DNA from: an uncultured Pseudomonadota bacterium
GTDB lineage: Bacteria > Myxococcota_A > UBA796 > GCA-2862545
Direction of reading: 5' to 3'
NCBI GenBank assembly: GCA_913061235.1
Contig: CAJXTB010000009.1
Coordinates: 186,001 to 250,000, forward strand
DNA: 64,000 nucleotides
This document shows positions 1 to 64,000 of this stretch, in pieces. The translations under genes and the position numbers were made by a program. Position 1 is the first letter of the stretch. Each line of letters begins with the position of its first letter. The notes below the pieces were generated by a model that was given only the letters and a program-made list of their open reading frames with translations, was not told the DNA's origin and ran no database searches.

Positions 1-453
1 CACGTCAATGTCTCCGCCATCGGAGAACTCAACGACCTTGCCCTGCCATTCGCTGTCGTCGGGGTCGAGAGTCAGCGCGTACTGGTAGTGCCGAAGGGCG
101 GTCTTTCTGTCGCCCATTGCCCCGTAAGCGTCGCCAAGATCTCCCCACAATTCATCGTTGTTGGGATCTGAGAGCACCTGTTCCTCGAGCTCACGGACCG
201 CTGGCGAACGGCCTTGTGACCCGGCACGCCGCTGCAGTTGTTCGTTCTCGGGATCTAGCCGCAACGCTTGGGAGTACGCGGTTGCCGCAGCTTCCGTGTC
301 CCGATTCTTTCGGTGCGCATCTCCGAGGGCCACCCAAGCAGCCACTTCGGACGGATTGCGAAGCACCGAACGCTGCGCACTCTCGACGGCGCCTTGGTGG
401 CTACACGCCCCTACCATCAACGCACTCACCAACATCCAAACACGCATCTGCAT
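1..453 (-). CDS. TPR-repeat lipoprotein, C-terminus beyond window
   Basis: The minus-strand frame is open from ATG at 453 to the window edge (151 codons), so only the N-terminal part is present. ATG at 447 is an equally good start. Residues 1-18 form a hydrophobic signal ending in a lipobox-like V-G-A-C, suggesting a lipid-anchored envelope protein. Two tetratricopeptide units follow, recognisable by A-W-x-x-L-G-D-A and the repeat ends A-L-x-L-D-P. TPRs are protein-protein interaction scaffolds; the partner is unknown. It lies 62 bases downstream of another minus-strand TPR gene and may share its transcript. Confidence 0.72.
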   Translation of the reverse strand, partial: MQMRVWMLVSALMVGACSHQGAVESAQRSVLRNPSEVAAWVALGDAHRKNRDTEAAATAYSQALRLDPENEQLQRRAGSQGRSPAVRELEEQVLSDPNNDELWGDLGDAYGAMGDRKTALRHYQYALTLDPDDSEWQGKVVEFSDGGDIDV

Positions 454-515
454 CTCCGCGGTCCAAGTCTGACGCCACGCTACCGCATACGACAAACGCG
501 CGCAGGCCGCAGCGC

Positions 516-1334
516 TTACTCGTCGACGAGCTCGTCGGTAAGAATGCGTGCGCGAATACTGCCTGCACGGGCATCGAAGACGTCTTCGGGCAAGTCGGCA
601 GCATCCAACTCGGCCAACGCTTCGTCCAAGTTGCCGAGGCGCTCCAAGCAGGTCGCGGAGCCCAAACGAGCCGCCGCATGGACCGACGGGTCATCGCCTT
701 CTAGAGCGTCACGGTAAGCGGCAAGTGCGGCGGCTTCGTCGTCCTGAGCCAGAAGCAGCACTCCACGGGACAACTGAGCGCGACCCCGAGCACTTGGGTA
801 GCCAATCTCCAGGGACTCTAGAGCGTCTAGAGCCGCGGTGATCTCGCCAGCTTCTTCAAATGCAGCTGCGGCACGACGAAGCCTGTCCGGCGCTTCAGCA
901 GCCAGGGGGTCTGCCTTCCACGAATCGGTCAGCGCAATGGCTGCCGCCTCGGGACGATGCTCGCGGTGCCGAAGAATTCGTCCCACACGATCGAGTGCGC
1001 GTGCACGGTACGGGCTGTCTTCCATGACGGACAGACGGCGGAACCGTGTGCGGGAGCCTGTGGAGTCCTGAAGACTCACATCCAACACATTGCCGGCACG
1101 CCACAGAGCATCTTGCTGCTGATCGACCCACGGACTTGAGTTGGCAATCGCGTCATAGCGCTCAACCGCCAAGCCCGGATAACCGGCGCCGGCAGCGGCA
1201 TCTGCGAGAGGAAGAGCGAGTGGCGACCGCGCGCTCAAAAGCAACAACCCCGCCACCGTCAACAAGCCGCAAAAGCCAGTGAACGAAGCCGGGGTGAGCC
1301 ATTGAAGGCGATTGTGGGGCCTACGCAAAGCCAT
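516..1334 (-). CDS. Membrane-anchored TPR-type protein
   Basis: A 272-residue protein with one hydrophobic segment at about residues 18-37 preceded by basic residues, giving a signal anchor or uncleaved signal. The remainder is alpha-helical and Ala/Leu/Glu-rich, with TPR-like units from about residue 45 to the end (A-L-D-A-L-E-S-L, A-A-L-A-A-Y-R-D-A, A-L-A-E-L-D). No catalytic motif was seen. It starts 86 bases after gyrA, from which a hairpin just behind the gyrA stop separates it. The role is probably a scaffold in the envelope; this is inference from the fold only. Confidence 0.7.
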   Translation of the reverse strand: MALRRPHNRLQWLTPASFTGFCGLLTVAGLLLLSARSPLALPLADAAAGAGYPGLAVERYDAIANSSPWVDQQQDALWRAGNVLDVSLQDSTGSRTRFRRLSVMEDSPYRARALDRVGRILRHREHRPEAAAIALTDSWKADPLAAEAPDRLRRAAAAFEEAGEITAALDALESLEIGYPSARGRAQLSRGVLLLAQDDEAAALAAYRDALEGDDPSVHAAARLGSATCLERLGNLDEALAELDAADLPEDVFDARAGSIRARILTDELVDE

Positions 1335-1403
1335 CTCCCACTAGGTGACACCAGTAGAGTATCCGGCCAGCGGCAAGCGTGTCAACACGAGGTGTCAGGA
1401 GGT

Positions 1404-1420
1404 GGCGAAAAATTTTCGCC
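1404..1420 (-). terminator. Hairpin immediately after gyrA stop
   Basis: A perfect dyad with arms GGCGAAAA (1404-1411) and TTTTCGCC (1413-1420) around a single A directly abuts the gyrA stop codon (1421-1423). Part of the stem is A/T, so an intrinsic terminator is plausible. It has no separate U-run and could instead be an RNA-stability hairpin. Confidence 0.45.
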
Positions 1421-4081
1421 TTACTCCTCAGTCGTCTCGGTCTCTACGGGGGCCTCAACCTCGGCGGAGTCCTCGTTTGGCGTCTCTTCCGACCCTTCGG
1501 CCAGCACCTCTTCAGACTCGTCCTCATCTTCTGTGTCGGCTAAACGCTCAATGTCCACAATGCGTTCGTTGTCGTCCAAGCGCATCAAGCGCACGCCTCG
1601 GGTACTGCGACCTTCGAGCAAACGAACGTCAGCGGCGCCAATACGGATGACTCGACCGGTATCGGTGACGAGCATGACCTGATCGTCTGCCAGGACCGCG
1701 ACAGCACCAACAACGCCGGTCTCATCGTCGACCTTGATCGAGATAATGCCCTTGCCATTGCGCTTCTGGGCGCGGTAGGCCGGGAAGGGCGTACGCTTGC
1801 CGTAGCCGTGTTCGGTGACCGTGAGAAGCGTGGCTTCACCCGTATCTTCGACATCGTCTTCGCCATCTTCGCCATCTTGCTCTTCGGCTTCAATGACCTC
1901 TGGCTCGTCTTCGTCTTCCGACTCGTCAGACGATTGTGCGGGAGCCAAGACAGCGTCAACGAGGACATCGTCTCCAACAAGCGCCATGCCCTTATTGCCG
2001 CGTGCAGAGCGTCCGAACTCAGGCACTTCGTTCCATGGGAAGCGAATGCACTGGCCGTTGCGTGTGAACAACATCACGTGAATGTCGGTGTCTTCGACGG
2101 CGAGAACACTGAACAGCTCGTCGTCATCTGCAACGCCCGCAGCAATCATGCCGCCGCCGCGAAGATTCCGGAATGCCGAGAGCACGGTGGACTTGATGAG
2201 GCCACGACGCGACACGAACAACAAGGCGGTGTTGTCGTCTTCGCCTTCTCCAGGCTTGGCATCTTCGGCCTGACGAATTGGAACAATAGACGCGAGCTTT
2301 GCACCATCTGGTAGCTGAAGCAGGTTCACGATGGGTCGACCGCGTGCGTCCCGAGCGGACTCTGGGATTTCGTACACGGGCATGGGGAAGACCTTGCCGT
2401 CCGTGGTGAAGACCAGCAACGTGTCGTGGGTATTGGCCACGAACAACTTGGAGACAAAGTCCTCTTCGCGGGTGTTCATGCCCTTCTTGCCCATGCCGCC
2501 ACGCTTCTGCATGCGCCATTCGCCAGGGGAGGTGCGCTTGATGTAGCCATTGTGCGACAGGGTCACGACTTGGTCTTCTTCGGCAACCAGGTCGTGCATG
2601 CTGAGCTCGCCACGGGCATCAACAATGCGCGTGCGACGCTCGTCACCGTACTTGTCGCGCATCTCTGCGAGGTCGTCGGTGACCACCTGCATGAGCAACT
2701 CTTCAGAGGCTACGATGGCTTCGAGTTCTTCGATGAGGGCCAACACCTGACGGTACTCCTCTTCAACCTTCTCGCGCTCCAACCCAGTGAGGCGCTGGAG
2801 GCGCATCTCCAAGATGGCGTTGGACTGAATCTCGGACAGGCCGAATCGATCCATGAGGTTGTGACGTGCTTCTTCCGTGGTGCGGCTGGCGCGGATGGTC
2901 TTGATGACCTCGTCGATATTGTCCAGAGCAATCCGGTAGCCCTCGAGCAGGTGGGCGCGTTCCTTGGCCTTGCGCAGCTCGAACCGCGTACGACGGAGGA
3001 TGACCTCACGACGGTGAGCGATGTAGTGGCTGATCATCTCCTTGAGCGACAACACGCGCGGACGCTGGTTGACGATGGCGAGCAAGATGACGCCGAAGGT
3101 GTTCTGCAGCGGGGTGTGCTTGTACAGATGGTTGAGCACGACCTCTTCGAAGGCATCCTTCTTGAGCTCGATGACCACGCGCATGCCGCTACGGTCGGAC
3201 TCGTCGCGCAGAGCGGAGATGCCGCTGAGGCGCTTGTCGCGGACGAGGCCAGCGATTTGCTCGACGAGGCGAGCCTTGTTCACCTGGTACGGCAGCTCAT
3301 CAATGATGATGGCTCGTCGACCGGGGCGCACTTCTTCGAAGAACGCGTTTCCACGAACGACAACGCGGCCACGGCCAGTCTCGTAAGCATCGCGCACGCC
3401 CTTGCGACCGTAGATGGTTCCCGCGGTGGGGAAGTCAGGAGCCGGCACGAAGGCCATGAGCTCGTCGAGGTCCATCTCTGGGTTCTTTGCCAGAGCGATG
3501 GCGGCGTTGATGATCTCAGTGAGATTGTGCGGCGGAATCTTCGTGGCCATACCGACCGCGATGCCATCGGCACCGTTGACCAGCAGGTTCGGGAAGCGCG
3601 ACGGAAGGACGTCCGGTACCTGAACGGTGCCGTCGTAGTTTGGCGAGTACGAGACAGTCTGCTTGTCGATATCGACCAGCAACTCCTCAGCCATCTTGGT
3701 CAACCGGCACTCGGTGTACCGGTAGGCAGCAGCCGGGTCACCGTCGACGGAGCCGAAGTTGCCCTGACCGTCGATGAGCAAGTAGCGAAGGTTCCACGGC
3801 TGAGCCATGCGCACCAAAGCGTCGTACACCGCTGAGTCACCGTGCGGATGGTACTTCTTGAGCACTTCGCCAACGACGCCAGCGCACTTGCTGTAGCGCT
3901 TGTTCGCTGCCAGTCCCTCTCGGTGCATCGCGTACAGAATGCGACGATGCACTGGCTTGAGACCATCACGGACGTCAGGCAGAGCCCGGCCGATGATGAC
4001 CGACATGGAGTAGTCCATGTACGAGTTGCGCATCTCATCTTCGATGCGAATGGGGACGATGTTGCGTGCGATGGGATCCAT
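1421..4081 (-). CDS. gyrA: DNA gyrase subunit A
   Basis: GyrA is the breakage-reunion subunit of gyrase (A2B2), which introduces negative supercoils. The N-terminal domain aligns with E. coli GyrA with the same numbering: catalytic Tyr122 sits in A-Y-R-Y-T-E-C-R, and the quinolone-resistance region has Ser83 and Asp87 ([10 protein letters not shown]), the drug-sensitive type. A GyrA-box-like [10 protein letters not shown] lies at about residue 538, starting the beta-pinwheel wrapping domain. Two features stand out: an acidic insert at about residues 712-755 between pinwheel blades, and an acidic tail after about residue 845. At 886 residues it is slightly longer than E. coli GyrA. GAGG lies ahead of the ATG. 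It follows two ArsA-type ATPase genes on the same strand. Confidence 0.98.
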
Positions 4082-4196
4082 GGGGACCTCGATACGGCTA
4101 GCGGAGAAGGGGTCGAGACACGCTGTCAGCCATCAGCTGACAATCGGCCAGAGCAGTCACCGAGCGGCGACTGCATCAAAAATCAAAGGAAGGGGT

Positions 4197-5339
4197 TCAC
4201 GGAATCACCGCAGGAACGGCAAAGATGTGATGACCAATGCGACGTAGGCTCTCAAGGTCGTTGACCTCGGTGTCGAGACGGGGGACTTCTTGGTAGAAAT
4301 CGCCGCCCATGGACGCCTTGCGCAATGGGGAAATGACGGACGCCTCAGCCGCAGACAGGTCTGTCAGCCGCTTGTGGGCCATAGACAGCCGAGCCAGCAG
4401 ACTGGTTGCAGTCTTGTCCTCGAGGTCCGTGGACAACTTGGCAACGATTGCACCGAGCACTTCTTGTGCACTGTCAGTGCCGGCGTCGCTGCGATGCCGC
4501 TGGTTGACGATGACGCCACCACGCGGAAGTTCGCGTTCGTGAAGCTCTTCTTGGAAGAATGTCGCTACGTCTGTACTCGACTCTGTTGGTGCACAGACGG
4601 TCACAAAGGTGGTGCCGTCTGCACGAAAGAGCTTCTGCACTTCGTCATGACGCACACGAAAGCCCTCGAATAGCGACTCAAAGTCCTGCATGAACTCGGT
4701 GAGGTCCTCAATGAAGGCCTTTCCGAGAACAGCGCTGAGCAGACGCAGCACCAGGGCACTACCACCGGACATCAGGCTGCCGATAAGTCCCTTCTTGGCT
4801 GGCTCTAGGAACCAGGCCAACACCTGTTGGTCGAGGAACTTGATGAGCCGGCCGGGACTCTCTAGGAAGTCGAGGGCATTCTTTACGGGAGGCGTGTCGA
4901 GAACAACAATGTCGAAGTCCCCGTCACTCACCACATCATAGATGCGTTCTGTCGCCATGTAGTCTTGAGAACCGGCAAACGTAGCCGACATCTGCTGGTA
5001 GATATGATTGGCCAAGATGCGGTCGCGTACTTCGTCAGAAGGCGCAATTCGGCTGATGAGGTCGTCAAAGGTATGACGACTATCCAGCATCATTGCCCAC
5101 AACTCGCCCTTCGCGTCCGGCATTGAGGACAGGTCAATCTTGGCGCCTTCGGGAGGCATGCCTTCAAGACCGAGGCTGTTCGCAAGGCGCTTGGCGGGGT
5201 CGATGGTCAGAACCATCACCTTCTTGCCTTGAATCGCAGCCCATAGACCCACGGAGGCCGCAGTCGTAGTCTTACCCACGCCACCCGAACCCACACAGAC
5301 GACGAGCTTCTTGTTGAGCAACCAGGAATTTAGGTCCAT
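4197..5339 (-). CDS. ArsA/Get3-family ATPase (downstream paralogue)
   Basis: A 380-residue SIMIBI-class P-loop ATPase. The deviant Walker A, G-S-G-G-V-G-K-T-T at residues 17-25, has the intradimer signature residues, and D-P-A-K-R-L-A-N-S-L follows as in ArsA/Get3. The switch II region reads V-V-L-D-T-P-P, lacking the D-T-A-P-T-G-H of arsenite-pump ATPases. No metalloid-binding Cys cluster and no arsB or arsC neighbour was seen, so arsenite export is unlikely. Its start overlaps the end of the upstream ATPase by 10 bases, so the two are probably made together and may form a heterodimer. Family members act in tail-anchored protein targeting or anion transport; the substrate here is unknown. 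Confidence 0.88.
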   Translation of the reverse strand: MDLNSWLLNKKLVVCVGSGGVGKTTTAASVGLWAAIQGKKVMVLTIDPAKRLANSLGLEGMPPEGAKIDLSSMPDAKGELWAMMLDSRHTFDDLISRIAPSDEVRDRILANHIYQQMSATFAGSQDYMATERIYDVVSDGDFDIVVLDTPPVKNALDFLESPGRLIKFLDQQVLAWFLEPAKKGLIGSLMSGGSALVLRLLSAVLGKAFIEDLTEFMQDFESLFEGFRVRHDEVQKLFRADGTTFVTVCAPTESSTDVATFFQEELHERELPRGGVIVNQRHRSDAGTDSAQEVLGAIVAKLSTDLEDKTATSLLARLSMAHKRLTDLSAAEASVISPLRKASMGGDFYQEVPRLDTEVNDLESLRRIGHHIFAVPAVIP

Positions 5340-6273
5340 GGCAGCTCCCGACGGCTCACGCCAACTTGGCGACCCAGAGCAACAGCGAGCTGTGCGACGA
5401 CGTGACGCGGAATTCCGCCTCCACCGACGGGCGGTACTAAGACAGGCGTGTGGCCAAAGGCTTCACCCAGACGCTGCATCGACTCTTGGGTGGCCTGCTC
5501 GAGCCGGTCTTCCCAAACTCCCGCGCGAACAAACTCACGTGCCTGAACAGTGAGTTCTTCCGCATTGAGTCGCGCAAGAAGTGTGCGTTCTTCGTCGTTC
5601 AAGCTGGGCAATGTGGCACGATTCAAGAAAACCACCGGCTCACCGCCAAAGAGCTTGGCCTCGCGCATGCGCTCCACCGTCTCCAAGGTCTCGTTGACCA
5701 CCATTTCTTCGGGCAGGGCCACGAAGGCGGTGTGGGTCTGAGCGTCAGTGATGACTTCTTGCAGCTGTTGCGCACGCTTGAGCATGGGGCCCGAGCGGAA
5801 CAAGCGCGCAGCAGAGCGCGTAATGTCGAGCATGGAGTACGCATGACCAGAGGCATGCATGTCTACGACGACCAAGTCGTAGTCGTCCAACAACGCCACA
5901 ATGCGCGACAGGATGAACATCTCACGAGCGCCAGGAGCGAAGTCCAAGAAGCGCCGAACAACCCGGTTGTTCAGGACTCCTTTCACCAGTCGCTTTACTG
6001 GAATGTACGTCTGCACGTACGCAGCCAAAGCCCCGTCCCAATGCACATTCGACACATCGAGATTCGGTGCCATCGTGACGGGTTCAAAATCCGCTGGCTT
6101 GTCGAAAATGGCCGCCATGGCCGGACGAGAGGTGTCCACCTCACACAGCAAGGTCTTTCGACCCTTTGCTGCGCCCACCACCGCCAAGGCAGCAGCAAAC
6201 GACGTCTTTCCGGTGCCACCTTTTCCAGTGACCCAGATGACCCGCCCGCTGAGTAGTTTGGCGACCGAATTCA

Positions 6274-6274
<1 letters not shown>
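5330..6274 (-). CDS. ArsA/Get3-family ATPase (upstream paralogue)
   Basis: A 314-residue P-loop ATPase with G-K-G-G-T-G-K-T-S at residues 17-25 and a switch-like V-V-V-D-M-H-A-S-G-H segment near residue 135, resembling D-x-x-x-x-G-H of the ArsA family. The start codon shares one base with the gyrB stop (TGATG, 6276-6272), so translation is coupled to gyrB. The 3' end overlaps the next ATPase by 10 bases. Two unequal ArsA-like subunits in tandem recall paired actinobacterial ArsA-like ATPases; a heteromeric complex is inferred. The position between gyrB and gyrA gives no direct hint of function. Confidence 0.87.
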
Positions 6275-8739
<2,465 letters not shown>

Positions 8740-8746
8740 TCAGAGG

Positions 8747-8770
8747 GGGTGTTCGGTCGTTCGAACACCC
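8747..8770 (-). promoter_or_regulatory. Dyad upstream of gyrB
   Basis: A perfect 9-bp inverted repeat, GGGTGTTCG (8747-8755) and CGAACACCC (8762-8770), with a 6-base loop. It sits in the 182-base recF-gyrB spacer, 74 bases before the gyrB start. There is no T-tract on either side, so an operator or leader hairpin is more likely than a terminator. A shorter GGCCT/AGGCC dyad lies closer to recF, around 8818-8832. Confidence 0.4.
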
Positions 8771-8855
8771 GGCCCGTATCCCGTAGGGATCCATCACGCC
8801 ACACGCGCCGCTACGGGCCTTTTTGAGGCCGCTATCCCCGTATTTTCAGTGACTC

Positions 8856-9953
8856 TCAGACGTCGGTTGCAACGACCGAGCCCCCTGAGACCCGTAGTTG
8901 GCACGTATCGGCAGCTGGAAAGGCCCGCAGCTGCGACGGATCCGTCGTCGTCGCAAACACTTGAGCATCCACCTCTGACAGCAGCTCAACCAATCGACCC
9001 GTCCGGCTAGCGTCCAGCTCACTGCTGACGTCATCAAACAGGAACAGCGGCTGGTCGCCACGTTCGTGGGCAGCCAACAACTCACCGAGCTTGAGTGCCA
9101 ACACGATGGACCGAACCTGGCCCTGGCTGCCAAAACTGCGCGCGGCGTGGGCATCGAGCTCCATGCGGACGTCGTCGAGGTGCGGACCCACAAGTGTTCG
9201 CTGACGTCGCACTTCATCGGCACGTGAGTCCCCGAGCAACTGACGCATGGAGTCCGCTCGAGCCGCCGTGTCATCCCCCTGCACCCGTGTTCGATAGCGC
9301 ATGACCAACTGCTCTGGCTGACCGGCAACACGGTCGTGAACCTGTGCGACGGGTCCAGCGAGCTCATCAAGAATGTCTAGGCGACGGGTGATGAGGTCGG
9401 CACCCGCCACCGCGAGCTGCTCATCGAACACATCCAACACAGCACCGGATGAGTGGGTTCGTAGGGCCGCAGACTTCTGTTCGAGCAACCGGGCATAGCG
9501 ACGAACGATGTACAGATGGCTCGGTCGTGCTGTGAAAGCGGCTCGGTCCAGCCAGGCCCGGCGAATCTTAGGTTCGCTGGTCACTATCTGCGCATCTGAT
9601 GGAGTGAAAGAAACCGCCCGAATACCGCGAAAGTAAGGTTCGAGGTCTCGAACCGCCGAACTATCAAGGGTCAGTGTGCGTTTGCTGCCTTCGAGCTCAA
9701 TGCGGTACTGACGGACAAAGTCATCGTGGGACACCCCGGCGGAGACAACCGCGCGGTCGGCTTCCCAGCCAATCAAATCTCGGGTTCGGTGACCTCGGAG
9801 CGGCTTGAGAGTAGCCAACAGGTAGATGGCCCCAACAAGGTTTGTCTTGCCCTGGGCGTTGTCCCCCGACACAACGACGAAGCGTCGGCCGAGGGGTAAA
9901 TCTACCCCAGACAGGTTGCGAAAGCCCTCAACGGTGAGGTGCTCAACGCGCAT
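8856..9953 (-). CDS. recF: DNA replication and repair protein RecF
   Basis: RecF is the SMC-like ATPase that loads RecA at ssDNA gaps with RecO and RecR. The 365-residue length is typical. Walker A is G-D-N-A-Q-G-K-T-N-L at about residues 30-39. The R-R-A-W-L-D-R segment near residue 130 is family-specific. The ABC signature region reads F-G-S-Q-G-Q-V-R-S, and Walker B is L-F-L-F-D-D-V-S-S-E-L-D. It begins 22 bases after dnaN without a clear Shine-Dalgarno, consistent with translation coupled to dnaN in a dnaN-recF unit. Confidence 0.97.
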   Translation of the reverse strand: MRVEHLTVEGFRNLSGVDLPLGRRFVVVSGDNAQGKTNLVGAIYLLATLKPLRGHRTRDLIGWEADRAVVSAGVSHDDFVRQYRIELEGSKRTLTLDSSAVRDLEPYFRGIRAVSFTPSDAQIVTSEPKIRRAWLDRAAFTARPSHLYIVRRYARLLEQKSAALRTHSSGAVLDVFDEQLAVAGADLITRRLDILDELAGPVAQVHDRVAGQPEQLVMRYRTRVQGDDTAARADSMRQLLGDSRADEVRRQRTLVGPHLDDVRMELDAHAARSFGSQGQVRSIVLALKLGELLAAHERGDQPLFLFDDVSSELDASRTGRLVELLSEVDAQVFATTTDPSQLRAFPAADTCQLRVSGGSVVATDV

Positions 9954-9975
9954 CTGTCAGTCCAACGCACATCGG

Positions 9976-11088
9976 TCAGTCAAGACGCATCGGCATGATG
10001 ACGAAGAAGGCCCGTGGGTCGTCTGGGTCACTGACTCGGCAGGGTCCCAGAGCGTGTCCCATCTCAAGCAACACACGCTCGCCACGAAGAACATTGAGCA
10101 CGTCTGCCAAGTACTTGCTGTTGAAGCCAATCGTGATGGCCTCACCTTCAAGCTCTGCAGGCAGGGACTCGTTGACTTCACCGCGGTCGACGTTGTGAAC
10201 TTGGACGCTGACTTCGGACTCGGTGAATGCGAAGCGCACTGGACGCGGACGCTCTTGAATCAGCACATGGACGCGCTTGAGGGTGTCCATCAGGGTGGCG
10301 CGGTTGATGAGAACCTTGTGGCGGCCTTCTTTCGGGACCACCGCGTAGATGTCTGGGAACTCACCATCCAGCAGACGGAACCAAAAGGTCTGTCCGGGTC
10401 GTACTAGGCGAATTGCAGCATCACCAAACTCGACAGTCACTGACTCGTGGCCGTCGAGCAACTTGCGGATGACTGCGAGTGCCTTGCGTGGAACCAGCAT
10501 GCGTGGCGTCAGCGTCAGCTCACCGGTGAAGGCAATGTCTGATGCAGAAAGACGATGGCCATCGGTGGCGACCATGCGCAGAACCTCACCCTCTCCGCCG
10601 TCGTAGGCTTCGAGATGTGCACCGTTGAGACCGTAGCGAGCATCATCCGTGCTCACAGCAAAGGCGACTTGTTCCACCTGGCCACGAAGGTCAAGTTCCT
10701 TGACTTCGATGCTGCCCATTGGGTCAAACGCTGGGAGTGGCGGGTACTCTTCGGCAGCGACACCCGGCAAGCGGAAGAACGCTCGACCCGAGCTGATCTC
10801 GAGCCTGTGACCCGCAGTAAGCACAATACGAACTGTTGATTCGGGCAGTGTGCGAACAACCTGAAACAGGCTTGCAGCGTCAATCGCAACTTCACCACCG
10901 GTGGTGATGTTGGCGACGAGGTCGCCAATGAATGCGACTTCGGTGTCTGTGGCAGTCATGCGCAGCCGATCCCCTTCGGCGTGCAGGAGCACATGTGCCA
11001 AGACGGGGTGGGTGCTTCGACGTTCCACCACGCCCTGGATGCGTGCCAGTCCGCGTCCGAGTTCGTCGCGATCGATGTAGAGGTCCAT
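9976..11088 (-). CDS. dnaN: DNA polymerase III beta sliding clamp
   Basis: The beta clamp is a ring-shaped dimer that tethers Pol III and repair proteins to DNA. The 370-residue length matches the three-domain clamp. Domain 2 carries Y-G-L-N-G-A-H-L-E and A-T-D-G-H-R-L, the hydrophobic cleft region. The protein ends with the characteristic V-I-M-P-M-R-L peptide. GGAG lies 9 bases before the ATG. The gene sits directly downstream of the dnaA-dnaN spacer, in the order dnaA-dnaN-recF-gyrB. Confidence 0.98.
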   Translation of the reverse strand: MDLYIDRDELGRGLARIQGVVERRSTHPVLAHVLLHAEGDRLRMTATDTEVAFIGDLVANITTGGEVAIDAASLFQVVRTLPESTVRIVLTAGHRLEISSGRAFFRLPGVAAEEYPPLPAFDPMGSIEVKELDLRGQVEQVAFAVSTDDARYGLNGAHLEAYDGGEGEVLRMVATDGHRLSASDIAFTGELTLTPRMLVPRKALAVIRKLLDGHESVTVEFGDAAIRLVRPGQTFWFRLLDGEFPDIYAVVPKEGRHKVLINRATLMDTLKRVHVLIQERPRPVRFAFTESEVSVQVHNVDRGEVNESLPAELEGEAITIGFNSKYLADVLNVLRGERVLLEMGHALGPCRVSDPDDPRAFFVIMPMRLD

Positions 11089-11377
11089 TTGGGTGCTCCG
11101 CGAGCCACTGTTCTTACAAGAATGGGTAGGATCTATTGATCTAGTAGTCTGTAGTAGGGGCAGTGGATAGTGTGGAAAACTAAAGTTGTTTAGGAATAAG
11201 TAGGGTTACCGAAGAGACAGCTTGCGTGCAGACCTGCGTGTGTAGGAGTGGACGGCTGGGGACACATCGGCATGCCGCCGGTGTCTAGCAGATCTGTCCA
11301 CTGTTCTTCAACAAACAATCCGCAGGTTGTCCATGGATCATTCCACACGGAAAATCCTTGGGTTTGGACAGATCCCA
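11089..11377. other. dnaA-dnaN spacer, candidate oriC
   Basis: The 289-base non-coding spacer between dnaA and dnaN is richer in A/T than its surroundings between about 11110 and 11210. It contains a DnaA-box-like TGTGGAAAA (11171-11179, 8 of 9 to TGTGGATAA) next to AGTGGATAG (11162-11170, 7 of 9), and weaker TGTCCACT and TTCCACAC matches further right. Just left of the boxes are two TAGTAG units (11142-11147, 11152-11157), which resemble the DnaA-trio unwinding element described in Bacillus. Genes on both sides run away from this region. Assignment as oriC is inferred. Confidence 0.55.
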
Positions 11378-12718
11378 TCAGACCTCGCTCCGCAGTTTGA
11401 GCTCAGCTTCGATGAGACGAATCTTGTACGACAGGTCTGCATCGTCTGCGAGCTCACGCTCGACCTTGCGGAAGCCGTGCTGGATGGTGGAGTGGTCTCG
11501 ACCCCCAAACTCTCGACCGAGCTCTGGGAAGGACAAGCTGGTGTGTGTACGGGCCAGGAACATAGCGATCTGGCGCGGACGAGTCAGCGTTCGCGTGCGC
11601 TTCGTCCCAGTGATGTCGGCACTGCGGATGTTGTGCAGCTTGGCCACGGCCTGGATGATCTGGGGGACGGTGACGTCCGGCTTGTTGGACGCGAACAGCT
11701 CCGGCATGGTCCGTTGTGCGAACTCAACGGTGATGGGCTGTCGGTAGAACGCATGCTGCGCCTGAAGCCGCGTGAGGATGCCTTCCACCTCGCGGATGTT
11801 GCCTCGTACAACGCTCGCGATGATGTCTGCGAGGTCCACGGGCAGTGTCAGCCCAATCACATCTGCCTTTCGGAACAAGATGGCGATGAGCGTCTCGCGG
11901 TCGGGCGCTTGCATATCTGCGAGCAGACCACCTTCGAAGCGGGTGCGCAAGCGCGGCATGAGCTTGTCGATGTCGCGTGGTGGGACGTCAGAGGTCAACA
12001 CAATCTGGCGCCCGGAAGTCTGAAGCGCGTTGAAGGTGTGGAAGAACTCTTCCTGTGTCCGGTCTTTTCCCGACAAGAACTGGATGTCGTCTACTAGGAG
12101 GACGCTTGCTTGCTTGCGGTACTTTGTACGGAACTCGTCCATGTTCTTGTAGCGCAGGGCATTGATCATCTCGTTCATGAAGTCTTCAGCGGTGGTGTAG
12201 ACCACCCGCTCGCTTCCGTTGGAACCGATTTCGTTGCCCACGGCATGCATCAAGTGCGTCTTGCCCAGTCCGGTGCCACCATAGATGAACAGCGGATTGT
12301 ATTTGCGTGCCGGCTCTTCAGCGACAGCACACGCTGCGGCGTGGGCAAACTTGTTGCACTCGCCAATGACAAACGAGTTGAACGTCTGCCGTGCGTTCAC
12401 GCCAACGATGGCTCCTGGCAACGTTGCCACCTGAATCACAGGCTCGGGTGCCGGAGTTGGTGGGGTGGGCCGGTCTGTGGTGTGGAAGGTGACGCGCATG
12501 GGTCGCGCCAAGATTCCGGAGACTTCCCTCTCCATTGCCTCTAGGTAGTTCTCCGCAATCCACTCTTCGTAGTAGCGGTTTGGAACCTTCAGGACGAGGC
12601 TGTCCGCCTGCAGCTCACCTGGAACGCACTTCTCAATCCAGACTTCCACGGCTCTAGGGTCTTCGAGCTTTGCGCGAAGGACGAAGAGTAGAGTTTCCCA
12701 GAGGTTCTGGAGGTCCAT
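11378..12718 (-). CDS. dnaA: Chromosomal replication initiator protein DnaA
   Basis: DnaA is the AAA+ initiator that binds DnaA boxes and opens oriC. With the start at 12718 it has 446 residues. The N-terminal domain begins M-D-L-Q-N-L-W-E-T-L; the AAA+ core has G-G-T-G-L-G-K-T (about 147-154) and L-L-V-D-D-I-Q-F. The C-terminal domain IV helix-turn-helix carries G-R-D-H-S-T-I-Q-H-G. The frame remains open to 12856, but the start at 12718 has GAGG at the right spacing and matches the family's usual N-terminus, so I prefer it. The gene faces away from rpmH. Confidence 0.96.
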   Translation of the reverse strand: MDLQNLWETLLFVLRAKLEDPRAVEVWIEKCVPGELQADSLVLKVPNRYYEEWIAENYLEAMEREVSGILARPMRVTFHTTDRPTPPTPAPEPVIQVATLPGAIVGVNARQTFNSFVIGECNKFAHAAACAVAEEPARKYNPLFIYGGTGLGKTHLMHAVGNEIGSNGSERVVYTTAEDFMNEMINALRYKNMDEFRTKYRKQASVLLVDDIQFLSGKDRTQEEFFHTFNALQTSGRQIVLTSDVPPRDIDKLMPRLRTRFEGGLLADMQAPDRETLIAILFRKADVIGLTLPVDLADIIASVVRGNIREVEGILTRLQAQHAFYRQPITVEFAQRTMPELFASNKPDVTVPQIIQAVAKLHNIRSADITGTKRTRTLTRPRQIAMFLARTHTSLSFPELGREFGGRDHSTIQHGFRKVERELADDADLSYKIRLIEAELKLRSEV

Positions 12719-13056
12719 GTGTCCTCGACGCAGTGGCAGACAGCGCAAAAGATGCGAGATGGTTCTGCCACGAGCGTCATCGGAAAAGTCGCGCGGGCAA
12801 TGGGCGGCGGCCTTCGTAACTGCACACCGCGGTCTAGGAGATGGATTGTCTGTCACGAGCGTGATTGGCGAGATCGCTAGCGGCGATCAGTACGCGTCAA
12901 GCCACTACAACCGAGGGGCACGAACGTTGTACGTTTGACCCGGATGCCTCTCTGCGATAGCTGGCGCGGGTTTCGGGCACCTTAATGGTCGGTCCCGACA
13001 GTACAACGTAGGCATGACGAGCGCTAACCATCGCGCCGAATGCCCAGGAGGCCCTC
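12719..13056. other. dnaA-rpmH divergent intergenic region
   Basis: A stretch of 338 bases between the preferred dnaA start and rpmH. It must hold the divergent promoters for dnaA (minus) and the rpmH operon (plus). A TTGACC at 12935-12940 is a possible -35 for rpmH, but no convincing -10 follows at 16-18 bases. No DnaA-box match was seen. The rightmost 43 bases (13014-13056) are the start of an open frame that continues in phase into rnpA. Confidence 0.4.
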
Positions 13057-13212
13057 ATGAAGCGCACTTACCAACCTTCCCGCGTCAAGCGGAAGCGCTG
13101 CCACGGATTTCGAGCACGCATGTCAACCAAGGGCGGACGCAACGTCCTGGCTCGTCGTCGCGCGAAGGGCCGCAAGCGCCTTGTCGTGATCATTCCCAGC
13201 AAGCGTCACTGA
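13057..13212 (+). CDS. rpmH: 50S ribosomal protein L34
   Basis: A 51-residue, very basic protein starting M-K-R-T-Y-Q-P-S and containing [12 protein letters not shown] and [13 protein letters not shown], the L34 hallmark sequence. It is slightly longer than the usual 44-47 residues because of a V-V-I-I-P-S-K-R-H tail. AGGAGG at 13046-13051 sets the start. It overlaps the likely rnpA frame and lies wholly inside a longer open frame in the rnpA phase. First gene of the rpmH-rnpA-yidC-jag-mnmE set. Confidence 0.97.
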
Positions 13213-13556
13213 TCTCTCGCTACGGTTTTCCGAAATCGTTTCGCCTCTTGGTCTCGCCGGATTTCCGGCGAGTGCAACGTGGCAGACGTTTCAAGACCAA
13301 GCATCTCGTCTTTCGTTGCCTCAAATCTGAGGCTTCGGAGCCGCGGATTGGTTTGGCGGTAAGCCGGAAAGTGGGAAATGCTGTGGTTCGCAACCGCGTG
13401 AAGCGTTGGATTCGCGAAGCCGTCCGCCATGAACGTCAGGTCTTGACAGGTATGGAAGTGGTGGTGATCGCTCTGCCCTCGGCCAGCCGGTCGAGTGCGG
13501 CGTCTATTCGCTCGCAAGTTGCCAGGGTCTTCGCAGACCTGCGAGAGAGATCCTGA
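13209..13556 (+). CDS. rnpA: Ribonuclease P protein component
   Basis: RnpA is the protein subunit of RNase P, which matures tRNA 5' ends. The RNR signature is clear ([16 protein letters not shown]), and F-P-K-S-F-R-L matches the family N-terminus. The start is uncertain. No ATG, GTG or TTG lies between 13014 and the conserved N-terminus. The given start is a CTG overlapping the rpmH stop as CTGA (115 residues, normal size). The alternative is ATG at 13014, which would give 180 residues and enclose the whole of rpmH in another phase, as reported for Thermus. The body of the gene is certain; the start is not. Confidence 0.88.
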
Positions 13557-13599
13557 TGTGCTTTGTGGACCGTGACCTTCGCTCTGACCGGGAAATGTG

Positions 13600-15288
13600 A
13601 TGGATCGCCGGACCATAATTGGCATCGTGTTGGCTGTTGCCGTGTACTTTGCATGGTTGAGTTGGGTCGAGAGCACCCGACCTCCTGTGGAAGAGATCAC
13701 GACAGAAGTCGCCGTTGACGAGGCGGTGCCGCCAGGACCGGTCGAAGCTACGGCTCCTGTTCCTACGACACCCTCCCCCGAGCCTGTACAGGTGGCATCC
13801 ACGCCACTGCGTACCGGCTCTTTTCATGGTTGTGGTGCGTCTCTAGATTGGTCGACAAGCGGCGGCCGCATCACAGATGTTGGCTTCGACGACTACCAGA
13901 GTCCCTACGAAGTCACGCCTATCTGGCGTCACATCGGGAATATCGTCCAAGGGAAGTCCGAGGGTGGCTGGCAGCCGTACGGCGAGGACCCCGGTCCCGC
14001 CCAGCTGCTTCAAGGAGAGGCCGACGTCTTGGCCCTTGGCGCTGGCGCACTTGATCGCCAACCTGCGGACGTCACCGTTGTCAGTGAGTCTGCGGATGAA
14101 CTGGTAGTTCGCGGTACGACATCTGACGGTATCGAAGTCACGCGGAGCATCGCTGCGATTGTCAACACCTCGGAAGAGGAGCCTTGTCGTCTCGCAGTGG
14201 ACGTGACTTGGCGCAATACGACAACCAGCCCGTACAACGACGGTGTCTGGATGGCGATGCATGACGACATGCCAGGCTCGTACGGTCGTTACGCAAATGC
14301 CGTTCGCCCATTTGCTAGTGCAGATGGCGACTACGAAACGTGGAACAAGCTTGAGAAGATCACCGGTCCGGAACCCATGCCGGGTGCTGTGGATTGGATC
14401 GCTCTTGCCGACCGCTACTTCACCTTCGCGTTGATTCCATCGGGAACGAACGCGGGTGCTGCTGTCTTTTCTCCCGTTGAACGGGGAGAGACCACAATGT
14501 ACGGCGTGCACTACCAAGTGGCACGGACCATCGAGCCCGGTGAGTCGCTCGCCGAGAGCTTCGTTCTGTACATTGGACCCAAAGAGCACGGCGTGCTCAA
14601 GGGCCTCGCTCCTGGCCTGAACAAGCTGGTTCAGCTCGGTTGGTTCGCCTTCTTTGGCCGCTTCCTGCTGATGCTGTTGCACATGTTCTACGGCCTCATT
14701 GGGAACTGGGGCGTCTCGATCATCCTACTCACGCTGCTCGTGAAGGGTGCCTTCTTCCCACTGACGCAGACGTCTTTCCGTTCTTCGCAGGCCATGCAGG
14801 CCATTCAGCCGAAGCTTCAGGAAGTTCGTGAGCGGTACAAGGATTCGCCGGAAGAGCTGAACAAGCAGACTCTGGCCCTGTTCCGCGACAATGGCGTGAA
14901 CCCGCTTGCTGGCTGTCTGCCCATGCTGGTTCAGATGCCCGTCTGGATTGCGCTGTACAACGTGCTGTTGTCGAGCGTTGACCTGTACCAGGTCGAGTTC
15001 CTCTACATGAAGGACCTCTCCAGCGTAGACCCCTACTGTATTCTCCCGGCGATCGTGGTTGTGCTGATGCTTGTACAGCAGCGCTTCATGCCGACCGGGA
15101 ACATGGACCCTACCCAGGCGCGATTGATGAAGATGATGCCGTTGTTGTTCGGCTTCTTCTTCTTCACATTCCCGTCTGGACTAGTAATCTACATTTTCTT
15201 CAACATGGTGCTGACCATCCTACAGCAATGGTGGATCAAGCGGAGCTATGCGATGGCAGCACCGAACATGGGAGTGAGCAATGGCTGA
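13600..15288 (+). CDS. yidC: Membrane protein insertase YidC
   Basis: YidC inserts and folds inner-membrane proteins, alone or with SecYEG. The 562-residue protein has the Gram-negative layout: an N-terminal membrane segment (residues 5-20), a large periplasmic domain (about 50-330), then the 60KD_IMP core with five membrane segments from W-F-A-F-F-G-R-F-L-L to the C-terminus, including N-P-L-A-G-C-L-P-M-L-V-Q-M-P. GTG at 13597 precedes the ATG chosen here. The 3' end overlaps jag by 8 bases. yidD, often found between rnpA and yidC, is absent; the 43-base gap is too small for it. Confidence 0.97.
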   Translation: MDRRTIIGIVLAVAVYFAWLSWVESTRPPVEEITTEVAVDEAVPPGPVEATAPVPTTPSPEPVQVASTPLRTGSFHGCGASLDWSTSGGRITDVGFDDYQSPYEVTPIWRHIGNIVQGKSEGGWQPYGEDPGPAQLLQGEADVLALGAGALDRQPADVTVVSESADELVVRGTTSDGIEVTRSIAAIVNTSEEEPCRLAVDVTWRNTTTSPYNDGVWMAMHDDMPGSYGRYANAVRPFASADGDYETWNKLEKITGPEPMPGAVDWIALADRYFTFALIPSGTNAGAAVFSPVERGETTMYGVHYQVARTIEPGESLAESFVLYIGPKEHGVLKGLAPGLNKLVQLGWFAFFGRFLLMLLHMFYGLIGNWGVSIILLTLLVKGAFFPLTQTSFRSSQAMQAIQPKLQEVRERYKDSPEELNKQTLALFRDNGVNPLAGCLPMLVQMPVWIALYNVLLSSVDLYQVEFLYMKDLSSVDPYCILPAIVVVLMLVQQRFMPTGNMDPTQARLMKMMPLLFGFFFFTFPSGLVIYIFFNMVLTILQQWWIKRSYAMAAPNMGVSNG

Positions 15289-16306
15289 GATTCCGGAAGG
15301 CGCAACTACAGCGTCGAGCGAAGGCGCAGACTTGGTGTCTGCAATTGAAGGCGTGGCGAAGGAGCTAGAAATTGCTCCAGAAGAGGTGGCGTACAAGCTA
15401 GACCTCAGCCACTTCCGCACTGGCATGGGCGTTTCGGTGGCCAAGCGGACTGTGAAAATCATTGGTTGGAAGGGTGAGAATTCAAAGCCTCTTCCGAAGG
15501 CCGCAAACGCATCTTCGGGTGGAGGCCGGTCTGACGATCGTCCGCCTCGTGAAGAGCGCCCCCGTCGTGACCGCGAAGAGCGTCCACGTCGTGACCGCGA
15601 AGAGCGTCCACGTCGTGACCGTGAAGAGCGTCCACCTCGTGAAGAACGTCGTGCACGTTCTGATGATCGCGGCGGCGACCGTCGTGAGCGTAAGGCACGT
15701 AGCCAGGAGCCGATGGAAGGAGAGCCGACTGACGCTTCGAAGTTTGCCGTTGAGTGGTTCAGCACTCTTCTGGGCTTCATGGACGTCAAGGGCACCGTCA
15801 CCGGAATTGGCAATGATGAGCGCGTTCGCGTGACCATCGAAGCCGACAAGGCTGGCCGCATCATTGGCAAGCGTGGCTCGACACTTCGTGCGATTCGTAC
15901 CGTTCTCGGTTCGGCGCTGAAGAACAAGTTCGGTGACTTGATCATCGACGTCGACGTTGCTGACAACCGTGACGAGAGCGAACGGCCAGAGCGTCGCGAG
16001 CGCAATGACCGTGACGACCGTGGTGGTCGCGGAGATCGCGGTGGTCGTGGCGGAGACCGTGGTGGCCGCGGTGGAGACCGTGGTGCTGCAAGCTCGGCTC
16101 ATCCTCCAGCGAAGCTTGAGGCCTTGGCCAAGCGCGCCGGTGAGAAGGCCGTCGAGACGAACAAGACCATCACCATCAACCTGGAACTCAACTCCTACGA
16201 CCGTCGCATTGTCCATATGGCCATTGCGGAGATCGACGGCGTCGACAGCCGCTCGGAAGAGCGCGACGGCAAGAAGTTCGTTCAGGTCATGCCTGCAGCC
16301 GAGTAG
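15281..16306 (+). CDS. jag: Jag/KhpB RNA-binding protein with disordered tracts
   Basis: A 341-residue protein with the three Jag modules: a Jag-N domain (residues 15-68, ending V-K-I-I-G-W-K-G), a KH domain (about 150-225) with the loop G-R-I-I-G-K-R-G-S, and an R3H domain at the end (S-Y-D-R-R-I-V-H-M-A, with R-x3-H). Between them lie two charged low-complexity linkers: R-R-D-R-E-E-R-P repeats at about 85-140, and an RGG-type tract (G-G-R-G-D-R repeats) at about 230-270. Jag/KhpB is an RNA chaperone linked to cell elongation and division in other bacteria. The gene overlaps yidC by 8 bases and ends 3 bases before mnmE. Confidence 0.94.
   Translation: MAEIPEGATTASSEGADLVSAIEGVAKELEIAPEEVAYKLDLSHFRTGMGVSVAKRTVKIIGWKGENSKPLPKAANASSGGGRSDDRPPREERPRRDREERPRRDREERPRRDREERPPREERRARSDDRGGDRRERKARSQEPMEGEPTDASKFAVEWFSTLLGFMDVKGTVTGIGNDERVRVTIEADKAGRIIGKRGSTLRAIRTVLGSALKNKFGDLIIDVDVADNRDESERPERRERNDRDDRGGRGDRGGRGGDRGGRGGDRGAASSAHPPAKLEALAKRAGEKAVETNKTITINLELNSYDRRIVHMAIAEIDGVDSRSEERDGKKFVQVMPAAE
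15566..15637 (+). repeat. 24-nt tandem repeat inside jag
   Basis: Three in-frame copies of a 24-base unit (starts at 15566, 15590 and 15614) encode R-D-R-E-E-R-P-R in the first linker of Jag. Copies differ at one or two positions. The unit preserves the frame, so changes in copy number would alter linker length without breaking the gene. Confidence 0.85.
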
Positions 16307-16309
16307 TCG

Positions 16310-17644
16310 GTGCAGGTCGTTGTTGCCCCAGCCACTCCATTGGCGCGTTCAGCGCTTGGGGTGGTTCGCCTGACCGGCGATGGGTCGCTCGACCTCGCCT
16401 TACACGTTTGTAAGCCACATCACGCCGCGCCCATCCGACCTCGGATGGCGCGGCGTGTGTCGTTTGTGGATGGATCCGGTTCTTTTGACGACGGCATCCT
16501 GCTGTTCTTTCCCGGACCCCGCTCGGTGACGGGCGAAGACGTCGTTGAACTGACGTGCCATGGCAACCCAGTCATCGTCAGCCACTTGGTCGACGAGCTC
16601 GTGGCTGCGGGCGCACGGTTGGCGGAAGCAGGTGAGTTCACGCGTCGGGGAGTCATTCACGGGCGTATGGACTTGGTCGCTGCAGAGGGGGTGCACACCG
16701 CCATTGAAGCCAGTGGGCTCGCGGGTGTTCGGGTTGCACGTCAGGCGCTAGATGGTGCACACTCGGCGTTATACGCCGAGCTGCGGACGGAACTGTGCAT
16801 GGCGACCGCTGAGCTAGAGGCTCGGCTAGACCAACCGGGTGACGTATTAGTCACCCAAACCGATGACGTACTTACAACGCGCATTCTCAAGGTTGTGGAC
16901 AACATTGAGACGCTGATATCGAGCACCGTGCGTGGACGCGTTGTTGTGGATGGAGCGCGTGTTGCGCTGGTCGGTGAGACCAATGTGGGCAAGTCGTCGT
17001 TGTTCAATGCGTTGCTGGGGCGCCGGCGGGCCCTTGTTCACAACAGTCCAGGCACGACGCGAGATGTCTTGGAAGTCCGGGCCCAGTGGGGAGACCTCGC
17101 CGTCACGCTTCTGGACACCGCTGGGGAGCGGGAGACGGCTGATCCGGTCGAGGCCGCTGGGTTGGCACTGGCCCAGGAGCTCACAGAGGCGGCAGACTGC
17201 TTGGTGGTCGTGCTTCGGGCGTCGCCCGACTGTCCATCGGATGCGGAGTCGCTCATCTTGGAGCGAACGGCAGGGCGTCGTCGCGTCGTCGTGTACAACG
17301 GCGTGGACCGTCCAGGAGTAGGACCTGCTCCCGTCCCAAGTATCGAGACCTCTGCTGAGACTGGACAGGGCCTGGATAGGCTGATCGAGGCCATTCGAGG
17401 CCAGATCGAACAGCAGGCTCAAGGGGACGCGGATCTGGTCCTCGCCTCAGCCCGACAAGCGAGCCGACTTCGGGAGGTTGCAGACAGCGCGCTAGAAGCC
17501 GTTGAAGCCCTGCCAATTGCTGGGCCGGCGGTGGCTGCGTCCTGCCTGACAGAGGCCGTTGCACACATTGACGCCATGACTGGAGACAGCGCACAGGAGG
17601 GCGTTCTAGACGCATTATTCGCCCGCTTCTGCATCGGAAAGTGA
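16310..17644 (+). CDS. mnmE: tRNA-5-carboxymethylaminomethyl-2-thiouridine GTPase MnmE
   Basis: MnmE is the GTPase that, with MnmG, modifies wobble uridine-34 of certain tRNAs. The N-terminal folate-binding domain has G-E-F-T-R-R-G. The G domain has the P-loop G-E-T-N-V-G-K-S-S-L (about residues 221-230), the P-G-T-T-R-D switch I and D-T-A-G-E switch II. It ends with the catalytic C-I-G-K motif. The start is GTG at 16310, three bases after the jag stop. The 444-residue length is standard. mnmG, rsmG and parAB, which commonly follow, are not adjacent. Confidence 0.97.
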   Translation: MQVVVAPATPLARSALGVVRLTGDGSLDLALHVCKPHHAAPIRPRMARRVSFVDGSGSFDDGILLFFPGPRSVTGEDVVELTCHGNPVIVSHLVDELVAAGARLAEAGEFTRRGVIHGRMDLVAAEGVHTAIEASGLAGVRVARQALDGAHSALYAELRTELCMATAELEARLDQPGDVLVTQTDDVLTTRILKVVDNIETLISSTVRGRVVVDGARVALVGETNVGKSSLFNALLGRRRALVHNSPGTTRDVLEVRAQWGDLAVTLLDTAGERETADPVEAAGLALAQELTEAADCLVVVLRASPDCPSDAESLILERTAGRRRVVVYNGVDRPGVGPAPVPSIETSAETGQGLDRLIEAIRGQIEQQAQGDADLVLASARQASRLREVADSALEAVEALPIAGPAVAASCLTEAVAHIDAMTGDSAQEGVLDALFARFCIGK

Positions 17645-17688
17645 CGGCTGTGCCGGAGCAGCGGATAGACAGCGACCGGAGGCTGTAC

Positions 17689-18642
17689 ATGCGTACGTTG
17701 TTTGTGATGGACCCGCTTGATGTCATTGATGTGAATGGGGATTCAACCTACATGTTGATGCGGGAGTGTACGGATCGTGGCTGGACTGTGGCCATGTGTA
17801 CACCCGATGACCTGTACGCCAACAATGGCGTGGGACACGCGCGGGTCACACCGGTGCCGACGACCGCCACAGCGCCGTTCTTTCACCCAGAGCCCGCGGT
17901 GGATGAGGAGCTAGGCGCCTACGACATCATCTGGATGCGTAAGGACCCTCCGTTCGACATGTCGTACATTTTTGCGACCTACTTGTTGGACATGGCGCCC
18001 GACACAACGCTCGTTGTGAACCACCCGCTGGGACTCAAGCAGTTCAATGAAAAGCTCTGGGCCATGGCCTTTGCGGACATCCATCCGCCCACCCTGCTGA
18101 CGAACAACACCAAGCGGCTCAAGGCCTTTGTGAACGAGGCGAGTGGCAAGTGCGTGCTCAAGCCATGGGACGGCAATGGTGGCCGTGGAATCGTGGTGAC
18201 GCAGAAGGGTGACCGCAACTTGGGCAGTGTGATCGATCTATTGACAGCCGCAGGTAAGGACGCTGTCATCGCGCAGCACTACCTGCCTGCGATTGCTCAA
18301 GGTGACAAGCGCATCCTACTGTTCGATGGGGAGCCTGTAGGCGCCGTTATGCGCGTTCCGGGTGCAGATGACCATCGCGGAAATATGCATGTCGGTGCTA
18401 CGGTAGAACGTACAGAACTCAATGCTGCAGATCGTCACATTGTGGCAGTGCTTGGACCCCACTTGAAGAAGCATGGTCTTCTGTTCGTCGGAATCGATGT
18501 CATTGGTGACAAGCTGACGGAGATCAACATCACCTCGCCCACAGGCATTCAGGAAATCAATCGGCTGGACGGGGTTTGCCTAGAAGCAGACCTCATTGAC
18601 CGTGCGACGGCTGCGTTGGCAGCTCTTCGGGAGAACAGATGA
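17689..18642 (+). CDS. gshB: Glutathione synthetase
   Basis: GshB joins gamma-glutamylcysteine and glycine using ATP. The 317-residue length matches E. coli GshB (316). It begins M-R-T-L-F-V-M-D-P. The ATP-grasp region has N-E-K-L-W-A-M, V-L-K-P-W-D-G-N-G-G-R-G and the closing T-E-I-N-I-T-S-P-T-G. The frame is open from GTG 17641, but GGAGG at 17678-17682 points to ATG 17689. No gshA is present in the window. It overlaps the next gene by ATGA, so the TPR protein is translationally coupled. Confidence 0.93.
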   Translation: MRTLFVMDPLDVIDVNGDSTYMLMRECTDRGWTVAMCTPDDLYANNGVGHARVTPVPTTATAPFFHPEPAVDEELGAYDIIWMRKDPPFDMSYIFATYLLDMAPDTTLVVNHPLGLKQFNEKLWAMAFADIHPPTLLTNNTKRLKAFVNEASGKCVLKPWDGNGGRGIVVTQKGDRNLGSVIDLLTAAGKDAVIAQHYLPAIAQGDKRILLFDGEPVGAVMRVPGADDHRGNMHVGATVERTELNAADRHIVAVLGPHLKKHGLLFVGIDVIGDKLTEINITSPTGIQEINRLDGVCLEADLIDRATAALAALRENR

Positions 18643-19871
18643 ATCATTGGATTATGGGCAGCGCCCTGGCACTTTCGACACTCGCTACGGTGGGTGTTGC
18701 CTCGGCCCAGAGTCTCCCGCAGCTCACGCTGGAAGCGGGCTGGGTCAACCCCGCGTTGACCACGGATGTTGAGGCTTTTCGCGGACTTCCGTTTGAACCT
18801 GAAGCGTACCGGGGGGCTGAGCAGCTGGGACTGAATCCCGAGTTTGTCCACGACGTCCGGGCAGGCCTCGAGCTTCTGTACCTTCGGGACTACCGCGGTA
18901 CCCGTCGTCACTTCGAGGGTGTTGAAGAGAAGTGGCCAGGCTCGGCCATCGCACCGGTCATGGACGCAGTGGTGTGGCAGGCGTTGATGCTGGAGAACTT
19001 CGACTTTCAGTATGATGGTCAGTACGAGACCTCATCGCGTCTGGCTCGCGAGTCGCTTGAGGCGGCCATGGCGACACCCGGCAACGAAGGCTGGGAGCAC
19101 TTTCTGATGGTTGGTGTGACTGGCATTGAAGCCATCCACACCGTCCGCAAGGAAAAGTACATGGCGGCGCTGTCGCTGGCCTTTGAAGCGATGGACCACG
19201 TGTCGAAGTCCAAGGCGGCGAGTCCCGAGTTCGTCGACTTGAAACTCGCGGACGGCATGTACCACTTCTGGCGCACGGTCATGACCGAAGACTCGTCGTT
19301 GTTGCCTGACTTTGGCGACTTCAAGGAGCAGGGTCTCGAAGAGATGGGCGTTGTAGAGACCGACGGCATCTTCTTGAGCATGCCGGCGACCTTGTCGATT
19401 GCGTTCGCGAACATCGAACAGCGCAAGCTCAAGCAGGCCAACACAAACGTGCGTCGGATCTCACGTGCCTACCCAGACAATGTCATCAACAACTTGGTGC
19501 TCGGACAGGTCCAGACCTACCGCCGCCGCTACGATGATGCGCTGGAGACCTGGGACCGTATTGCCGCGGTGGCGCCGGACAACAAGCGCGTTCGCTACTG
19601 GCGCGGTGTGACGCTTCTGCGCAGCGGCAACAGCCCAGCTGCCATGACCGAGCTCGAGACCTACCTTCAGTCCGAGTACCTAGAAGACTGGCATCGCGCA
19701 GCGGCACACTACCGTCTGGGTCAGGCGCTGTACCGCCAAGATCGGTACGACGAAGCCTGGCAGGCCTACAAGGAAGCCGACCGTATCGACAACCACAAGG
19801 GTGCTCGCGCGGCCATGGACCGCATGCGCAAGCGTAAGCGCGATGGCGCGATCGACTTCGCGACCCGCTAG
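18639..19871 (+). CDS. Exported TPR-repeat protein
   Basis: A 410-residue protein with a cleavable signal peptide (residues 1-23, A-S-A-Q end) and TPR units in the C-terminal half (about 265-395: V-L-G-Q-V-Q-T-Y-R-R-R-Y-D-D-A-L, Y-R-L-G-Q-A-L-Y-R-Q-D-R-Y-D-E-A). The middle is helical without known motifs. It probably acts in the periplasm or on the outer membrane as a scaffold. It overlaps gshB by 4 bases and is followed by a strong bidirectional terminator. Confidence 0.75.
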   Translation: MNHWIMGSALALSTLATVGVASAQSLPQLTLEAGWVNPALTTDVEAFRGLPFEPEAYRGAEQLGLNPEFVHDVRAGLELLYLRDYRGTRRHFEGVEEKWPGSAIAPVMDAVVWQALMLENFDFQYDGQYETSSRLARESLEAAMATPGNEGWEHFLMVGVTGIEAIHTVRKEKYMAALSLAFEAMDHVSKSKAASPEFVDLKLADGMYHFWRTVMTEDSSLLPDFGDFKEQGLEEMGVVETDGIFLSMPATLSIAFANIEQRKLKQANTNVRRISRAYPDNVINNLVLGQVQTYRRRYDDALETWDRIAAVAPDNKRVRYWRGVTLLRSGNSPAAMTELETYLQSEYLEDWHRAAAHYRLGQALYRQDRYDEAWQAYKEADRIDNHKGARAAMDRMRKRKRDGAIDFATR

Positions 19872-19889
19872 TCGCTACTGAACGCAAAA

Positions 19890-19920
19890 ACGCCCCGAAG
19901 CCATTGCGGCTTCGGGGCGT
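19890..19920. terminator. Bidirectional intrinsic terminator
   Basis: A 13-bp perfect GC-rich stem (19890-19902 with 19908-19920, loop ATTGC) has A5 on the left and CTTTCGTT on the right. It lies between the convergent TPR gene (plus) and LysM gene (minus) and can stop both. Confidence 0.9.
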
Positions 19921-19953
19921 CTTTCGTTGAGAGAGCGAAGTCTCGGTCCAACG

Positions 19954-21006
19954 CTATTCGACGGCGGGAATCACGAGCTCTTGGCCAATCTGCATCGCGG
20001 TAGCGCTCGACAGCGTGCGGCGGTTGGCGGTGAGGATGCGGTCGGTGAAGCTGGTCGAACCGTAGTGGTCGAGAGCAATCTCGGACAGCGTGTCGCCATT
20101 CGCAACAGTGTAGGTGGTTCCGCGGGTGCGAGCGTTGTTCTCGACCTCGCCCACTTCCACGCCGCTGACGCCCTCAATACGGCCGACGAGCTCTTCGGCC
20201 CGCTTGACACTGCGGTAGGTCGGTACGGCGCCGGACAGGACGATGCCATTGTCAGCGGTGACGCTCACAGTGAGACGGTCGAGGCCTTCAGTGCTCTGGA
20301 GAACAGCGAAGACACGGTCAGCGACGGTGTCTGCGGCTGGTGTAGCAGCGACGGCTGCATCCGGTGTTCCGAACTCACTGGGGACAGCATCAGTGGCAAC
20401 TGCGCCATCAACTGCGGGAGCGACGACGGCGGTGTTGTTGTTGCCACCGAACAGCATGCTGTAGCCTAGGAACAAGATGAAGAAGGCCGAGACCACGATG
20501 GTGGCAACGCCGAACTTCTTGGTCTCGAGCTCTTGTTCATGCAACACACCGACAAGCTGTGCGTTGTCGCTGCGGACGCGGCGAGCCTCTTGACGCAAAG
20601 CCTTAACTTCGCCTTGCTCGCGAGTGGAGCGGGCAGCACGGTCTTCAACATCCGCGGCACGGTCGGCGCGCAGGTGCTCTTCAATGGCGGCGCGCAGAGA
20701 CGTTGGGACGTTCTGTCCAGCGACCTCAGCTTCGTCCAATGTGGCCAATGCATCGGTCCACTTCTGACCAGCGCACTGCACTTTGGCGAGAAGAAGGCGG
20801 GCTTCACCGTCTTCTGGTGCGAGGGCGAGCAGCACTTGCAGGCGCTCGCGAGCTTCGCGGAGCTGACCTTCGCCCGAGAACTTCAGCGCTTCGTTGTACA
20901 ACTCAGCGACGGGGTCGATGCCCGATGATTCAGCAGCGGAGCGGAGAACGCGCATCGCACTACCTGTTGGGACGGGCTGATCGGAAAACGAGGCACGGGT
21001 AGACAT
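19954..21006 (-). CDS. TPR-BON-LysM envelope protein
   Basis: A single-span membrane protein. Order: TPR-like helical region (about residues 20-110), hydrophobic segment (F-G-V-A-T-I-V-V-S-A-F-F-I-L-F), Ala-rich linker, BON domain (V-L-S-G-A-V-P-T-Y-R-S-V), and a C-terminal LysM domain (Y-T-V-A-N-G-D-T-L-S-E-I-A). LysM binds peptidoglycan and BON is found in periplasmic membrane-associated proteins, so the C-terminus is periplasmic and probably tethers the membrane to the wall. The start is uncertain: ATG codons at 21033, 21006 and 20955 are all possible. It is divergent from the RNA methyltransferase. Confidence 0.8.
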   Translation of the reverse strand: MSTRASFSDQPVPTGSAMRVLRSAAESSGIDPVAELYNEALKFSGEGQLREARERLQVLLALAPEDGEARLLLAKVQCAGQKWTDALATLDEAEVAGQNVPTSLRAAIEEHLRADRAADVEDRAARSTREQGEVKALRQEARRVRSDNAQLVGVLHEQELETKKFGVATIVVSAFFILFLGYSMLFGGNNNTAVVAPAVDGAVATDAVPSEFGTPDAAVAATPAADTVADRVFAVLQSTEGLDRLTVSVTADNGIVLSGAVPTYRSVKRAEELVGRIEGVSGVEVGEVENNARTRGTTYTVANGDTLSEIALDHYGSTSFTDRILTANRRTLSSATAMQIGQELVIPAVE

Positions 21007-21235
21007 CGTGTCGATGTGCGCAGCTTCGAGCATTGTGGGCACCAGAGGCGGAAGGAAGGAAGGGGGTCCGGACGTTGGCAGAGCGGACGGGGCATCGGGG
21101 TGTGTCACCACGGACGGGCGACAGCAAAGGAGAGGCCATGTGTATACCACACTTGCGACGAGTGCCAAGCACTGTGAGACCACAAGTGCATCGCGCGTTA
21201 CCCTGGCGCCGCCGCTGAGCGGCACCGGAGGCGAG

Positions 21236-22651
21236 ATGCAGGATTTCCACACCGTGACCCCAGATCGTTGGCTGCCACGGGGCGAAACCATGGTCGACGG
21301 TGAGTACCCACTCGTCGTGTGGTCTGGAATCCCCGGCGAGACCGGCCGCGTGCGGATCGAGCATCGCGGGCAGAACCAGACCTACTCGGTTTGGCTGGAC
21401 GCTGACCCTCGGCATCCTGACCGCGTGGACCCACCCTGCGACCGGTACCGTCTGTGCGGTGGCTGTCCGCTGATGCACCTCAATGACAATGGTCAGGAAC
21501 GTGCACGTCGGCAGATGGTGGGCAGTGCTCTTCATGATGCTGGCCTATTCGACGTAAACTTTGGCCTGTGGCACGAGTCGCCGGATGGCCTCGAAGACTT
21601 CCGCCATGTCGTCAAGCTCGGTTTCGGCCGCAGTGACCAAGGTCGGATTCGTGTGGGGGCCTGGGGTCGTCTCAATCGGCAGATTGTCCCGATTCCAAAG
21701 TGCAACGTGGCTCACCCTGCGCTCAACCGCACCATGAACGCGCTGGCTCATCACGTCATTGAGCTCGACATCTGGCCCTGGGAGCCGGAGACCAAGCGCG
21801 GCTGCCTACGTGCGGCCATTCTTCGGGTGTCCCGCTTTACCGGCGAAATTCATGTGACCCTGGTCGCTGGAAAGCACAACAAGTTGCTCGGTGAGCTCGC
21901 AGAGCGCGTCACTATGGGCGTGAGCGACGTGGTCGGCATGGCCGTTCACTACAATGAAGAGCCTGGCAACAACATCTTCGCTCGGGATGAAGAGGGCCAC
22001 ATTGGGGTCCGTCACCTGGAAGGCAAGGGCACTATCGTCGAGAAGCTCGGCGAGGTAGAGTACGACATTGGGCCCGGAGACTTCTTCCAGACCAACCCGG
22101 CGATGGCTGAGATTGTGTACGAGCGCGTTCTTGCGGGCATGCAGCTCGAAAAGGGCGTTCCTGTTGTCGATCTGTACTCGGGTGTCGGAGGTATCGCTCT
22201 GCAAGCCGCCAAGGTCACCGGCTGGGCGCTTGGTGTTGAGGTTGTAGAAGGTGCCGTGCACCGTGCCCGCGAGGCAGCTCGTCGTCAGCACATTCCTGCT
22301 GAGTTCATGTGTGGTGAAGTGGACTGGGTTCTGCCGGAAGTCGCAAAACGTGTGGCGGATGCCCGTCCTGTCGTCTGTGTGAACCCGGCCCGCCGTGGTC
22401 TGGAAGACGGTGTCATCGAGCACATTCTGGCGCTGCGCCCCCGTCGAATTGCGTATGTGTCGTGCAATCCTCGGGCTCTTGCGCGCGATTTGGTAGCATT
22501 CAAGGACGCTGGCTTTATTATCAAGCCCTTGGAGTTGTTCGACATGTTCCCCAACACTGCCCATGTTGAGACCCTCGTCATCCTAGAGGCGGCAGATGCC
22601 GGTGCAGATGCCGTGGGGCGTGCTCCTCGTCGCCGTCGGGTGAGTCGTTGA
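21236..22651 (+). CDS. TrmA/RlmD-family RNA (uracil-5-)-methyltransferase
   Basis: A 471-residue SAM-dependent enzyme that makes 5-methyluridine in rRNA or tRNA. A [4Fe-4S] cluster is indicated by Cys68, Cys74, Cys77 and Cys156 (C-x5-C-G-G-C plus P-K-C). The Rossmann motif is V-V-D-L-Y-S-G-V-G-G. The catalytic Cys410 sits in Y-V-S-C-N-P, and the general-base Glu region (H-V-E-T) is near the end. It lacks a clear TRAM domain, although residues 1-60 may be a divergent one. GGAGG precedes ATG 21236, so the longer upstream frame was not used. It overlaps the next gene by TTGA. Which RNA position is modified cannot be read from the sequence. Confidence 0.9.
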   Translation: MQDFHTVTPDRWLPRGETMVDGEYPLVVWSGIPGETGRVRIEHRGQNQTYSVWLDADPRHPDRVDPPCDRYRLCGGCPLMHLNDNGQERARRQMVGSALHDAGLFDVNFGLWHESPDGLEDFRHVVKLGFGRSDQGRIRVGAWGRLNRQIVPIPKCNVAHPALNRTMNALAHHVIELDIWPWEPETKRGCLRAAILRVSRFTGEIHVTLVAGKHNKLLGELAERVTMGVSDVVGMAVHYNEEPGNNIFARDEEGHIGVRHLEGKGTIVEKLGEVEYDIGPGDFFQTNPAMAEIVYERVLAGMQLEKGVPVVDLYSGVGGIALQAAKVTGWALGVEVVEGAVHRAREAARRQHIPAEFMCGEVDWVLPEVAKRVADARPVVCVNPARRGLEDGVIEHILALRPRRIAYVSCNPRALARDLVAFKDAGFIIKPLELFDMFPNTAHVETLVILEAADAGADAVGRAPRRRRVSR

Positions 22652-24132
22652 TTCGCTGGGCGCAATTCGCACTCGGAGCGTTCGGTCTGCTGACCTGTGC
22701 CTCAACAGCACAGGCTCAGGACCCGTTTTCGCTCGATCCGGTCATGATTACTTGGATCTACGCGGACTCGCCTGCCCTCAAAGACATTGCCTACGACGTT
22801 CGTCAGGATCTTGAGACCCTGATCTACGGCAGCTACCTTGTTGTTCCACTGGCCAGCGTTCGTCCGTATGACGACTACGATGCTGAGACCTACCTGGACT
22901 CCTGTCGCGTTGATGGTCAGGTCGAGTGTGGCTACGTCATCGCTGCCCGCGGAAGCGCGAGCTGGGCAGTTGTGGGTCAGATGGACTCGCCGACCCCCGG
23001 CCGACCCCCGCAGCTGCTGTTGTCGGTTGTGGACGTCGCAAATTCCCGTGAAGTGATGAGCTTCACCACCGCTGTCACTATTGACAACCACCAAGCGATT
23101 GCCGACGGCTTGTCCTTGGTTCTCGACCAAGTTCTCTCGGGTGCAGCGGACCTGTCAGACGACCGCCAGCGTGGCCGTGAGATGTGGGAACTGCGCCGCG
23201 AGCAGACCGAAGTACGTCGGGAAGAAGCGGATGCAATCGACCGGTCTGGCGAGCTGGATGACCTGACTCGGACCATCGTTGCACGGGAAGAAGAGCGTAT
23301 TCGCGTAGACGACCTGGCAGAGTACGAAGGCCGTGAAGACGGCACTCCATGGGACCGTGTAGGCCTTGGCCAGCGTGAGTACGTGCGCTACCAAAACAGC
23401 GGCAAGTCTCTCGATGAGTGGCGGGCGATACGTCGTGGTCGCGCGGGAACGGTCCGCTTGCGGGCTCTGGGTGGGTTTGGCTCGGGTCCGTACCACCACA
23501 CCTACGATGGTCGCTTTGTTCTGGCAGCAGACACCCTACAGCCGGTCGCCACCGAGTCCTTCCAGCAGCTTCGCGGCGGCGGTGGCTCGGTCTTTGGCGT
23601 TGAACTGGGCTTGGGAATCTTGCCTTGGCTAGATGTGAACGCTGGAATCGCTACACGCAGCATCCGCTACCAAGCCACGGTGTACCAAGAGGTGCAAGAC
23701 GAGCCGGGCACGGTCCCGCGTCCGCTGGAAGTGTCGCAGAGCACGGTCGAATACACCGCTGGCGTCATCATCTCACCGTTGCCGACCTACTCGGTTCGTC
23801 CCATCGCGGGCGCTCAGCTCATGTTCTGGAACGGCCGGCCGGTTGAAAAGGTGTTGGGGCTTCCGCCAGCGCTTCGTAGCTTTGAGCAGCCTAGTGGCAT
23901 CTTCTTGCGCCTGTCGCCAGGTGTTGAAATCCAGGCTGGTAAGCAAGTTTTGTTGTTCTCCCGCGTCAACATCAACACCCGGTTGGTCGGGGGTACGCTG
24001 GTTGAAGACCGCAGTGGTGGAGACATCCTCATTCAAAAAGCTGAAGTTCCCGAACGTGCTGGCCCGTTTGGTGCCGAGTGGATGTTTGGTGTGGAAGTGC
24101 CTATTGGCCCGTTCTTCGGCAAGGGTGATTGA
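22648..24132 (+). CDS. Exported protein of unknown function
   Basis: A 494-residue protein starting at TTG in a TTGA overlap with the methyltransferase. The signal peptide covers residues 1-23 (A-Q-A-Q). Residues 30-160 resemble a periplasmic alpha/beta domain of the kind that reports on a small-molecule or nucleotide system (V-V-G-Q-M-D, S-V-V-D-V-A-N-S-R-E). A charged coiled-coil stretch follows at about 175-230 (R-E-Q-T-E-V-R-R-E-E-A). The last 230 residues are Gly- and aromatic-rich with alternating strands and could form an outer-membrane beta-barrel. I do not recognise the family. TTGA overlap with the downstream RND gene suggests they work together. Confidence 0.7.
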   Translation: MIRWAQFALGAFGLLTCASTAQAQDPFSLDPVMITWIYADSPALKDIAYDVRQDLETLIYGSYLVVPLASVRPYDDYDAETYLDSCRVDGQVECGYVIAARGSASWAVVGQMDSPTPGRPPQLLLSVVDVANSREVMSFTTAVTIDNHQAIADGLSLVLDQVLSGAADLSDDRQRGREMWELRREQTEVRREEADAIDRSGELDDLTRTIVAREEERIRVDDLAEYEGREDGTPWDRVGLGQREYVRYQNSGKSLDEWRAIRRGRAGTVRLRALGGFGSGPYHHTYDGRFVLAADTLQPVATESFQQLRGGGGSVFGVELGLGILPWLDVNAGIATRSIRYQATVYQEVQDEPGTVPRPLEVSQSTVEYTAGVIISPLPTYSVRPIAGAQLMFWNGRPVEKVLGLPPALRSFEQPSGIFLRLSPGVEIQAGKQVLLFSRVNINTRLVGGTLVEDRSGGDILIQKAEVPERAGPFGAEWMFGVEVPIGPFFGKGD

Positions 24133-26531
24133 CGCTCTTGGCTTCTTCTGGTCGCACCCTCGGTCCGTTTGGCCGCCTCGCCATGTATGTCCTCGGACAT
24201 AAGCGGGGTGTTGCGCTCGCGGTTTTGCTGATCACGCTGGTCTCAGCGGTGATTGGTCTGCCCCCAAAGGTCGACACAGACCTGTTGTCGCTGCTGCCGA
24301 AAGACGACCCTGTAGTTGCGTCATTGGTGACACTGCATGAGGAAGAAGGCGGAGCGAACCTCGTAACGATTGCGCTGAACGGGGAAGAAGAGCAGCTCCG
24401 CACCTCCGTCGCGGCCCTTGAAGCTGAGTTCTCTGCGCTGCCAGAGGTTCGGTATGTCCTGGGAGAGCTCGACCCTGACCTGGCGCGTCGGATTGGTCTG
24501 CTGCAGGTAGACTTGGAACCGTCTGAGATTCGGGAGCTGTCCCGCCGCCTTCAGGGTGCGCTGGCCATGGGCCCGGCTCTCAACCCCATTGTGCTGCGTC
24601 CGCTCATGGACATGGGGCCGGTCACCGACAAGCTGGCCGAGGCGACCACGCCCCCTAGTTTGTTTGGTGTTCACGGCACTACGGCGCGCGTGTTGGTGCG
24701 TCCGACGGGCTCGTCCCACGACCAAGAGTTCGCCTTTGCGCTGATGGCACAGGTTGAACGCATCTTGGACGAGACCTTGGCGGGAACAGGCGTTGAGGTC
24801 ACCTGGATTGGTGGCGCGTACCGGCACAATGTTGAGGACGTCGCTGGCGTAAAGAAGGATGTCGCGGTCACCAGTGCGGCCTCGGCCATCATGGTGCTGT
24901 TTGTCATTCTTGTGGTCTTCCGCAGCTTCAAGGCCCTGCCGATTGTGTTCATCCCGCTGATTGTGGCGAACGTCGTCAACTTTGCGGTCATTCGCATGGC
25001 TATCGGCCACCTCAATACGTACACGTCGTTTGGCTCAGCGGTTCTGATTGGACTGGGCATCGACTTTGCCGTGCACTTGGTGGCTCGGTACCGGGAAGAA
25101 CGGGCCCGCGGACTTGAGGTAGACGACGCGATTGCGCTCGCGTGGGACCGCACCGGGCCTGCTTGTTCCACAGCGGCGCTGACCTCGGCGGCGGGCTTTG
25201 TGGCGCTAGGTGTTGCGGAGTTCCGTGGCTTTAGTCAGCTCGGACTGGTGCTCGGTACCGGTCTCATCATCTCACTGCTCGCCATGCTCGTGTGCCTGCC
25301 GCTGTTGCTGTCTTTGCTCGACAGAGACGCACCGCCGATGCTTGGCCAGTCACCGAAGCACGCGCGAAAGTCGTCGTCGACCTACAGCTTCGCTCCAATT
25401 GGCTTGATGGCCTTTGTGCTTGTCACTGCACTGGTGGGCGCTCTGCGGCTGCCTGAGACGGCTTTTGAGTACGATATCTCAGCGACCCGCGGCGATGGCC
25501 TTGCCTATGCCGAGCTGAGCCCTGAAGAGCAGGCTCTCGCCGCAGACTCCTACGCGCCAATCATCGTCCCTTATGATGACCGTGTGGCGCTGAGACGCGC
25601 GGAGACACGTATTCGTGGCCTCATCGCAGACGGCTCCATGCCGCATGTCTCGCGGGCTCTCAGCATCGAGGACGTTCTGCCTACCGGGCGCTCTGCACAG
25701 ATGACAGCTCTCGCAGAGCTGGCCAGTCACCTCGATAGTCCAAATCTGCGCTACTTGCCGCCACCCTTGGTCCAGCGACTGCTGCCTATTCGTGGATATG
25801 ACGGTGAGCCGCTGCGCCGTGAAGACGTCCCTGAGGGATTGTTGTCGTTGTTCGGCTCGGCAGAAGTCGGCACGCATCGCATGCTGCTGTTCCCAACGGG
25901 CAACATGTGGGACATGCGCGAAGCCGATGCGTTGTCGGACGAAATCGCGATGGCTGCGCCGAATCGTCCGGCGACCGGTGAGCAGCTCGTCTTTGCCTCT
26001 CTCTACCGCTTGGTCAAGCGCGACATGCCGCTCATTGGGCTGCTCGCGTTCCTGTTGGTCTGTGCGCTGACGGCGATTGATCTGCGCAAAGTGCCACGTA
26101 TTCTCGGCGCGATTGGTGCGTTGATTGCTGGCATGATCTGGGCCGGTGCCGCTACCCAAGCCGTCGGCATCCGGCTGTCCATGCTGAACGTGGTCGGCAT
26201 TCCGATTCTGCTCGGCATTGGTGTGGACGTCATCATCCACCTCATCCACCGCCTGGCCGAGGAAGGTCCCGGTGGGGTTCGACGCGCGCTTCGGACAACG
26301 GGTGTTGCTGCACTGGTGTCGGCGCTGACCACCATGCTGTCCTTCAGTAGCTTGTGGCTCGCGAGCAATCGCGGCGTGCGCTCACTTGGCAGCCTGGTGT
26401 TCATTGGCCTCGGGGTCATCGTCATGGCCACGGCGGTCGTGTTGCCGCTGGCGTGGGCTGCTGGCTGGCGAATCAAGAAGCAGTCTCCCGCCCAAGAAGG
26501 CACGGTCACTTCTGAGTCCACGCAGGACTAA
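24129..26531 (+). CDS. RND-superfamily (MMPL/HpnN-like) exporter
   Basis: An 800-residue membrane protein built as two repeats, each with one membrane segment, a periplasmic domain and a five-helix sterol-sensing-like bundle. The repeat signatures are G-L-G-I-D-F-A-V-H-L (first half) and G-I-G-V-D-V-I-I-H-L (second half). This is the MMPL/HpnN pattern, whose members move lipids such as hopanoids or mycolates across the envelope. The start is TTG at 24129 in a TTGA overlap with the upstream exported protein; ATG 24183 is an alternative. A weak 7-bp hairpin (26552-26568) follows. The substrate is unknown. Confidence 0.87.
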   Translation: MTLLASSGRTLGPFGRLAMYVLGHKRGVALAVLLITLVSAVIGLPPKVDTDLLSLLPKDDPVVASLVTLHEEEGGANLVTIALNGEEEQLRTSVAALEAEFSALPEVRYVLGELDPDLARRIGLLQVDLEPSEIRELSRRLQGALAMGPALNPIVLRPLMDMGPVTDKLAEATTPPSLFGVHGTTARVLVRPTGSSHDQEFAFALMAQVERILDETLAGTGVEVTWIGGAYRHNVEDVAGVKKDVAVTSAASAIMVLFVILVVFRSFKALPIVFIPLIVANVVNFAVIRMAIGHLNTYTSFGSAVLIGLGIDFAVHLVARYREERARGLEVDDAIALAWDRTGPACSTAALTSAAGFVALGVAEFRGFSQLGLVLGTGLIISLLAMLVCLPLLLSLLDRDAPPMLGQSPKHARKSSSTYSFAPIGLMAFVLVTALVGALRLPETAFEYDISATRGDGLAYAELSPEEQALAADSYAPIIVPYDDRVALRRAETRIRGLIADGSMPHVSRALSIEDVLPTGRSAQMTALAELASHLDSPNLRYLPPPLVQRLLPIRGYDGEPLRREDVPEGLLSLFGSAEVGTHRMLLFPTGNMWDMREADALSDEIAMAAPNRPATGEQLVFASLYRLVKRDMPLIGLLAFLLVCALTAIDLRKVPRILGAIGALIAGMIWAGAATQAVGIRLSMLNVVGIPILLGIGVDVIIHLIHRLAEEGPGGVRRALRTTGVAALVSALTTMLSFSSLWLASNRGVRSLGSLVFIGLGVIVMATAVVLPLAWAAGWRIKKQSPAQEGTVTSESTQD

Positions 26532-26605
26532 GTTCGATCTGGCGCCTACCTGACGCCTCCTAGGCGTCGTCCTCGTCCACAACTACAACGTGGTCTGGAG
26601 GATGT

Positions 26606-27352
26606 ATGCGCACTGTGATCTTGGCCCTAGTACTGACGTTTGGCTGTAACGGCGACCCTGACGACACCACCGAGGTCGACACGAACGACGACTCGGACAC
26701 CACATCCGATACGGATACGTCTGACGACACCGATACGTCTGACGACACCGATACGTCTGACGATACCGATACGTCTGACGACACCGAGACCGCTGTAGAA
26801 TGTGAGTTCGCCGAGCTGTCCTCACGGCAGACGACGACGTCGTTTCTTCAGGCTTTTGCCTCCTTCTCGACCGAGACCCAGGTGGACGTGTGCTTTGGCG
26901 ACGAACTTGAGGGCCGCCTGGTGCGCGAGGCCTACAACAATGACGGCATTCTGTGTCGGACTGTGATGCCGTTTACGGCGACGACCAGCGTTGCGGACGC
27001 AGACTTGTGTGACACGTGTGATGACGCCTTCGAGGACATCACCTGGGGTGTGGGAACGACCACGGGCCAGTCCTGCGGTGACCTTCGCATGTACCCCGAA
27101 GCTCCCATCTTCTGCGACGGCAACACGCCAGTTGTCGTCTCGGCGCTGGCGACGGGAACCAACCCCGACACGCTGTACCGGCACTCGGTTGCCGACGGCT
27201 ACAACTGGCGAGCTTGGGTGTCTGCGAGTGGCGTCATCCGAGGCGAAGACCCCGCTGCTGGCGTCTCCGTCAAGAACACCTCCCAAGGTACGTACGACCC
27301 AGAAGCGCAGCAGTTCGGCCCCTGTGAGAGCCAAACCGGTGCGTCGCGCTAG
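26606..27352 (+). CDS. Lipoprotein with Asp/Thr/Ser repeat stalk
   Basis: A 248-residue protein with a short signal and lipobox (L-T-F-G-C, Cys14), then an acidic linker of D-T-D-T-S-D repeats (residues 20-62), then a Cys-rich globular part with eight Cys. It is presumably on the outer membrane with the repeat acting as a spacer. No enzymatic motif was seen. GGAGG precedes the ATG. Similar repeats follow the lipobox in two other lipoproteins of this window. Confidence 0.75.
   Translation: MRTVILALVLTFGCNGDPDDTTEVDTNDDSDTTSDTDTSDDTDTSDDTDTSDDTDTSDDTETAVECEFAELSSRQTTTSFLQAFASFSTETQVDVCFGDELEGRLVREAYNNDGILCRTVMPFTATTSVADADLCDTCDDAFEDITWGVGTTTGQSCGDLRMYPEAPIFCDGNTPVVVSALATGTNPDTLYRHSVADGYNWRAWVSASGVIRGEDPAAGVSVKNTSQGTYDPEAQQFGPCESQTGASR
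26714..26785 (+). repeat. 18-nt tandem repeat, four copies
   Basis: Copies start at 26714, 26732, 26750 and 26768, each encoding D-T-S-D-D-T. They are nearly identical, so they are young or homogenised. The frame is preserved. Confidence 0.88.
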
Positions 27353-27410
27353 TCGACTGAGGGTCACGTTGTGCGGACGCACAGGCCGAGCGGTGAGTTA
27401 GTGCGCCCGA

Positions 27411-28313
27411 ATGACTCCCTACGTCCTCTGGAAACTCCCCGATGGCTCCGTTGCACAGACCTGTGCCGGAGACATCATTGGCCGTCAATGGACGTGCAGC
27501 GTGGTGCTGTCCGATGAACGGGTGTCCGTGGCGCATGCCATGGTCGTCATTCGCGGCGGGGCCTTTCGCTTATTGACGCTGCGAGGCGGCGTAGCAGTCG
27601 GTGGGTCGCTCGTCCGGGACCCCATTCTTGAGCGCGGCCTGACCCTTGAATTTGCCCCCGGATTGGCGCTCACCGTCACAGAAGTCCGGCTGCCTGCCTA
27701 TGCGTTGGCGCTCACCGGTCCAGGCCTGGAGCCAACGGATGTGTTTGGTGTGTGCAGCTTGGTGCTGTCACCAACGGTTCGTCTGCGTCGTGGCCACCGT
27801 GCGGATGCCGATGCCTGGTTGTTTGACGACGGTAGCGCCTGGTTTGTGACGAGTCCATCCGGTGCGCGTTTGGGGCCGCTATCTGCGGGTGATGACGTGG
27901 TGGTGGGCGACTGGACGGGGACCTTGGTCAAGCGCGACCTGCCCCAGGGACTTGCGGCTACGCTGGCGAGTACGTCGAACTACGAGCCGCTGCGTATTGA
28001 GTCGTACTTTGATTCCATTCGCATCTTCCAGGCGGGAACGCTGGTGACGCAGCTCGCCGGCAACGGTGCCCGCATTTTGGCCGAGCTGTTGGAGATTGGC
28101 CAGCCTGTGGCCTGGGAAGCAGTGGCAGGTACCATCTGGCCGGATGCCAAAGACCAGCGATGGGTGCTGCGAAATCGCTGGGACACGGCGCTGAAACGTC
28201 TGCGTACACACCTGGCGAAGAGTGGGCTGCGCAGCGATCTGGTGTGCTCTGACGGTACTGGACAGATCGCTGCTGTGCTCTACCCAACAGATGCGTTCGT
28301 AGACGCGGCCTAG
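27411..28313 (+). CDS. FHA domain plus winged-helix regulator
   Basis: A 300-residue cytoplasmic protein. Residues 15-85 fit a forkhead-associated domain (D-I-I-G-R, then R-V-S-V-A-H-A, with the conserved S-x-x-H); FHA binds phosphothreonine. A second, weaker FHA-like half lies at about 110-185. Residues 215-295 look like an OmpR-type winged helix (I-L-A-E-L-L, V-A-G-T-I-W-P, R-N-R-W-D-T-A-L-K-R-L-R). It could be a kinase-controlled DNA-binding protein, and the Ser/Thr kinase lies 74 bases downstream on the same strand. The family assignment is by pattern only. Confidence 0.72.
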   Translation: MTPYVLWKLPDGSVAQTCAGDIIGRQWTCSVVLSDERVSVAHAMVVIRGGAFRLLTLRGGVAVGGSLVRDPILERGLTLEFAPGLALTVTEVRLPAYALALTGPGLEPTDVFGVCSLVLSPTVRLRRGHRADADAWLFDDGSAWFVTSPSGARLGPLSAGDDVVVGDWTGTLVKRDLPQGLAATLASTSNYEPLRIESYFDSIRIFQAGTLVTQLAGNGARILAELLEIGQPVAWEAVAGTIWPDAKDQRWVLRNRWDTALKRLRTHLAKSGLRSDLVCSDGTGQIAAVLYPTDAFVDAA

Positions 28314-28387
28314 CCCTAGTGAGGCTGGCGGAACTACTGCTCTGAGTCCACTGTTATTCCATCCCTAGAAGCGGTACTGTGGCGGCC

Positions 28388-31030
28388 ATGAGTGATGGTC
28401 AGCAAACCCCCGTCTCCGGTGCTTGGACGACGGAATCTTCAGCGAGTGTCGACCGCTATGAGCGACTAGGTCTGCTCGGTGAGGGCGGTATGGGCTCGGT
28501 GTGGCGTGCGCGAGACCGTGCGTTGAACCGAGATGTTGCCTACAAGACGGTCAGTCCAGATGCCTCTACTGAGGTCCGAGACCGGCTTGTTCAAGAGGCC
28601 CGAATAGCGGCGAATCTTGCTGGAACCGGCTGTATATCGGTGTTTGACCACGGTACCGCCGCAGACGGTCGCCCCTACTACACCATGGAGATGCTCACCT
28701 TTCCGGCTTTCGGCGGAGATGCGTCGCAGACACTGCGGCAACTCCTAGACGTGGCAACAACGCTGGGAGCGGCTCATGCTCGTGGCATCGTCCACCGCGA
28801 CGTCAAGCCGAGCAATGTAGGGCTGGCGGGAACACGCGCAGTGCTCGCAGACTGGGGATTGGCACGCCCGGTGGAGGCTATCAGTGAGTGGGACCAGTCG
28901 ATCTTGACCCAGGCGCGTCCGCGAACCTCTACCGGACTGGCCATGGGAACCGCCGGGTACATGGCTCCGGAGCAATTGACCGGTGCTCCGGCGAGTCTGC
29001 GCGCGGACGTGTGGTCGCTCGGCGCCATGCTGTACGACCTCATCGCGGATGGCCGCTTAAAGCAGGGTGGTGGGCACACGCTCATGGGCCAGGTGGTTGC
29101 TGGCACCGTCGCCTTTCCCGATACTGGATTGGGACGATTGGCGAGATCCGCCCTGTCTCTCGATCCCGAGGCCCGTCCCCCCAATGCGGCGGTCTTTGCC
29201 GATACTCTGCGTGGGTGTCTCGAACCGCCAAAGACCACGCGTCCGTCTCTTGTTTGGGTCGTTGCGGTTGCAGTCGTTGCTGTAGCTGGTGGGCTGGTCG
29301 CGGGATGGATGCTCGTTCCCGACTTCCGTCCGCAGGCGTCCCAATCAACAGCCTCTCTTGCGTGGTCTCGAGTGGATGCGGGTCGCCGGCATGAGGCGCG
29401 TGTGCTTGGGCTTCAAGCGGATGCTGCCTTGTCGTCGCCGGAGAGTCGCGGCTTGCTCACCTTGCCTCCTTCGTCATCGACCGAAGCGACTGCCTACCCT
29501 TCGGACTGTCCACGGTGGGTCTTGGACGATCGGCAGCCTTTGGCGGTGTGTGTGCGGCCGGACATGGTCGCCGCATACGCGTCAGACGGCAGCGTTCGCT
29601 GGGAAGTGCAGGCGGCCGAAACCCACGCTGTGCGCTCCTCAGCCGGACGGGTCACGTTTGCTGGCTCCTTCGAGAATGTGCGCGTTGCGCCTGACGGAAC
29701 CGCTCAGCGCATGCAGTACTCCGCCACCGAATCGCTCGTTTCCGTTGGCGACGAGTGGGTGGTGAAGACGGGGGATTTACTGCGTCGGATATCGGTGGAC
29801 GGGACGGTACGGGACGACCTTGCGGATGGCGTCGACCAACTAGTGGGCGCCGTCGGAATGGGGTCGGTGAGTGCCGAGCGTGGGCAGCTCGTTCTTCGTG
29901 ATGGGCCTAGAACGTCGATGGTCTTTGTCGGACAGCTTGTTGTGGCGATGCGTGACCTTGGCGAGGTCGTCCTCGTGGTTGGGGAGCGCGGATTGGTGTT
30001 GGAGCTTGACCGCGAGAGTTGGACGGAGCGCAGGCGGTACGCCTTACCGGGTCGAGGCGGGGTGCTCGCCGCCGCCATTGGGCCACTTGGGGAGGTGGTT
30101 TGGTCCACCCGTCATGGCGTGTTGCGTGCGTCGAATGGGATTGTCACCGACCAGGTTTCTATGTCTTCTGCCGTCCAACTCTCTGTCGACGAACAGGGTC
30201 GGGTTTGGGGACAGACCGACGGCCAGCTTTGGCAGTGGCGCTCAACGGATGAGGGGCGTCATGTCTACGAGCCCCTGAATGCGTCAACCACGGGTCTTTC
30301 ACGAAACGGCCCCTATCTGGCGGTCGGAACAGATGATGAGCGACTGTTGACGGTGATTCCGGGTAGTGGCGAGTCAAGAGCATCGCGTCTGGACGGCGAA
30401 AATGTGCGCGACATGTTCGTTACGCCGACGGGTTCGTACGCGGTGGCCGGAGGGTCTTTGGTACGAGGTGGAAGAGACCCTCTGACCTACGAGCAGATCG
30501 GGAGTGCTGCCCTACTTGGCGATGGCACCATCATTGGTGTGGCTCGCTGGGGACCGGGCGTGTCCTGGCTCAAAGACGACATCCGCCATCATGAGCGGGA
30601 CACTGAACTGTTCCGTTCGGTCCAGTCGGATGTCTCGGGAGAGTTCGCGATTGCACGGACCATTGATGGCGACCTGTGGCGCATCGATCCCGACCATTCA
30701 TTGACTCCGCTCAGCATTGCGGGTGTGTCGGCCTTCACCGGCTGCGAAGCTGGACTCGTGGTTGCCCGTGGCTCCGTTGTGTCCATTCCCGGTGCGTCCG
30801 ATGTCGACGTTGGTGAGCCGGTGACCGCTCTTATCGGTGACCGCGATTTTGTGGTGGTTGGCACCCGCTTTGGCACCATTTGGGTACTGTCCCACGACGG
30901 TGACAGGTTGGCTCGAATGCAGGCGCATGGCGAGCGAATCAGCGCGCTCACCCTGTTTGCAGACGACCTGTTTACCGGAAGCTGGGAGCCCGGCGTGCGT
31001 CGCTGGCAGCTCGCGGCTCTACGCCCCTAG
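28388..31030 (+). CDS. Transmembrane Ser/Thr protein kinase with propeller-like sensor domain
   Basis: An 880-residue receptor-type kinase. The Hanks-type domain (residues 24-275) has G-E-G-G-M-G (31-36), Lys53, H-R-D-V-K-P-S-N with Asp138, D-W-G instead of D-F-G (155-157) and A-P-E (193-195). All catalytic residues are present, so it is probably active. A single membrane helix (about 288-311) leads to a 570-residue outer domain of repeated beta-strand units (D-G-S-V-R-W-E-V, D-G-T-V-R-D-D-L, S-H-D-G-D-R-L) typical of WD40/PQQ-like propellers. GTG 28379 lies 9 bases upstream in frame. Its 3' end overlaps the convergent gene by 12 bases. Confidence 0.9.
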   Translation: MSDGQQTPVSGAWTTESSASVDRYERLGLLGEGGMGSVWRARDRALNRDVAYKTVSPDASTEVRDRLVQEARIAANLAGTGCISVFDHGTAADGRPYYTMEMLTFPAFGGDASQTLRQLLDVATTLGAAHARGIVHRDVKPSNVGLAGTRAVLADWGLARPVEAISEWDQSILTQARPRTSTGLAMGTAGYMAPEQLTGAPASLRADVWSLGAMLYDLIADGRLKQGGGHTLMGQVVAGTVAFPDTGLGRLARSALSLDPEARPPNAAVFADTLRGCLEPPKTTRPSLVWVVAVAVVAVAGGLVAGWMLVPDFRPQASQSTASLAWSRVDAGRRHEARVLGLQADAALSSPESRGLLTLPPSSSTEATAYPSDCPRWVLDDRQPLAVCVRPDMVAAYASDGSVRWEVQAAETHAVRSSAGRVTFAGSFENVRVAPDGTAQRMQYSATESLVSVGDEWVVKTGDLLRRISVDGTVRDDLADGVDQLVGAVGMGSVSAERGQLVLRDGPRTSMVFVGQLVVAMRDLGEVVLVVGERGLVLELDRESWTERRRYALPGRGGVLAAAIGPLGEVVWSTRHGVLRASNGIVTDQVSMSSAVQLSVDEQGRVWGQTDGQLWQWRSTDEGRHVYEPLNASTTGLSRNGPYLAVGTDDERLLTVIPGSGESRASRLDGENVRDMFVTPTGSYAVAGGSLVRGGRDPLTYEQIGSAALLGDGTIIGVARWGPGVSWLKDDIRHHERDTELFRSVQSDVSGEFAIARTIDGDLWRIDPDHSLTPLSIAGVSAFTGCEAGLVVARGSVVSIPGASDVDVGEPVTALIGDRDFVVVGTRFGTIWVLSHDGDRLARMQAHGERISALTLFADDLFTGSWEPGVRRWQLAALRP

Positions 31031-31804
31031 CGGAGCATCATCCCTTTCATCTCGCTCAATGTACGGAAAGCGAATGGGCTCCAGGAAGAACTGCTCTTCG
31101 ACGGCCGCAGTCTCCTTCGACAGGGCCTGCGGCATCAGGCTGACAAGCTCGTTGAACTTCTTCATGCCGACCTTGTACGTAGTGAATCCTCCGTAGCGAC
31201 CTGTGGCCATGATCACTTCACTGCGACCGTTGCCCAAGGGCCGTACTTGAACCGCCCACTCAAGCTCGATGACACCGAGTCCGACTCCCCACTGGAACTT
31301 CAGTCCAGACAGGGCACGCTTCATTGCTGGGTTGGCTCTGAGTCGTGCCTGAAGGGCGGGGTCTTCGCAGACGACCTTGGGATGTCGCCATCCGAGTGCA
31401 AGGAGCAGGACCCAGAACAGTCCACAGGTGAACATGCCGGCAAAGATGATGAGGCGCAGATTGTCTGGGTGTCCGAGCCACGGCTGGACCACCTTGAATG
31501 TTGCAGTGGTTGAACCTTCGATCTCGGCACGGTGCTCGCCTGGAAGGGTGACTGTGCCGGAGTAGGGCTGAACGAACTGGTGTGAACCGCTGGCGCCCTG
31601 GATGTCGTAGATGTGGAAGCTCTCGTTCTTGAGGCTGCCGCCAACGGTGGCTGCGAATGCGCTCTTGAGAGACTTTCCAATACCGCCTGCACCTTCGGGG
31701 GTGATGGCCTCAACGCTGGATAGTGTGAGGCCCGCCGCCTCAATCTCCGCTTCAACAGCCTTTCGTTGCCGCTTCATTCCCTTGCTCTCTGACGCGCCTG
31801 CCAT
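31019..31804 (-). CDS. Conserved-looking protein with one membrane segment
   Basis: A 261-residue protein. One strongly hydrophobic helix (about residues 117-138, I-I-F-A-G-M-F-T-C-G-L-F-W-V-L-L) is flanked by soluble parts. The N-terminal half begins with a charged K-R-Q-R-K-A helix; the C-terminal half has no known motif. An ideal AGGAGG precedes the ATG at 31804. Tail-to-tail overlap of 12 bases with the kinase gene. I do not recognise the family. Confidence 0.68.
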   Translation of the reverse strand: MAGASESKGMKRQRKAVEAEIEAAGLTLSSVEAITPEGAGGIGKSLKSAFAATVGGSLKNESFHIYDIQGASGSHQFVQPYSGTVTLPGEHRAEIEGSTTATFKVVQPWLGHPDNLRLIIFAGMFTCGLFWVLLLALGWRHPKVVCEDPALQARLRANPAMKRALSGLKFQWGVGLGVIELEWAVQVRPLGNGRSEVIMATGRYGGFTTYKVGMKKFNELVSLMPQALSKETAAVEEQFFLEPIRFPYIERDERDDAPLGA

Positions 31805-31870
31805 CTGTTCCTCCTAGTCTGGTGTCGGCTCGTATTGCGCAGGCGTCGAACAAGAACGAACAGTTGAGGG

Positions 31871-32620
31871 CTACGGTCGCAGGATTTTTCGAACCATCCG
31901 CGCGGTGAAGTCATGACCTGCAAAGTAGGCAATGCGTACTTCGGCCCCGTTGTAGTCAATGTCTACGTGCGCCACATTGTCGACATCGCGGCCGTCGACC
32001 ACCGCTCGAACGGGTCGGTGCTCACCACGCAGGACCGTGACCCGAGCGCGTGCTGTTGCTGGTAGGGCGAAAGGATGCAGTCGTGGGTGATGCGGACAAA
32101 TGGGGGTCACCGTTAGAATCGGTAGCTCTGGATGGCAGGCCATTCCGCCGGCGGAGAAGTTGTATGCTGTAGAGCCCAAGGCCGTAGCGAAGATGACGCC
32201 GTCCGCAACAAGAGAATCAACGACAACGTCGTCGCCAATCGCAATGGAGAGTCGTGCGGTCTGACCGCTGGCCCGCTCTAGGTACACATCATTGACGGCG
32301 GCATCTTCTACGACGGTTCCGTCTGTCCGAGTGATGCTTGCGTGGAGCAGTGGAAAGGTATGGGTTCGCCACTGCTTCTTGCGTAGGCGCTCAGCGATGG
32401 TGGCCATATCGACGGCATCGTTGAGCAAGAAGCCCATGTGGCCGGCGTTCAAGCCTAGGTAGGTCCGGTCTGTACCCAGGGTGTGCACGGTGCGGAGCAG
32501 ATAGCCGTCGCCCCCAATGACAACGACCACCTCTTCCCCGCTGAGCCCTTCTGGAAGGTGTTCTGCGAGGGCATCGCGGAGCTCTCGGGCACGCGGGTTG
32601 CGTTCGTCGCAGGCAATCAT
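31871..32620 (-). CDS. nadK: NAD kinase
   Basis: NadK phosphorylates NAD to NADP. The family motif G-G-D-G is at residues 36-39, followed by G-H-M-G-F-L; the N-D-V-Y-L-E-R motif and the Gly-rich A-T-A-L-G-S-T-A-Y loop are present. At 249 residues it is shorter than the E. coli enzyme (292), mainly at the N-terminus, where the usual first Rossmann strand is abbreviated. The start overlaps the upstream gene by ATGA. Confidence 0.88.
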   Translation of the reverse strand: MIACDERNPRARELRDALAEHLPEGLSGEEVVVVIGGDGYLLRTVHTLGTDRTYLGLNAGHMGFLLNDAVDMATIAERLRKKQWRTHTFPLLHASITRTDGTVVEDAAVNDVYLERASGQTARLSIAIGDDVVVDSLVADGVIFATALGSTAYNFSAGGMACHPELPILTVTPICPHHPRLHPFALPATARARVTVLRGEHRPVRAVVDGRDVDNVAHVDIDYNGAEVRIAYFAGHDFTARMVRKILRP

Positions 32621-33399
32621 GGGCTCTCCCAGGTGGCGAGGGAGACCATCGCACGGAGCAGTGTGTGGGCGCTTGAATCCTCGAGAGGCCAGCTTCCCCA
32701 GACGGTGATCAAGTGGTCGTCGGTAGGAATTGCCCAGATCTCAGCCCGCTCTCCGCGGCCAGGCGCGGGTACGTCCAACAACAAGCGAATGCCGGATCGA
32801 CCGTCGATCCAAGCGGTGTGTCGGTCCAAGAGCAGGCACCCACAGGATTGCTCAACACTGATCCGGAACGCTTCTGTGGTGGGGTCTTCGGCGGGTAGCT
32901 GCAAGACCTCCACCCGACCGGCACCGATCTGCCAGGTGGTGGACTGGTCATCACTCGACGCCGGCGAGGGGGCAGTGAGCGACAGACCGTGATGTTGGGC
33001 CTGCTCCCATGCGCTGACGTCGACGGATGCAGGTGCTGGACTGGTCACGGTGAACGTGCCCGCTACGCCGTCGGTGTATGCGACCTCGCCAATGCTCACA
33101 CCGGCTGCGTTGTAGTAGAAGGTCTGCTGCGGCACGCGCCGTTCTCGTCGTGTGTACCTCTCGAAGACGCCGTCAGGGAAGACGTTTCCGACGATATCAC
33201 CGTTAGTACGACGCCAACGTCCACGGACGGGCCCGTCTCCATCTACGGTTGCGTAGCTTCGGACGCGCAGTGATTCACCCACCCGTCCCATTTCCCGCTC
33301 GGGATTGGCATCGGCCATCGCGATGAGCAGCACCATCCACATACAGGCAAGACTCCCAGCCTCTCTTCGATACCGCAAGTGGGGCGGCATGGCCAACAC
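32617..33399 (-). CDS. Hypothetical exported protein upstream of nadK
   Basis: A 260-residue protein overlapping nadK by 4 bases. The given start is GTG 33399; ATG 33390, and ATG 33342 which begins a short signal-like M-W-M-V-L-L-I-A-M-A-D-A, are alternatives. The N-terminal half is strand-rich (V-R-G-R-W-R-R, F-Y-Y-N-A-A-G) and resembles small periplasmic beta-proteins. A C-G-C-L-L-L-D motif lies near residue 185. No function is recognised. Only 20 bases separate it from the divergent DapF-like gene. Confidence 0.6.
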   Translation of the reverse strand: MLAMPPHLRYRREAGSLACMWMVLLIAMADANPEREMGRVGESLRVRSYATVDGDGPVRGRWRRTNGDIVGNVFPDGVFERYTRRERRVPQQTFYYNAAGVSIGEVAYTDGVAGTFTVTSPAPASVDVSAWEQAQHHGLSLTAPSPASSDDQSTTWQIGAGRVEVLQLPAEDPTTEAFRISVEQSCGCLLLDRHTAWIDGRSGIRLLLDVPAPGRGERAEIWAIPTDDHLITVWGSWPLEDSSAHTLLRAMVSLATWESP

Positions 33400-33419
33400 C
33401 GGGCGCGATACACGACCGC

Positions 33420-34235
33420 ATGAAACTCATACGTGCTCATGGTCTTGGTAATGTCTACTTGGTCTTGGCCTGTGGCTCGCCGCTGACGGTTTCACTCGTC
33501 CAAGCGCTGTGCGACTCCGCTACGGGTGTAGGAGCAGACGGCGTCCTGGAGCCTGTTGAGACGACCGACGCCGACTTCGGGGTGCGCATCTGGAATCCCG
33601 ATGGGTCGGTTGCTGAAAAGTCAGGCAATGGCCTACGCATTTTCGCTCGCTGGCTAAACGACGGCGGCGCACCGGCGCGGTTTTCAGTGTGGACAGGGTT
33701 CGACCGGGTCTTCTGCGACGTCTCTGACCATGACATTCGTGTTGAAATGGGCACAGCGACCGTTGAGCCTAGCCGTGTCCCAGTAGTCAGCACGTCTCCC
33801 GTGTTGGGTGTGCGCTTGGCTGCGCCAGCACCGGATGTTCCGGTTGTAGCGGTGGGCATCGGCAATCCACACTGCGTGCTCTTTGTCGACGACGTTGACG
33901 CCGTTCCTTGGCGTGAGTGGGGCGCTGTGTTGGAGACCCACCCGGCCTTCCCAAACCGCACCAATGTTCAGGTGGCATCTGTTCAAGACGACCACATTGC
34001 GATTCGAATCTGGGAGCGTGGAGCGGGAGTCACCCCAGCGTCAGGCAGCTCAGCGTGCGCTGTAGCGGTTGCGGCCATGCTTGCTGGACGTGTCGCGTTT
34101 GGCGAGGTGTGCGTGCGGGCGACTGGAGGGGACCTGTTTGTCACGGTGAGTGAGACCCTATCTGTCATGTTGCGTGGACCGGTCGAGGTAGTCGGTGAAA
34201 TCTCGATAGATGAGCGTTGGATGCTATCGCGTTGA
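33420..34235 (+). CDS. DapF-family protein lacking both catalytic cysteines
   Basis: The 271-residue protein aligns along its length with diaminopimelate epimerase: H-G-L-G-N at 7-11, G-V-G-A-D-G at 36-41, N-P-D-G-S near 59, G-N-P-H-C at 148-152, E-R-G-A-G at 199-203. Both catalytic Cys are replaced by Ser: the usual C-G-N-G is S-G-N-G (Ser68) and the usual A-C-G is A-S-G (Ser208). The conserved Asp-Phe after H-G-L-G-N and the Glu after E-R-G-A-G are also changed (V-Y and V). DAP epimerisation by the two-Cys mechanism is therefore unlikely. It may be a repurposed isomerase-fold protein. Genome-wide presence of a normal dapF cannot be judged here. Confidence 0.85.
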   Translation: MKLIRAHGLGNVYLVLACGSPLTVSLVQALCDSATGVGADGVLEPVETTDADFGVRIWNPDGSVAEKSGNGLRIFARWLNDGGAPARFSVWTGFDRVFCDVSDHDIRVEMGTATVEPSRVPVVSTSPVLGVRLAAPAPDVPVVAVGIGNPHCVLFVDDVDAVPWREWGAVLETHPAFPNRTNVQVASVQDDHIAIRIWERGAGVTPASGSSACAVAVAAMLAGRVAFGEVCVRATGGDLFVTVSETLSVMLRGPVEVVGEISIDERWMLSR

Positions 34236-34262
34236 TAATGGTGCCTCCGTATGTGTGGTAAA

Positions 34263-34280
34263 TATAATATTGCATATTAT
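34263..34280 (+). promoter_or_regulatory. AT-rich promoter with palindromic operator
   Basis: A perfect TATAAT (34263-34268) overlaps a palindrome of ATAATAT and ATATTAT (34264-34280, TGC centre) 40-57 bases before the small gene at 34321. No good -35 is found at 16-18 bases. The AT-rich patch is unlike the GC-rich surroundings. A dyad over the -10 suits a repressor site. Confidence 0.5.
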
Positions 34281-34320
34281 CAAGGACCCGTTATTGGTAC
34301 TCTATTGAAAAGGAGAACCC

Positions 34321-34533
34321 ATGAAAACGGAAATTGAGATTAGCAAGAAAGACGAAGAGACGTTGAAAGCCGGTAATACAGAGACGCTCCGGACCGTCCC
34401 AGGAACCGAACGGGTCATCGCTGACTTCGAGAAGGGTGAGCCAATTGTACACAAGGACGAGTCCCAGTCGAGTGCATTTCGTCGCACTGCGAACCTGGTA
34501 CATGTCAACTTGGTGAGCGATACGTCAGCCTAA
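34321..34533 (+). CDS. Small polar protein of unknown function
   Basis: A 70-residue hydrophilic protein (M-K-T-E-I-E-I-S-K-K) with no Cys, no membrane segment and no signal peptide. AAGGAG lies at 7 bases before the ATG, the best Shine-Dalgarno in the area, and the AT-rich promoter patch upstream supports real expression. The N-terminal 15 residues are charged and probably helical. No homologue family is recognised. It is convergent with the PP2C fusion gene. Confidence 0.6.
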   Translation: MKTEIEISKKDEETLKAGNTETLRTVPGTERVIADFEKGEPIVHKDESQSSAFRRTANLVHVNLVSDTSA

Positions 34534-34566
34534 AGCCGACTTACTACGTGCTGCTGGAACGGACCC

Positions 34567-36057
34567 TTACGGGATGCCGACCACTACGACGGTCACGTTG
34601 TCTTTGCCGCCGCCATGATGGGCAGCCTTGACCAGCTCACGCGACGCAATGCGTGGGTCGCTGTAGGTCGACAAGATCTCTTGGATGTCGCGGTCTTCGA
34701 CCTCGCCCCACAGTCCATCTGAACACAAGATCACCCGGTCACCCGTCTGCAGGTCCACCCGGAAGATGTCGATGTCGACGTCGCGCTCGGTACCGACCGT
34801 GCGCAGGAGGATGTTGCTGTGCGGATGGGTGCGTGCTTCTTCGGCGGTAATGCGCCCACGCTCAACCATTTTGGCAACCAAGCTGTGGTCACGGGTCACC
34901 GGATGCAGCTCACGGTCGCGGAACAGGTAGCCACGTGAGTCCCCGACGTTGGCGACGAGCGCGGTCTTGCCTTCGAGTAGCAGCATCGACACCAAGGTGG
35001 TGCCCATGTCGTTGCCCTTCTCTTCGGCGTGCTCTTTGATGGTGTTGTTGGCCGTCTGGAAGGCGTGATCGAACAGCTCTTCGAGGGCGTCGAGCCCAGC
35101 GGGCTGTAGTTTCTCTTGCTCTTCGGCAATGCGACAGATGGTCTCTACGGCGAGCTCGCTGGCGACTTCTCCGCCGTCATGGCCACCCATGCCGTCTGCG
35201 ACCACGTACAATCGAGCGCGATCGGAGAGCTTGCGCCAGCCCCAGTTGTCTTCGTTTAGCTGACGAACCAAGCCAACATCGGTCATGCCGGCGATAGTCG
35301 GTGTAGGACCGCCATTGACGAACTGTTCGTAGCGTTTGTCTACTTCGCGGCCGAAGGTCGCGGGTGAGCTGAAAGCACCTTCCCAAGCGGCGCGCAGGAA
35401 GGTCTGAAGCTCAGTATCTTCGACATCACAGTAGCGGCGCAGCATGTGGCCAACGCTGTTGAGCTCGGCATTGCGGTGAGCTTCGGGAACAGGGCCGTCA
35501 TGGACCGCTTCGACTTCGAGGTCGAACAGCCGCACCGAGTTGTCACGCGCGATGATCAGGTTGGCAGGCTTGATGCGAGCGAGCTGAACGCCGTTGTTGT
35601 GCAAGAAAGCCAGGGTGCCGGCCAGGCGCTGTGCCAAGTCAATGACCCGGGTGCTGGCCAGAGGTGCAGCCTCGTCCAGCATCAGGCCTTCGCCCGAGTA
35701 CGGGACGACGGTGAACAGCTGACGCTCGTTGTGGATGAAGACATCCACGGGTCGGAGCATGCCTGGATGTTCCAACTTTTTGTCGAACCAAGCCAGGGTC
35801 GCGTCGAAGCGTTCGTGCATCCAACGGGTGGCTAAGAGGAACCGGCGGTCGGACAGTGGCGCGTTGCATGAGATGCATTCACGAACAGCACGGTCGTTCT
35901 CAGTTTCACACTCCCAACACTTGCGCGTGGGGCGGTCCGGTCGCGCATCCGTTGCTAGGTAGAACATCCGGCCCTCTGCAAGGCGGACGAGTCCCTCTAC
36001 AACGTAGTGCTCACCAAGTAGGGTTCCAGGCGGAAGATGCGCGGGCCGATCAGCCAT
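34567..36057 (-). CDS. Pseudokinase-zinc ribbon-PP2C phosphatase fusion
   Basis: A 496-residue protein. The N-terminal 240 residues have the Ser/Thr kinase fold but are degenerate: the H-R-D position reads L-A-R (in A-R-I-K-P-A-N, about 160-166) and D-F-G reads D-L-E (179-181). A zinc ribbon is inserted (Cys47, Cys50, Cys61, Cys64). Residues from about 255 form a complete PP2C domain with metal-binding motifs N-E-D, V-A-D-G-M-G-G-H, N-V-G-D-S-R, S-D-G-L-W and G-G-K-D-N-V. So it is probably an active Ser/Thr phosphatase regulated by a non-catalytic kinase module. It may reverse the action of the receptor kinase at 28.4-31.0 kb; that is inference. Confidence 0.9.
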   Translation of the reverse strand: MADRPAHLPPGTLLGEHYVVEGLVRLAEGRMFYLATDARPDRPTRKCWECETENDRAVRECISCNAPLSDRRFLLATRWMHERFDATLAWFDKKLEHPGMLRPVDVFIHNERQLFTVVPYSGEGLMLDEAAPLASTRVIDLAQRLAGTLAFLHNNGVQLARIKPANLIIARDNSVRLFDLEVEAVHDGPVPEAHRNAELNSVGHMLRRYCDVEDTELQTFLRAAWEGAFSSPATFGREVDKRYEQFVNGGPTPTIAGMTDVGLVRQLNEDNWGWRKLSDRARLYVVADGMGGHDGGEVASELAVETICRIAEEQEKLQPAGLDALEELFDHAFQTANNTIKEHAEEKGNDMGTTLVSMLLLEGKTALVANVGDSRGYLFRDRELHPVTRDHSLVAKMVERGRITAEEARTHPHSNILLRTVGTERDVDIDIFRVDLQTGDRVILCSDGLWGEVEDRDIQEILSTYSDPRIASRELVKAAHHGGGKDNVTVVVVGIP

Positions 36058-36310
36058 GTCGTGGCATGTCCATTGATTAGTTGAGGCGCGAGGTAGCGCG
36101 ATTCCAGGCAGCTTAGCGCACGTAGCGACGCAGGGGGGGCAAACGCACTGTCACCATGATTTCAGACGCTTTTGTGTCAGTCAGCTGACGAACTTGAGGT
36201 CGAGCATGCGCTCGTGACGGATTGGGACTATGAGCGCCCACCTGGGACCAGCCAACGGCGGAATCCTGGGGCACACTGGCAACGATTGCTGGCTTCTCCT
36301 GGAGATTCGA

Positions 36311-37204
36311 ATGACTTGGCGTTCTCTGTCCCTAATTGCATTGCTCACCCCGCTGACTCTGGTCGGATGTCCTCCTGAGGATCCTTCGGATACCAACGAA
36401 GGCACCGAAGGAACTGACGGAACCGACGGCACTGACGGTACCGATGGCACTGACGGAACCGACGGTACAGATGCACCTGATTTCAACTGCCACGTGTTGC
36501 CATCGTCCCTGCCTGATTGGGCCGGCGATCTCAACCCACCCGCACTCGCGACCACCACGCCATTCGCGTTTGACGCGGGTCTCGATGACGTCATCGCTGC
36601 TCTGCCTGCAAACGGCGAGACGGCAACCGTCAACATCCCAGTGACCGGTGCTGTCGTCACCACCTTGGGCTTCAACCCCGAAGCTGACCTGGGTGTGGTC
36701 CATACGTTCTACGTTGGTGATGCAACCGGCGGCGCTCTGGTCCGTCTCGACTTCACGGACGACACAACAGCCGTTGACGTCGTTCCTGGTGACGCTCTCA
36801 ACTTCACCGTCACTGAGATGGAGAACTTCAACGGTCTGCTTCAGATCGCTGCCATCTCCGACCTTACCGTGACTTCGCAGGCCAATGAGGTCTACATCGT
36901 CGCTTCGACCGGTCTCGCCATCGACACCGTCAATGACATCAGCGTTGTGCATCAGCTGCACGGTGAGCTCACAAGCTCCGAGAGCGGCTGTGGCGGTTCC
37001 TCGGTCTGCTTTGACTTCGAGACCCGTGATGGCGACATCGCAGTCGTCAGCACCCTGCGCATCAACAACAACAACCTGCAGACTCCCCTCATTGAGGGTG
37101 ACTGTGTTCAGGTGAACGCGCCGCTCACGCAGTTCAACGGCGATGCACAATTCAACATCGGGAACTTCGCATGGCAACGCTGGTACGGAAATATCAACGA
37201 CTAG
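36311..37204 (+). CDS. Lipoprotein with Gly-Thr-Asp repeat linker and OB-like fold
   Basis: Starting at ATG 36311 (GGAG ahead), residues 1-18 form a signal with lipobox L-T-L-V-G-C. A linker of G-T-D units (36400-36475) follows, then a Cys-containing, strand-rich domain with P-G-D-A-L-N-F-T-V-T-E and G-L-L-Q-I-A, reminiscent of OB-fold domains in extracellular nucleases. 297 residues. The 3' end overlaps the next lipoprotein gene by 34 bases. First gene of a six-gene operon ending at 43361. Confidence 0.78.
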   Translation: MTWRSLSLIALLTPLTLVGCPPEDPSDTNEGTEGTDGTDGTDGTDGTDGTDGTDAPDFNCHVLPSSLPDWAGDLNPPALATTTPFAFDAGLDDVIAALPANGETATVNIPVTGAVVTTLGFNPEADLGVVHTFYVGDATGGALVRLDFTDDTTAVDVVPGDALNFTVTEMENFNGLLQIAAISDLTVTSQANEVYIVASTGLAIDTVNDISVVHQLHGELTSSESGCGGSSVCFDFETRDGDIAVVSTLRINNNNLQTPLIEGDCVQVNAPLTQFNGDAQFNIGNFAWQRWYGNIND

Positions 37205-38070
37205 TCGGATTCTGCGGTCTCACCGCCCTCACTGCGTGCGTTGGTACGCGTGATGGCGTGGAGAACCCGGATGGCTGGTTTGATGACGGCTCCCAGATTG
37301 GTGTCGAAGAGTTCGTTGCGTTCACCGATGTCAACTACGACATTGCTGAAGGCGACGGAATTCGCGGCCTGAAAGACGCTGTCTTTCCGGTTGCGGCCGG
37401 CGGCGCTGGACGGGACACTCTAGTGTTCGGTGCGGACGATTCATCGGCTGAGGCCGGTGGATGTGCGCTCGAAACGAACCGCGAGCTTCCGTACATCGTC
37501 GAAGGCATTGCCACTGCCCATCCTCGCTTCTACTTTAAGAGTAGCGGTTGTGAGTGGGACAGCGACGAGAAGTACTACGGCAGTTTCTTCATCCAAGATG
37601 AGACCGGTGGCCAGATGGTCCTCGGCGACACCAAAGTGGCGAAGTTCGACATGGGCGACCGTGTTCGAATTCTTGTTCGCGGCGTGAAGACCAGCTTCGA
37701 GCTGGACATGGTGTACAGCTACGACCTGATCGACATTGTCGAGCGGGCCCAGCCCATCTTCTACGAAGAAATTGATCGTGAGTTCCGCTGTGACCTCGCA
37801 GAGCCCATCGACTGGGACGAGTGTGACACCGGCCGCGTGAAGCGCGTGACGGGAACCGTTGTGACGGACAAGGACACCTTCGGAGAGTTCGCCATCGAGA
37901 GTGATGACGGCATCCGCTGGAGCATTGGTCTTGACGTTGAACTCAATCGCCGTGGCATCAACTACCCTATTGGTACTCGCATTACGGCGACCGGACCCGT
38001 CCTGTACAGCTTCAGCGCTTACTCCCTCGTGGTCATGCGTAAGGGCCAAATCCAGGTTCTTGACGAGTAA
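37171..38070 (+). CDS. Lipoprotein with two OB-like domains
   Basis: A 299-residue protein with signal and lipobox (L-T-A-C, Cys23). Two strand-rich units look like OB folds: G-S-F-F-I-Q-D-E-T-G-G-Q (about residue 130) with M-G-D-R-V-R-I-L-V-R-G, and F-G-E-F-A-I-E-S-D-D-G (about 233) with I-G-T-R-I-T-A-T-G. This G-x-F-x-I-Q-D plus G-D-x-V-x-x-x-G pattern is seen in surface OB-fold proteins that accompany nucleases. Six Cys. Starts inside the end of the previous gene and ends before a terminator-like hairpin. Confidence 0.75.
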   Translation: MATLVRKYQRLVGFCGLTALTACVGTRDGVENPDGWFDDGSQIGVEEFVAFTDVNYDIAEGDGIRGLKDAVFPVAAGGAGRDTLVFGADDSSAEAGGCALETNRELPYIVEGIATAHPRFYFKSSGCEWDSDEKYYGSFFIQDETGGQMVLGDTKVAKFDMGDRVRILVRGVKTSFELDMVYSYDLIDIVERAQPIFYEEIDREFRCDLAEPIDWDECDTGRVKRVTGTVVTDKDTFGEFAIESDDGIRWSIGLDVELNRRGINYPIGTRITATGPVLYSFSAYSLVVMRKGQIQVLDE

Positions 38071-38153
38071 ACAGCTCGGACGTCAGAGGTCTGTGCGTGG
38101 CTCTTTACGAGTCACGCGGCATTTCCGATCTCGGACAGACGTCCAACCTAAAC

Positions 38154-38173
38154 GCAGGCCGCTTGCGGCCTGC
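38154..38173 (+). terminator. Hairpin between lipoprotein and porin genes
   Basis: GCAGGCCGC (38154-38162) pairs with GCGGCCTGC (38165-38173), followed by a T-rich stretch (TCTGATTTCTGACTTCTGAC). It lies 84 bases after the second lipoprotein and 75 before the barrel gene. It could be a partial terminator that lowers downstream expression. Confidence 0.6.
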
Positions 38174-38248
38174 TCTGATTTCTGACTTCTGACATCTGAA
38201 CTCCCGCTGCCCAACCTACAGGGCCGTGGTGAGAATCCGGAGATTCCA

Positions 38249-39790
38249 ATGTTCGCACGCGCCATCTGCGCTTTGTCGCTACTCACTGCATCCACCGCCT
38301 TGGCCCAAGACATTGAGTACTTGGACCCAGAGTTTGAGGGTGAAGAAGAGTCCAAGCTGCACGTCAACGGCATGTTTGAGACCCAGTGGCATGAGTACAA
38401 CAACCTGGACTTCCGTCTTCGGGATGAGACCTCTGACCAGACCATTCTGGACTCCGACGACCGCAACAGTTTTGCGTTCACCGGCGCTTCGTTGGCTCTC
38501 GCCTACGACGCTGACCCACGCACGACCATCGGTGTCGCCGTCGCTCACCGTGGCCTCTGGGGCAACGACCAGATCGGCAACATCAACCCCTTCGGCGGGT
38601 TCCTCTGGTTCAGTGCCTTGTTCGTCGAGCACAAGTTCGGCACGGGCGACAACGCGGTCAGCTTCAAGGTGGGTCGTCAGTTCTTCGACATCGGCGGCAT
38701 GCCTTCCAATGACTACGTCCTCGCCGACGTTCTCGACATGGTTCGCGTTGATGTCCCGATTGAAGGCGTTGGCTCCTTGGTGGTCATCCCAATGAACGTC
38801 GCTGGCCTTTCCAGTGGTACCGGTGACGCGAACTTCGTGTCCTTCATCGGTCAGAACACGACCCAGACCTTCGGGTTCCGCGGCGACCATATGACCCGTC
38901 GTAGCGGTGCAGTGCTCATCGTCGACAAGGCGGTCGAGGACTTGGATGTCCGCGCCTACGGCTTCTACACCGACATTGGTGCTCTCGGAAGCGGCTCGGA
39001 CATCTCGTACAACGGCGCGCTCGGCAACTTCAGCGACAACGACTGGGTGCTCAACGTAGGTGTCCGTGGTTCGTACGACGCCGGTGTCGTGACCCCCTAC
39101 GCTCACTTCGACTACTCGAACGGTGTTGACCGCAAGGAAGAGATCGTTGCGGACGTCGCTACCACCGGATTCGCCTTTGGCGGCGGTGCCCGCGTCAAGC
39201 TCGGTGACGACGAAGCCGGATTCCGTGGTGACCTTGGCTACTTCCAAGCGACCGGCGGCAGTGCCGGCCGCGACGGCCTGATGTTCAACCACGGTTACGT
39301 GGGAATGAAGGCCCGCCAAGTTGGCGGAATCCTCGGCAACCGTTTCCTCGGTTGGCATCCCACCGCATACGTGGGCATGTTCGGAATCGCTGACAACCCG
39401 CAGGACACAAGCCGCAAGGCCGGAATGCGCGTCATCGAAGCCCACGCTGGCTACGACTTTGGTCGCACCGCCTTCGACGTTGGCTACTGGTTCATGCAGG
39501 ACACCGCGACCAGCACCTACGACCGCGTTGACCAAGCCAATGAAGACGCACCCTTTGGCTACAGTCGCGAAGAGTTCTTCGCGCAGGAGCGCTACGGCGC
39601 TGTCCTCGGACACGAAATCAACGGCCATGTCGACTACGACCTGACCGATAGCTTCCGTCTCCAGGCCAACGGTGGCGTGTTCTTGCCGGGCAGTTTCTAC
39701 GAAACAGACATCGCGCGTGTTGCGGGTACTGCACTTGGTGGGGACCAATTCGCATGGGCCATCAACGGTGGCCTCCGCGTGGGGTTCTAA
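38249..39790 (+). CDS. Outer-membrane beta-barrel protein
   Basis: A 513-residue protein with a signal peptide (residues 1-19, A-L-A-Q). The rest alternates short amphipathic strands and loops with many Gly, Tyr, Phe and Asp, ending in G-G-L-R-V-G-F, with the C-terminal Phe required for outer-membrane barrel assembly. It probably forms a porin-like channel. The substrate is unknown. Its stop is immediately followed by the ATG of the lamin-tail lipoprotein, so it belongs to the same operon. GGAG precedes the ATG. Confidence 0.82.
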   Translation: MFARAICALSLLTASTALAQDIEYLDPEFEGEEESKLHVNGMFETQWHEYNNLDFRLRDETSDQTILDSDDRNSFAFTGASLALAYDADPRTTIGVAVAHRGLWGNDQIGNINPFGGFLWFSALFVEHKFGTGDNAVSFKVGRQFFDIGGMPSNDYVLADVLDMVRVDVPIEGVGSLVVIPMNVAGLSSGTGDANFVSFIGQNTTQTFGFRGDHMTRRSGAVLIVDKAVEDLDVRAYGFYTDIGALGSGSDISYNGALGNFSDNDWVLNVGVRGSYDAGVVTPYAHFDYSNGVDRKEEIVADVATTGFAFGGGARVKLGDDEAGFRGDLGYFQATGGSAGRDGLMFNHGYVGMKARQVGGILGNRFLGWHPTAYVGMFGIADNPQDTSRKAGMRVIEAHAGYDFGRTAFDVGYWFMQDTATSTYDRVDQANEDAPFGYSREEFFAQERYGAVLGHEINGHVDYDLTDSFRLQANGGVFLPGSFYETDIARVAGTALGGDQFAWAINGGLRVGF

Positions 39791-40498
39791 ATGCGATTCT
39801 TCCTACCACTTCTCGCCCTTGTGGCGTGTAATCCCGACCCGACGGATCAGATCGATCAGGGCGTCGGGTACCGAACGCCACAAGAAGGCGCCGGAACCAG
39901 CGGTGAGCGCGGTAATGTCGCGATCAGCGAGATCCTGTGGTCGGGCTCCGTCCGCAGTGATGGAACCTGGGACCCGACCGACATCTTCATTGAGATTCGC
40001 AATCAGGGGAGCTTGCCAGTCAATCTCTCCGGCTGGCGGATTGATCTCGAAGGCGTCTACGAGACCGGCTGGCGCATTCCGGACAGCGACCTTGTTCTTG
40101 AGACCGGAGAACACAGGTTCATCGCGGCCAAGGACACCGGCTGCTTCCCGAATCCCGACTGGATCATCCCAGATCTCTTTGCCCCGCTGAATGACCCCAT
40201 GCGGTACACGCTGAAAGACGCTGATGAGCGTCTGATCGAGCCTGCAGGGTCGAAGACTCAGCCGCCATTCGCCGGAGGCTACGACCTTGTTCGCAGCCGG
40301 TCGATGGAGCGCATTGAGTTGATGTTCGGTGGCCGTGGCTCAGAGCCGCAGAGCTGGCATTACTACAATGAGCAGGTCGAAGACATCCCGAACAACGTCG
40401 AAATGCTCGAAGACTGCCGTGAGCGCACTCTCGCGAGCCCTGGTCGCGCAAACAGCAAGGACTACTCCGGTGCCTTGTCTGCTGGAGGCTTTGAATGA
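39791..40498 (+). CDS. Lamin-tail-domain lipoprotein
   Basis: A 235-residue protein with signal and lipobox (A-L-V-A-C, Cys13). A lamin-tail (LTD-type) beta-sandwich is indicated by V-A-I-S-E-I-L-W-S, D-I-F-I-E-I-R-N and L-S-G-W-R-I. In bacteria LTDs occur in surface proteins, often with nucleases or phosphohydrolases. It starts directly after the barrel stop and overlaps the next gene by ATGA. The same domain recurs at the C-terminus of the PLD enzyme two genes downstream. Confidence 0.82.
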   Translation: MRFFLPLLALVACNPDPTDQIDQGVGYRTPQEGAGTSGERGNVAISEILWSGSVRSDGTWDPTDIFIEIRNQGSLPVNLSGWRIDLEGVYETGWRIPDSDLVLETGEHRFIAAKDTGCFPNPDWIIPDLFAPLNDPMRYTLKDADERLIEPAGSKTQPPFAGGYDLVRSRSMERIELMFGGRGSEPQSWHYYNEQVEDIPNNVEMLEDCRERTLASPGRANSKDYSGALSAGGFE

Positions 40499-41643
40499 GA
40501 CTCGCAACACTCGCCCCACTTGCGGCATTGGTCACGTCTTGCACGCTCGACCTTGAAGCCAGTGACTTCCGCCATGAAGTCAGCATGCATGTTGTCGACG
40601 CTGCCGAGACTTCGGCGCGCATGATCAACAGCATTGATGCTGCAGAACGCACGCTCGACGTTGCTCTGCCAGTCCTGACGGACACCAACATCTCCGACGC
40701 CATTGTCCGCGCCAAAGAGCGTGGAGTAGCCCTCCGCGTCATCACCGACATTGACCAAGCCGGAGACGCTGGTGTTGTCGCTCTGGTGGCCGCTGAAGTG
40801 CCGCTGCGCCTGGCAGATGGCGCATTGTCGTACTTTGACTTCAACATCAACACCAACGTCACCTTCGCCAGCGAAGAGGTTCGCATGAGCCATGCGTGGG
40901 TGTTGGTCGATGAAGAGCGTGCAACCCTCGCGTCGTACGCAGGCTCACTGGACGCTGGCAACCGAACCGTATTCGAGCTGCGCGGCGAAGACCTTCTTGA
41001 AGACCTGTGGACGGAGCACAACCAAGTGTTCGGCGGAAGTGACGCTACCGCCACGACCGCCTTTGATGACTCGGCCAAGTCCATTGCGGACTTCCGTTGG
41101 TTGTACCCAACGGACTCGCAGATGGCGCTTGAGATCTGGTTTGGTCCGCAAGAACGCCTAACGAAGCGCATGATCGACGCTGTGTACTCAGCCAAGTCCA
41201 CCATCTGGGTCAGCAGTGACCAGATCATCAACGAAGGCCTGATTCGCGCTCTTGAGTACAAGGCTCGTGACGGCTTTGATGTGCGCGTACTCGTTGGCGA
41301 CAAGCAGGCTGTGCAGTTCAATCCACGCACGCCGCCGGCGCTATTGGCGACCGAGACTCCCAACGTCTCCAAGCGTCGTCTGACTGGTGAGGTCTTGCCG
41401 ACCATGCTGCTCATTGACTACGAAATCGCCCGCGACGGGAACAACTACCCCACACGCGCTTTCATGCTGTCTCACGACATGGTCAGTGCCAGCCGCTTGT
41501 TCCAACAGACAACCGTTGCCAACGACCAGCTGATCGACGGAAACCTGATGGTTTTGAACGATTGGAAGGCTGACTTGCATCCGGACATGGTCGAATTGCG
41601 TACCTTGTTCGAGTCCATGTACGACCGCGGAGGTGACCTATGA
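40495..41643 (+). CDS. Phospholipase-D-fold lipoprotein, catalytically degenerate
   Basis: A 382-residue protein with signal and lipobox (L-V-T-S-C, Cys16) and two PLD-fold halves. Neither half has an intact H-x-K-x4-D motif: the first reads H-A-W-V-L-V-D-E (His133, Trp at the Lys position), the second L-P-T-M-L-L-I-D (no His or Lys). So it should not cleave phosphodiesters. It overlaps its neighbours by ATGA on both sides, and the next gene has both motifs intact. A structural or substrate-binding partner role is inferred. Confidence 0.82.
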   Translation: MRLATLAPLAALVTSCTLDLEASDFRHEVSMHVVDAAETSARMINSIDAAERTLDVALPVLTDTNISDAIVRAKERGVALRVITDIDQAGDAGVVALVAAEVPLRLADGALSYFDFNINTNVTFASEEVRMSHAWVLVDEERATLASYAGSLDAGNRTVFELRGEDLLEDLWTEHNQVFGGSDATATTAFDDSAKSIADFRWLYPTDSQMALEIWFGPQERLTKRMIDAVYSAKSTIWVSSDQIINEGLIRALEYKARDGFDVRVLVGDKQAVQFNPRTPPALLATETPNVSKRRLTGEVLPTMLLIDYEIARDGNNYPTRAFMLSHDMVSASRLFQQTTVANDQLIDGNLMVLNDWKADLHPDMVELRTLFESMYDRGGDL

Positions 41644-43361
41644 ACCGCTTGATCGCAGCAGCCTCTGTCCTGTTGATGGCCTGCAATCCGGCGCCTGACG
41701 AAGCGGACCTTGAAGGGACCCGTGGCGGTCGCGTAGACATCTTCTTCAATGACCCCGGCACCCGACCCAGCAATATGTGGGAGCCAGATGCAGAAGATGT
41801 GCTTGTTGAGGCCATTGATGGCGCTCAGGTGACATTGGACTTGGCGGTCATGGGCTTCACCCGCCAGCGCGTGATTGACGCTGTTGTGCGTGCAGACGAC
41901 CGCGGTGTTGTCGTCCGGTTCGTCGGAGACGCCGGTCACTTGTACAACCGTGGCTACCAGACCATGGCGGATGAACACATTCCGATGGTTGTGGGCAATG
42001 GCCCGCACATCATGCATCACAAGTTCTTTCTGATCGACAGCCGCTTTGTCTTCGCAGGAACGGCCAACATCAGCCCCACGGACTTGCGTCGCAACAGCAA
42101 CAACTTCGTGTACATCGACAGCCCGCCGGTTGCTGCTGACTTTCTAGACGAGTTCAACCAGATGTTTGCCGGCCGGTTCGGCAATACCAAGGTTGAGATC
42201 GACAACGGCCGCGTCTACCAAGTGGGCGATACCGAAGTTGAAGTCTGGTTCAGTCCGAACGAAGACGCCATGGGACGCATTCTCGAGTACGTGGATGCCG
42301 CCGAAGAGTCCGTTCGCTTCGCCATCTTTGCGTTCACCAAGGACCAGATTGGCTCGGCGTTCATCCGCAAGTCCATCGAGTTTGAGGACATGAACGAGCT
42401 GGACGACGGAACCCGCGTGGTCTCCGGTGTCATCGACCAGTCTCAGCTGCACAGTAATGGCCAGTTTCATGAGGTCTTCCGCCTCTTGGGCGCCGGCATT
42501 CCGATGCGTATGGACGGCAACGACAATGGCCGCCAGCCTGGTGACTACCAGGCCGGTGGTGGGCGTCTTCACAGTAAGACCATGATTATCGACGCTGACG
42601 GCATGGACCCGCTGGTCCTGACCGGCTCGTTCAACTGGTCGAGCTCTGCGACCATCAGTAACGACGAGTTCTTGTTGGTCCTGAAGGGACCGCGCGTCAC
42701 TGAGGCCTTTAAGGACTACTGGGACGGCTTGTGGGATGGCGGACGCCACCTCGGCGGCGCCAACATGGACGATGACGGTATTGAGCCTGGCGACGTGATC
42801 ATCAACGAAGTCATGTGGTTCGGTGTCAACAGCCAAGACACAGACGGAAACGACGAGTTTATCGAGCTGCGCAACACCACAGACGAGTGGATAAACCTCG
42901 ACTTGTGGCAGATCAGCAACGAGAACGACTTTGTTGTTGGCTTGCCACCGGGCTCGCGGATTCCGCCGAACGGCACCTTCCTCATCCTCGACCACACCCT
43001 AGAGCCCTACGCCGACGGTGTTCCGCAAGATGAGCTGTCTGCCTTTAGCGGTGCTGACTTGGTACTCAACCCGTTCAACGACAACCGTGCTGCACGCTTG
43101 TACCTCAAGGATGGCCAGGTGGAGCTGTTCTTGAAGGACCCGCAGAACAACGTCATCGACCGTGCAGGAGATGGCGGACCGGCCTTCTACGGTGGTATCG
43201 ATGGTCGCGTGATTCGCAGCATGGAGCGTCTGTCTCCACCGGGTGACGGGTCGGACTCCGACAACTGGCAGGCCTGTGGTCTGACCGAGGGCGGCGAGAA
43301 CGTCAACGAAGACTTCAAGGGTGAGATCATGGCCACACCAGGCGAAGAAAACTCCGAGTAG
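41640..43361 (+). CDS. Phospholipase-D-family lipoprotein with lamin-tail domain
   Basis: A 573-residue protein. Signal and lipobox L-L-M-A-C (Cys15). PLD half 1 has H-H-K-F-F-L-I-D (His126, Lys128, Asp133) and half 2 has H-S-K-T-M-I-I-D (His311, Lys313, Asp318), each followed by the G-T/S-x-N-x-S block. Both half-sites are intact, so phosphodiesterase activity is expected (nuclease or phospholipase). A lamin-tail domain starts at about residue 378 (I-I-N-E-V-M-W-F, E-F-I-E-L-R-N). It is surface- or periplasm-anchored and the last gene of the operon, before a strong terminator. Confidence 0.9.
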   Translation: MNRLIAAASVLLMACNPAPDEADLEGTRGGRVDIFFNDPGTRPSNMWEPDAEDVLVEAIDGAQVTLDLAVMGFTRQRVIDAVVRADDRGVVVRFVGDAGHLYNRGYQTMADEHIPMVVGNGPHIMHHKFFLIDSRFVFAGTANISPTDLRRNSNNFVYIDSPPVAADFLDEFNQMFAGRFGNTKVEIDNGRVYQVGDTEVEVWFSPNEDAMGRILEYVDAAEESVRFAIFAFTKDQIGSAFIRKSIEFEDMNELDDGTRVVSGVIDQSQLHSNGQFHEVFRLLGAGIPMRMDGNDNGRQPGDYQAGGGRLHSKTMIIDADGMDPLVLTGSFNWSSSATISNDEFLLVLKGPRVTEAFKDYWDGLWDGGRHLGGANMDDDGIEPGDVIINEVMWFGVNSQDTDGNDEFIELRNTTDEWINLDLWQISNENDFVVGLPPGSRIPPNGTFLILDHTLEPYADGVPQDELSAFSGADLVLNPFNDNRAARLYLKDGQVELFLKDPQNNVIDRAGDGGPAFYGGIDGRVIRSMERLSPPGDGSDSDNWQACGLTEGGENVNEDFKGEIMATPGEENSE

Positions 43362-43384
43362 GCGGCCTTCCGGTACTCATAAAG

Positions 43385-43415
43385 ACTCCCAGCTCGGTAC
43401 CGAGTTGGGAGTTTT
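43385..43415 (+). terminator. Intrinsic terminator of the PLD operon
   Basis: A near-perfect dyad (43385-43412, one G-T wobble, GGTACC centre) is followed directly by TTTTT. It lies 24 bases after the PLD stop. Confidence 0.9.
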
Positions 43416-43687
43416 TGTGTTTGGAGGGTCCACTGTTTGTTCCCCAGTGATCCTACGCTGATCTTACGTGCATGGAGCCCGATGGGGTGTAGGTTCGCGG
43501 GTATTGGCGGCGCATCCATTGGAAAGGACGATTGTTGCCTGTCGAATTTTGTCCCAGAAAGATGGAATGATTGTTACGCTCGCGCGTCTAGGACGAGCGA
43601 CGCCACAAACGCCGCACGTTTTTATCGGCGATGCCGACCCCAACCCCGAATGTGTCTCTCTTTTTGAGGCACCCAGTGAGGACCGCT
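43416..43687 (+). other. Gene-free stretch before the small exported protein
   Basis: About 270 bases after the terminator hold no convincing gene. A TTGTCC (around 43549) with a TGTTAC 17 bases further is a weak promoter candidate. The last 15 bases contain GAGG, the ribosome-binding site for the gene at 43688. Confidence 0.4.
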
Positions 43688-44125
43688 ATGACCCTTCGCA
43701 CCGCTCTTGTTGCCGTTGGCACTCTCTTCGCCACCACCGCTCTCGCTAGCGACATCACCCTGTCCCCTGGCTTCACCCCGGACCCGATGAACATGAGCAT
43801 CACCTCCGGTGGCACTACCCAGGCTTCGACCTGGCAAAGCAACTGTGCTGGTTGGGTTGCTGATCGTTCCAGCCCGGACATCAAGCTCAACTGGACCGCA
43901 AACGGCACCTTGCACATCTCGGCTACCTCGAGCGCAGACGTCACCCTCGTCGTCAATGACGCCAACGGAAACTGGCACTGCAACGATGACCAGAGCGGAA
44001 CCAACCCTGGTCTGACCATCAGCAACGCTTCTTCTGGCCTGGTTGAAGTCTGGGTTGGCTCCTACGAGTCCGGCGCTTACGCGTCCACCAACGTGCAGAT
44101 CTCTGAGATCGGCCAGTTCCAGTAA
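43688..44125 (+). CDS. Small exported protein, PPC-like beta domain
   Basis: A 145-residue protein. Signal peptide at residues 1-20 (T-A-L-A-S). The mature part is strand-rich and ends with V-E-V-W-V-G-S-Y-E-S-G-A-Y and V-Q-I-S-E, which resembles bacterial pre-peptidase C-terminal domains (G-S-Y/F ... Y-x-L-x-V/I-S). Two Cys may form a disulfide. The frame is open upstream to 43631, but GAGG and the signal peptide fix ATG 43688. A terminator follows. It is a stand-alone gene and may be abundant; function unknown. Confidence 0.75.
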   Translation: MTLRTALVAVGTLFATTALASDITLSPGFTPDPMNMSITSGGTTQASTWQSNCAGWVADRSSPDIKLNWTANGTLHISATSSADVTLVVNDANGNWHCNDDQSGTNPGLTISNASSGLVEVWVGSYESGAYASTNVQISEIGQFQ

Positions 44126-44147
44126 GCTCTCGGGCTTTCTAAGACGG

Positions 44148-44173
44148 ACGCCGTCACCTTCGGGTGGCGGCGT
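44148..44173 (+). terminator. UUCG-loop intrinsic terminator
   Basis: An 11-bp stem with one G-T wobble (44148-44158 with 44163-44173) closes a TTCG tetraloop, followed by TTGTCGTTT. It lies 22 bases after the small exported protein. Confidence 0.85.
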
Positions 44174-44222
44174 TTGTCGTTTGGGCGGATACACCCTCGG
44201 ACGAAGATGTCTGGAGGCGCCC

Positions 44223-44909
44223 ATGAATGTCGTTGTGACCGGTGCGAATCGTGGCTTGGGTCTCGAGTTTTGCAAGCAGCTACGCGCGGACGGCCACGCG
44301 GTTGTCGGGTCGTCTCGTGGGCGGTCACAGGCGCTGGATGGCACAGGTGTGCACGTCGAGAAGCTCGACATTGCCGACACCGAGAGCATTGCCCGCTTTG
44401 CTGCGGCTGTGGCCGAGCGGTTTGAGCGCGTGGACTTGCTGATCAACAACGCCGGCATCAACAGTAAGACGGCTCCAAAAGGGCAGAAGAACGTACGCTT
44501 GGGCGACCTGGAACCGCAGGGAATGCTGCGTATGATTCAGGTCAATGCGGTCGGGCCGGTTCTCGTCAGTCAGGCGCTCCTGCCGGTACTCGGTGTGGGA
44601 AGCCGAGTGGTGTCGATCAGCTCATGGCTGGGGTCGATTGCGGGAAAGACGTCGGGTGGAAACTACGGCTACTGTGCGAGCAAGGCCACGCTGAACATGC
44701 TGATGCGGACGTTCGCCCATGATGTCGCCAGTAAGGACATCACAAGCGTGGTCATCAATCCGGGCTGGGTGCAGACCAAGATGGGCGGCCCAAGAGCGCC
44801 GCTGACCCCTACAGAGTCCGTGACCGGCATGCTCTCGGTGGTTGCAGCGCTGACACCCGAGCAGAATGGCTCGTTCTTGCAGTGGGATGGTACTGAGAGC
44901 GCCTGGTAG
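44223..44909 (+). CDS. Short-chain dehydrogenase/reductase
   Basis: A 228-residue SDR. The NAD(P) motif T-G-A-N-R-G-L-G is at residues 6-13; N-N-A-G follows at about 76; the catalytic Ser is in S-I-S-S-W and the Tyr/Lys pair in Y-C-A-S-K. The Arg next to the first motif and S-S-R-G after the second strand suggest NADP preference. GGAGG precedes ATG 44223. It resembles C-factor-type SDRs (signalling reductases in myxobacteria are of this family), but the substrate cannot be told from sequence. Confidence 0.88.
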   Translation: MNVVVTGANRGLGLEFCKQLRADGHAVVGSSRGRSQALDGTGVHVEKLDIADTESIARFAAAVAERFERVDLLINNAGINSKTAPKGQKNVRLGDLEPQGMLRMIQVNAVGPVLVSQALLPVLGVGSRVVSISSWLGSIAGKTSGGNYGYCASKATLNMLMRTFAHDVASKDITSVVINPGWVQTKMGGPRAPLTPTESVTGMLSVVAALTPEQNGSFLQWDGTESAW

Positions 44910-44935
44910 GCGACGCTTCCGTCGGGTGGCTCTGA

Positions 44936-46075
44936 TCAGCGACGAACAAGGAGGTAGACGTCTGCCCGTGCAGGAATGGGTGCGACGGCCTGGTCGAAGG
45001 TCGTGCGGTCTGGGAAGGCACCTGCGAAGAAGTCGAGCTGGTACAGGTTTGGCTCGAAGGCGCCGCCGGTGTCCGCCAACACGACAAGGCGAAAGCCGTC
45101 GGTTGCACGAATGGCGTACACACCGCCAAGACCTAAGTTCTGGGCGTCTCCTGCAACGGCGGCTCCAGCTTGAAGCTGAATTTTGTCTTCGGTCGACTTG
45201 CCCCAGCCGCGCACGCCGTCCACCTCACGGAAGTACCAGAACCGGTCCTGACGCTCGGGATTGCGCTCGCCGTGAACGTACGGGATGCCGTTGCTGCGGT
45301 GTACGTTGAAGGTACGGGTGATTCCGGCGGCGAGGGTCAGCTCCACAGTGCCCTGCATGAGTGCTTCGTGGATGTCCTGGCGGCGCATCCACACCAATGC
45401 GGGCGCGAGCCCTTCACTCTGTCCTCCCGGGCCGAAGACCCCGTCCAGCACCTGCTTTCGCGTGTAGGCGTGTCGCAGCAAGTTGGGCTGTGCATCCGCT
45501 TGTTCGAGGGACAGCTGGGCCTCTTCAGTAGGAATGCCGTACAAGCCAGTGTTGTGGACGTCCGTTGCGACGGCACTGCCAAAGTGTTGGTAGACCAAGT
45601 ACTTGGTGATTCGCACGCGCCCGCCGGACACCGTCACCCCGTTGGAGCGTGCCTGTTCAGCGTCTCCGGCCCACTTCAATACGCGGAAGTGGGCGCTGAG
45701 AAAGTCCGGATCTTCGAGGCGTTGTCCAGGACGACCTTCGTCTTCGGCGGCCACCTGTGTGATGAAGGCGAGGGTGTCGCGTACGTCTTGCGGGGTGACG
45801 GCGAGCTCGTCCCGCATGCCGTGTGGTGCGCTGCTGTCTCCACGAAGGTCGCTGCGCCACAGGTAGTCGGAGGTGCTCTGGGCGACGCTAGCTAAGGCTC
45901 TAGCGTCTGTTCGTATGGTCGCACCCGTCCAGTCCATGTCCACCTCGGTGAACAACGAAGCGGGCTGAACCACCGCTGGTGTGGCTGTGGCCTCGGGCCC
46001 TACAACGGGCCAGTCCGCACGTGCAGACGTCGCAAACAGCGTCAGTAGCAGCGCAATCACACTACGATGTTTCAC
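44936..46075 (-). CDS. MltA-like lytic murein transglycosylase
   Basis: A 379-residue exported protein starting at GTG 46075 with signal peptide M-K-H-R-S-V-I-A-L-L-L to A-R-A. The middle matches the MltA specificity domain (T-G-L-Y-G-I-P, R-Q-D-I-H-E-A-L-M-Q-G). The C-terminal 3D domain has the three conserved Asp (A-T-D-G, A-D-T-G-G-A, L-D-F-F-A-G). These enzymes cleave peptidoglycan to 1,6-anhydroMurNAc. Unlike E. coli MltA it has no lipobox. Its start overlaps the end of the esterase gene and a parS-like site lies across that junction. Confidence 0.85.
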   Translation of the reverse strand: MKHRSVIALLLTLFATSARADWPVVGPEATATPAVVQPASLFTEVDMDWTGATIRTDARALASVAQSTSDYLWRSDLRGDSSAPHGMRDELAVTPQDVRDTLAFITQVAAEDEGRPGQRLEDPDFLSAHFRVLKWAGDAEQARSNGVTVSGGRVRITKYLVYQHFGSAVATDVHNTGLYGIPTEEAQLSLEQADAQPNLLRHAYTRKQVLDGVFGPGGQSEGLAPALVWMRRQDIHEALMQGTVELTLAAGITRTFNVHRSNGIPYVHGERNPERQDRFWYFREVDGVRGWGKSTEDKIQLQAGAAVAGDAQNLGLGGVYAIRATDGFRLVVLADTGGAFEPNLYQLDFFAGAFPDRTTFDQAVAPIPARADVYLLVRR

Positions 46076-46721
46076 GTGGAACCCATGTACGCAGCACGGC
46101 CGCGAGGCTCTGAAGCTCTTGCACACAGACCTCATGGCCCATGGGGTAGTCCTGCCAGGAGACCGTCCGGCCGGCGTCTCGAAGGGCATCGTGTGCGGCT
46201 TGGCCGCGATCTACTGGAACCATGGCGTCTGCGCGACCGTGGCCGAAGAAGGTCGGCGTGCCTGCGTTGACGTCTGTTGGTGGGGTGTTGTCGGTGGCCC
46301 AGTACGACGAGAGCACTGCACTACCGGCGAAGACCCGTGTGCCGTGCGTCAGCAGCTCCATTGCCACGGCTCCGCCCTGTGAGAACCCAGCGATAACTAC
46401 GCGACTTGCTGGGATGTTGTGCGTGGAGAGTGAGGTCTGGATGACGCGGTCGACGGCTGCCGCAGATGCACGAAGATCGTCGAGATTCTCGCGTCCGGGG
46501 CCGGGCTCCATGTGCATGATGTCGTACCAAGAGGGCATCCGGTAGCCGCCGTTGACGGTGACGGGTTGGACGGGCGCGTTTGGAAAGGCCCAGTGGACCC
46601 ACGGCATCTGCATCATAGGAACAACGGGAACAAAGTCGTCGCCGCTCGCTCCCAGACCATGCAACCAGACAACGAGTGCGGTGGGAGTTTCGGTGGCGGG
46701 GACGGTAAGGACTTCGAGCAT
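46062..46721 (-). CDS. Carboxylesterase/phospholipase, alpha/beta hydrolase
   Basis: A 219-residue protein of the short carboxylesterase family (Pfam Abhydrolase_2 type). It begins M-L-E-V-L-T-V-P-A, followed by the oxyanion-hole W-L-H-G-L-G. The nucleophile Ser is in G-F-S-Q-G-G, the Asp in G-R-A-D-A-M-V-P and the His in M-G-H-E-V. GGAG 9 bases before ATG 46721 supports this start over ATG 46772. No signal peptide: cytoplasmic. It hydrolyses small acyl esters in relatives. Its stop overlaps the MltA start. Confidence 0.87.
   Translation of the reverse strand: MLEVLTVPATETPTALVVWLHGLGASGDDFVPVVPMMQMPWVHWAFPNAPVQPVTVNGGYRMPSWYDIMHMEPGPGRENLDDLRASAAAVDRVIQTSLSTHNIPASRVVIAGFSQGGAVAMELLTHGTRVFAGSAVLSSYWATDNTPPTDVNAGTPTFFGHGRADAMVPVDRGQAAHDALRDAGRTVSWQDYPMGHEVCVQELQSLAAVLRTWVPRETS
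46069..46082. promoter_or_regulatory. parS-like ParB-binding site
   Basis: The palindrome GTTTCACGTGGAAC matches the parS core GTTNCACGTGNAAC at every fixed position. parS sites bind ParB and cluster near oriC. It lies about 34 kb from dnaA, inside the esterase 3' end and the MltA start. No second full match was seen in the window. No parAB genes are present here. Confidence 0.65.
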
Positions 46722-46753
46722 GTCGAGCTCCGTGAAGGGGACGGGCGCGCGTC

Positions 46754-47581
46754 CTATCGCGACTCTAGCCATTCGCGGTTGCGATGCCGTTCGTCGTGGC
46801 AGGTTCCTTGGCAGGTGCTTCCGTCGAAGGTGATTTCGTCATCTGGCATCTGAACGTCCACGGTCCCGTTGACATGTCCCGCGGCATTGATGATGCGTCC
46901 GTTGTCGGCAACGGTGGGTCCGTGGCACTCGAAGCAGCCGACGTCGTGAGACTCATGCTCACGGTGCTGTCCGCCCAGGTCGCGCACTCTCGCCAACACG
47001 CTGTCTGGCCCTGCGTGGCACAGCTCACAGCTATCTGTTCGGTCGGTATGTAGGGCTTGACCTGGTGTCTCGCCGCCTGAGCTGTGGCAGTACAGGTTGG
47101 CACAGGTGCCGTTGGTGCGGTTCCAGTCCGCGTCTGGGGACAAGCTCTCGGTGAACACCACTTCGGCAGCCGCCGGAGTGGTGTCGCCTGCGAAGATGTG
47201 ACCGATAGACAGCACGTCCTGGGGCATGTCATGGCAGCTCTGGCATGGAACGGCCTCATGGGTCTCACTGGCCATGACGTGTTCGCTGTGCGCCTCGAAC
47301 GACTGACCTTCGCTGGCGAATGAACCGTCGATGTACCTGGGGGGAGCGCCTTCATCGTCTAGGTCGCCACCGTGGCAGAACGTACAGTCTTCGCGCCATC
47401 CAGCGTCATGACAGCTGTCGCAGGAGACCTCAGAGGTGCCGCCGGTCAGTTCCGCTCCGTGGCACTCGGTGCAGTTGTCCACCTGGAGTTTCGCTTCGGT
47501 TCCGTGGTTGTCGGGTTTTTGGTACCCCCAGGGGTGTGCGCCACAGGCGGCGAACAGCAGGGGCCAGGCAAGTCGATGCAT
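46754..47581 (-). CDS. Multiheme c-type cytochrome lipoprotein
   Basis: A 275-residue lipoprotein (lipobox L-F-A-A-C, Cys13) with six C-x-x-C-H heme sites (C-T-E-C-H, C-D-S-C-H, C-T-F-C-H, C-Q-S-C-H, C-E-L-C-H, C-F-E-C-H) and two variant sites, C-A-N-L-Y-C-H (C-x4-C-H) and C-Q-G-T-C-H (C-x3-C-H). The C-x4-C-H spacing matches cytochromes known in Geobacter and relatives. It probably carries electrons at or across the outer membrane. No other cytochrome gene is adjacent, so the electron partners are unknown. It diverges from the gene at 47660. Confidence 0.88.
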   Translation of the reverse strand: MHRLAWPLLFAACGAHPWGYQKPDNHGTEAKLQVDNCTECHGAELTGGTSEVSCDSCHDAGWREDCTFCHGGDLDDEGAPPRYIDGSFASEGQSFEAHSEHVMASETHEAVPCQSCHDMPQDVLSIGHIFAGDTTPAAAEVVFTESLSPDADWNRTNGTCANLYCHSSGGETPGQALHTDRTDSCELCHAGPDSVLARVRDLGGQHREHESHDVGCFECHGPTVADNGRIINAAGHVNGTVDVQMPDDEITFDGSTCQGTCHDERHRNREWLESR

Positions 47582-47659
47582 GGGCGAGTCTAACGAATGG
47601 TTGGGTCGGATTGCTGTGTAGGTTTGCTACAATGCGTCCCACTATCGTCGGGGTGTTTC

Positions 47660-48439
47660 ATGCGTGCGGGTCTTGTGCTGTGTCTGTTGTTGAGTTCGAA
47701 CGCGTTTGCTGGGTCCATGCAGCTGACCCATCAGGGACGGGTGCTCGATTCATCAGGAGAGCCGATTAGTGGCGAACGTGCTGTCACATTCACCATCTTG
47801 AACGGTGCGGATGGGACACTGTTTACCGAGTCCTACCCCTCGCTCGACCTGGCCAGTGGGTACTACGCGGTTGAGCTTGGAGCGGTGTCCAACCTCGATA
47901 CTTCCGTGTTCTTGGACCATGGCGCAACGCGTCTACTCATTGAGATCGACGGCGTCAGCGTTGGAATCACCGCCATGGGTGGGTATCCCGCCGTTATCGC
48001 GCATCAAGCCACGGCCGATGCCCGCATGGATGCGTTCTTGGAGCACTTTGTGCCCACGTCCTGCCCGACTGGCATGACGATGGTCAACAGTGGAACTCAG
48101 CGCGCCTTTTGTGTGGAGCCAACCCGTCGGCCTGGCACGCATTCTTACCAAGACGCTGAGGCCGTTTGTGCGAGCGAAGGCCGAAATCTGTGTACGCAGA
48201 CTCAGTGGTTTCAAGGCGCCACCCAAGCTGGCGGAACTGGCTTCTGCGGTCAGGGTTCGTGGGAGTGGCTCGGTACAATGGGGGAACGCGGCTCTAGTGA
48301 CGGTGACCTTCACCTGATTGCAGGCGTTTATGCGGATTGCAAGCGGTACGACTGGGGCTGGACCGGCTGGAACAACAATCAGAGCGGGCCGTATGCGTAC
48401 CGTTGCTGCACAGGACAGTCGTCAGCTCAGTTCCGCTAG
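47660..48439 (+). CDS. Exported protein with Cys-rich C-terminal domain
   Basis: A 259-residue protein with a signal peptide (residues 1-17, A-F-A-G). Residues 20-110 look like a beta-sandwich (L-T-H-Q-G-R-V-L-D, F-T-I-L-N-G). The C-terminal half resembles the formylglycine-generating-enzyme/C-type-lectin-like fold used in surface proteins: A-E-A-V-C-A-S-E-G-R-N-L-C, then G-S-W-E-W-L, with several paired Cys. It is likely secreted. Enzymatic activity is doubtful because the catalytic Cys pair of true FGE is not evident. Confidence 0.72.
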   Translation: MRAGLVLCLLLSSNAFAGSMQLTHQGRVLDSSGEPISGERAVTFTILNGADGTLFTESYPSLDLASGYYAVELGAVSNLDTSVFLDHGATRLLIEIDGVSVGITAMGGYPAVIAHQATADARMDAFLEHFVPTSCPTGMTMVNSGTQRAFCVEPTRRPGTHSYQDAEAVCASEGRNLCTQTQWFQGATQAGGTGFCGQGSWEWLGTMGERGSSDGDLHLIAGVYADCKRYDWGWTGWNNNQSGPYAYRCCTGQSSAQFR

Positions 48440-48482
48440 ATCGCTCTGCCGGGCTATATGCGCGCTCTCGTTGGAGTGTGCA

Positions 48483-48794
48483 GTGGACGCTGACCTGATT
48501 CGCCACAAGCTAGAGATGGAGATTGAAGAGGCCGGCTGGTCTCTCATCGCTCCGCACTTTGCCCGTGATGTGCTGGTTCTTTGCGGCGACGAGCTCCCGT
48601 TGCTGGATGCGGCCGTTGCCATGGCCCTCAATGATGCAGCAACCGTTGGAAGCTGGCTTGCCAGCGGAGCCCTGCGCAAAGCCAACGACACAGATGCGAT
48701 GGTCTTTGCCGATGGCTCTCCGCGCTTCCGATTCCTCATTGTGGCGCCGTTCGTTCTCGCCAATGTGCTGCCTGCGGAGACGTCAGAATGTTGA
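48483..48794 (+). CDS. DUF2288-family protein
   Basis: A 103-residue protein starting at GTG 48483 with GGAG upstream. It matches the DUF2288 pattern: E-A-G-W-S-L-I-A-P-H-F-A-R-D, L-P-L-L-D-A-A-V-A-M-A-L-N-D, W-L-A-S-G-A-L-R-K and F-L-I-V-A-P-F-V-L. The function of this small, mostly helical family is unknown. The frame is open further upstream, but that part lies inside the previous gene's end. It overlaps the next gene by 7 bases. Confidence 0.75.
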   Translation: MDADLIRHKLEMEIEEAGWSLIAPHFARDVLVLCGDELPLLDAAVAMALNDAATVGSWLASGALRKANDTDAMVFADGSPRFRFLIVAPFVLANVLPAETSEC

Positions 48795-49342
48795 TGCTGT
48801 GGCTGATTGGCTGTTCGGTTCACACCGTAGATGTTGCCATTGATCCGGGTGAGGGCACGCCAGCGGAAGTCGCCGCCATCTTTGACGAGCGCATGTCTGC
48901 GGTCGGTGCTCGTCGCTACAAGGTTTTGTCCGAGCCGGATGTCGTGGTTCAGCTGCGGCCAGAAGACAGAGAGCGCTTTGATGCCATCATGGACACCAAG
49001 GTGTTGTCCATGGGCTGGGAAGGCGAAGACCCCTTCTTGGACGGCATTGCACCCAAGCGTCTGGAGTGCGTGGACACCACCGGTGCGCTGCAGTGGGCCA
49101 TCAGTCTGGACTCGGCAGAGGCGGACATGCTGCGCATTCAGACCGAGCTGCATGGTCAAGATGCGCTGGTCATCGCGGTCAACGGCGTTGAGCTGACATC
49201 CCCGAACGTCTACCAACCCATCACTGGCGGCACGGCCATGGTCCCGCTGGACATGAGCTATCGGGATTGTCGGGTGTTGTCGGCGCAGATCATGGGCGGT
49301 CCCCTGCCCGCTGGCGTTGCTGTCCGGTATGACATTCAGTGA
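48788..49342 (+). CDS. SecD-periplasmic-head-like lipoprotein
   Basis: A 184-residue protein with a very short signal and lipobox (W-L-I-G-C, Cys9). Two segments resemble the periplasmic P1 head of SecD: I-F-D-E-R-M-S-A-V-G-A with V-V-V-Q-L, and V-N-G-V-E-L-T-S-P with P-I-T-G-G-T-A, followed by V-L-S-A-Q-I-M-G-G. No membrane helices of SecD are present. It may be a stand-alone lipid-anchored head or a different protein with the same fold. It is coupled by GTGA to the membrane protein at 49339. Confidence 0.62.
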   Translation: MLMLWLIGCSVHTVDVAIDPGEGTPAEVAAIFDERMSAVGARRYKVLSEPDVVVQLRPEDRERFDAIMDTKVLSMGWEGEDPFLDGIAPKRLECVDTTGALQWAISLDSAEADMLRIQTELHGQDALVIAVNGVELTSPNVYQPITGGTAMVPLDMSYRDCRVLSAQIMGGPLPAGVAVRYDIQ

Positions 49343-50523
49343 GTCTGGGTGAGCTGCTGACCACGGCCAAGCAAGCGGTCGTGGAGCGTATTCCTGAGCC
49401 GATACGGCCGTTTTTGCCGTTCACTCCGGCAGCGGTGGCGCTCGGTGGGCTGCTGACCGGGTTGGCGTGGAACAGTGTCATGCTTCACCGCATTGACGAC
49501 CCTCGCACCCGTTGGCGCCTGTTCGTTGTTCTGTGTCTTCTGGGCGTGCTACTGACGCTTGAGCGCCGTGTGGTGGACAAGCGCTTGGGTTGGGTGTGGA
49601 TGGAGTCGCGTCCGGGTATTGTCGGCTTCGCGACGTTGGTGTGCTTGAGCAGTCTCTTCAACGCATTCATCGTGTTCTACTTCCGTTCAGCGTCGAGCCT
49701 GAAGATGTACGTCTTCGGTGGACTGCTTCTGTTCGTCATTGCCTTCGCCCGTGTGCTCAAGCAACACGCTGGGGGGGAGGTCGTGCGCATGGTCACCTTC
49801 CTGCTGTGCTCCATGTCGCTGTTCTTGTTCTCCATTCCGCTGGTGACAGGCTCGATGGGAGGCGGTGTTTTTGTCATGGCCGCGGTCCTGTCGCTCGCTC
49901 TGAATGCCGTGGTCTGGCTGGTTTCGCGCATTCAGATTCGCCCGTGGCTGACGTGGCTGCGTGAACGCGGTGAGCGTCCTGCTGTGCTGCATGAGACGGG
50001 CATCGGCAACGTCATCGCGCACGGGACCGCGTGGGGTGGGGCTGTCATCGCCCTGGCCGTGATGTCGTTTGTTGGGGCCATTCCGCCGCTTCCTCTCGTC
50101 ATCATTCAGTCCGGCGTGTTTCACGACATTGAGCGCACGGAGGAAGGCTACGTGGGCTTGTACGAGCCGGGCCCTTGGTACGCGCCATTCCGAAGTGATG
50201 ACCACCCGTTTGCGTTGGACGACGGTGACCGTGTTGAGTTCTTTACGGCGCTGTTTGCGCCGAGCGGTATGGCGCTCGAGGTCGTGCACCGCTGGGACAT
50301 GTGGGAGCCAGACAACGGCTGGGTGACGCAAGACACGCTGTCGTTTGACGTGACCGGTGGTCGAGACCGTGGGTTTCGCGGGTCTACACGCAAGCGGGCT
50401 GTTCAGCCGGGAGCCTGGCGCGTGGTCGTGTTGACCAAGAGTGGGCGGGAGATTGGTCGACGACGCTTCACGATTGTCGACGGACACGGTGGCGAAGCGA
50501 CGGAGCGGCGGTTGTTCGAATAG
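49339..50523 (+). CDS. Polytopic membrane protein with DUF2914 domain
   Basis: A 394-residue protein starting at GTG in a GTGA overlap. About seven membrane segments lie in residues 28-270. The C-terminal 120 residues match DUF2914 (H-R-W-D-M-W, G-G-R-D-R-G-F-R-G-S-T, P-G-A-W-R-V-V-V, I-G-R-R-R-F-T-I-V-D), a beta-domain found at the end of bacterial membrane proteins. Function unknown. It forms a small operon with the DUF2288 and SecD-like genes. Confidence 0.78.
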   Translation: MSLGELLTTAKQAVVERIPEPIRPFLPFTPAAVALGGLLTGLAWNSVMLHRIDDPRTRWRLFVVLCLLGVLLTLERRVVDKRLGWVWMESRPGIVGFATLVCLSSLFNAFIVFYFRSASSLKMYVFGGLLLFVIAFARVLKQHAGGEVVRMVTFLLCSMSLFLFSIPLVTGSMGGGVFVMAAVLSLALNAVVWLVSRIQIRPWLTWLRERGERPAVLHETGIGNVIAHGTAWGGAVIALAVMSFVGAIPPLPLVIIQSGVFHDIERTEEGYVGLYEPGPWYAPFRSDDHPFALDDGDRVEFFTALFAPSGMALEVVHRWDMWEPDNGWVTQDTLSFDVTGGRDRGFRGSTRKRAVQPGAWRVVVLTKSGREIGRRRFTIVDGHGGEATERRLFE

Positions 50524-50613
50524 TTTCGCTCGTGGGAGTGGTCCTGGGGTGATTGGGCAATCTTCGGTTTGGACTCGCTATTCGCCATACGGGCTCCTAC
50601 ACCAGGAGCCCAC

Positions 50614-52053
50614 TTGTCCTCTCCGAGCATCGATGAACAGATAAACGGCGCCTTGTCGCCCGCGAGCAAAGCCTTCTACAACCTCGTGTTCGTAGAGGTT
50701 CCGGTCTTTGGGGTCGGCGTTCCCCTGGTGGTCATGTGGCTGGTGGCTGGGGCGTTGTTCTTCACGCTGTACTTTCGCTTCATCAATGTACGCGGGATTC
50801 CGCTCGCGATTCGCACGCTCCGTGGGGAGTTCGATGATGCGGATGCTCCCGGTCAGATCAGTCACTTCCAAGCACTGACCACGGCGGTGTCCGGCACGGT
50901 TGGAATCGGCAATATCGGCGGCGTTGCTGTGGCGATTGCAGCGGGTGGCCCTGGGGCTACCTTCTGGATGATTGTTGCTGGGTTCCTTGGCATGGCGACC
51001 AAGTTTGCCGAGTGCACGCTGGGTGTTCGCTACCGGACCGTTCATGAGGACGGCACCGTGTCAGGCGGGCCAATGTTCTACCTACGGCGCGGGCTTGAAG
51101 AGCGCGGGTGGGGGCTGTCGGGCCGCTTCTTGGGTGGCTTTTATGCAATCGGCATCATGATTGGCTGCCTGGGTGCTGGAAATATGTTCCAAGCGAATCA
51201 GGCGTATGTTCAGGTGAGAGCTGCCACAGGAGGGGATGCGAGTCCTGTTGATGGGTACGGCTGGGTGGTGGGTTTGGTCCTCGCCGTCATTGTTGGCGGT
51301 GTGATTCTGGGCGGCATTAAGTCGATTGCAGCGGTGACCGAGAAGCTTGTTCCGTTGATGGCTGGGCTGTATTTTTTCGGTGCTCTCGCCGTCATCACGT
51401 TGAACTTCACGGCCCTTCCGGCTGCCATCATAGCCATTGTGCAAGGGGCGTTTTCCGCGGATGCGGTCGCAGGAGGCGCCATTGGTGCGCTGGTGATCGG
51501 AATGCAACGCGCCGTGTTCAGCAACGAGGCCGGTATTGGCTCTGCGTCCATCGCTCACGCCGCCGTACGCACCCGGCATCCTGCTAGCGAGGGCCTGGTG
51601 GGGCTGTTTGAGCCGTTCATCGACACCATCGTCATCTGTACGCTCACAGCACTCGTCATTGGTGTAGCCACCGTGACGTGGCCGGAGTTCATGGGCTCGG
51701 GTCTTGAGGGCGTGGCCATGACCTCAGATGCGTTCCGCCGCACTGTTTGGTGGTTCCCGTACCCCCTCGCCGTCGCCTCGGTGCTCTTCGCGGTCTCCAC
51801 CATGCTCTCGTGGTCGTACTACGGAATGAAAGGTTTGACGTTTCTTATCGGCCCCTCGAAAGTCTGGCAGACGGTCTTTAAGTTGGGGTTCTGCCTGTTC
51901 ATCGTCATCGGCTCCTCAATCAAGCTCGACGCCGTTCTGGACTTCAGCGACGCGATGGTGTTCGTTCTGTGCGTGCCGAACATCTTTGGGCTGTTGATTC
52001 TTGCGCCTGTGGTCGTGGAAGAGCTCAAGAAGCTGCGTAAACACGCCGCCTGA
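50614..52053 (+). CDS. AGCS-family sodium:amino acid (alanine) symporter
   Basis: A 479-residue transporter with about 11 membrane segments. The AGCS signature is clear: T-A-V-S-G-T-V-G-I-G-N-I-G-G-V-A in the first third and N-E-A-G-I-G-S-A-S-I-A-H-A in the middle. It imports alanine or glycine with Na+. Start TTG 50614 has AGGAG five bases ahead. The frame is open to TTG 50569, giving a longer N-terminus without support. The 52053 stop faces the convergent oxidoreductase. Confidence 0.93.
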   Translation: MSSPSIDEQINGALSPASKAFYNLVFVEVPVFGVGVPLVVMWLVAGALFFTLYFRFINVRGIPLAIRTLRGEFDDADAPGQISHFQALTTAVSGTVGIGNIGGVAVAIAAGGPGATFWMIVAGFLGMATKFAECTLGVRYRTVHEDGTVSGGPMFYLRRGLEERGWGLSGRFLGGFYAIGIMIGCLGAGNMFQANQAYVQVRAATGGDASPVDGYGWVVGLVLAVIVGGVILGGIKSIAAVTEKLVPLMAGLYFFGALAVITLNFTALPAAIIAIVQGAFSADAVAGGAIGALVIGMQRAVFSNEAGIGSASIAHAAVRTRHPASEGLVGLFEPFIDTIVICTLTALVIGVATVTWPEFMGSGLEGVAMTSDAFRRTVWWFPYPLAVASVLFAVSTMLSWSYYGMKGLTFLIGPSKVWQTVFKLGFCLFIVIGSSIKLDAVLDFSDAMVFVLCVPNIFGLLILAPVVVEELKKLRKHAA

Positions 52054-52065
52054 GACGCTTGCTCA

Positions 52066-53082
52066 TCACTCTGTGACCACCACGACCACCACGTTGCCGA
52101 CCTTGTGTCCAGAGTCGACGACGCGGTGGGCCTCGTGGATCTGCTCGAGTGTGAAGCGCTGGCTGATGACAGGCTGGACTGCGCCTGCCTCCGCTAGGGC
52201 CTTCAGCTCGGCGAGGTACTCGGGGTTGTCTCCGGTGACGCCTCCGAGCGTGCGTTTGCCGGTGCCGAGGGACCACCACCACGTGCGCAGCGCCACGTCT
52301 AGCGACGAGACGGCGTTGATGTAGGCGCCTCCTGGGACGAGTGCCCGGATACAGCCGCGAGGCGGCGCCAGGCCCACCGTGTCGAACACGATGTCGTACT
52401 GCTCGGTGCGCGCGGTGAAGTCTTCTTGGGTGTAGTCGATGACCTCTTCGGCACCGAGGGAGCGGACCAGCTCGGCGTTCTTTGCGCTGCAAACGCCCGT
52501 GACGTGCGCGCCGAAGTGCCGCGCTAGCTGCACTGCGTATGTACCCAGGCAGCCGGATGCGCCGTTGATCAGCACTCGCTGCCCAGCTCCCACGCCCGCC
52601 AGGCGGAGGAAGTGCAGCGCGGCCCGTCCCCCAAAGGGAATGACTGCGGCCTGCTCGAAAGTCAGGTTGGTCGGCATGTGTTCGACCAGATGGTCTTCGG
52701 GCATGCAGATGTACTCGGCGTGGGTTCCACCGCCGTGACCGATGGCCGTGGAGGCGTACACGCGGTCTGCCACAGCGAAGCGTTGGACGGCGTCGCCAAC
52801 CTGTTGCACGACCCCGGCAAGCTCCGAGCCCAACACCTGGCGACGAGGCCTGAAGACCCCCAACATCAATCGGGCGGGTATCCAGGTGGAGGGCGGCACT
52901 CGGAAACCACGCATGCGGGCGTCGGCCTGGGTGACGCTGGTGGCATGAATGCGAATGAGGACCTCGTCGGCACCCGGTCGAGGTCTGGGCACGACACGGT
53001 TCTCGAGGACCTCCGGTGGTCCGTACCGCTCGCAGATCACCGCTCGCATCGAATGCTCGTCGTCTGCCCGTTGTTGTGCCAC
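52066..53082 (-). CDS. Medium-chain NAD(P)-dependent quinone-oxidoreductase-type dehydrogenase
   Basis: A 338-residue MDR protein. GroES-like N-terminal domain (M-R-A-V-I-C-E-R-Y-G, G-S-E-L-A-G-V-V), then a Rossmann domain with the A-S-G-C-L-G-T-Y-A-V-Q-L-A loop. No zinc-ligand Cys/His set for catalytic or structural zinc is seen, so it belongs with quinone oxidoreductase/enoyl-reductase-like members that reduce activated C=C or quinones with NAD(P)H. GTG 53082 has GAGG upstream; ATG 53049 is an alternative. Confidence 0.88.
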   Translation of the reverse strand: MAQQRADDEHSMRAVICERYGPPEVLENRVVPRPRPGADEVLIRIHATSVTQADARMRGFRVPPSTWIPARLMLGVFRPRRQVLGSELAGVVQQVGDAVQRFAVADRVYASTAIGHGGGTHAEYICMPEDHLVEHMPTNLTFEQAAVIPFGGRAALHFLRLAGVGAGQRVLINGASGCLGTYAVQLARHFGAHVTGVCSAKNAELVRSLGAEEVIDYTQEDFTARTEQYDIVFDTVGLAPPRGCIRALVPGGAYINAVSSLDVALRTWWWSLGTGKRTLGGVTGDNPEYLAELKALAEAGAVQPVISQRFTLEQIHEAHRVVDSGHKVGNVVVVVVTE

Positions 53083-53124
53083 TGCTCGTCCTCAGCGCGT
53101 CATTTACGACGCGTAAGAGCAATA

Positions 53125-53919
53125 TCACGGCGCTGGACGGTCCAGGTCGAACTCAAAATCGTAGACAAACGCCCCGAACGGTGTGCTCAAGGTGCCGTCG
53201 AACTCACCGAAGAGGCTCGCATCATCAATGTCGCCGGTCCAGGTGTCTTCTGTGGACTGCCCGTAGGCTGGTGCGCTGATGGTGACTGAGCCGCTGACAT
53301 TGGGGTAGCCGTCGGCGTCTCCGGTCATCGTGACCTGTAGGTCGAGGCCGCTGCAAGAGACGGACTCGGAGCCGAGGATGGGATCGGTGGCCGCATGGTC
53401 GATGGTGGCTTCGTAGGGCCGGCTACAGGTGAAGTTACCGATGGCCGAGGTGACCGTTCCGCTGATGGTGCCCACCCACAGGCCATCGTCGGAAGACGGG
53501 ATCTGGTCGAGGACCACCTGAGTGTCGGAGTCCGTGTCCGGCTCTGTGTCAGCGTCTGTGTCCGGCTCTGTGTCAGCGTCTGTGTCCGGCTCCGTGTCAG
53601 CGTCTGTGTCCGGCTCTGTGTCAGCGTCTGTGTCCGGCTCTGTGTCGACATCGGAGTCCGTGTCTGCGTCCGTGTCTGCGTCCGTGTCTGCGTCCGTGTC
53701 CGTGTCCGTGTCTGCGTCCGTGTCCGTGTCGCTGTCCGAGTCGACGTCGCTGTCCGTGTCGCTGTCCGTGCCAGCATCCGTGTCGACATCGGAATCGTCA
53801 TCCGTGCCGGCATCCGTGTCGACGTCTGCGCTCGTGTCGACGTCGGAGTTGGTGTCCACCTCGAGAATTGCCTCGGGGCATCCCATCAATCCGAGCACAC
53901 CAATCCACGTAAATCGCAC
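53125..53919 (-). CDS. Lipoprotein with long Asp/Thr repeat stalk
   Basis: A 264-residue protein. GTG 53919 with GGAGG ahead starts M-R-F-T-W-I-G-V-L-G-L-M-G-C, giving lipobox L-M-G-C (Cys14). Residues 20-135 are nearly pure D-T, D-A, E-P-D-T repeats. The C-terminal 130 residues are strand-rich with two Cys (V-S-C-S-G-L-D-L, V-Y-D-F-E-F-D-L-D). It is presumably displayed on the outer membrane with a rod-like acidic stalk. A 12-bp dyad lies in its leader. It is downstream of the giant repeat protein on the same strand. Confidence 0.8.
   Translation of the reverse strand: MRFTWIGVLGLMGCPEAILEVDTNSDVDTSADVDTDAGTDDDSDVDTDAGTDSDTDSDVDSDSDTDTDADTDTDTDADTDADTDADTDSDVDTEPDTDADTEPDTDADTEPDTDADTEPDTDADTEPDTDSDTQVVLDQIPSSDDGLWVGTISGTVTSAIGNFTCSRPYEATIDHAATDPILGSESVSCSGLDLQVTMTGDADGYPNVSGSVTISAPAYGQSTEDTWTGDIDDASLFGEFDGTLSTPFGAFVYDFEFDLDRPAP
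53534..53653 (-). repeat. 24-nt tandem repeat, five copies
   Basis: Copies start at 53534, 53558, 53582, 53606 and 53630 and encode the 8-residue unit D-A-D-T-E-P-D-T. The first four are almost identical; the last diverges. Further Asp/Thr codon runs extend to about 53870. Confidence 0.9.
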
Positions 53920-53930
53920 ACCAACCTCCA

Positions 53931-53963
53931 CGTTCGTCACACTAGCCGGGTGTGTGACGAACG
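53931..53963 (-). promoter_or_regulatory. 12-bp dyad in the leader of the stalk lipoprotein
   Basis: CGTTCGTCACAC (53931-53942) and GTGTGACGAACG (53952-53963) are a perfect inverted repeat around a 9-base loop. It sits just upstream of the GGAGG of the lipoprotein and 47 bases after the giant gene's stop. No U-run follows. It could be an operator or a translation-controlling hairpin. Confidence 0.5.
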
Positions 53964-54009
53964 ACGACCCACGTAGGGGTGTCAACGGATGTCGGCATGT
54001 GTTGGAGCG

Positions 54010-57000
54010 TCAGTACGCGACGGGTGAGGGGCCGATGATGGTTGCGCCGTTGTCGGTGTATCCAGCGCGGTAGCGGATGGTTCCGTTGTTGGTAACAGTG
54101 ATTCCGTTCGCCAAGGTGAGCGTGCCCAGGGTGCTGAAGGTCGAGGCATTGGTGATGTCGCCGTTGAGCGTGGAGGCGCCATTGACCTGCGTGGTTGTTG
54201 TGATGTTCAGCGCGTTGCCCGGTGCCACAGTCATGTCGTCGAACCAGTTGCCGCCGCTGCTCGCAAACGAGACGGTGTGTGTGCCACCGCCGTTGAACAC
54301 GGTTGCGGTCCCGTTGGGCTGGAATCCGTTGGTTGTGACTTGCTGGAAATTACCTTGGAACCAGACTTCGCCGGCGGTCAGCGCGGTGTTCACACTGTTG
54401 GTCGTGGCACCGGTGAACACAGCGTCGCCGGTGATGGTGACCCGGTCGTTGCCATTGTGCAGCTGCAGGCCGTAGCTGCCGCTGCTGCTGCTCTGCGCGT
54501 AGTCCCCGTCGATGGTCAAGTGATGGCCGTTGGCTGTCAGCGAGTAGCCGTTGAGCAGGGACAGCTTGGGTAGTAGGCCCACCCAGTCGGCCGACGCGTT
54601 GATGTGGCCGCGAATCTCGGTGTCCGTCACGCTGTAGTGGTCGTTAGTGAGCGGCAGCGCTGAGGTGACGCGGACCTTGGTTGCCGTCAGGGCCCCCTGC
54701 CCGACCATCTCGAGCTGGCCGGTGACGAACATGCCACTGGAGGTATCGGTGACGCCCTGTGGGTTTTCGATGCGCAGGTCATCGAAGTAGTTGGTGGTGG
54801 CCCCGACGGACGCGAAGCTGATGGTCTGTGGGTTGGTTCCGTCGAACACCACGGCCGTCCCGGTGGGCTGGAACGTGTACGGATGGGTTGGGGCGACGGT
54901 GGTCTGGGCAAAGTTGCCGCCAAGGTGCAGCTCACCTGCGGTCATGGCGCCTGTGCTGGAAGCGTTGGAGCCGCCATGGAAGGTAGCGTCACCGGTGATG
55001 GTGACTTGGTCGGTGCCGTAGTCCATCTGCAGGCCGTAGCTGGCGTTCGAGGCGTACTGGTAGAAGTTGCCGTCAATGGTCAGGTGGTGCGTGTTGGGGG
55101 TCAGCGAGTAGCCGTTGAGAATGGATAGCTTGGGTAGGGTGCCGACCCAGTCGCCGGATGCGCTGATGTGCCCACGAACCTCGGTGTCCGTCACGTTGTA
55201 GTGGTCGTTGGTGAGCGGCAGTGCTGAGGTGACGCGGACCTTGGTCGCGGTCAGGTTCGCCTGCCCCACCATCTCGAGCTGGCCGGTGACGAACATGCCG
55301 CTGGAGGTGTCGGTGACGCCCTGGGAATTTTCGATGCGCAGGTCATCGAAGTAGTTGGTGGTGGCCCCGACGGAGTCGAAGCTGATGGTCTGCGGGTTGG
55401 TCCCGTCGAACACCACGGCCATTCCGGTGGGCTGGAAGGTGTACGGATGGGAGGAGGCGACGGTGGTCTGGGCGAAGTTGCCGCGCAGGTGCAGCACGCC
55501 GGCGGCCATGGCGCCCGGACTGGGAGTGCTGGAACCGCCGTGGAAGGTGGCGTCTCCGGTGATGGTGACCTGGTCGGTGACATGGTCCATCTGCAGGCCG
55601 TAGCTGGCGTTCGAGGCGTACTGGTAGAAGTTGCCGTCGATGGTCAGGTGGTGTGTATTGGGAATCAGCGAGTAGCCATTGAGAATGGACAGCTTGGGTA
55701 GGGTGCCAACCCAGTCCGCCGATGCGCTGATGTGGCCACGAATCTCGGTGTCCGTCACGTTGTAGTGGTCGTTGGTGAGCGGCAGCGCTGAGGTGACGCG
55801 GACCTTGGTCGCCGTCAGGCTCGCCTGCCCGACCATCTCAAGCTGGCCGGTGACGAACATGCCGCTGGAGGTGTCGGTGACGCCCTGGGGGTTTTCGATG
55901 CGCAGGTCATCGAAGTAGTTGGTGGTGGCCCCGACGGACGCAAAGCTGATGGTCTGCGGGCTGGTTCCGTCGAACACCACGGCCATTCCGGTGGGCTGGA
56001 AGGTGTACGGGTGGGAGGAGGCGACGGTGGTCTGGGCAAAGTCGCCCTGTAGGTGCAGCTCGCCGGCGGCCATAGCGCCTGGACTGGTTGCGCTGGAGCC
56101 CCCGTGGAACGTGGCATCGCCGGTCACAATGACGTAGTCGTCCGAGTTGTCCATCTGCAAGCCGTAGCTGGCGTTTGAAGCATACTGGTAGAAATCGCCA
56201 TCGACGCGTGCGACGTGGCCGTTGGGGCTCAGGCTGTAGCCGTTGAGGATTTCCAGGCGGTCTAGCGTGCCGTCCCAGTCTTCGGTCAGTGTCATGTGGG
56301 CGCCGACCTGAGTCACGGCGACGTCGTAGAACGCGCTGGTGGTCGGCAGTGAATCGGTGAACCGCAGGCGGTTCGACTGGAGCATGCCGTCACCGACCAT
56401 CTCCAGCTTGCCCTTGACGGTCAGGTAGCTGGGGGCGTTCATGGTCACGCCAGCTGGGTTCTGAATGCGTACATCCCCCAAGTACGAGGCGGTGTTCGAG
56501 GCGACGGTGAGGGTCTGTGGAGAGCTGCCTGCGAACACAAAGACCGTGCCAGTGGGCTGCATTCCGGTGTTGTAGGAGCTGGTGGTCTGGGCCACGTTGC
56601 CGTAGACCCACAGCTCGCCGTCCGTCATGGCGCCGCCGGTCTGGCTGTTTGTTCCGCCGGTAAACGACAGGTCTCCGAAGATCGACACGCGGTCTTTGGG
56701 GTCTCGAATCAGCAGACCGCCTGTGGTGGCAGCACCGCTCTGCGTCCAGTTGCCGTCGACCGTCAGTTGGTTGCCGCTGATTGCCAAGCTGCCGTGTCCA
56801 GAGCCATTGCCGGTGATGGTGAGCGGGCCGAACAGATGGGCGGCGGAGTACATCTGTAGATTGGGGACCTCTCCCCAGATGGTCGGGTTGCTGCCTTGCA
56901 GACGCACCGTGCCGCTGCCGACGATGTCCCGAGCGACCACGTCACCGTTTGTGGTGAGGAGGAAGCCGTTGGTGTCGAGCTGGCCGCCTGGGTCGACCCA

Positions 57001-59055
57001 CAGCTTGGCGGTGGTGGTGTTGGCCTGCAGCACTGGCTTGTTGGTGGTGTTGCCGCAGATAAAGACGTTGTGCGTGGTCGACGGAACAACGTTGTTGCTC
57101 CAGTTTCCAGCCTGGTCCCAGTCGGTGTCTACAGCTCCAGTCCACGAGTGGTTGAAGGCGCTCGCGTTGTCGCAGTTGGTGAACGTGACCAATGCCGTTG
57201 TGGACTGCCCGGCGGTGTCGGTGGCGATGACGCGCAAGATCTGGGTGACGGCTGGAATGGTGACGGGCAGGCTGAATGGCCCTGCGCTTGAGCCCATCGT
57301 TACCGGAGAGGCGTCGTCCAGCTGGTAGGCGACGGTGACGATTCCGTTGTCGTCTGCGACTGTGCCCGTGAGGGTGACCACATGGGAGCTGTTGCCCGAT
57401 TCTGTGAGGTCGGACGGCGAGGTGATGACGACCTCGGGCGGTACATCTGCCGCGACAACTGTGACGGTGACCGTGGCCGAGTCAGTCTGGCCTACGGAGT
57501 CTTCGACGGTGTAGTTGAAGGTCACCACGCCGGTCTGGCCTGCCCCGGGTGTGAACACGATGGCGCCACCATCAATGACGGCCTGGCCGCCTGCAGGGTT
57601 CTGCACGTTGACCAGGGTGAGGGAGTCGCCGTCGGGGTCGCTGTCGTTGCGCAGTGCCAGAATTCGCACTGGCTTCCCTACGAATGTCTGGGCGTCGTCC
57701 GCCACCGCGACGGGTGGGTCATTGCCTGGAACGGAGGTAATCGGCTCCATAACGGTGCCGCGCTGGATGTACAGATCGGCGTCGATGGTGTTGTTTGCGC
57801 CAATGTCGACGTCCGAGCGAAGGGTTGTTCCTTCACCGATCTCAACGCCCTCTCCAATGAGCGCCGAGCGACCAATGCGGACGTCGTCGGACAGCGTGAC
57901 CCGTGCGCCCAGCTGCGTGTCCTTGCGTATGCGAACGTCTGCGCCAATCACCGTGCCATCGCCAATGGTGACGTCTGGGCCAATGACGGTTCCGGCGCCG
58001 ATAGTGACGTTATCTCCAATGGTAGCGCCGCGTGCGATGACGACGTTGGCGCCTACGGTCAAGTAGACTCCTGCTGTCACTAGGTTTCCGATCATGACGG
58101 TCGGACCTTGGAACGTGGCGTCGTCTCCGATCTGGGACCCGTAGCCAAGGGTGATGTCGCCAGAACCCGCGCTTGTTCGGTCACCGAGGCTGGCTTGCCG
58201 ACTGATGATGACGTCCGCTCCAACGGTGGAGTCGGCGCCAATTACGGCACGACGCCCTACAATACCGTCGTCACCGACCTGGGTATTCGCGCCGACGGAG
58301 CCAGCGGCGTGCACCTGCGTTCGGTCGCCAAGCTCGACGTCTGTCGACACCGTGGCGCGCTCGTGGACGTAGGCTTCGCTGAAGATCTGTGACCCTGCAC
58401 CAATCATCCCGTAGACCTCAGCGTCTATGTGCACGCAGGTCTCCGCAGAGCCGGACTCGTCGAGGTCCAGGTCAAAGAAGAAGCAGCCGCAGTAGCCAGG
58501 GTCGTCTTTGTTGGGGTCTCCCACGCAGTTGTCTTCGGGGCCTCCCTCGGGGTCAATCGTGAGCGGGTAGCGCGCCCATGAGTCGTCTACCGTCAATGCT
58601 ACGGTGCACTCGTCATCGTCGCAGCGCAGGTCCATCCAGCTGTCGAGGACGCGGCCGTCTGCATCCCATGCGGCGAGACCGGTGTAGGTCAGCACATCGT
58701 GGTCGCCGATGAGGCGCAGACCTTCGACGGTCTGCATGACGCTTCGGTCAGTTCCAAGGGCGAGGGCCACCTGTAGGGGGCCTGTTCCCGGTGGGGCGTT
58801 GTGCACCTCGAACCCGTGCCGCAGGCCGCGCTCGGTGGTCTCAAACCACGCGTCAATACCTGGGTGTTCGTAGATGACGCCGGTCGAAGTGGTGTGAACT
58901 GGGGCGTTGCCCAGAGCCCGATGGTCCCCGGAACGGCCCCACCACATTGGCGTGAACTGCACAGGTTGGTCGGCGGCCGTGCCAAGTTGGGCGCCAACAT
59001 CCACGAACGACACGTCGAGTGGTGCCATAGGAGTCTGAAGCGCATTCTCTCGCAC
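54010..59055 (-). CDS. Giant surface repeat protein, possibly broken at its 5' end
   Basis: 1681 codons from GTG 59055. Order: an N-terminal module with G-I-D-A-W-F-E to Y-P-L-T-I-D-P, seen at the front of many secreted repeat proteins; a left-handed beta-helix of hexapeptide repeats (58410-57750, V-T-I-G-A-G-T-V-I-G); a cadherin-like unit with N-D-S-D-P-D-G-D-S-L-T; an Ig-like unit; then strand-rich repeats of 188 residues. It is clearly an extracellular structural or adhesive protein, yet the GTG start gives no export signal. The frame continues upstream through an amber codon to a perfect lipoprotein signal peptide. The long open frame argues that the amber codon is recent or read through. 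Confidence 0.82.
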   Translation of the reverse strand: MRENALQTPMAPLDVSFVDVGAQLGTAADQPVQFTPMWWGRSGDHRALGNAPVHTTSTGVIYEHPGIDAWFETTERGLRHGFEVHNAPPGTGPLQVALALGTDRSVMQTVEGLRLIGDHDVLTYTGLAAWDADGRVLDSWMDLRCDDDECTVALTVDDSWARYPLTIDPEGGPEDNCVGDPNKDDPGYCGCFFFDLDLDESGSAETCVHIDAEVYGMIGAGSQIFSEAYVHERATVSTDVELGDRTQVHAAGSVGANTQVGDDGIVGRRAVIGADSTVGADVIISRQASLGDRTSAGSGDITLGYGSQIGDDATFQGPTVMIGNLVTAGVYLTVGANVVIARGATIGDNVTIGAGTVIGPDVTIGDGTVIGADVRIRKDTQLGARVTLSDDVRIGRSALIGEGVEIGEGTTLRSDVDIGANNTIDADLYIQRGTVMEPITSVPGNDPPVAVADDAQTFVGKPVRILALRNDSDPDGDSLTLVNVQNPAGGQAVIDGGAIVFTPGAGQTGVVTFNYTVEDSVGQTDSATVTVTVVAADVPPEVVITSPSDLTESGNSSHVVTLTGTVADDNGIVTVAYQLDDASPVTMGSSAGPFSLPVTIPAVTQILRVIATDTAGQSTTALVTFTNCDNASAFNHSWTGAVDTDWDQAGNWSNNVVPSTTHNVFICGNTTNKPVLQANTTTAKLWVDPGGQLDTNGFLLTTNGDVVARDIVGSGTVRLQGSNPTIWGEVPNLQMYSAAHLFGPLTITGNGSGHGSLAISGNQLTVDGNWTQSGAATTGGLLIRDPKDRVSIFGDLSFTGGTNSQTGGAMTDGELWVYGNVAQTTSSYNTGMQPTGTVFVFAGSSPQTLTVASNTASYLGDVRIQNPAGVTMNAPSYLTVKGKLEMVGDGMLQSNRLRFTDSLPTTSAFYDVAVTQVGAHMTLTEDWDGTLDRLEILNGYSLSPNGHVARVDGDFYQYASNASYGLQMDNSDDYVIVTGDATFHGGSSATSPGAMAAGELHLQGDFAQTTVASSHPYTFQPTGMAVVFDGTSPQTISFASVGATTNYFDDLRIENPQGVTDTSSGMFVTGQLEMVGQASLTATKVRVTSALPLTNDHYNVTDTEIRGHISASADWVGTLPKLSILNGYSLIPNTHHLTIDGNFYQYASNASYGLQMDHVTDQVTITGDATFHGGSSTPSPGAMAAGVLHLRGNFAQTTVASSHPYTFQPTGMAVVFDGTNPQTISFDSVGATTNYFDDLRIENSQGVTDTSSGMFVTGQLEMVGQANLTATKVRVTSALPLTNDHYNVTDTEVRGHISASGDWVGTLPKLSILNGYSLTPNTHHLTIDGNFYQYASNASYGLQMDYGTDQVTITGDATFHGGSNASSTGAMTAGELHLGGNFAQTTVAPTHPYTFQPTGTAVVFDGTNPQTISFASVGATTNYFDDLRIENPQGVTDTSSGMFVTGQLEMVGQGALTATKVRVTSALPLTNDHYSVTDTEIRGHINASADWVGLLPKLSLLNGYSLTANGHHLTIDGDYAQSSSSGSYGLQLHNGNDRVTITGDAVFTGATTNSVNTALTAGEVWFQGNFQQVTTNGFQPNGTATVFNGGGTHTVSFASSGGNWFDDMTVAPGNALNITTTTQVNGASTLNGDITNASTFSTLGTLTLANGITVTNNGTIRYRAGYTDNGATIIGPSPVAY
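54490..56745 (-). repeat. 564-nt (188-residue) repeats in the giant protein
   Basis: An anchor sequence (TGAGGTGACGCGGACC) recurs at 54661, 55225 and 55789, exactly 564 bases apart, with a diverged fourth copy near 56353. Three copies are nearly identical at the DNA level; the upstream, fourth copy is clearly older. Unit boundaries are approximate. Confidence 0.88.
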
Positions 59056-59151
59056 CCAGCTGGTGTCCGCTGCGTCTGTGTCCTGCGTCTGTGGCTACAT
59101 GACGCAGCCCGCAAGTAGTGCCAACCAAGGCCCGGCCAAGCGTGTGCTCAT
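59056..59151 (-). other. In-frame lipoprotein signal peptide cut off by TAG
   Basis: ATG 59151 (AGGGG upstream) starts M-S-T-R-L-A-G-P-W-L-A-L-L-A-G-C, a textbook lipobox signal, followed by V-M and then TAG (59097-59095). After the TAG the same frame reads P-Q-T-Q-D-T-D-A-A-D-T-S-W and runs into the giant gene. The Asp/Thr-rich segment looks like the linkers of this genome's other lipoproteins. Confidence 0.75.
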
Positions 59152-59359
59152 TGTATGTTCCCCTGAACGACCTAGTGTACCCCTCCTGTCTAGATAAGTA
59201 GAGCTAAATCCTCATTAGTTGCATGAATAGCGCCTATAGAACGCCCGATTTGGCCCCGTTGATCGGTTGGTGCCTCGGGCGTTGGCTGTTTGAGACCCTC
59301 TTCGAGGGTTCGCAGTCCACTGGTACAGACCCGTCATTCGGGGTGTTAGCCCTAAAGCC
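59152..59359. other. Divergent intergenic region with hairpin
   Basis: 208 bases between the giant gene's signal peptide (minus) and the J-like gene (plus). AT-rich around 59190-59240. An inverted repeat CGCCCGA (59242-59248) / TCGGGCG (59275-59281), with an inner GGC/GCC pair, could be a hairpin or operator. No tRNA-like structure holds up. Confidence 0.4.
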
Positions 59360-60613
59360 GTGGACGACGAACTACCATCTGGTGCTGAGATTTTAGCGAT
59401 GTTCCACCCCGGCCAACTGTTCGGGGCGTCGCTTGGCGATGGCCGTGCAGTCCGCCGCTACTGGGCTCGTCTCGCGCGCAAGTTTCGCGACGAAGAACCT
59501 GAGGTATTTCAGCATGCCCGCCAGTTATTCGAGAGGGCTCGTGACGTTGGCGAGGCGACGGATGTCCCCATCCCGTCTGAGCAGCCCGTCTCACGTCCTG
59601 CGCCGGTAGAATCGGTGGATGTGGTCGAAGCGGTGGTGCGTCCTGCACCGGTCGGAGTGGCCCAGTGGCTTGCCGCGAAGGACCATGCAGCGCTGGCGCG
59701 ATTGGTGGAGTTTGATCCTGGTTCAATCACGGGTAAGGCACCAATGCGGGACGTCCTATTGGCGGTTGTCCTGGGGGCAGGGCCGGACCTGACTGAGGGG
59801 CAGAGAGCAGCGGTAGAGCGTGAGCTGGACCACCAGCTGCTCGAGCTGTCTCCAGACGATGAAGCGCGCATTCGAAACGGTCTTGCAGACGGCGAGTTCG
59901 TCCGCGAGATGCGCCTGGATGACGCGGTTCCGCCTGCGCTCATGGCGTTGGTGCATGCATGCGGTGTGCTCTCGGTACCCGACTTCGTTGAAGCGATGAA
60001 CGACATCACTGCGACGGCCGGCTCGGATGACTACGAGGCGCTGTTGACCCGTCTTCGGGACAGTCCACCGGCGTGGGCCGTGATTCGACGGGCGGTCGCT
60101 ACCCTTGCCCAGCGCAGCCGGCACCTACCCGAGCCAGTCCAGGTTCCTCCTGCGTTGTTGGACACGTTTACCAAGCGCACAGGACTGCCGGAAGGGCTGT
60201 TCATGGCCTTCTTGCTGACGGCATTGACGGTGGGTTCCCTGGTCGGCCTGTTCGTGATTCGGCTGGTTTTCGGACGGTTCCCTGGTGGGGATGAAGACCC
60301 ACTGCTCTATGTTGTGATCATGCCGGGCTCGCTGGCTGTCGGGGCCTCGCTGGTGGGTGGATATCTGGTCGACCTGATGATGAAGCGTCAAGCGACCACC
60401 CGCCAAGAACAGGGCGTTCGAGACCTCTCTGCCGCCTTCAATTTGTTCCCGTCAGAGGTCTGTGGGGCCATCTGGGAAGCGACGGACGCGCTGGCACAGG
60501 GGCCACTGCTCCAGAGGGCGCTGCACACCATGGAGCTGGACCCACGCTTGCTGTTCGATCTGTGGAGTCCGGAGCTAGCGGCGCGTCTACTGAGGGCTGA
60601 GGACGGCCACTGA
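59360..60613 (+). CDS. Membrane protein with degenerate J-like N-terminus
   Basis: A 417-residue protein from GTG 59360 (weak Shine-Dalgarno; ATG 59399 is possible). Residues 15-60 (L-F-G-A-S-L-G-D-G, A-V-R-R-Y-W-A-R-L-A-R-K-F-R) resemble the DnaJ-like helical module common in myxobacterial proteins, without the H-P-D motif needed to stimulate Hsp70. A helical middle part leads to two membrane segments at about 275-300 and 312-335. The C-terminal 70 residues are cytoplasmic and helical. Function unknown. Confidence 0.7.
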   Translation: MDDELPSGAEILAMFHPGQLFGASLGDGRAVRRYWARLARKFRDEEPEVFQHARQLFERARDVGEATDVPIPSEQPVSRPAPVESVDVVEAVVRPAPVGVAQWLAAKDHAALARLVEFDPGSITGKAPMRDVLLAVVLGAGPDLTEGQRAAVERELDHQLLELSPDDEARIRNGLADGEFVREMRLDDAVPPALMALVHACGVLSVPDFVEAMNDITATAGSDDYEALLTRLRDSPPAWAVIRRAVATLAQRSRHLPEPVQVPPALLDTFTKRTGLPEGLFMAFLLTALTVGSLVGLFVIRLVFGRFPGGDEDPLLYVVIMPGSLAVGASLVGGYLVDLMMKRQATTRQEQGVRDLSAAFNLFPSEVCGAIWEATDALAQGPLLQRALHTMELDPRLLFDLWSPELAARLLRAEDGH

Positions 60614-60666
60614 AACCCCGGTCAAGGACGTCGGCTAACGGTGGTAGGCCTGGCGGTTTGCGAGTG

Positions 60667-61062
60667 TCAGCGCATCAACGTCTCAGACGGTGACCACACA
60701 ACAAAGCTGCCATCGTCGCACTCGCTGCGCACGTCAGCCTCGGTGACGTCGTTGCCGTCCTCGTCCACGCTGTAGAACCACCAGTACGACTCCGAGCCGT
60801 CGCCCAATGTGCCAATAAAGCAGCCGGCAATGATGTCCTCTTCGTCTACGCAGGTGGTCTCGACGTACTCGGTGCCCAGCGCCGCACATACGCCGAGAGC
60901 CGTTACATCCGAGCCGGGCGCGTCCAACAAGCTTCGCCACTCTTGGCAGTAGCCACGCGGCTCCATGCCCACACGCAGGTCGCAATGCGCATCTACGTGG
61001 TCCACGGGAAGGTTCTGTGCACAGCTGGTCCACACCGAAAGCACGACAGCGAACAATCTCAT
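60667..61062 (-). CDS. Small Cys-rich lipoprotein
   Basis: A 131-residue protein. ATG 61062 has AGGAGG at ideal distance; GTG 61068 just upstream is less likely. Signal plus lipobox W-T-S-C (Cys14). The mature part has seven Cys and is acidic (D-G-N-D-V-T-E-A-D-V). Probably a disulfide-stabilised outer-membrane lipoprotein of unknown role. It stands alone between two plus-strand-facing stretches. Confidence 0.7.
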   Translation of the reverse strand: MRLFAVVLSVWTSCAQNLPVDHVDAHCDLRVGMEPRGYCQEWRSLLDAPGSDVTALGVCAALGTEYVETTCVDEEDIIAGCFIGTLGDGSESYWWFYSVDEDGNDVTEADVRSECDDGSFVVWSPSETLMR

Positions 61063-61119
61063 GTACACCTCCTACATGGGCATAGGTGAGGTCGACCCGA
61101 CCGTCTATGGCGGAGAGAG

Positions 61120-61215
61120 ATGTTGAAAGAGCTGCCCGCGACGCTGGTGAAGGCCTCGGTGTCGGCCTTGTCCGAGCGCTACGAGACCGCCGAGGTCTGC
61201 AAGAAGAATTGGACT
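61120..61215 (+). pseudogene. Possible gene remnant
   Basis: ATG 61120 with GGAGAGAG upstream begins M-L-K-E-L-P-A-T-L-V-K-A-S-V. For about 30 codons the third positions are almost all G or C, the coding pattern of this genome. The pattern ends near 61215, where the reverse-strand gene begins. It may be the 5' end of a gene truncated by recombination. It could also be chance. Confidence 0.3.
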
Positions 61216-61227
61216 CGTCGACTGTGT

Positions 61228-61563
61228 CTACCGACCCATTGCCCTGTGGACCTTGAACATCACCGCAAGGCCGTTGAGGAATGGAATGAAGCTGTGTGGC
61301 CCCTGCCCACCGCCGGTCCGCGGGATCGGATGGACCTCAAGATCGGCGTCGATTGTCGCGATGAACTCCACCATTGCTTCTCGTTCCTCATCCGGCAGCC
61401 CCCCGCCGATGGCGACGAAATCGATGGACTCGGTTTCGATGATCTCCTTGACTCTGTCCTTCGAATTGCAGGCGACGACATCTCTGCCGTACCGCTGCCA
61501 CTCGTCAACAAGAACGTCCAAGGTCGACTGCAGTCTTCCGATAGCCAGAATTCGTGGTTCCAT
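61228..61563 (-). CDS. Receiver-like protein without phosphoacceptor
   Basis: A 111-residue protein from ATG 61563 (GGGAGGA upstream at slightly long distance; the frame is open to 61623). The pattern I-L-A-I-G, V-V-A-C-N-S, I-D-F-V-A-I-G-G-G-L and E-V-H-P-I resembles a CheY-type alpha/beta fold, but the phosphoacceptor Asp after I-D-F-V-A-I is Gly. If it is a receiver it is a pseudo-receiver. Genuine coding is supported by the start site and length; the fold call is tentative. Confidence 0.6.
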   Translation of the reverse strand: MEPRILAIGRLQSTLDVLVDEWQRYGRDVVACNSKDRVKEIIETESIDFVAIGGGLPDEEREAMVEFIATIDADLEVHPIPRTGGGQGPHSFIPFLNGLAVMFKVHRAMGR

Positions 61564-61737
61564 TTGCAAAGAGTCCTCCCGGTCAGCACCTACGCAGCTG
61601 ACCATTAATATAGTGAAAATCATAAGAATCGCGCGACCTCTTCCTCGGGTCAGCGCAGCGCGGCTTCGATGGGCCGCTTCTTGAACGGTCCCAGGCGATG
61701 AACGAGGCGATGGGTTCGCACGCTCTCGCTACAGGGC

Positions 61738-62994
61738 TCACAGGTTCAAACGGATGGCACACGCCAACAGCCAAGGCGACTTCGCCGGACCGGCCCCGGT
61801 AAGCACGCCCCCGGGCTTGAACCAGTCTCCGAAGGCGACGACCGACAACTTCTTCGGCACGGCAAACCAGGCCACGGAACCACCCGCGCCGGCGCCTATG
61901 TATCGGGCATCTGTATCACTGGGCCGGATTGGGAATCCGGCGATGCTGTAGATTGAATCGTTGACATTGGTGCGCCAGAGGAAGGTCGCCTTCGCGGCCA
62001 CCCGCACCCGCGGGTGTGGGAAAGCATTCAGCCCGGGAACGACGCCGGAGGTATTTCCCGGTGCGATCTGGGTCACCGCCCCCAAGACACGAGGGTCCGG
62101 GTAGGGCGCCCGAAACGTCCCCAACGGCGTGGCGGCGCTGTCCCCGCTCGAACGGCCTGCGTCTAACGTCGCGGTGAGCCTCATCGGCAGCCCTGTAGGC
62201 ACGCCGACATGGCCGACCGCACCCCAAGCGAGGATTCTTCGTTCCGAAAACTGCCCGACTTGACCGTGAACGTCGAAATGGAAGTCGACAATGGGATCCC
62301 TGTCCGGAGGAGCCGGCTGCCGAGACCAGCCGGTGCCGACCGTGTGCCGTGTCTCCTGCCCCGAACCCGACGCATAGACGGCCTCGGTCTGGGCCGTGCC
62401 TAAGTAGTACATCGTGTGTTCGGTAGTCTTCACTGGGCTGTCCACCTCCCACCAAGACGCCCAGAACAGGCTGTTCGTGGAGGGCACATCGTCGAAGATG
62501 CCAGGATGGACCTCGACCTCCGCGCCAATGAGGTTCTCAACCCGGACGCCGCCTGTGTCGATGACCAGTCGGCCGCCGTCAAAGGCCCGTTTTATGTTCG
62601 GACCCTCGCGGTCACTCACGAGCAGGCCATTGCCGAGCTTCCACTCTTGGCGTCCGACTGTGAGGGCGACCGGCCCGTCCCGCACCGTGACGAAGCCCTG
62701 CTGCAAGTGGAGGAGGTCGACGTCGAGTGGCCTGGGTCCCGGTTGCGCGCCCGCCTGGGTGGCGCTGTTCAACTGCAGCACGACCTCCAGATGCTCGCCG
62801 ACGGAGAGTTTGGACCGGCCGAACACACGCAGCTGGCCTGCGCCATTCGGGTCCGAAGGGGCGTCGCCGAAGCCCGGATTTTGGACCGCGGCGTAGACGA
62901 TCCGAGCGCCCGCCTCGAGCTGAAGGGAGGCCCCGTCACTGAGCTCGATCGGTTCCGCGGCTTGGGCGGCGATGGCAAGGGCGAGGGCTAGCAT
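61738..62994 (-). CDS. Outer-membrane porin of the alginate-export (AlgE-like) type
   Basis: A 418-residue protein with a short signal peptide (A-A-Q-A-A-E). The body has alternating strands, with V-G-R-Q-E-W-K-L-G-N-G-L-L-V-S-D and F-D-G-G-R-L-V-I-D, characteristic of the alginate-export family. Members form 16-18-strand barrels for polysaccharide or small molecules. GGGAG precedes the ATG. It begins 24 bases after the DoxX gene on the same strand, so they are co-transcribed. No alginate biosynthesis gene is present, so the substrate is open. Confidence 0.8.
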   Translation of the reverse strand: MLALALAIAAQAAEPIELSDGASLQLEAGARIVYAAVQNPGFGDAPSDPNGAGQLRVFGRSKLSVGEHLEVVLQLNSATQAGAQPGPRPLDVDLLHLQQGFVTVRDGPVALTVGRQEWKLGNGLLVSDREGPNIKRAFDGGRLVIDTGGVRVENLIGAEVEVHPGIFDDVPSTNSLFWASWWEVDSPVKTTEHTMYYLGTAQTEAVYASGSGQETRHTVGTGWSRQPAPPDRDPIVDFHFDVHGQVGQFSERRILAWGAVGHVGVPTGLPMRLTATLDAGRSSGDSAATPLGTFRAPYPDPRVLGAVTQIAPGNTSGVVPGLNAFPHPRVRVAAKATFLWRTNVNDSIYSIAGFPIRPSDTDARYIGAGAGGSVAWFAVPKKLSVVAFGDWFKPGGVLTGAGPAKSPWLLACAIRLNL

Positions 62995-63018
62995 GACGCG
63001 TCTCCCGGTTCAGTTCGA

Positions 63019-63441
63019 CTAGAGCGCGCCAGATGCAGAAGTCCGTTGGTCATCCGCATTGCGTCCTGAAATGGGCTTGAACTTGGTGCGACCCACCGCC
63101 ACGAGCACCGACAGGTGCATCAGCACCACACTTGGAATGATGGCCCCAAACGGCTCACCCAAAGACAGGTGCATGGGAATGGCCAACACCATGACGGTGG
63201 CCAGCCCAGCGGCGGCGAGCGGGGTCAGCCAAGGGAGGATTCGCGTCGCGGAGGGAACAATCAGCCCGATGGCACCGAGAAGCTCCGCGAAGCCAATGAA
63301 CCGAACCATCAGCGCCGGCACCTCGTTGACGAAGGACATGTTGACGGCGAGTTCCTCGATCGGCATTATCAGCTTGGAGCCACCCGCCATGAGGAATGCT
63401 AGGCCGAGAAGGCCCTGAATGAGCCAGAGTACGATGTTCAT
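63019..63441 (-). CDS. DoxX-family membrane protein
   Basis: A 140-residue protein with four membrane segments, beginning M-N-I-V-L-W-L-I-Q-G-L-L-G and containing F-L-M-A-G-G-S-K-L, the DoxX pattern. AGGAG lies at good distance before ATG 63441; the longer upstream frame is not used. DoxX-like proteins are linked to quinone or redox functions in membranes, but this one has no assigned substrate. It is divergent from the LysR regulator and leads the porin transcript. Confidence 0.87.
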   Translation of the reverse strand: MNIVLWLIQGLLGLAFLMAGGSKLIMPIEELAVNMSFVNEVPALMVRFIGFAELLGAIGLIVPSATRILPWLTPLAAAGLATVMVLAIPMHLSLGEPFGAIIPSVVLMHLSVLVAVGRTKFKPISGRNADDQRTSASGAL

Positions 63442-63484
63442 TTGAATGCTCCTTGTGTGTCCACAATAGAACCTCGATCTGCAC

Positions 63485-63530
63485 ATGCAACAAGGCTTCA
63501 ATATCGGCATGTTAAGTTGCATTGAGGCAA
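63485..63530. promoter_or_regulatory. LysR-type operator candidate
   Basis: The 93-base divergent spacer holds ATGCAAC (63485-63491) and GTTGCAT (63516-63522), an inverted pair, and TTGC/GCAA (63517-63530) with a 6-base centre. Such dyads between a LysR gene and its target are typical regulator sites. Confidence 0.45.
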
Positions 63531-63534
63531 CAAC

Positions 63535-64000
63535 ATGAACTTGGTAGACCTTCAGACTTTCGTACACGTCGCGGAACTTGGGACACTGGCGGCGGCGAGC
63601 CAGACCCTAGGAATTCCTAAGTCCACCATCAGCCGACGCATCAAGCGCCTCGAAGACGAGCTGGGCGTTGCACTCGTGCTCCGCGGGGGGCACCGCTACC
63701 GCCTGACGGACGAGGGCGGCATTCTGCATCACCGATGTTCGCCCGCACTTCGCGAGATTGCCGACGTCGAAGCCACTCTGGGAGATTTCCGGGTCGGGCC
63801 GAGCGGCCTGCTGCGCATCACAGCGCCCAACGACGTGGCCGTCTCGACCCAGTTCGCCGTACTGATCGAAAAGTATCACCGGCGATATCCCGGCGTTCAC
63901 GTGGAGATCCAACTCACCAATCGGGTCGTGGACCTCATCGAGGAGGGCTTTGACGTCGCCTTAAGACCTGGTCCAGTGAGAGGGCCAGAGTCTGGACTGA
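63535..64000 (+). CDS. LysR-family transcriptional regulator, 3' end beyond window
   Basis: 155 codons are visible. The N-terminal winged helix-turn-helix is clear: D-L-Q-T-F-V-H-V-A-E, L-A-A-A-S-Q-T-L, S-T-I-S-R-R-I-K-R-L-E, followed by L-T-D-E-G. The co-inducer-binding domain starts at about residue 90 (G-L-L-R-I-T-A-P) and is cut by the window edge. It probably regulates the divergent DoxX-porin pair in response to an unknown ligand. Confidence 0.92.
   Translation, partial: MNLVDLQTFVHVAELGTLAAASQTLGIPKSTISRRIKRLEDELGVALVLRGGHRYRLTDEGGILHHRCSPALREIADVEATLGDFRVGPSGLLRITAPNDVAVSTQFAVLIEKYHRRYPGVHVEIQLTNRVVDLIEEGFDVALRPGPVRGPESGL

Follow-up and report, generated by a model that had tools for sequence, protein, structure and literature searches.

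A conserved six-gene cassette of predicted lipoproteins and an outer-membrane barrel in Myxococcota, with a possible role in the degradation of extracellular nucleic acid

The window analysed here, a stretch of 64,000 nucleotides from an uncultured bacterium, contains six consecutive genes (g1 to g6) whose predicted products bring together OB-type, lamin-tail (LTD) and PLD-fold lipoproteins with an outer-membrane barrel. What might such a set of proteins do at the cell surface, and on what substrate? A sequence-only reading of the locus had proposed a channel-bearing machine at the surface whose target would be a phosphodiester polymer or lipid. Most of the observations described below fit a machine of this kind; they lean towards nucleic acid as its substrate, and the lipid option is less favoured.

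A compact gene set that recurs across the phylum

All six open reading frames were confirmed on the plus strand between positions 36311 and 43361, and their earlier description as mostly overlapping or abutting holds at every junction other than that between g2 and g3. Thus g1 (36311-37204) and g2 (37171-38070) overlap, g3 (38249-39790) abuts g4 (39791-40498), and the junctions of g4 with g5 (40495-41643) and of g5 with g6 (41640-43361) are each 4-base overlaps, while 178 bases separate g2 from g3. Within that gap a pattern scan identified an 8-bp GC-rich hairpin (38154-38173, plus strand) that is a possible attenuator or terminator; the same type of scan found terminator-like sites in the region to be no more numerous than expected by chance. 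A search for RNA elements gave no Rfam match within the cassette, and no sigma-70 promoters were found by a consensus scan, the consensus being uninformative for this organism. Two start codons are candidates for g1, ATG 36311 and a longer alternative at ATG 36230, of which the former is preferred because it has GGAG just upstream and is followed by a lipobox (LVGC). Lipobox-type N-termini can be read in g1, g2, g4, g5 and g6, and g3 has an ordinary signal peptide.

Across 380 genomes of the phylum the barrel was found in 43, g6 in 44 and both in 43. Every barrel genome therefore has g6 (43/43) and all but one of the g6 genomes have the barrel (43/44), a co-occurrence far above chance (Fisher p 4e-56, without phylogenetic correction) that bears out the expected recurrence of the set. 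Gene order is fixed in every locus long enough to judge, and the divergence of the six proteins is correlated across orthologs. No flanking genes are common to the loci beyond one family, the sole shared neighbour being an upstream divergent PP2C gene within that family only. The six genes are a discrete unit across the phylum. Orthologs of g1 are present in most loci and are missing from several otherwise complete cassettes. Three related loci have a seventh gene, 2 bases after g6, whose product is a lipoprotein from the e(P4) 5'-nucleotidase/acid-phosphatase family (for TIGR01533, with a cut-off of 216 bits, one copy scored 176); it is confined to one lineage and is not part of the six-gene cassette at the present locus. 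Lujinxingia vulgaris, a named species that has been cultured, also has the cassette, and direct testing is therefore possible.

Predicted nucleic-acid-binding and cleaving components

The sequence-only reading would have been undermined had its OB folds turned out to be unrelated folds, and when this was checked on g2 the OB assignment was upheld. The AlphaFold2 model of g2 (pLDDT 83.9) has two OB domains, the nearest solved folds being the OB domains of RPA, Ten1 and AsnRS/AspRS (Z 10.6-9, rmsd ~2), and Foldseek matches include POT1/Teb1/HIN. As modelled, the g2 domains resemble nucleic-acid-binding OB domains, including those of RPA and of telomere-binding proteins. At the sequence level g2 gave only weak matches to DUF5818/DUF5689 in Pfam and only chance-level matches in the PDB, and Pfam gave nothing useful for g1. 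The predicted OB fold of g1, in which a (TDG)n linker precedes the OB-type domains, is supported solely through profile homology to its paralog g2 (hhalign probability 97.8, E 7e-13). A conserved basic or aromatic surface was sought on both proteins, and no enrichment of such residues was found among their conserved columns.

The putative phosphodiesterase g6 was correctly recognised as a lipoprotein with PLD and lamin-tail domains and both active half-sites. Two Pfam PLDc_2 matches (1.2e-33, 116 bits, cut-off 27) and a C-terminal LTD match (9e-12) all lie above cut-off, and the half-sites H126/K128/D133 and H311/K313/D318 are kept in 53/53 and 54/54 orthologs, respectively; this invariance argues that catalysis is under selection. 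In profile searches of the PDB, g6 matches MitoPLD/Zucchini (1e-18), Nuc (7e-17) and NucT (1e-14), followed by the PLD3/PLD4 exonucleases, and NucT models match all 23 of 23 g6 orthologs (best 1.6e-20). The PLD type of g6 is nuclease-like by these comparisons, and a cutting activity is predicted. It should be noted that g6 is unlike NucT in that its scores against the NCBIfam models NF010490-NF010493 fall far under their cut-offs (46.2 bits against 297, and 43.8 against 225). An assignment to anti-phage defence was rejected, the DISARM DrmC score being 29 bits against a cut-off of 133; the six genes contain no other defence system, and lipoprotein signals are present.

The remaining two lipoproteins are related to parts of g6. 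The earlier identification of g5 as a PLD-fold lipoprotein devoid of catalytic residues is confirmed by a PLDc_2 match (8e-13) that places it in the fold and by the loss of both active-site motifs, HxKxxxxD being found in 0/50 orthologs; g5 is a paralog of the PLD part of g6 (hhalign probability 99.5). The lamin-tail lipoprotein g4 likewise stands, with a lipobox-type N-terminus and an LTD match (2e-7) slightly below the Pfam cut-off, and is a homolog of the LTD at the C terminus of g6 (hhalign probability 99.2). Three paralogous pairs are thus found within the cassette, g1 with g2, g4 with the LTD of g6, and g5 with the PLD part of g6.

Taken together, we favour the reading, at a probability of about 45%, that the six genes encode a cell-surface complex that degrades nucleic acid and feeds the fragments to a channel; its surface location, the formation of a complex, the nucleic-acid substrate, transport by g3 and the physiological role are what we infer. 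All six products would form one multi-subunit complex anchored in the outer membrane, in which g1 and g2 would grip nucleic acid in single-stranded or partly melted form and g6 would cleave it at a two-half-site PLD centre through a phospho-histidine intermediate, the standard chemistry of PLD enzymes. The dead PLD protein g5 and the LTD protein g4 would in effect be a split paralog of g6, and may serve with it as a scaffold or substrate-positioning partner. Fragments would pass, or be handed on, via the 18-strand barrel g3, the likely use being to recover nucleotides and phosphate from the DNA or RNA of the environment or of prey. Nucleic acid is favoured over lipid because the PLD domain is of the NucT/Nuc/MitoPLD type, the OB domains are of the nucleic-acid type, the domain set is ExeM-like and a 5'-nucleotidase-family gene follows in three loci. 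As a counterpoint, PLD and OB folds both serve tasks other than those involving nucleic acid.

Phospholipases and cardiolipin synthases belong to the PLD superfamily, the nearest solved sequence to g6 is named mitochondrial cardiolipin hydrolase, and every non-barrel component is predicted to be membrane-anchored. The cassette might accordingly be an envelope lipid enzyme, in which g6 hydrolyses or transfers phospholipid headgroups of the cell's own outer leaflet or of prey membranes, with g3 as a general porin and a scaffold made up of the OB and LTD proteins. We regard this as unlikely. Matches to cardiolipin synthase models are limited to at most 6 of the 23 g6 orthologs and are weak (best 4e-5), in contrast to the uniform matches to NucT models; MitoPLD/Zucchini is itself also a nuclease; and it is not obvious what OB domains would contribute to lipid chemistry.

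The barrel and its possible cargo

The predicted outer-membrane barrel is backed by an AlphaFold2 model of g3 with 18 strands (pLDDT 75.9, pTM 0.80). In this model g3 shares its barrel fold with AlgE (Z 25.0, rmsd 3.8 over 364 residues) and with the OprD/Occ porins (Z ~22). No sequence relatives were found in the PDB and nothing useful in Pfam, Alginate_exp being unmatched at E up to 1. Acidic residues are conserved in the predicted extracellular loops, and the lumen is estimated from strand alternation to be acidic, with a net charge of -6.4; conserved columns of g3 are enriched in basic residues (17% vs 7%, p 0.008) and rich in Arg.

That AlgE is the closest fold to g3, and passes an anionic polymer, points to a further possibility, in which g3 passes a polysaccharide or a phosphodiester-containing polymer that the PLD protein trims or modifies during surface processing or export. 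This is slightly less likely than a lipid enzyme: g3 has no sequence-level match, with none to Alginate_exp in Pfam, the lumen estimate gives no electropositive pore and so departs from what is known of AlgE, and the cassette has no polysaccharide synthesis genes, nor do polymer-synthesis genes recur beside it in the compared flanks, which are not shared between loci. A role in transformation, with a single strand of DNA made ready by the OB proteins and the nuclease and taken in via g3 instead of by the secretin route, is improbable. Although the expected parts are present (a NucT-like PLD, OB domains of the ssDNA type and an outer-membrane channel), no competence genes recur near the cassette in the compared flanks, its presence is patchy (44/380 genomes) and the lumen estimate is acidic. 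Least probable of all, since both g6 half-sites are invariant, is an adhesion or surface-structure complex with incidental PLD activity; in its favour, the lipoproteins have low-complexity acidic linkers and LTD domains, the latter having been proposed to guide proteins to membrane structures (PMC6085458).

Two charge estimates count against the nucleic-acid-degrading complex itself. Each of the six proteins has an acidic composition (mean net charge -6 to -14 per 100 residues), which is unfavourable to DNA binding, although extracellular proteins of this genome appear to be acidic generally, judging from a small sample, and a halophile DNase is known that is likewise acidic and carries a separate DNA-binding domain. 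The acidic lumen estimate for the barrel also speaks against this reading, although its conserved columns are enriched in basic residues. In favour of the reading, LTD is also fused to DNases of halophiles (PMC4486849).

Relation to known systems and biological meaning

ExeM of Shewanella oneidensis is a proven extracellular nuclease in which a nuclease domain is joined to an LTD and two putative OB folds, and its activity requires the OB region (PMC6085458). Like ExeM, the cassette has an LTD (above cut-off in g6, just under it in g4), tandem OB folds (in the g2 model, and in g1 by homology) and a phosphodiesterase domain, and its proteins are predicted to be membrane-anchored, ExeM being secreted or envelope-associated. 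However, ExeM carries all of its domains, with an EEP domain for catalysis, on a single chain, whereas the cassette consists of separate lipoproteins with a PLD catalytic domain, has no Pfam match to EEP in any of the six proteins, and adds a dead PLD paralog and a barrel. Similarly, g6 shares HxKxxxxD half-sites with Nuc, NucT, MitoPLD/Zucchini and PLD3/PLD4, its nearest relatives by profile, but differs from Nuc and NucT, with their single half-site per chain, in its second half-site and in having a lipobox and an LTD. Lipoproteins of the e(P4) 5'-nucleotidase type, such as that encoded by the seventh gene, would process what a nuclease releases. In the literature searched, no paper describing the six-gene combination was found.

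Also on the side of the nucleic-acid reading, a strong match to PurE is missing more often from cassette genomes (16/44) than from the others (44/336). This association is phylogenetically confounded, and PurE is present in over half of the genomes with the cassette. Bradymonabacteria have been reported to be purine and pyrimidine auxotrophs as well as predators (PMC7460792).

In its fullest form, which we put forward tentatively and consider rather less likely than the general reading above, the cassette would be an undescribed outer-membrane machine in which OB lipoproteins capture nucleic acid, an active/dead PLD pair cuts it and a dedicated AlgE-like channel imports the products, making it a nucleic-acid counterpart of polysaccharide-utilisation systems in Myxococcota, including the predatory Bradymonadia. 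The g5/g6 pair is a natural dead/active PLD pair kept phylum-wide, which makes a role for the pseudoenzyme as a partner testable. In this phylum nucleic-acid salvage is poorly understood at its outer-membrane step, and, if the proposal is true, the cassette would provide a dedicated surface system for the use of extracellular nucleic acid in a group that includes nucleotide-auxotrophic predators.

A sharply bounded gene set of the Myxococcota

The cassette is real: a gene set with sharp bounds, at the level of the phylum. Its six open reading frames lie on the plus strand of the window at 36311-43361, within contig C9 of a 7.2-Mb draft genome, and five of their products (g1, g2, g4, g5 and g6) begin with predicted lipobox signal peptides (LVGC, LTAC, LVAC, VTSC and LMAC, respectively); g3 has an ordinary signal peptide and the C-terminal aromatic residue of outer-membrane barrels. 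With starts picked automatically at all loci, a hydrophobic segment that leads up to a lipobox-like cysteine recurs in orthologs of g1 (26/30), g2 (36/40), g4 (44/48), g5 (44/50) and g6 (45/54); the remainder may reflect wrong starts or truncated ends. From g3 onwards most loci show overlapping or directly adjoining genes, the median gap being -1 for g3/g4 and -4 for both g4/g5 and g5/g6. Between g2 and g3 a GC-rich hairpin with a perfect 8-bp stem (38154-38173) precedes a T-rich segment and could split expression of g1-g2 from that of g3-g6. The g1 protein contains an acidic, collagen-like (TDG)n repeat linker (36401-36560), instead of which its orthologs mostly have (TD/AD/SD)n linkers.

Relatives of g6 were found at 68 loci in a scan of 84,980 bacterial and archaeal species, one genome per species, which was pattern-based and could miss remote sets outside the phylum. 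About 55 of the 68 are true orthologs, and as far as their contigs extended, profile searches located g1-g5 upstream of g6 in unchanged order; the remaining 13 loci encode more distant PLD proteins without the cassette (cyanobacteria, archaea, Elusimicrobia and a few myxobacteria). Cassette-bearing records are named as Deltaproteobacteria, Myxococcota, Myxococcales, unclassified proteobacteria or bacteria, and Lujinxingia vulgaris, whose genus belongs to the Bradymonabacteria. Four public MAG records carry the title Klebsiella pneumoniae or Rhodobacterales (L055, L064, L070, L098) but match contigs that the genome collection assigns to the window's family or order, so they are probably mislabelled.

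Among 380 phylum genomes, 43 matched the barrel profile and 44 scored above 300 bits with the g6 profile. Every one of the 43 barrel genomes contained g6, on the same contig in 38, and the sole g6 genome without a barrel (G117) has g6 at a contig edge. Scores were bimodal, no barrel without g6 was found in this sample, and the association is strong by a Fisher test that ignores relatedness (p 4e-56). Ortholog distances are correlated between any two of the six genes (Spearman 0.58-0.82), and for the nearest 22 loci the g3-g6, g4-g6 and g5-g6 correlations exceed all 500 permutations, although shared descent alone can produce both results.

In near relatives the order g1-g2-g3-g4-g5-g6 on one strand holds in every locus long enough to judge; g1 was not found in some of these loci, where a PP2C gene directly adjoins g2 (L023, L024, L033, L050). 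The window's PP2C-type phosphatase gene (34567-36057, minus strand), whose product carries a zinc ribbon and, at its N-terminus, a degenerate kinase-like region, is divergent from the cassette, lies beside it in several members of the same family and may share its regulation there. No flanking gene is common across loci. Also in the window, 46754-47581 (minus strand) encodes a predicted multihaem c-type cytochrome lipoprotein with a CxxxxCH/CxxCH domain.

Paired lipoproteins around one barrel

Pfam recognises two PLDc_2 domains and an LTD in g6, PLDc_2 in g5 and, slightly below cut-off, LTD in g4. Both HxKxxxxD half-sites of g6 are invariant in the aligned orthologs (H126, K128 and D133 in 53/53; H311, K313 and D318 in 54/54), as are T141, N143, G329, S330 and N332, with E343 present in 53. 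The motif occurs nowhere in any of 50 g5 orthologs, in which the first lysine is mainly replaced by phenylalanine and the second His-x-Lys is gone. Because loss and retention are uniform across these sets, both are old and have been kept.

NucT models matched the PLD part of g6 in 23/23 tested orthologs (E down to 1.6e-20) and cardiolipin-synthase models in at most 6/23 (best E 4e-5). Among solved sequences, MitoPLD/Zucchini, Nuc and NucT come closest, ahead of the PLD3/PLD4 exonucleases; by profile this part is of the nuclease type.

The Pfam matches of g2 were weak (DUF5818/DUF5689 only), and an AlphaFold2 model built with 21 orthologs contains two OB domains, mostly at pLDDT >90. Its nearest solved domains are the OB folds of archaeal RPA, Ten1, human RPA14, AsnRS and AspRS (Z 10.6 to 9, rmsd about 2). 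Foldseek also retrieved the tandem-OB proteins Teb1, POT1 and HIN domains at low whole-chain TM-scores, so g2 arranges its two domains differently. Profile comparison relates g1 to g2 over the OB region (probability 97.8, E 7e-13), and by this kinship g1 is probably of OB type.

Similarly, the PLD part of g6 has a homolog in g5 (probability 99.5), and the LTD of g6 has one in g4 (99.2). These three homologies therefore give the cassette two members each of OB, LTD and PLD type, the PLD pair being one live and one dead, around a single barrel; judged by homology and gene order, g4 and g5 together read like a split, inactivated copy of g6.

Single-gene relatives also occur. On contig C6 of the window's genome (L029 7696-10275, minus strand), a lone gene encodes a lipoprotein of roughly 860-874 aa that joins PLD to three LTD domains and shares 31-34% identity with g6 across the PLD region; similar proteins are encoded in around twelve more genomes of the phylum, among them several in which the barrel is absent. 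Contig C12 (81132-83096, L030) carries an 831-aa ORF with four LTD domains, and LTD matches in the whole genome number 21.

AlphaFold2 models g3 as a barrel, with 18 long strands by our count. It best matches AlgE (Z 25.0, rmsd 3.8, 364 residues), followed by OprD/Occ porins (Z about 22); a barrel fold shared with AlgE, as modelled, is no proof of common cargo.

Nucleic acid as the candidate substrate

In Shewanella, ExeM combines an LTD, two putative OB folds and a nuclease domain; it is inactive without the OB region and weakened without the LTD (PMC6085458). LTDs are also fused to DNases of halophiles (PMC4486849). The cassette shares the LTD, OB and phosphodiesterase-type ingredients of ExeM, but distributes them over separate, predictedly anchored proteins, uses PLD as the catalytic part and adds a channel.

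At three related loci (L080, L081, L104) a seventh gene, starting 2 bases after g6 (L080 10944-11807), encodes an acid-phosphatase/e(P4)-family lipoprotein; the one copy tested matched Pfam at 3e-37 and TIGR01533 at 176 bits, below the cut-off of 216. An enzyme of this family in that place is in keeping with a route that leads from nucleic acid to nucleoside and phosphate. Bradymonabacteria are reported to be predators in which purine synthesis, and often pyrimidine synthesis too, is incomplete (PMC7460792). A strong PurE match is missing more often from cassette genomes (16/44) than from the others (44/336, counted by hand), but relatedness confounds this comparison and PurE is present in most cassette genomes.

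Conserved columns of g3 are enriched in Arg/Lys/His (17% vs 7%, p 0.008). Against a nucleic-acid substrate speak the acidity of all six proteins, a g3 lumen that is net negative by a rough strand-alternation estimate, and the lack of basic enrichment in conserved columns of g1 or g2. Acidity itself seems to be widespread among the extracellular proteins that this genome encodes, as judged from only three comparison lipoproteins. We therefore hold a nucleic-acid complex only tentatively, at a probability of about 0.45; its rivals are lipid chemistry, polymer processing, DNA uptake and adhesion.

We found no papers describing the cassette, with subscription journals covered in part. Every part has a fold that is already known, and among known kinds the LTD/OB extracellular nuclease comes nearest; the novelty lies in the splitting of the architecture, the retention of a dead partner and the presence of a dedicated barrel.
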